Origin: Clostridia bacterium
Lineage (GTDB): Bacteria; Bacillota; Clostridia; Saccharofermentanales; UBA5734
NCBI GenBank assembly: GCA_009929975.1
Contig: RZZF01000037.1
Coordinates: forward strand, 1 to 10,729
Length of the DNA stretch: 10,729 nt
Direction: 5' to 3'
Positions within the stretch are counted from its first letter, which is position 1; every line of letters begins with the position of its first letter. Below, piece by piece: positions 1-10,729 of this stretch. The translations under genes and the position numbers were made by a program. The notes beneath the pieces were generated by a model. It was given only the letters and a program-made list of their open reading frames with translations. It made no database searches and was not told the DNA's origin.

Positions 1-634
1 CCAGCAGGTGCTCGATGGTGCCGTGCTCGCGCTCGCGGATCAGCGCCGCGCCGGTCAGGATGATCGACAGCAGGGTGACATTGTTGATGACCTCCATCAG
101 GGCGCCGAACCAGGACTGCTCCAGGTTGGGATTAAAACGCGTGCGCAGGGCCAGCTCCACCGGCAGGGGTGCGCTGCCGCGATAGCCCTGCATGAACTCC
201 GTGACCTCGCCCAGCACCATCTGCTGAACAAAACTGCTGCCGGTGAAGGCCTGGCTCATGCGCGTGGCGTCGACATTGAGCTGGATGGCGGGCGAGCGCC
301 CGGCCAACACGTCGCGCTGGAAGTCGGGCGGGATGTCCAGCACGAAGGTATAGGTCCCGGCGTCCATGCCGGCATCGATCTCCGAGAGGGTGATCATCGC
401 CGGCGGATCGAACCGCGGCGGATAGAAGGCGCCGGCGATGCGTGCCGACAGCGGCGAGGCGTCCTCGTCGACGATGGCGATCGGCGCCTTGTGCAGGGTC
501 TCCGGCATCGCCGTGGCGGCGACATAGATGGACACCGTGAAGGTGTAGGCGATCAGGACGAGCATCATGGGGTCGCGCGCCAGGCTCCAGAGTTCTTTGA
601 TGCCCAGACGGTAGATGTTGGCGAGATGCGGCAT
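1..634 (-). CDS. yhhJ: ABC-2 type transporter permease, YhhJ-like (3' end cut by the window)
   Basis: This is the membrane subunit of an ABC-2 exporter, inserted in the inner membrane. The 211 visible codons stay open to the window edge; family members have about 370 residues. ATG at 634-632 is 2 bases after the stop of the RbbA-like permease, with AGGAG 8 bases upstream. Visible features are a first membrane segment at about residues 23-43, a large extracytoplasmic region containing VDED and a RFNPN motif (167-171), and a second membrane segment (about 176-199) followed by IREREHGTIEHLL. That last motif is the cytoplasmic loop typical of YhhJ/YbhS permeases. In E. coli, yhhJ follows rbbA in the same order, and its partner periplasmic adaptor is YhiI. 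Only 5 of the first 60 codons end in A or T, against 21 of 60 in glpP, so this DNA probably does not share an origin with the right part of the window. Confidence 0.9.
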   Translation of the reverse strand, partial: MPHLANIYRLGIKELWSLARDPMMLVLIAYTFTVSIYVAATAMPETLHKAPIAIVDEDASPLSARIAGAFYPPRFDPPAMITLSEIDAGMDAGTYTFVLDIPPDFQRDVLAGRSPAIQLNVDATRMSQAFTGSSFVQQMVLGEVTEFMQGYRGSAPLPVELALRTRFNPNLEQSWFGALMEVINNVTLLSIILTGAALIREREHGTIEHLL

Positions 635-636
635 CC

Positions 637-3072
637 TCAGCGCTCCTGCTTCTTCAACAACAGAACCGACAGGACGAGGATCACCGGCACCGCCAGGGCG
701 AGCGGCCAGAAGGAGGCTTCGAGGCCGGCGAAGCCCAGCGCCTTGTTGAAGACGCCACGGGTGATGGTGAGGAAGTGCGCAGCCGGATAGACCTGACCGA
801 TGGCATAGCCCACGCCTTCGAGCGAGGACACCGGGTTGAGCATCCCGGCGAACTGAACGGCCGGGATGATGGTGCCGATGATGGTCACGAACATGGCCGC
901 GATCTGGCTGCGCGTGAAGGTCGATGCGAAGAGCCCGAAGCCGGTCGAGAAGGTGACGAAGAGCAGCGCCCCCGCCGTCAGCGCCAAGAGGCTGCCCTTC
1001 ACCGGAACCCCGAAGACGGTCACCGCCAGCAGCGTCAGCAGGGCGAAGTTGAGCATCGCCAGCAGGATGTAGGGGAGCTGCTTGCCGAGCAGGAACTCGC
1101 TGCGGGTAACCGGGGTGACATAAAGATTGATGATCGAGCCTAGCTCCTTCTCGCGCACCACCGAGAGCGCGGTCAGCATTGCCGGGATCATCAGCAGCAG
1201 CATGGGGATCACCGCCGGCACCATCGCCGGCAGGCTGCGCACGTCGGGGTTGTAGCGAAAGCGGGTCTCGATGCTGGCCGGGCCGGTCGCGGCGTCTTGG
1301 CCGAGCCGGTGTTTCGCCTGTTCCAGCAGCCAGCCCCGGTGCATCCCCTGCACATAGCCACGCACCGTCTCGGCGCGCACCGGCATGGCGCCGTCCACCC
1401 AGGCGCCGATCTGGACGCTGTGACCGCGCGCAATGTCGCGTGCGAAGCCGTGCGGGATCTCGATGGCCAGCGCGAGCTGACCGGCCCGCATGCGCCGGTC
1501 GAGATCGCGGTCATCGAGAATCGGTGGACGCTCGACGAAGTAACGCGAGCCGGACAGGTTCAACGCATAGTTCTGGCTCAAGCCGGTCCGGTCGCGGTCG
1601 AGCACCGCGTAGCTCAGGTCCTCCACGTCCAGACTGATGCCGTAACCGAAGACGAACATCAGCAGCGCCGTCCCCAGCAGCGCCATGGTGGCGCGCATGG
1701 GGTCGCGTCGCAGCTCCAGCGTCTCGCGCAGCGCGTAGCTCCAGGCGCGCCCGGGACTGAAGGGGACGCGGCGTGCACGCGGTGCGGTCGTCGGAACCGA
1801 TGGGGAGGCCGTTACCGGCGAGGCCGAGGTCTCGCCACGCGCGCCGGCCTCTTCCAGCGCGGATACGATTCTCTCCGGATCCGGCAGAGCCTGTCGCGCC
1901 AGTTCGATGACTTGCGGCCAGTGTGTCTGCAGCGCGTCCAGACGGGCCAGCGTCCTCTGACGGCTGATCCGGCCGGAGCGCTCAGCCAGATGAATCACTT
2001 CGGCCGCGCCGCGGCCATAAACCCGCCGCATGTCGGCCTGCCAGCGTTCCGTGACATCGGTCAGATCCAGACTTTCCGCCCGGGCCCGGGCTTTGGCAAA
2101 ATCCGGGGTGATTCGCGGCAGATGCCGATACAGGTCAATGACCAGCGGTGTCATCATGCCGACTTTGCTGCCGTGCAGCACCGGCGGACGATTCTGCTGC
2201 ATCAGCTGCATTTCGAGGAAATGGGACAGATGGTGTTCGGCACCGGATGCCGGACGTGAACTGCCGGCATAGCTCATGGCGATGCCGGTCATCAAAAGAC
2301 CTTCCATGATCAGGCTGACCGCGCCGGTATCGCGTGTTTTCAAGCGAGCGGATGCTGCCAGCGCTTCATCGGCCGTCTGGTGAACCATGGCCGCGACCCT
2401 GGGACAGTGATACTCCCCTTCAATCCAGGATCCCAACTGCCAGTCCGCCAGCGCGGTCATTTTGCCGAGGATATCACCGAGGCCGGCCGCGAGCATGCGC
2501 TGCGGGCAATGTGCCAGGATATCCGGCTGGGCGATAATCGCCTCCGCCCCATGTGCCGGATAGGTGATCTTCATCTGATGATGGATCATCGGGGCCACAT
2601 CGGAGGCATAACCATCCATCGAAGGAGCGGTCGCCACGCAAAGATACGGCCGCCGGCTGAGGTGGCTGACGAAGCGGGTCAGGTCATTGAGCGAGCCGGA
2701 TCCGATACTGACCAGCCAGGCCGTCTGCGGACCCAGCGCGGCCAGACAACTGAACACAGCCGCTTCATCCGGAACCAGTTCCGGGCTGGCCGGAAAAATC
2801 AGTGTATCAGTCAGGATCGCCCGCTGTTTAAGGATAGCTTCAATTTGCTTTCCCGCCGCGTTCCAGGTCGACTGGTCGGCGATCAGCAGCACCCGGCCGG
2901 TTGCCGGATCGAAGCGTTGAAACCGTTCAGGCAGCGGCTGGAGCAGCAGATCGGGCAGCTGCGCCAGCGCGTCATCCCGCAAAAGAATCCGGTGGATATC
3001 GGTGGTGTGGACACGGCCGCAGCCACAGGTGGTTTCGGCGCGGGCCAGCGCCATCAGTGATTGTTCTGACAT
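637..3072 (-). CDS. egsA: Chimeric ORF: truncated sn-glycerol-1-phosphate dehydrogenase fused to RbbA permease half
   Basis: The ORF has 811 codons. Residues 1 to about 410 are an EgsA/AraM-type dehydrogenase, which reduces dihydroxyacetone phosphate to sn-glycerol-1-phosphate with NAD(P)H. Visible motifs are GSGSLND (124-130), APSMDGYAS (149-157), GLGDILGK (197-204), [13 protein letters not shown] (272-284) and VLHGSKVG (298-305). Asp200, His280 and His300 are the probable metal ligands. Residues about 411-811 are the C-terminal half of RbbA/YhiH: membrane segments at about 463-480, 615-637, 663-688, 693-717, 723-745 and 788-806, with [16 protein letters not shown] (638-653), a close match to E. 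coli RbbA as I recall it. Both RbbA ATPase domains are missing, as are roughly 45-50 C-terminal residues of the dehydrogenase. The start is well supported by GGAG 8 bases upstream of ATG 3072, 35 bases after glpP. No known protein has this architecture. An assembly chimera is more likely than a working fusion. Each half is a confident call; the whole as one protein is doubtful. Confidence 0.85.
1840..1857 (-). other. Junction between Bacillota-like and proteobacteria-like DNA
   Basis: The joint lies in codons 406-411, which read LEEAGA. This fits both parents. Dehydrogenases of this family often have a 'P..e.I...L..AGA' stretch about 45-50 residues before their end, and RbbA proteins often have a 'YL(E/Q)EA(A/G)G' stretch after the second ATPase. 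Codons ending in A or T number 17 of 60 just before the joint (codons 349-408) and 9 of 60 just after it (412-471). The exact breakpoint cannot be fixed by eye. A shared stretch of this kind is what a microhomology-based join or an assembly graph error would leave. Confidence 0.7.
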
Positions 3073-3107
3073 CAGCGTCTCCTATCGGCGCGATCTGGCA
3101 CGCGCAG

Positions 3108-3689
3108 CTATTCCATGGACCACAGATCAGGCTGTCCGGTTGAAACGGCCAGTGCGCCGGCACGCAGCGCGTCCATCACTTCCGACCGCTGGCTGATCAG
3201 GCCGCCGGCGATCAGCGGACGTTCAAACTGGCTCGCCGCGAGGCGGATCGCCGCCGGGGAAATTCCGGGCAAAACCTCAACCAGATCGGGCTGGCTGCTT
3301 TGCATATGACGGCGTCCATCAGTCAGCGCCGAAGAATCGATCAGGAAAATGCGCTGGATCGTCAGCAGTCCGGCCTGGCGTGCCTGCCTGACCGCGGCCG
3401 GCCGGGTGGAAATGATCCCGTCCGGCCGGATCTGTTCAGCAATGAAGCGGATGCCGGCAGCATCTGGTTTGAGCCCGTCGATCAGATCGAGATGAAGCAG
3501 GCCGGCTCGCCTTGAATCGTGAATCCTGCGGCAGGTCGCCGCCAGGTCGACGATCGAACCGGCCAGCAGAAAAATCGTCCGGACCGGACTTTGCAGAGCC
3601 AGCTCAAGCTGAGCCGGACTGCGCACCGCGGCGATGACCGGATGACGGATCAGACGATCGGTAAACTGTTCAACGGAAAGTTCCAGCAT
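3108..3689 (-). CDS. glpP: GlpP, glycerol-3-phosphate responsive antiterminator
   Basis: This 193-residue protein is full length for GlpP, a cytoplasmic TIM-barrel-like RNA-binding regulator. In Bacillus subtilis, GlpP bound to glycerol-3-phosphate lets RNA polymerase pass leader terminators of glp operons. Family motifs visible here are HPVIAAV (16-22), HLDLIDGL (66-73), DGIISTR (90-96), IQRIFLIDSSAL (111-122), PDLVEVLPG (134-142) and IAGGLI (160-165), ending in AVST..PDLW. ATG 3689 has AGGAG 6 bases upstream. The gene is 57 bases after the DUF1667 gene and 35 bases before the glycerol-1-phosphate dehydrogenase, in the same operon as its likely target. It may also have its own promoter (see 3710-3718). 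Its probable target is the leader terminator at 7023-7062. The family assignment is confident; the target is inferred. Confidence 0.95.
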   Translation of the reverse strand: MLELSVEQFTDRLIRHPVIAAVRSPAQLELALQSPVRTIFLLAGSIVDLAATCRRIHDSRRAGLLHLDLIDGLKPDAAGIRFIAEQIRPDGIISTRPAAVRQARQAGLLTIQRIFLIDSSALTDGRRHMQSSQPDLVEVLPGISPAAIRLAASQFERPLIAGGLISQRSEVMDALRAGALAVSTGQPDLWSME

Positions 3690-3709
3690 GCGCGACTCCT
3701 TTTTCGACT

Positions 3710-3718
3710 ATTATAGCA
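3710..3718 (-). promoter_or_regulatory. Possible extended -10 promoter for glpP
   Basis: The minus strand reads TGCTATAAT, a perfect -10 hexamer with the TGn extension, in the 57-base gap before glpP. At the usual spacing the -35 position reads GGAAGA, which is weak; extended -10 promoters can work without a good -35. Transcription would begin near 3703, leaving only about 14 bases before the glpP start codon, barely including the AGGAG site. This would give basal GlpP independent of the leader terminator upstream of the glpA-like gene. No experimental support is visible. Confidence 0.5.
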
Positions 3719-3746
3719 TGCCGGAGCCGCTGTCTTCCCGTCTGGT

Positions 3747-4103
3747 TCAGCCAAGATCGCGCGTGGCGATGATATTGACATCTGTTCCGAGCACCCGCTC
3801 GATCACGACATCGCCGCGCCTGACCGGCAGATTGACCCGGGCCTGCCGGATCGCATCCAGGCAGGGGAAGATCAGCGCTTTATCGATTGGTTTATCGGTT
3901 CGCACGCTGAGCGGCGGGCCTTGATCACCGACCCGGATCAGGCTGGTCACCATGCGCTTGGGCGCGGTGACTTCGTCATGGGCGTAGCGGACGCCGCGAT
4001 TGCAGAGATTGCCGCGCACCGAACGGACTTCACCGTTTTCCACGGTGACGTTCAGCGAACAGCCCATCGGACAGCCGATGCAGATAATATCCCGTTCAGG
4101 CAT
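3747..4103 (-). CDS. DUF1667 protein, small four-cysteine redox partner
   Basis: This 118-residue protein has an N-terminal CIGCPMGC motif (Cys8, Cys11, Cys15) and a fourth cysteine in GNLCNRGVRYA (Cys34). The spacing suits an iron-sulfur cluster or metal site, but that is inferred. The rest follows the DUF1667 pattern: P.R.VTS, a P.SVRT..PI.K stretch, and a C-terminal V(I)ERVLGTDVNIIATR. The family is recurrently encoded beside GlpA-like and FAD/NAD oxidoreductase genes in Bacillota and Thermotoga and is thought to be the third part of that system; its precise role is not established to my knowledge. ATG 4103 is chosen over an upstream in-frame start at 4127. It has AAGGAG 9 bases upstream, and it overlaps the stop of the preceding gene by 8 bases (ATGCCTGA), which suggests translational coupling. 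Confidence 0.9.
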   Translation of the reverse strand: MPERDIICIGCPMGCSLNVTVENGEVRSVRGNLCNRGVRYAHDEVTAPKRMVTSLIRVGDQGPPLSVRTDKPIDKALIFPCLDAIRQARVNLPVRRGDVVIERVLGTDVNIIATRDLG

Positions 4104-5433
4104 GCTGGGGCACTCCTTCCACTTCAACCGTCAGCTCACGGATCGGACCGGCCGGCAGATCCGCTGCTTTCAATCGTTCAACCACCATTTCGCCGGGTGT
4201 CATGATGCGGGTCTTGCGGCGCTGGATCAGTTTGCCGTCGGCCCGGATCAGGACAACACCGCCCCGGTAGACATCATCCGGCCGGAAGGTGATCGGCCAG
4301 GTCTCATCCGGGCTGAACGACGCGCGGTCAGTCAGCTGCAGATACTGCGGGACCAGTCCGCGTACACCCCGGCCCTCCCGAACCGGAACGGTCACGGTTT
4401 CAGCGGCGGCAGCCGGACGCTTCATCCGTGCCAGCCACTCGACAGCGGCTCTGCCGGCCCGGGCGGATTCCTCGGAAACTTCATCGACCAGGTCATGGAC
4501 ATGGAGAACATTGCCGCAGGCGAAGATGCCCGGGACCTCAGTGGCCAGGGACTGATCAACAATCGGCCCGCGGGTGCCGGGCGAAAGCGGGACACCGGCC
4601 ATCCGGGACAGTTCATTTTCCGGAATCAAGCCGACCGAAAGCAGCAGCGTGTCACAATCGATCCGCTGCGCGGTCTCCGGCAGCGGCTGCCGGGTATCCG
4701 GATTGACCGCGGCGATCGTGACCCCCTCCAGCCGTTCACGGCCATGAATGTCGATCACCGTGTGGTTGAGCATAAGTGGAATATTGAAATCCTGCAGGCA
4801 CTGCACCACATTGCGGGTCAGGCCGCTGGAATAGGGCATGATCTCCACGCAGGCCAGCACCTTCGCTCCTTCAAAGGTCATGCGGCGGGCCATGATCAGG
4901 CCGATATCGCCGGAGCCGAGGATGACGACCCGCCGGCCCGGCAGATATCCTTCCAGATTGGTCAGGCGCTGAGCCGTCCCGGTCGTCATGATACCGGCAC
5001 AGCGGGTGCCCGGTGTGCCGAGCGCGCCGCGCGGCCGCTCACGGCAGCCCATGGCCAGGATAACCGCGCCCGCTCTGATCTGGCTCAGTCCCGTCTCCGG
5101 GCTGATCAGCGTGACCTCACGGCGCATATTGATCTCGAGGACCATCGCGGAACACAGATACGGAATGCCCCGCTCCCTGACCATCTCGATGTAGCGGCCG
5201 GCATATTCCGGTCCGGTCAGTTCTTCCTTGAAACGGTGCAGGCCGAAGCCATTATGAATGCATTGGTTGAGGATGCCGCCCAGCTCATCATCGCGTTCGA
5301 CAATCAGCAGATCATGGCAGCCGGCATCCCAGGCCGCGACGGCGGCAGCCAGCCCGGCCGGACCTCCTCCGATGATCAGCAGGCTGATCCGGGACGGCAG
5401 TGCGTGGGCCTCCTGTGGGCTCCGGTCAGTCAT
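4096..5433 (-). CDS. FAD/NAD(P)-dependent oxidoreductase of the glycerol-3-phosphate dehydrogenase module
   Basis: This 445-residue flavoprotein of the pyridine nucleotide-disulfide reductase fold has an FAD dinucleotide site at IIGGGPAGLAA (20-30), an NAD(P) site at ILGSGDIGLI (171-180) and the second FAD motif GIFACGN (302-308). It lacks the adjacent CxxC redox disulfide of thioredoxin reductase; a CIHNGFG motif at 58-64 stands after the first FAD motif, as in relatives often annotated as sarcosine oxidase alpha-like. It probably exchanges electrons between the GlpA-like subunit and a pyridine nucleotide, in the cytoplasm. ATG 5433 was chosen because GGAGG lies 6 bases upstream and the start overlaps the upstream stop by 8 bases (ATGACTGA); the longer arginine-rich reading from 5481 would overlap that gene by over 50 bases. 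It is sometimes called GlpB-like, but similarity to E. coli GlpB is not evident. Confidence 0.9.
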   Translation of the reverse strand: MTDRSPQEAHALPSRISLLIIGGGPAGLAAAVAAWDAGCHDLLIVERDDELGGILNQCIHNGFGLHRFKEELTGPEYAGRYIEMVRERGIPYLCSAMVLEINMRREVTLISPETGLSQIRAGAVILAMGCRERPRGALGTPGTRCAGIMTTGTAQRLTNLEGYLPGRRVVILGSGDIGLIMARRMTFEGAKVLACVEIMPYSSGLTRNVVQCLQDFNIPLMLNHTVIDIHGRERLEGVTIAAVNPDTRQPLPETAQRIDCDTLLLSVGLIPENELSRMAGVPLSPGTRGPIVDQSLATEVPGIFACGNVLHVHDLVDEVSEESARAGRAAVEWLARMKRPAAAAETVTVPVREGRGVRGLVPQYLQLTDRASFSPDETWPITFRPDDVYRGGVVLIRADGKLIQRRKTRIMTPGEMVVERLKAADLPAGPIRELTVEVEGVPQHA

Positions 5434-7000
5434 GAGACACCTCCAGTCCACCTGCTGCGGCATCCGCCGCCGGCGGTTCATGCGAACGGACCGTCTCCCC
5501 GATGCGTCCGGTCAAAATACGCGATCCGTTGCCGAATTTGGTCAATTCCAGACGCGAGACCCCAAGCTCCTCACTGAGAATCGCCAGGACCCGCGGTGTG
5601 CAGAAGCTGGCCTGGCAGCGGCCCATGCCGGCCCGGGTCCGGCGTTTGATTCCATCGACGGTGGCCGCGCCGACCGGTCGGTTGATCGCGGCCCGGATCT
5701 CTGCTTCTGTCACCTGCTCGCAGCGGCAGATGATACGTCCCCAGGCCGGGTTGTCCCGAACAGCCCGGGCACGCTGCTCCGTCTCCATCAGACGAAACGG
5801 CTGAGGTGGCTGCCAGGCTGGCTGCCACTGGCTGCGCCGCGGTGCGTTGAGGCGTCTGGCCGCCAGGCGGGCCAGCTCAATGCCGATGGCCGGCGCGGCG
5901 GTCAGACCAGGGGATTCAATCCCCGCGGCATTGATCAGGCCGGGACAGTCCGCCACTTCCCCGAGTATGAAGTCGTTCTGCCGGGCATGCGCGCGCAGAC
6001 CGGCAAACGAGGTGATGAACTGGCCGCGCGGCAGATCCGGCCAGGTTTTCGCGGCAACCCGCAGAATTTCATCGAGACGCTGAGCCGTTGTCCGGACATC
6101 GTCTTTATCGTCAATATCCTCCGCGGTCGGCCCGAGCAGCATAGTCCCGTCAACCGTCGGCGAGACCAGAATGCCCTTGCCCATCGCGGTCGGCAGCTGA
6201 AAGATCGTGGCGGAAAACGCGTCACTGACTGACTTATCCAGCAGCCAGTATTCCCCGCGCCGCGGGGTGATCTCGATCGGCTGCCGGCTGAGCTGGTTGT
6301 GAATGGTATCCGCATAGACACCGGCCGCATTGATCAGCACCTGGCAGCGGACCGGGCCGCGGCTGGTCTGCAGATGAAACCAGCGGCCGTCATGGCGGAT
6401 CTGGCCGACCTTGCAATTCAGCTGCAGATCAAGGCCGTTGAGGACCGCATGAGCGGCCAGAGCGATCGTCAGTTCATAGGGTGAGCAGATTCCACCGGTT
6501 TCCGCCAGCAGCGCTCCGGCCGCCGAGGGCCCGATCGCCGGCTCGCGCCGGCGCAGTTCGGCCTGGCTGAGGATTGAGAGGCCGTCCACTCCGTTGATCT
6601 CGCCGCGCGACTTCAACTCGCGCAATCCGGCCAAGCCATCACTGGAAAACGCGACCACCAGCGACGTGTTGCGGCGAAACGGCACATGCAGCTCACGGCA
6701 GAGCGGTTCAAACAGCTGATTTCCGGCGACATTCGTCCGGGCCTTCTCACTACCGGGTTTGGCGTCATACCCCGCGTGGATGATCGCGCTGTTGGCTTTG
6801 CTTGTCCCTTCCGACACATCGCTGCGCATCTCCAGCAGCCCGAGCGACAGCTGCCAGCGGGACAATTCCCGGGCAATGGCGCATCCGATGACTCCACCGC
6901 CGATGATGCAGGCATCATAGACTTTCTCACCGTCAAACGGCTTTGACTGGCGCTTTCGTTCATCAGCGCCGCTCCAGACGATTTTCTGTTGCTGTTTCAT
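5426..7000 (-). CDS. glpA: GlpA-like FAD-dependent glycerol-3-phosphate dehydrogenase with BFD [2Fe-2S] domain
   Basis: This 524-residue protein of the DAO/GlpA family probably oxidises sn-glycerol-3-phosphate to dihydroxyacetone phosphate. The FAD-binding motif CIIGGGVIGCAIA is at 31-43, followed by EGTSKANSAIIHAGYDA (64-80), typical of this family, and SFAGLRAHA (331-339) before the C-terminal FAD contacts near AAGIESPGLTAAPAIG. The C-terminal part carries a BFD-like [2Fe-2S] site with Cys425, Cys427, Cys462 and Cys467 (CxC...CxxxxC), as in anaerobic GlpA and unlike aerobic GlpD or plain GlpO. No membrane segment or signal peptide is visible, and no GlpC anchor is encoded nearby. ATG 7000 has GGAGG 4 bases upstream; the TTG at 7039 lies inside a terminator and was rejected. 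It is first in a coupled set with the flavoprotein and DUF1667 genes. Lactate or another hydroxy acid as substrate cannot be excluded, but GlpP nearby favours glycerol-3-phosphate. Confidence 0.92.
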   Translation of the reverse strand: MKQQQKIVWSGADERKRQSKPFDGEKVYDACIIGGGVIGCAIARELSRWQLSLGLLEMRSDVSEGTSKANSAIIHAGYDAKPGSEKARTNVAGNQLFEPLCRELHVPFRRNTSLVVAFSSDGLAGLRELKSRGEINGVDGLSILSQAELRRREPAIGPSAAGALLAETGGICSPYELTIALAAHAVLNGLDLQLNCKVGQIRHDGRWFHLQTSRGPVRCQVLINAAGVYADTIHNQLSRQPIEITPRRGEYWLLDKSVSDAFSATIFQLPTAMGKGILVSPTVDGTMLLGPTAEDIDDKDDVRTTAQRLDEILRVAAKTWPDLPRGQFITSFAGLRAHARQNDFILGEVADCPGLINAAGIESPGLTAAPAIGIELARLAARRLNAPRRSQWQPAWQPPQPFRLMETEQRARAVRDNPAWGRIICRCEQVTEAEIRAAINRPVGAATVDGIKRRTRAGMGRCQASFCTPRVLAILSEELGVSRLELTKFGNGSRILTGRIGETVRSHEPPAADAAAGGLEVSHD

Positions 7001-7022
7001 GCTGCCTCCGCTTGTTCCGGGT

Positions 7023-7062
7023 AAAAAAAGAAAACCCAAAAGACCTGTCAGGGTCTTTCGGG
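7023..7062 (-). terminator. Intrinsic terminator in the glpA-like leader, probable antitermination target
   Basis: On the minus strand CCCGAAAGACC pairs with GGTCTTTTGGG through 11 base pairs (one G-T wobble) around the loop CTGACA, followed directly by TTTTCTTTTTTT. It ends 22 bases before the start codon of the GlpA-like gene and downstream of a promoter at 7103-7111, so RNA from that promoter must pass it to reach the operon. It may also end transcripts from the hydrolase genes upstream. The 5' arm can pair instead with an upstream segment (7075-7082), which would prevent the terminator from forming. Confidence 0.9.
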
Positions 7063-7082
7063 CTCTCTTTTCTCAGCCGAAA
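7056..7082 (-). promoter_or_regulatory. Candidate antiterminator hairpin competing with the leader terminator
   Basis: On the minus strand TTTCGGCT (7082-7075) can pair with AGCCCGAAA (7064-7056) through 8 base pairs with a single bulged C, around a 10-base purine-rich loop (GAGAAAAGAG). The 3' arm takes up seven bases of the terminator's 5' arm (7062-7056), so the two structures exclude each other. GlpP with glycerol-3-phosphate would be the natural protein to stabilise it, since glpP is in the same operon. That is inferred: I know of no defined GlpP recognition sequence to compare it with. Confidence 0.55.
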
Positions 7083-7102
7083 TTGATTACAGTGTTGCCT
7101 GA

Positions 7103-7111
7103 ATTATAACA
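7103..7111 (-). promoter_or_regulatory. Extended -10 promoter for the glycerol-phosphate operon
   Basis: The minus strand reads TGTTATAAT: a consensus -10 hexamer at 7108-7103 with the TGn extension. The -35 region at 17-base spacing (TGTGAT) is poor, as often with extended -10 promoters. It lies 11 bases after the stop of the beta-galactosidase gene. Transcription would start near 7096 and give a leader of about 95 bases that contains both the competing hairpin arms and the terminator. Confidence 0.65.
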
Positions 7112-7122
7112 CAGTCATCCGC

Positions 7123-8766
7123 TCAATCACAGAGGGCAAAGTGAATCACACCGCAGTCAGCCTGGGCCCAGACGCCGTGCCGGGCTTCATCACCTGAACG
7201 GATCCTGCGGACGACAAAGCGGCCGTCGACAAATTCGCCCTCCTCCACATACAGGGTCTCCGTTGAGTTCGCCTGCATGCCGGCATTGAGCCAGATCGCC
7301 GGTATGGAGCCGTCATCCGGTTCCGGCCGGTGGAATTGCAGCCTCACCCGGTGTCCGACGAGGTAGAACTCATTGTCGTCCACCTGAAAGAGCAGCGCAC
7401 GGCCGCTTTCCGAGCGGATATCGGTTACGGGCACCCGTTCTGACTCGATCGCCTGGTGATGGCGGAAATCCATCGCGTTCCATGGTTCGCCGCCGCCCTG
7501 AAAATAAGCGGCGCATTTCCAGCCGCCGCAGGCCAGATGCCGGTTGGCCGAGCCGGCCCGCTGCAGGATGGCTTGCATGCGGCCATCCGACCGGTGCTTC
7601 AGAATCAGGGGCATAGCGGCGTTGATCATGGCAAAGGACCGCTGCATCGGGCGGGCCGATTCACGCAATTCACCCTGTTCATCAAGGCAGCTCTCACTGC
7701 CGAAGATGTGGTAGCCGATCGCGCCCAGCCGGCCGATGGCGTGAAACATCAGAGTCGCGTTCAACCCGGCGGCATGTGATTCCGGGACAAAGAGCGGCCA
7801 GCCCTGCTCCGGATTGGCGTAGATCGTCTGGTTTTCCAGATGACGCTGCGGATCCGGCGCGTAGATATCCGGAGCGATCGCGTCCAGCGAGTGGCAGGCG
7901 GCATACCAGACATCGAGCGACTTGGACACCGCACCACCACAGGGATACTCAAGACCGCCCAGATCCCAGGCGTCACCTTCCGATGCCCCGTCCAGCCAGA
8001 CATTGGCATACAAAAACACATCATGGACCGCCCGTCCGGCGGCCGCGATCTGATCAATATAACGCGCAGTATGCCAGGCACTGCACGCTTCAGCGCCATA
8101 TCGGCCGAAGACGGTCGTCCAGTTTCCTCCCGGATGTTTTCCCGCGGCCTGCCAGAAAGCGGCCAGCCGCGACTGCGGATGTTCCGCCGCGTAGTCCAGC
8201 AATGCCTGTGGCACATCAGCAGCGAAATCCCGGGCCCCGTCCGGGCCGAAATCGCGGCGGACCGGTCCGAGAATGCCCGGTTCATTTTCAATCTGGACCG
8301 CGATGACCGTCTGTTCTTCCCCGTCATAATCCCGCAGAATTTCCATCAGCCGGCAGAAGGCGGTCTGGTCTGCGATCCGATTGGTATCACAATGGCAGGA
8401 AAGGACCGCGGTCGGCGTCCCGTCAGGCTGCAGGGTCCGCGCAAAGCGAACCGGATCCTGTTTGACCCAACGCGGCGTGTATTCCATGGTGCCGTTCTTC
8501 CAGGTCGCGAACCAGAGCAGGATCAGACGCATCTGGTGGCGGCGGGCCTGATCGATCAGGGCCTTGACATAAGCGTCATCGAACTGGCCCTCAACCGGTT
8601 CAAAGCGGTCCCAGGGCAGCGGTGTCGAGACGGTATTGCCGCCGAGGCCGCGAACACTCTGAAAGGAAATGTCCATGTCGTCAGGAAAATAACTGGACGA
8701 ATTATGCGTCTGGCCGCCGAGACTGAAAAAGGGCTGGCCTTTCACCGTAAACTGCGTCTGTTTCAT
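7123..8766 (-). CDS. GH35-type beta-galactosidase with DUF5597-like C-terminal region
   Basis: This 547-residue glycoside hydrolase of clan A probably removes non-reducing beta-galactosyl residues. The N-terminal TIM barrel (about 1-370) begins with PFFSLGGQTHNSS (12-24) and has WDRFEPVEGQFD (52-63). VIAVQIENEPG (154-164) holds the probable acid/base Glu162, and PLFVPES (324-330) the probable nucleophile Glu329. The C-terminal part (about 380-547) resembles the beta-sandwich DUF5597 found in a GH35-like group from bacteria such as Caulobacter and Bacteroides. No signal peptide is visible, so it is likely cytoplasmic. AGGAGG lies 8 bases before ATG 8766; a GTG directly before it (8769) is an equally spaced alternative. 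It follows the alpha-fucosidase gene by 57 bases and is followed by the glycerol-phosphate operon promoter. The exact sugar preference is not visible, and beta-glucosidase-like activity is possible. Confidence 0.83.
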   Translation of the reverse strand: MKQTQFTVKGQPFFSLGGQTHNSSSYFPDDMDISFQSVRGLGGNTVSTPLPWDRFEPVEGQFDDAYVKALIDQARRHQMRLILLWFATWKNGTMEYTPRWVKQDPVRFARTLQPDGTPTAVLSCHCDTNRIADQTAFCRLMEILRDYDGEEQTVIAVQIENEPGILGPVRRDFGPDGARDFAADVPQALLDYAAEHPQSRLAAFWQAAGKHPGGNWTTVFGRYGAEACSAWHTARYIDQIAAAGRAVHDVFLYANVWLDGASEGDAWDLGGLEYPCGGAVSKSLDVWYAACHSLDAIAPDIYAPDPQRHLENQTIYANPEQGWPLFVPESHAAGLNATLMFHAIGRLGAIGYHIFGSESCLDEQGELRESARPMQRSFAMINAAMPLILKHRSDGRMQAILQRAGSANRHLACGGWKCAAYFQGGGEPWNAMDFRHHQAIESERVPVTDIRSESGRALLFQVDDNEFYLVGHRVRLQFHRPEPDDGSIPAIWLNAGMQANSTETLYVEEGEFVDGRFVVRRIRSGDEARHGVWAQADCGVIHFALCD

Positions 8767-8798
8767 CACAATGACCTCCTGTAGCGCCTGCCTTTTAT

Positions 8799-8814
8799 GT
8801 CATGTCGTCATGTC
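8799..8814. repeat. Tandem 8-base repeat in the GH29-GH35 intergenic gap
   Basis: The plus strand holds two perfect adjacent copies of GTCATGTC in the 57-base gap between the fucosidase stop and the beta-galactosidase start, upstream of the AGGAGG site. It may be an operator half-site pair or a chance repeat; no other copy was noticed in the window. Confidence 0.6.
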
Positions 8815-8823
8815 ATCCTGTTG

Positions 8824-10152
8824 TTATTTTGTCTTAAGAAAGAGCTCAATGACCGGAACCGGTGTCGCCGGCTGGACCGGCGGCAGTTCAAGAACCAACA
8901 GGTTGTCGCCGCGGGCGGCTCCCAGGCTGAAATGGCGGACAGCGCCCTCTGTGAAAGGGATTTCACTGCCGTCACTGAGCAGCTGGGCGTACTCGATCCG
9001 GCCGGCCAGACCCGGCAGATGGAGATGGGCGAACGGCCAGGCGAACAGATGGAGATACAGCCGCTTCCCGTCAGCACTCTGGGTCATGCGGCAGTCCGCA
9101 GGCTGTGAAGCGAGCAGATCTTCATCCGGCATGGTGCACTGATAGATCGAACGGCTGTGCTGCCTCATCCATTCCGCATAGACCGCCAGGGCATCCTGAG
9201 CACGCCGGTCGAAGGTGCCGCGGGCCGTCGGCCCGACATTCATCAGCAGATTGCCGCCCAGAGATACAGTATTGACCAGCATGCGGATCAGCATCTCCGG
9301 GCTCTTCCAGGTCTGTTCATCGCGGTGATAACCCCAGGATCCGCTGAATGTCTGGCAGGCTTCCCAGACCACCCGCTCACCGGTTTCCGGATGGCGCAGC
9401 CACTCAGTCGGCTGATACTGCTCCGGTGTCCAGAGATCCTGGTCGATTTCCGCCCGGTTGTCGATGATGATATCCGGCTGCAGTTCCCGGGCCACGGCAA
9501 GCAGTTTCTCGGATTCCCAGTCATCCTTGCCTTTCCCCTTCATCCATTCGGAGCCGGGCTCCGGCTGATGGCCACTGTAGGAAAAATCAAACCAGAGGAT
9601 GTCGATCTTGCCATAATTGGTCAGCAGTTCACGAACCTGATCACGCATATACTGCGCGTAACGGCGCATATCACGGCCTTCATTCTGCTGGCGTGCGTCC
9701 GCATCGCGACGGCGCGGATGGAGCATGTCGATGGTGAAATCCGGATGATGCCAGTCAATCAATGAATAATAGAAGCCGACCCGCAGGCCTTCGGCCCGGA
9801 ACGCGTCGACAAACTCGCGCACCAGATCCCGTCCGGCCGGCGTATTGGTTGCTTTATAGTCTGTATACTGGCTGTCAAACAGGCAGAACCCTTCATGATG
9901 CTTGCTCGTCAGAACCGCGTATTTCATGCCGGCATTTCTGGCCTGGCGGGCCCATTCCTTCGGATCAAACTGATCCGGATCAAAATGGTCGAAATACTTC
10001 TGGTACTGGGCTTCCGGAATCATCTCATGCATTTTGACCCATTCATGCCGGGCCGGCAGGGCATACAGTCCCCAGTGGATGAACATGCCGAAGCGGTCAC
10101 GGGTGAACCAGGCCGTATCTGCCTGGGTCTTTCGTGTCTGATACTGACTCAT
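8824..10152 (-). CDS. GH29 alpha-L-fucosidase
   Basis: This 442-residue GH29 enzyme releases L-fucose from alpha-linked oligosaccharides. Visible family motifs are RFGMFIHWGLYALPA (20-34), AVLTSKHHEGFCLFDS (79-94), GFYYSLIDWHHPDF (126-139), IDILWFDF (183-190) with Asp189 as the probable nucleophile, and WGYHRDEQTWKSPEMLIRML followed by VGPTARGTF (306-314). A C-terminal beta-rich part (about 355-442) follows. There is no signal peptide, so it should act inside the cell, unlike many gut enzymes of this family. ATG 10152 has AGGAGG 5 bases upstream; reading from 10197 would run through a perfect hairpin, so it was rejected. The gene lies between a sugar kinase and a beta-galactosidase, which suggests joint breakdown of a fucosylated galactoside. 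Substrate linkage is not visible from the sequence. Confidence 0.93.
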   Translation of the reverse strand: MSQYQTRKTQADTAWFTRDRFGMFIHWGLYALPARHEWVKMHEMIPEAQYQKYFDHFDPDQFDPKEWARQARNAGMKYAVLTSKHHEGFCLFDSQYTDYKATNTPAGRDLVREFVDAFRAEGLRVGFYYSLIDWHHPDFTIDMLHPRRRDADARQQNEGRDMRRYAQYMRDQVRELLTNYGKIDILWFDFSYSGHQPEPGSEWMKGKGKDDWESEKLLAVARELQPDIIIDNRAEIDQDLWTPEQYQPTEWLRHPETGERVVWEACQTFSGSWGYHRDEQTWKSPEMLIRMLVNTVSLGGNLLMNVGPTARGTFDRRAQDALAVYAEWMRQHSRSIYQCTMPDEDLLASQPADCRMTQSADGKRLYLHLFAWPFAHLHLPGLAGRIEYAQLLSDGSEIPFTEGAVRHFSLGAARGDNLLVLELPPVQPATPVPVIELFLKTK

Positions 10153-10167
10153 AAACGCCTCCTGAGA

Positions 10168-10194
10168 AAAGAACCGGGTGATACCCGGTTCTTT
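10168..10194 (-). terminator. Perfect 12-bp hairpin between sugar kinase and alpha-fucosidase
   Basis: AAAGAACCGGGT pairs perfectly with ACCCGGTTCTTT around a 3-base loop (5 bases if the closing pair opens), and on the minus strand it runs into TTTTCTCAGG. The T tract is short and interrupted, so termination may be partial. The hairpin starts 18 bases after the kinase stop and ends only 5 bases before the AGGAGG of the fucosidase gene. No convincing -10 box is seen in this 60-base gap, so the fucosidase probably depends on read-through or on a promoter inside the kinase gene. It could also mark a processing site that sets the relative amounts of the two proteins. Confidence 0.7.
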
Positions 10195-10212
10195 CAATTG
10201 TGCTTTGCTGAT

Positions 10213-10729
10213 TCAGTCCTTTTCATCAAAGCTCCATTTCAATGCTTCATATAGTCGAGTATAGCGTTGATACATGCGGTCGTAAACATCCTTTGTCCGC
10301 GGATCCGGTTGCGTTTCACTCTCAGGACGGATCAGCGCGACAGCCTCATGCAGATCCGACCAGATTCCGGCGGTAACACCGGCGACCAGTGCCGCGCCGA
10401 AGGACCCGCCCTCGGCACTGCCATAGACGGTCCGGACCGGCAGCTGGAAAACATCCGCGATGATCTGGCGCCAGACCGGACTGACGGCCCCGCCGCCGGC
10501 CAGCACCACCTCACCTGATTCCATCCAGTCACGGTTGCTGCCGACGATCAATTCATAGACCTGGCGCAGGGAATACGCGACCCCTTCCATGACGGCACGG
10601 GCGAAATGGCCTTTCTGGTGCAGTGCGGTCAGACCGATGAAGCCGCCGCGCGCATGCGCGTCAAAGACCGGACAGCGTTCGCCGGTCAGATAGGGCAGGA
10701 AAATCAGGCCTTCAGCACCGGCCGGTGTC
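10213..10729 (-). CDS. xylB: FGGY-family carbohydrate kinase, xylulokinase-like (5' end outside the window)
   Basis: The last 171 residues of an ATP-dependent sugar kinase are visible; the family usually has about 490-510. The reading frame is open from the window edge. Visible motifs are GLIFLPYLTGERCP, ARGGFIGLT, RAVMEGVAYSLRQVYE and the ADP-binding VVLAGGGAVSPVWRQIIADV, followed by EGGSFGAALVAG, which is the FGGY C-terminal domain. The pattern is closest to xylulokinases, but gluconokinase or another pentulose kinase remains possible because the substrate-binding N-terminus is missing. The neighbouring fucosidase makes fuculokinase worth considering, though nothing seen favours it. The gene ends at 10213 and is followed by a hairpin at 10168-10194. 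Confidence 0.85.
   Translation of the reverse strand, partial: TPAGAEGLIFLPYLTGERCPVFDAHARGGFIGLTALHQKGHFARAVMEGVAYSLRQVYELIVGSNRDWMESGEVVLAGGGAVSPVWRQIIADVFQLPVRTVYGSAEGGSFGAALVAGVTAGIWSDLHEAVALIRPESETQPDPRTKDVYDRMYQRYTRLYEALKWSFDEKD

Follow-up and report, generated by a model that had tools for sequence, protein, structure and literature searches.

A purine-loop hairpin that overlaps the leader terminator of a clostridial glpA operon is very probably a site of GlpP control

Introduction

The window analysed here, a stretch of 10,729 nucleotides from a genome of the class Clostridia, carries on its minus strand a glycerol-phosphate operon that begins with a GlpA-like gene and includes glpP. 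The antiterminator role of GlpP has been known since the 1990s. The short leader of the operon holds two stems, only one of which can form at a time, and this raises the question of what decides between them. Here, we compare the leader with those of other GlpP-bearing loci. From sequence comparison, we conclude that GlpP very probably acts on the window hairpin to switch on the operon.

Results

The operon and its leader

Four genes make up the set downstream of the leader:

5426..7000, minus strand: GlpA-like FAD-dependent oxidoreductase with a BFD-like [2Fe-2S] domain (DAO + BFD; PF01266, PF04324)
4096..5481, minus strand: GlpB-like pyridine nucleotide-disulphide oxidoreductase (PF07992)
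3747..4127, minus strand: DUF1667 protein (PF07892)
3108..3689, minus strand: GlpP, glycerol-3-phosphate responsive antiterminator (PF04309; 201 bits, cut-off 27)

These reading frames overlap or are separated by about 60 bases at most, and the order GlpA, GlpB, DUF1667, GlpP is kept in three relatives (L020, L022, L025). A first-pass annotation made from the DNA letters had placed GlpP with the glpA set, and the PF04309 match at 3689-3108 bears this out. The solved relatives of GlpP, 3kts and 1vkf, are both annotated as antiterminator proteins only.

Two side observations concern the GlpP family. Many genomes give PF04309 matches of about 20 bits that are short and cover profile positions of about 115-172 only; these look like other barrel proteins rather than GlpP. 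Among the matches listed, two to five GlpP paralogues above the cut-off occur per genome in G557 (which has five), G473, G366, G441 and G274, all of one family.

The features of the leader are as follows:

Between the upstream glycosidase-type stop codon (7123) and the glpA-like start (7000), minus strand: glpA-operon leader (from sequence)
7103..7111, minus strand: extended −10 promoter TGTTATAAT (from sequence; TATAAT at 7108-7103, TG at 7111-7110)
7056..7082, minus strand: antiterminator stem-loop TTTCGGCT / loop GAGAAAAGAG / AGCCCGAAA (from folding and comparison)
7065..7074, minus strand: conserved purine loop GAGAAAAGAG, candidate GlpP recognition site (from loop conservation)
7035..7062, minus strand: intrinsic terminator hairpin CCCGAAAGACC/GGTCTTTTGGG (from sequence and folding)
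7023..7034, minus strand: terminator T tract (from sequence)

The antiterminator arms (7082-7075 and 7064-7056) form 8 bp with one bulged C, the inner part being GGCT/AGCC. Those of the terminator (7062-7052 on the 5′ side, 7045-7035 on the 3′ side) form 11 bp, one G-U among them, and 22 bases separate the end of the T tract from the glpA-like ATG at 7000. Seven bases, 7062-7056, are common to the 3′ arm of the antiterminator and the 5′ arm of the terminator, which makes the two stems mutually exclusive. The first-pass annotation had described the extended −10 (7111-7103), the 11-bp terminator with its T tract 22 bases before the start codon, and the 8-bp, one-bulge stem that borrows the terminator's 5′ arm; all are present in the DNA where it put them. 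No good −35 was seen by inspection of the sequence upstream of 7111-7103. In relatives L022 (= L242) and L244, TTGACA-17-TAGAAT promoters stand at the equivalent position before the element.

Folding of the leader

The leader (7100-7023) folds into the long terminator hairpin at −32.3 kcal/mol (z −4.84), which none of 200 shuffles equalled. The energy of the alternative stem is ordinary, about −7 kcal/mol (z −0.40), with 70 of 200 shuffles as good. Folding energy was dropped as support for the antiterminator because the stem is no better than shuffles in this respect, and the evidence beyond chance for the stem is therefore the comparison with relatives alone. When RNA prefixes were folded, the antiterminator had a probability of 0.97-1.0 as long as the RNA ended between 7054 and 7042; this fell to 0.78 with the end at 7039 and to about 0 at 7036 and beyond. 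This loss at 7036 implies that the RNA on its own would terminate.

The prefix folds also suggested an outer helix enclosing the core, CTGT/ACAG in the window and with different arms in relatives. It was rejected as a general feature: in none of six leaders did it exceed shuffled flanks at the 5% level (fractions 0.055 to 0.435), and the Bacillales flanks are, if anything, less paired than shuffled ones.

Conservation among close relatives

Full GlpP is encoded in 8 of the 23 family genomes searched. In six of these eight, CGGYTGAGAAAAGAGAGCYSG is kept before glpA with drifting terminator arms; the pattern CGGCTGAGAAAAGAGAGCYCG, allowing up to 3 mismatches, finds it there (G000, G014, G015, G004, G005 and G006). 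No element was seen before glpA in the 15 family genomes without full GlpP. Four more matches to CGGCTGAGAAAAGAGAGCYCG, with 3 mismatches each (two in G007, one each in G008 and G018), resemble coding sequence by eye, and one of them spans an ORF. A leader copy was not found in GlpP-bearing G003 and G007, whose glpP contigs stop inside glpA. Leader and glpP share one contig in G000, G015, G004 and G005 and lie on separate contigs in G006 and G014, so that four of the six genomes show linkage within one operon.

Across the six family leaders, the loop GAGAAAAGAG is invariant and a CGGYT/AGCY core is retained; the terminator arms shift, for example from CCCGAAA/TTTTGGG to CCGGAA/TTCCGG. In L244, TTCGGTT pairs with AGCCGGAA with no bulge. 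Judged from these sequences, the conserved core is a loop GAGA-N-GAG on a short stem of variable sequence, and the 8-bp length and the bulge are local. The stem of the first-pass annotation thus survives as a paired element; its length and bulge do not survive as shared features, given the bulge-free stem of L244.

Distribution across GlpP loci

We sampled 80 GlpP loci from the window's class, picked by hand and mostly one per genus, 8 from its order, and 80 named Bacillales kept of 564 confirmed loci. A loop GAGA-N(2-5)-GAG on a stem recurs before glp genes across these loci. Examples are GATAC-A-GAGATTTGGAG-AC-GTATC, AATGTG-TG-GAGAATTGGAG-T-CACATT and TGGCT-GAGACTTGGAG-AGCCA. In L126, the element reads CCTTG-GAGAAAAGAG-CAAGG, with a loop identical to that of the window and a different stem.

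A survey covered 418 leaders from 176 sources, excluding GlpB and DUF1667 leaders, matches starting past query residue 120, and leaders shorter than 60 nt. Elements whose stem has 4 bp or more are present in 53 of 77 glpD, 35 of 56 glpF and 27 of 52 glpA leaders, and in 7 of 72 glpK and 25 of 161 glpP leaders. Dinucleotide-shuffled leaders gave a mean of 9.1 of 418 (10 shuffles), and the antisense strand 13 of 418. The alignment of glpA-, glpF- and glpD-type leaders suggested when the switch was first described thus turned up the same kind of stem-loop, at a level above shuffled leaders.

The element extends to the B. subtilis group. Bacillus sp. SKDU12 (L162) encodes a GlpP with 97% identity to that of B. 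subtilis; its glpF leader contains TGTG-ATG-GAGAACTCGGAG-AC-CACA and its glpD leader GGTC-CT-GAGACGAGGAG-A-GACC, both genes being assigned by recognition of their ORFs. Separately, many Bacillales glpF, glpD and glpP leaders carry a conserved stretch like AGTTAATA just before the stem. It sits near the presumed 5′ end of the transcript, for example in L162 upstream of 10627 and 13134, and may have a role for GlpP or in mRNA stability.

Association with GlpP

Among glpA leaders, the stem-bearing element (at least 4 bp) occurs in 34 of 56 on GlpP loci versus 0 of 40 in GlpP-lacking genomes (p = 2.3e-11, a value that takes no account of family-wise independence). The loop alone occurs in 43 of 56 versus 6 of 40. 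The 40 GlpP-lacking genomes are of the same class, drawn from at least about 63, by hand count, that have glpA and no full GlpP; "GlpP-lacking" here means that the assembly, possibly incomplete, gave no match above the Pfam cut-off. The strict pattern misses 22 of the 56 glpA leaders on GlpP loci, of which several show variants by eye, such as GGCT-TAGAGTTAGAG-AGCC in L101. The association of element and GlpP is partly due to shared ancestry. Together, the shared element on GlpP loci and its absence from all 40 glpA leaders without full GlpP support, at the level of sequence, the earlier proposal that GlpP controls the leader.

Pairing, covariation and overlap with terminators

In loops of the form GAGANNNRGAG, collected with no stem filter, stems of at least 5 bp are present in 80% of class elements (n = 15) versus 24% when partners are swapped, and stems of at least 4 bp in 78% of Bacillales elements (n = 86) versus 54%. 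With the wider loop GAGA-N2-5-GAG, again with no stem filter, stems of at least 4 bp are present in 65% (class, n = 49) versus 29%, and in 72% (Bacillales, n = 111) versus 47%. In every set, the observed mean stem length was reached by none of 500 partner swaps. The stems themselves are diverse: with G-U variants treated as separate, 39 terminator-overlapping class elements contain 23 different inner 4-bp stems.

In the Bacillales alignment A3, 57.6% of cells pair over 7 pairs versus 44.7% in shuffled versions, and slid versions score lower. Two of five covariation measures on A3 (pairs changed on both sides, and further pair types) are not above shuffles, and the relatedness of the sequences limits the weight of the remaining measures. 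Covariation of the alternative stem, among the checks that the first-pass annotation had proposed, is borne out in part: varied stems pair beyond swapped partners, and two of the five Bacillales measures give no support.

Of 45 class elements, 39 have an antiterminator whose 3′ arm overlaps the 5′ arm of the terminator (35 of 40 when a glp gene is required within 400 nt). The same holds for 93 of the 100 Bacillales elements having a found terminator, both sets being preselected for stem and terminator. Selection of the 45 class elements required a stem of 4 bp or longer plus a terminator; in five, the 400 nt downstream contain no glp gene, and a few elements fall within genes. For 14 further Bacillales elements, the rule used found no terminator. 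A joint MAFFT alignment of class and Bacillales elements did not place the arms in register, and no second covariance model was built for that reason.

Covariance-model and Rfam searches

A covariance model, R1, was trained on 60 Bacillales elements only. From 89 unique elements, 63 were left after removing near-identical ones, and three were dropped by hand (two shifted frames of one locus and one misplaced match); further matches judged spurious (L172, L221, L235, L238) had been left out beforehand. Within the window, the best R1 match is 7083-7056 at 12.4 bits, the next scoring 9.0. In the whole genome of the window, the element (12.4 bits, E 9.6) does not stand out under R1, being outscored by eleven matches and tied by two. 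Six of the eleven were opened, and by eye these lie inside or beside other genes. A site in L259 near 1509 on the plus strand (C456:19631), also of the window's own genome, outscores the window element under R1; there, a loop-like GAGAAATGGAG is followed by a short hairpin and a T run before an ORF, possibly by chance.

On 92 sources outside the training set, the window included, R1 gave 50 matches up to E 10. Twenty of these coincide with members of the set of 45 class elements and 30 do not; 24 of the 50 are followed by a glp gene within 400 nt. In the L162 Bacillus genome, glpF and glpD take the first two places under R1, and both had been used for training. The third match is in coding sequence; no glpT leader was among the five matches opened of 21. 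As a genome-wide detector, R1 was set aside as insufficiently specific, on the results from the window and L162 genomes.

Neither the window nor any of 8 related loci contains a match to an Rfam 15 family at its cut-off. With thresholds relaxed, five matches to the window leader appeared, each scoring far below cut-off; the L162 glpF leader gave none.

An anomaly at window positions 1 to about 1830

The stretch from window position 1 to about 1830 is a separate matter. An ORF of 811 aa (3072-637, minus strand) with a glycerol-1-phosphate dehydrogenase-like N-terminus (Fe-ADH_2) runs into the C-terminal permease of an RbbA-type ABC protein, and a YhhJ-type permease comes next. The permease part has 75% identity to Thauera RbbA on a plasmid record and 67% DNA-level identity to E. 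coli rbbA-yhhJ; among 22 other family genomes, a close copy is present in G019 only (76%). In L025, the dehydrogenase frame continues past the break with other sequence, and the compared stretch ends inside the frame. The region of this ORF is probably a chimeric contig join.

Discussion

A protein-controlled attenuator

We consider it highly likely that the leader is a transcription attenuator under protein control, in which an antiterminator held by GlpP competes with the terminator. A protein-held antiterminator is argued for by the conserved loop, the stem that is free in sequence and paired nonetheless, the overlap with the terminator, the linkage to GlpP, and the likeness to glpF and glpD leaders of the B. 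subtilis group. Within this reading, we infer GlpP binding, the role of glycerol-3-phosphate, cotranscription and the feedback loop; binding, ligand and feedback are drawn by analogy with B. subtilis and from gene order.

Events would run as follows. RNA polymerase would start near 7096, and the hairpin CGGCT-GAGAAAAGAG-AGCCCG would be the first to emerge. Without ligand-bound GlpP, completion of the 3′ arm of the terminator would displace the antiterminator by strand exchange, and transcription would stop at 7034-7023. GlpP with glycerol-3-phosphate would instead bind the purine loop and its closing stem and hold the antiterminator hairpin. This would keep 7062-7056 from the terminator, and glpA-glpB-DUF1667-glpP would be transcribed. 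Since glpP lies inside the transcribed set, read-through would yield more GlpP, a presumptive positive feedback.

Alternatives to this model deserve consideration. GlpP might act in the manner of HutP, binding GAGA...GAG as single-stranded RNA and blocking the terminator sterically, with the alternative stem incidental. The loop is indeed much better conserved than the stem, whose energy is ordinary, and Bacillales stems are short, often 4 bp. An incidental stem sits less easily with arms that vary and still pair beyond swapped-partner controls, or with the overlap between 3′ arm and terminator arm found in 39 of 45 class and 93 of 100 Bacillales elements. Steric blocking accounts for the paired stems less well than a protein-held antiterminator; we regard it as unlikely. 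It is more improbable still that the hairpin is simply the constitutive terminator of the upstream glycosidase gene (8769-7123), with glpA reached by leak-through or from an uncontrolled promoter of its own. The 5′ arm of the terminator starts 60 bases past the glycosidase stop codon, and a terminator scan of the minus strand found nothing else terminator-like from that stop codon to glpA, as this explanation would have it. However, the hairpin is separated from the stop codon by a promoter, whose operon a constitutive terminator would block. Relatives whose upstream gene differs by eye keep the leader as well, and the conserved loop, superfluous for a terminator, belongs to an element missing from 40 of 40 GlpP-lacking glpA leaders.

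That missing element likewise bears on whether the loop serves CsrA or some other RNA-binding protein. One known type of CsrA site has GGA in a hairpin loop, which the GGA/GAG loop resembles. The element is tied to GlpP loci, however, and the loop here lies well upstream of the start codon; we give this explanation very little credence. Small leaders with terminators are often riboswitches, and a sub-threshold match to the Pseudomonas rnk leader covers the window leader (16.9 bits, cut-off 55, E 1.3). Control of the terminator by a known leader RNA, whether riboswitch, T-box or another kind, nevertheless seems extremely improbable, given the Rfam result at cut-off for the window and its 8 related loci.

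Whether the antiterminator held by GlpP generalizes is a broader question. That GlpP recognises one hairpin throughout the Bacillota, with a purine loop GAGA-N(2-5)-GAG, a stem of free sequence and a 3′ arm that doubles as the terminator's 5′ arm, is a proposition we hold evenly balanced. If true, the GlpP family would have an RNA element class with a defined recognition loop and an unpublished consensus. The loop-and-stem consensus, linking B. subtilis-group glpF and glpD leaders with the glpA operons of the class, is a target for binding, footprinting and structure work. Together with terminators, it could help in calling GlpP regulons from sequence, and the element could be a short, portable, glycerol-responsive control part.

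Comparison with known systems

In the BglG/SacY/LicT systems, too, a protein-held hairpin (RAT) overlaps the 5′ arm of a terminator. The protein is unrelated (GlpP in place of a CAT/PRD protein), and the RNA is a different one, recognition in the window probably residing in the purine loop. No protein with a CAT RNA-binding or PRD domain was found among the nine window proteins scanned with Pfam.

HutP of B. subtilis, as presented in PMC7430163, is a ligand-activated RNA-binding antiterminator with a purine-rich target, and in this GlpP would resemble it. HutP is a different protein and binds clusters of NAG repeats, whereas the window has one hairpin loop with an arm that overlaps the terminator. 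The two are alike in being placed in their own operons.

GlpP antitermination, and the binding of GlpP to an antiterminator, are already in print for B. subtilis. The first-pass annotation had held that no defined GlpP antiterminator was described; this was mistaken as regards a GlpP-bound antiterminator in B. subtilis and may stand as regards a consensus structure. We found no published consensus structure of the element in the open-access literature, and older B. subtilis papers outside it may well show a conserved sequence or a drawing of the antiterminator. The main text of the new-RNA survey PMC11109978 contains neither "glp" nor "glycerol". The comparative loop-and-stem consensus may be new.

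According to PMC9604022, the B. subtilis glpD, glpT and glpFK promoters are GlpP targets, with a binding site and a terminator in the 5′ UTR. The window shares with the glpD, glpFK and glpT leaders a PF04309 protein, a conditional intrinsic terminator between promoter and first gene, and glycerol genes downstream; with B. subtilis-group glpF and glpD leaders it shares the loop-and-stem element itself. Its loop is one base shorter than the commonest form (GAGA-AAA-GAG versus GAGA-NNN-GGAG). Unlike in B. subtilis, the leader would control genes for GlpA-like, GlpB-like and DUF1667 proteins, and glpP closes this set rather than standing as a separate gene before glpF.
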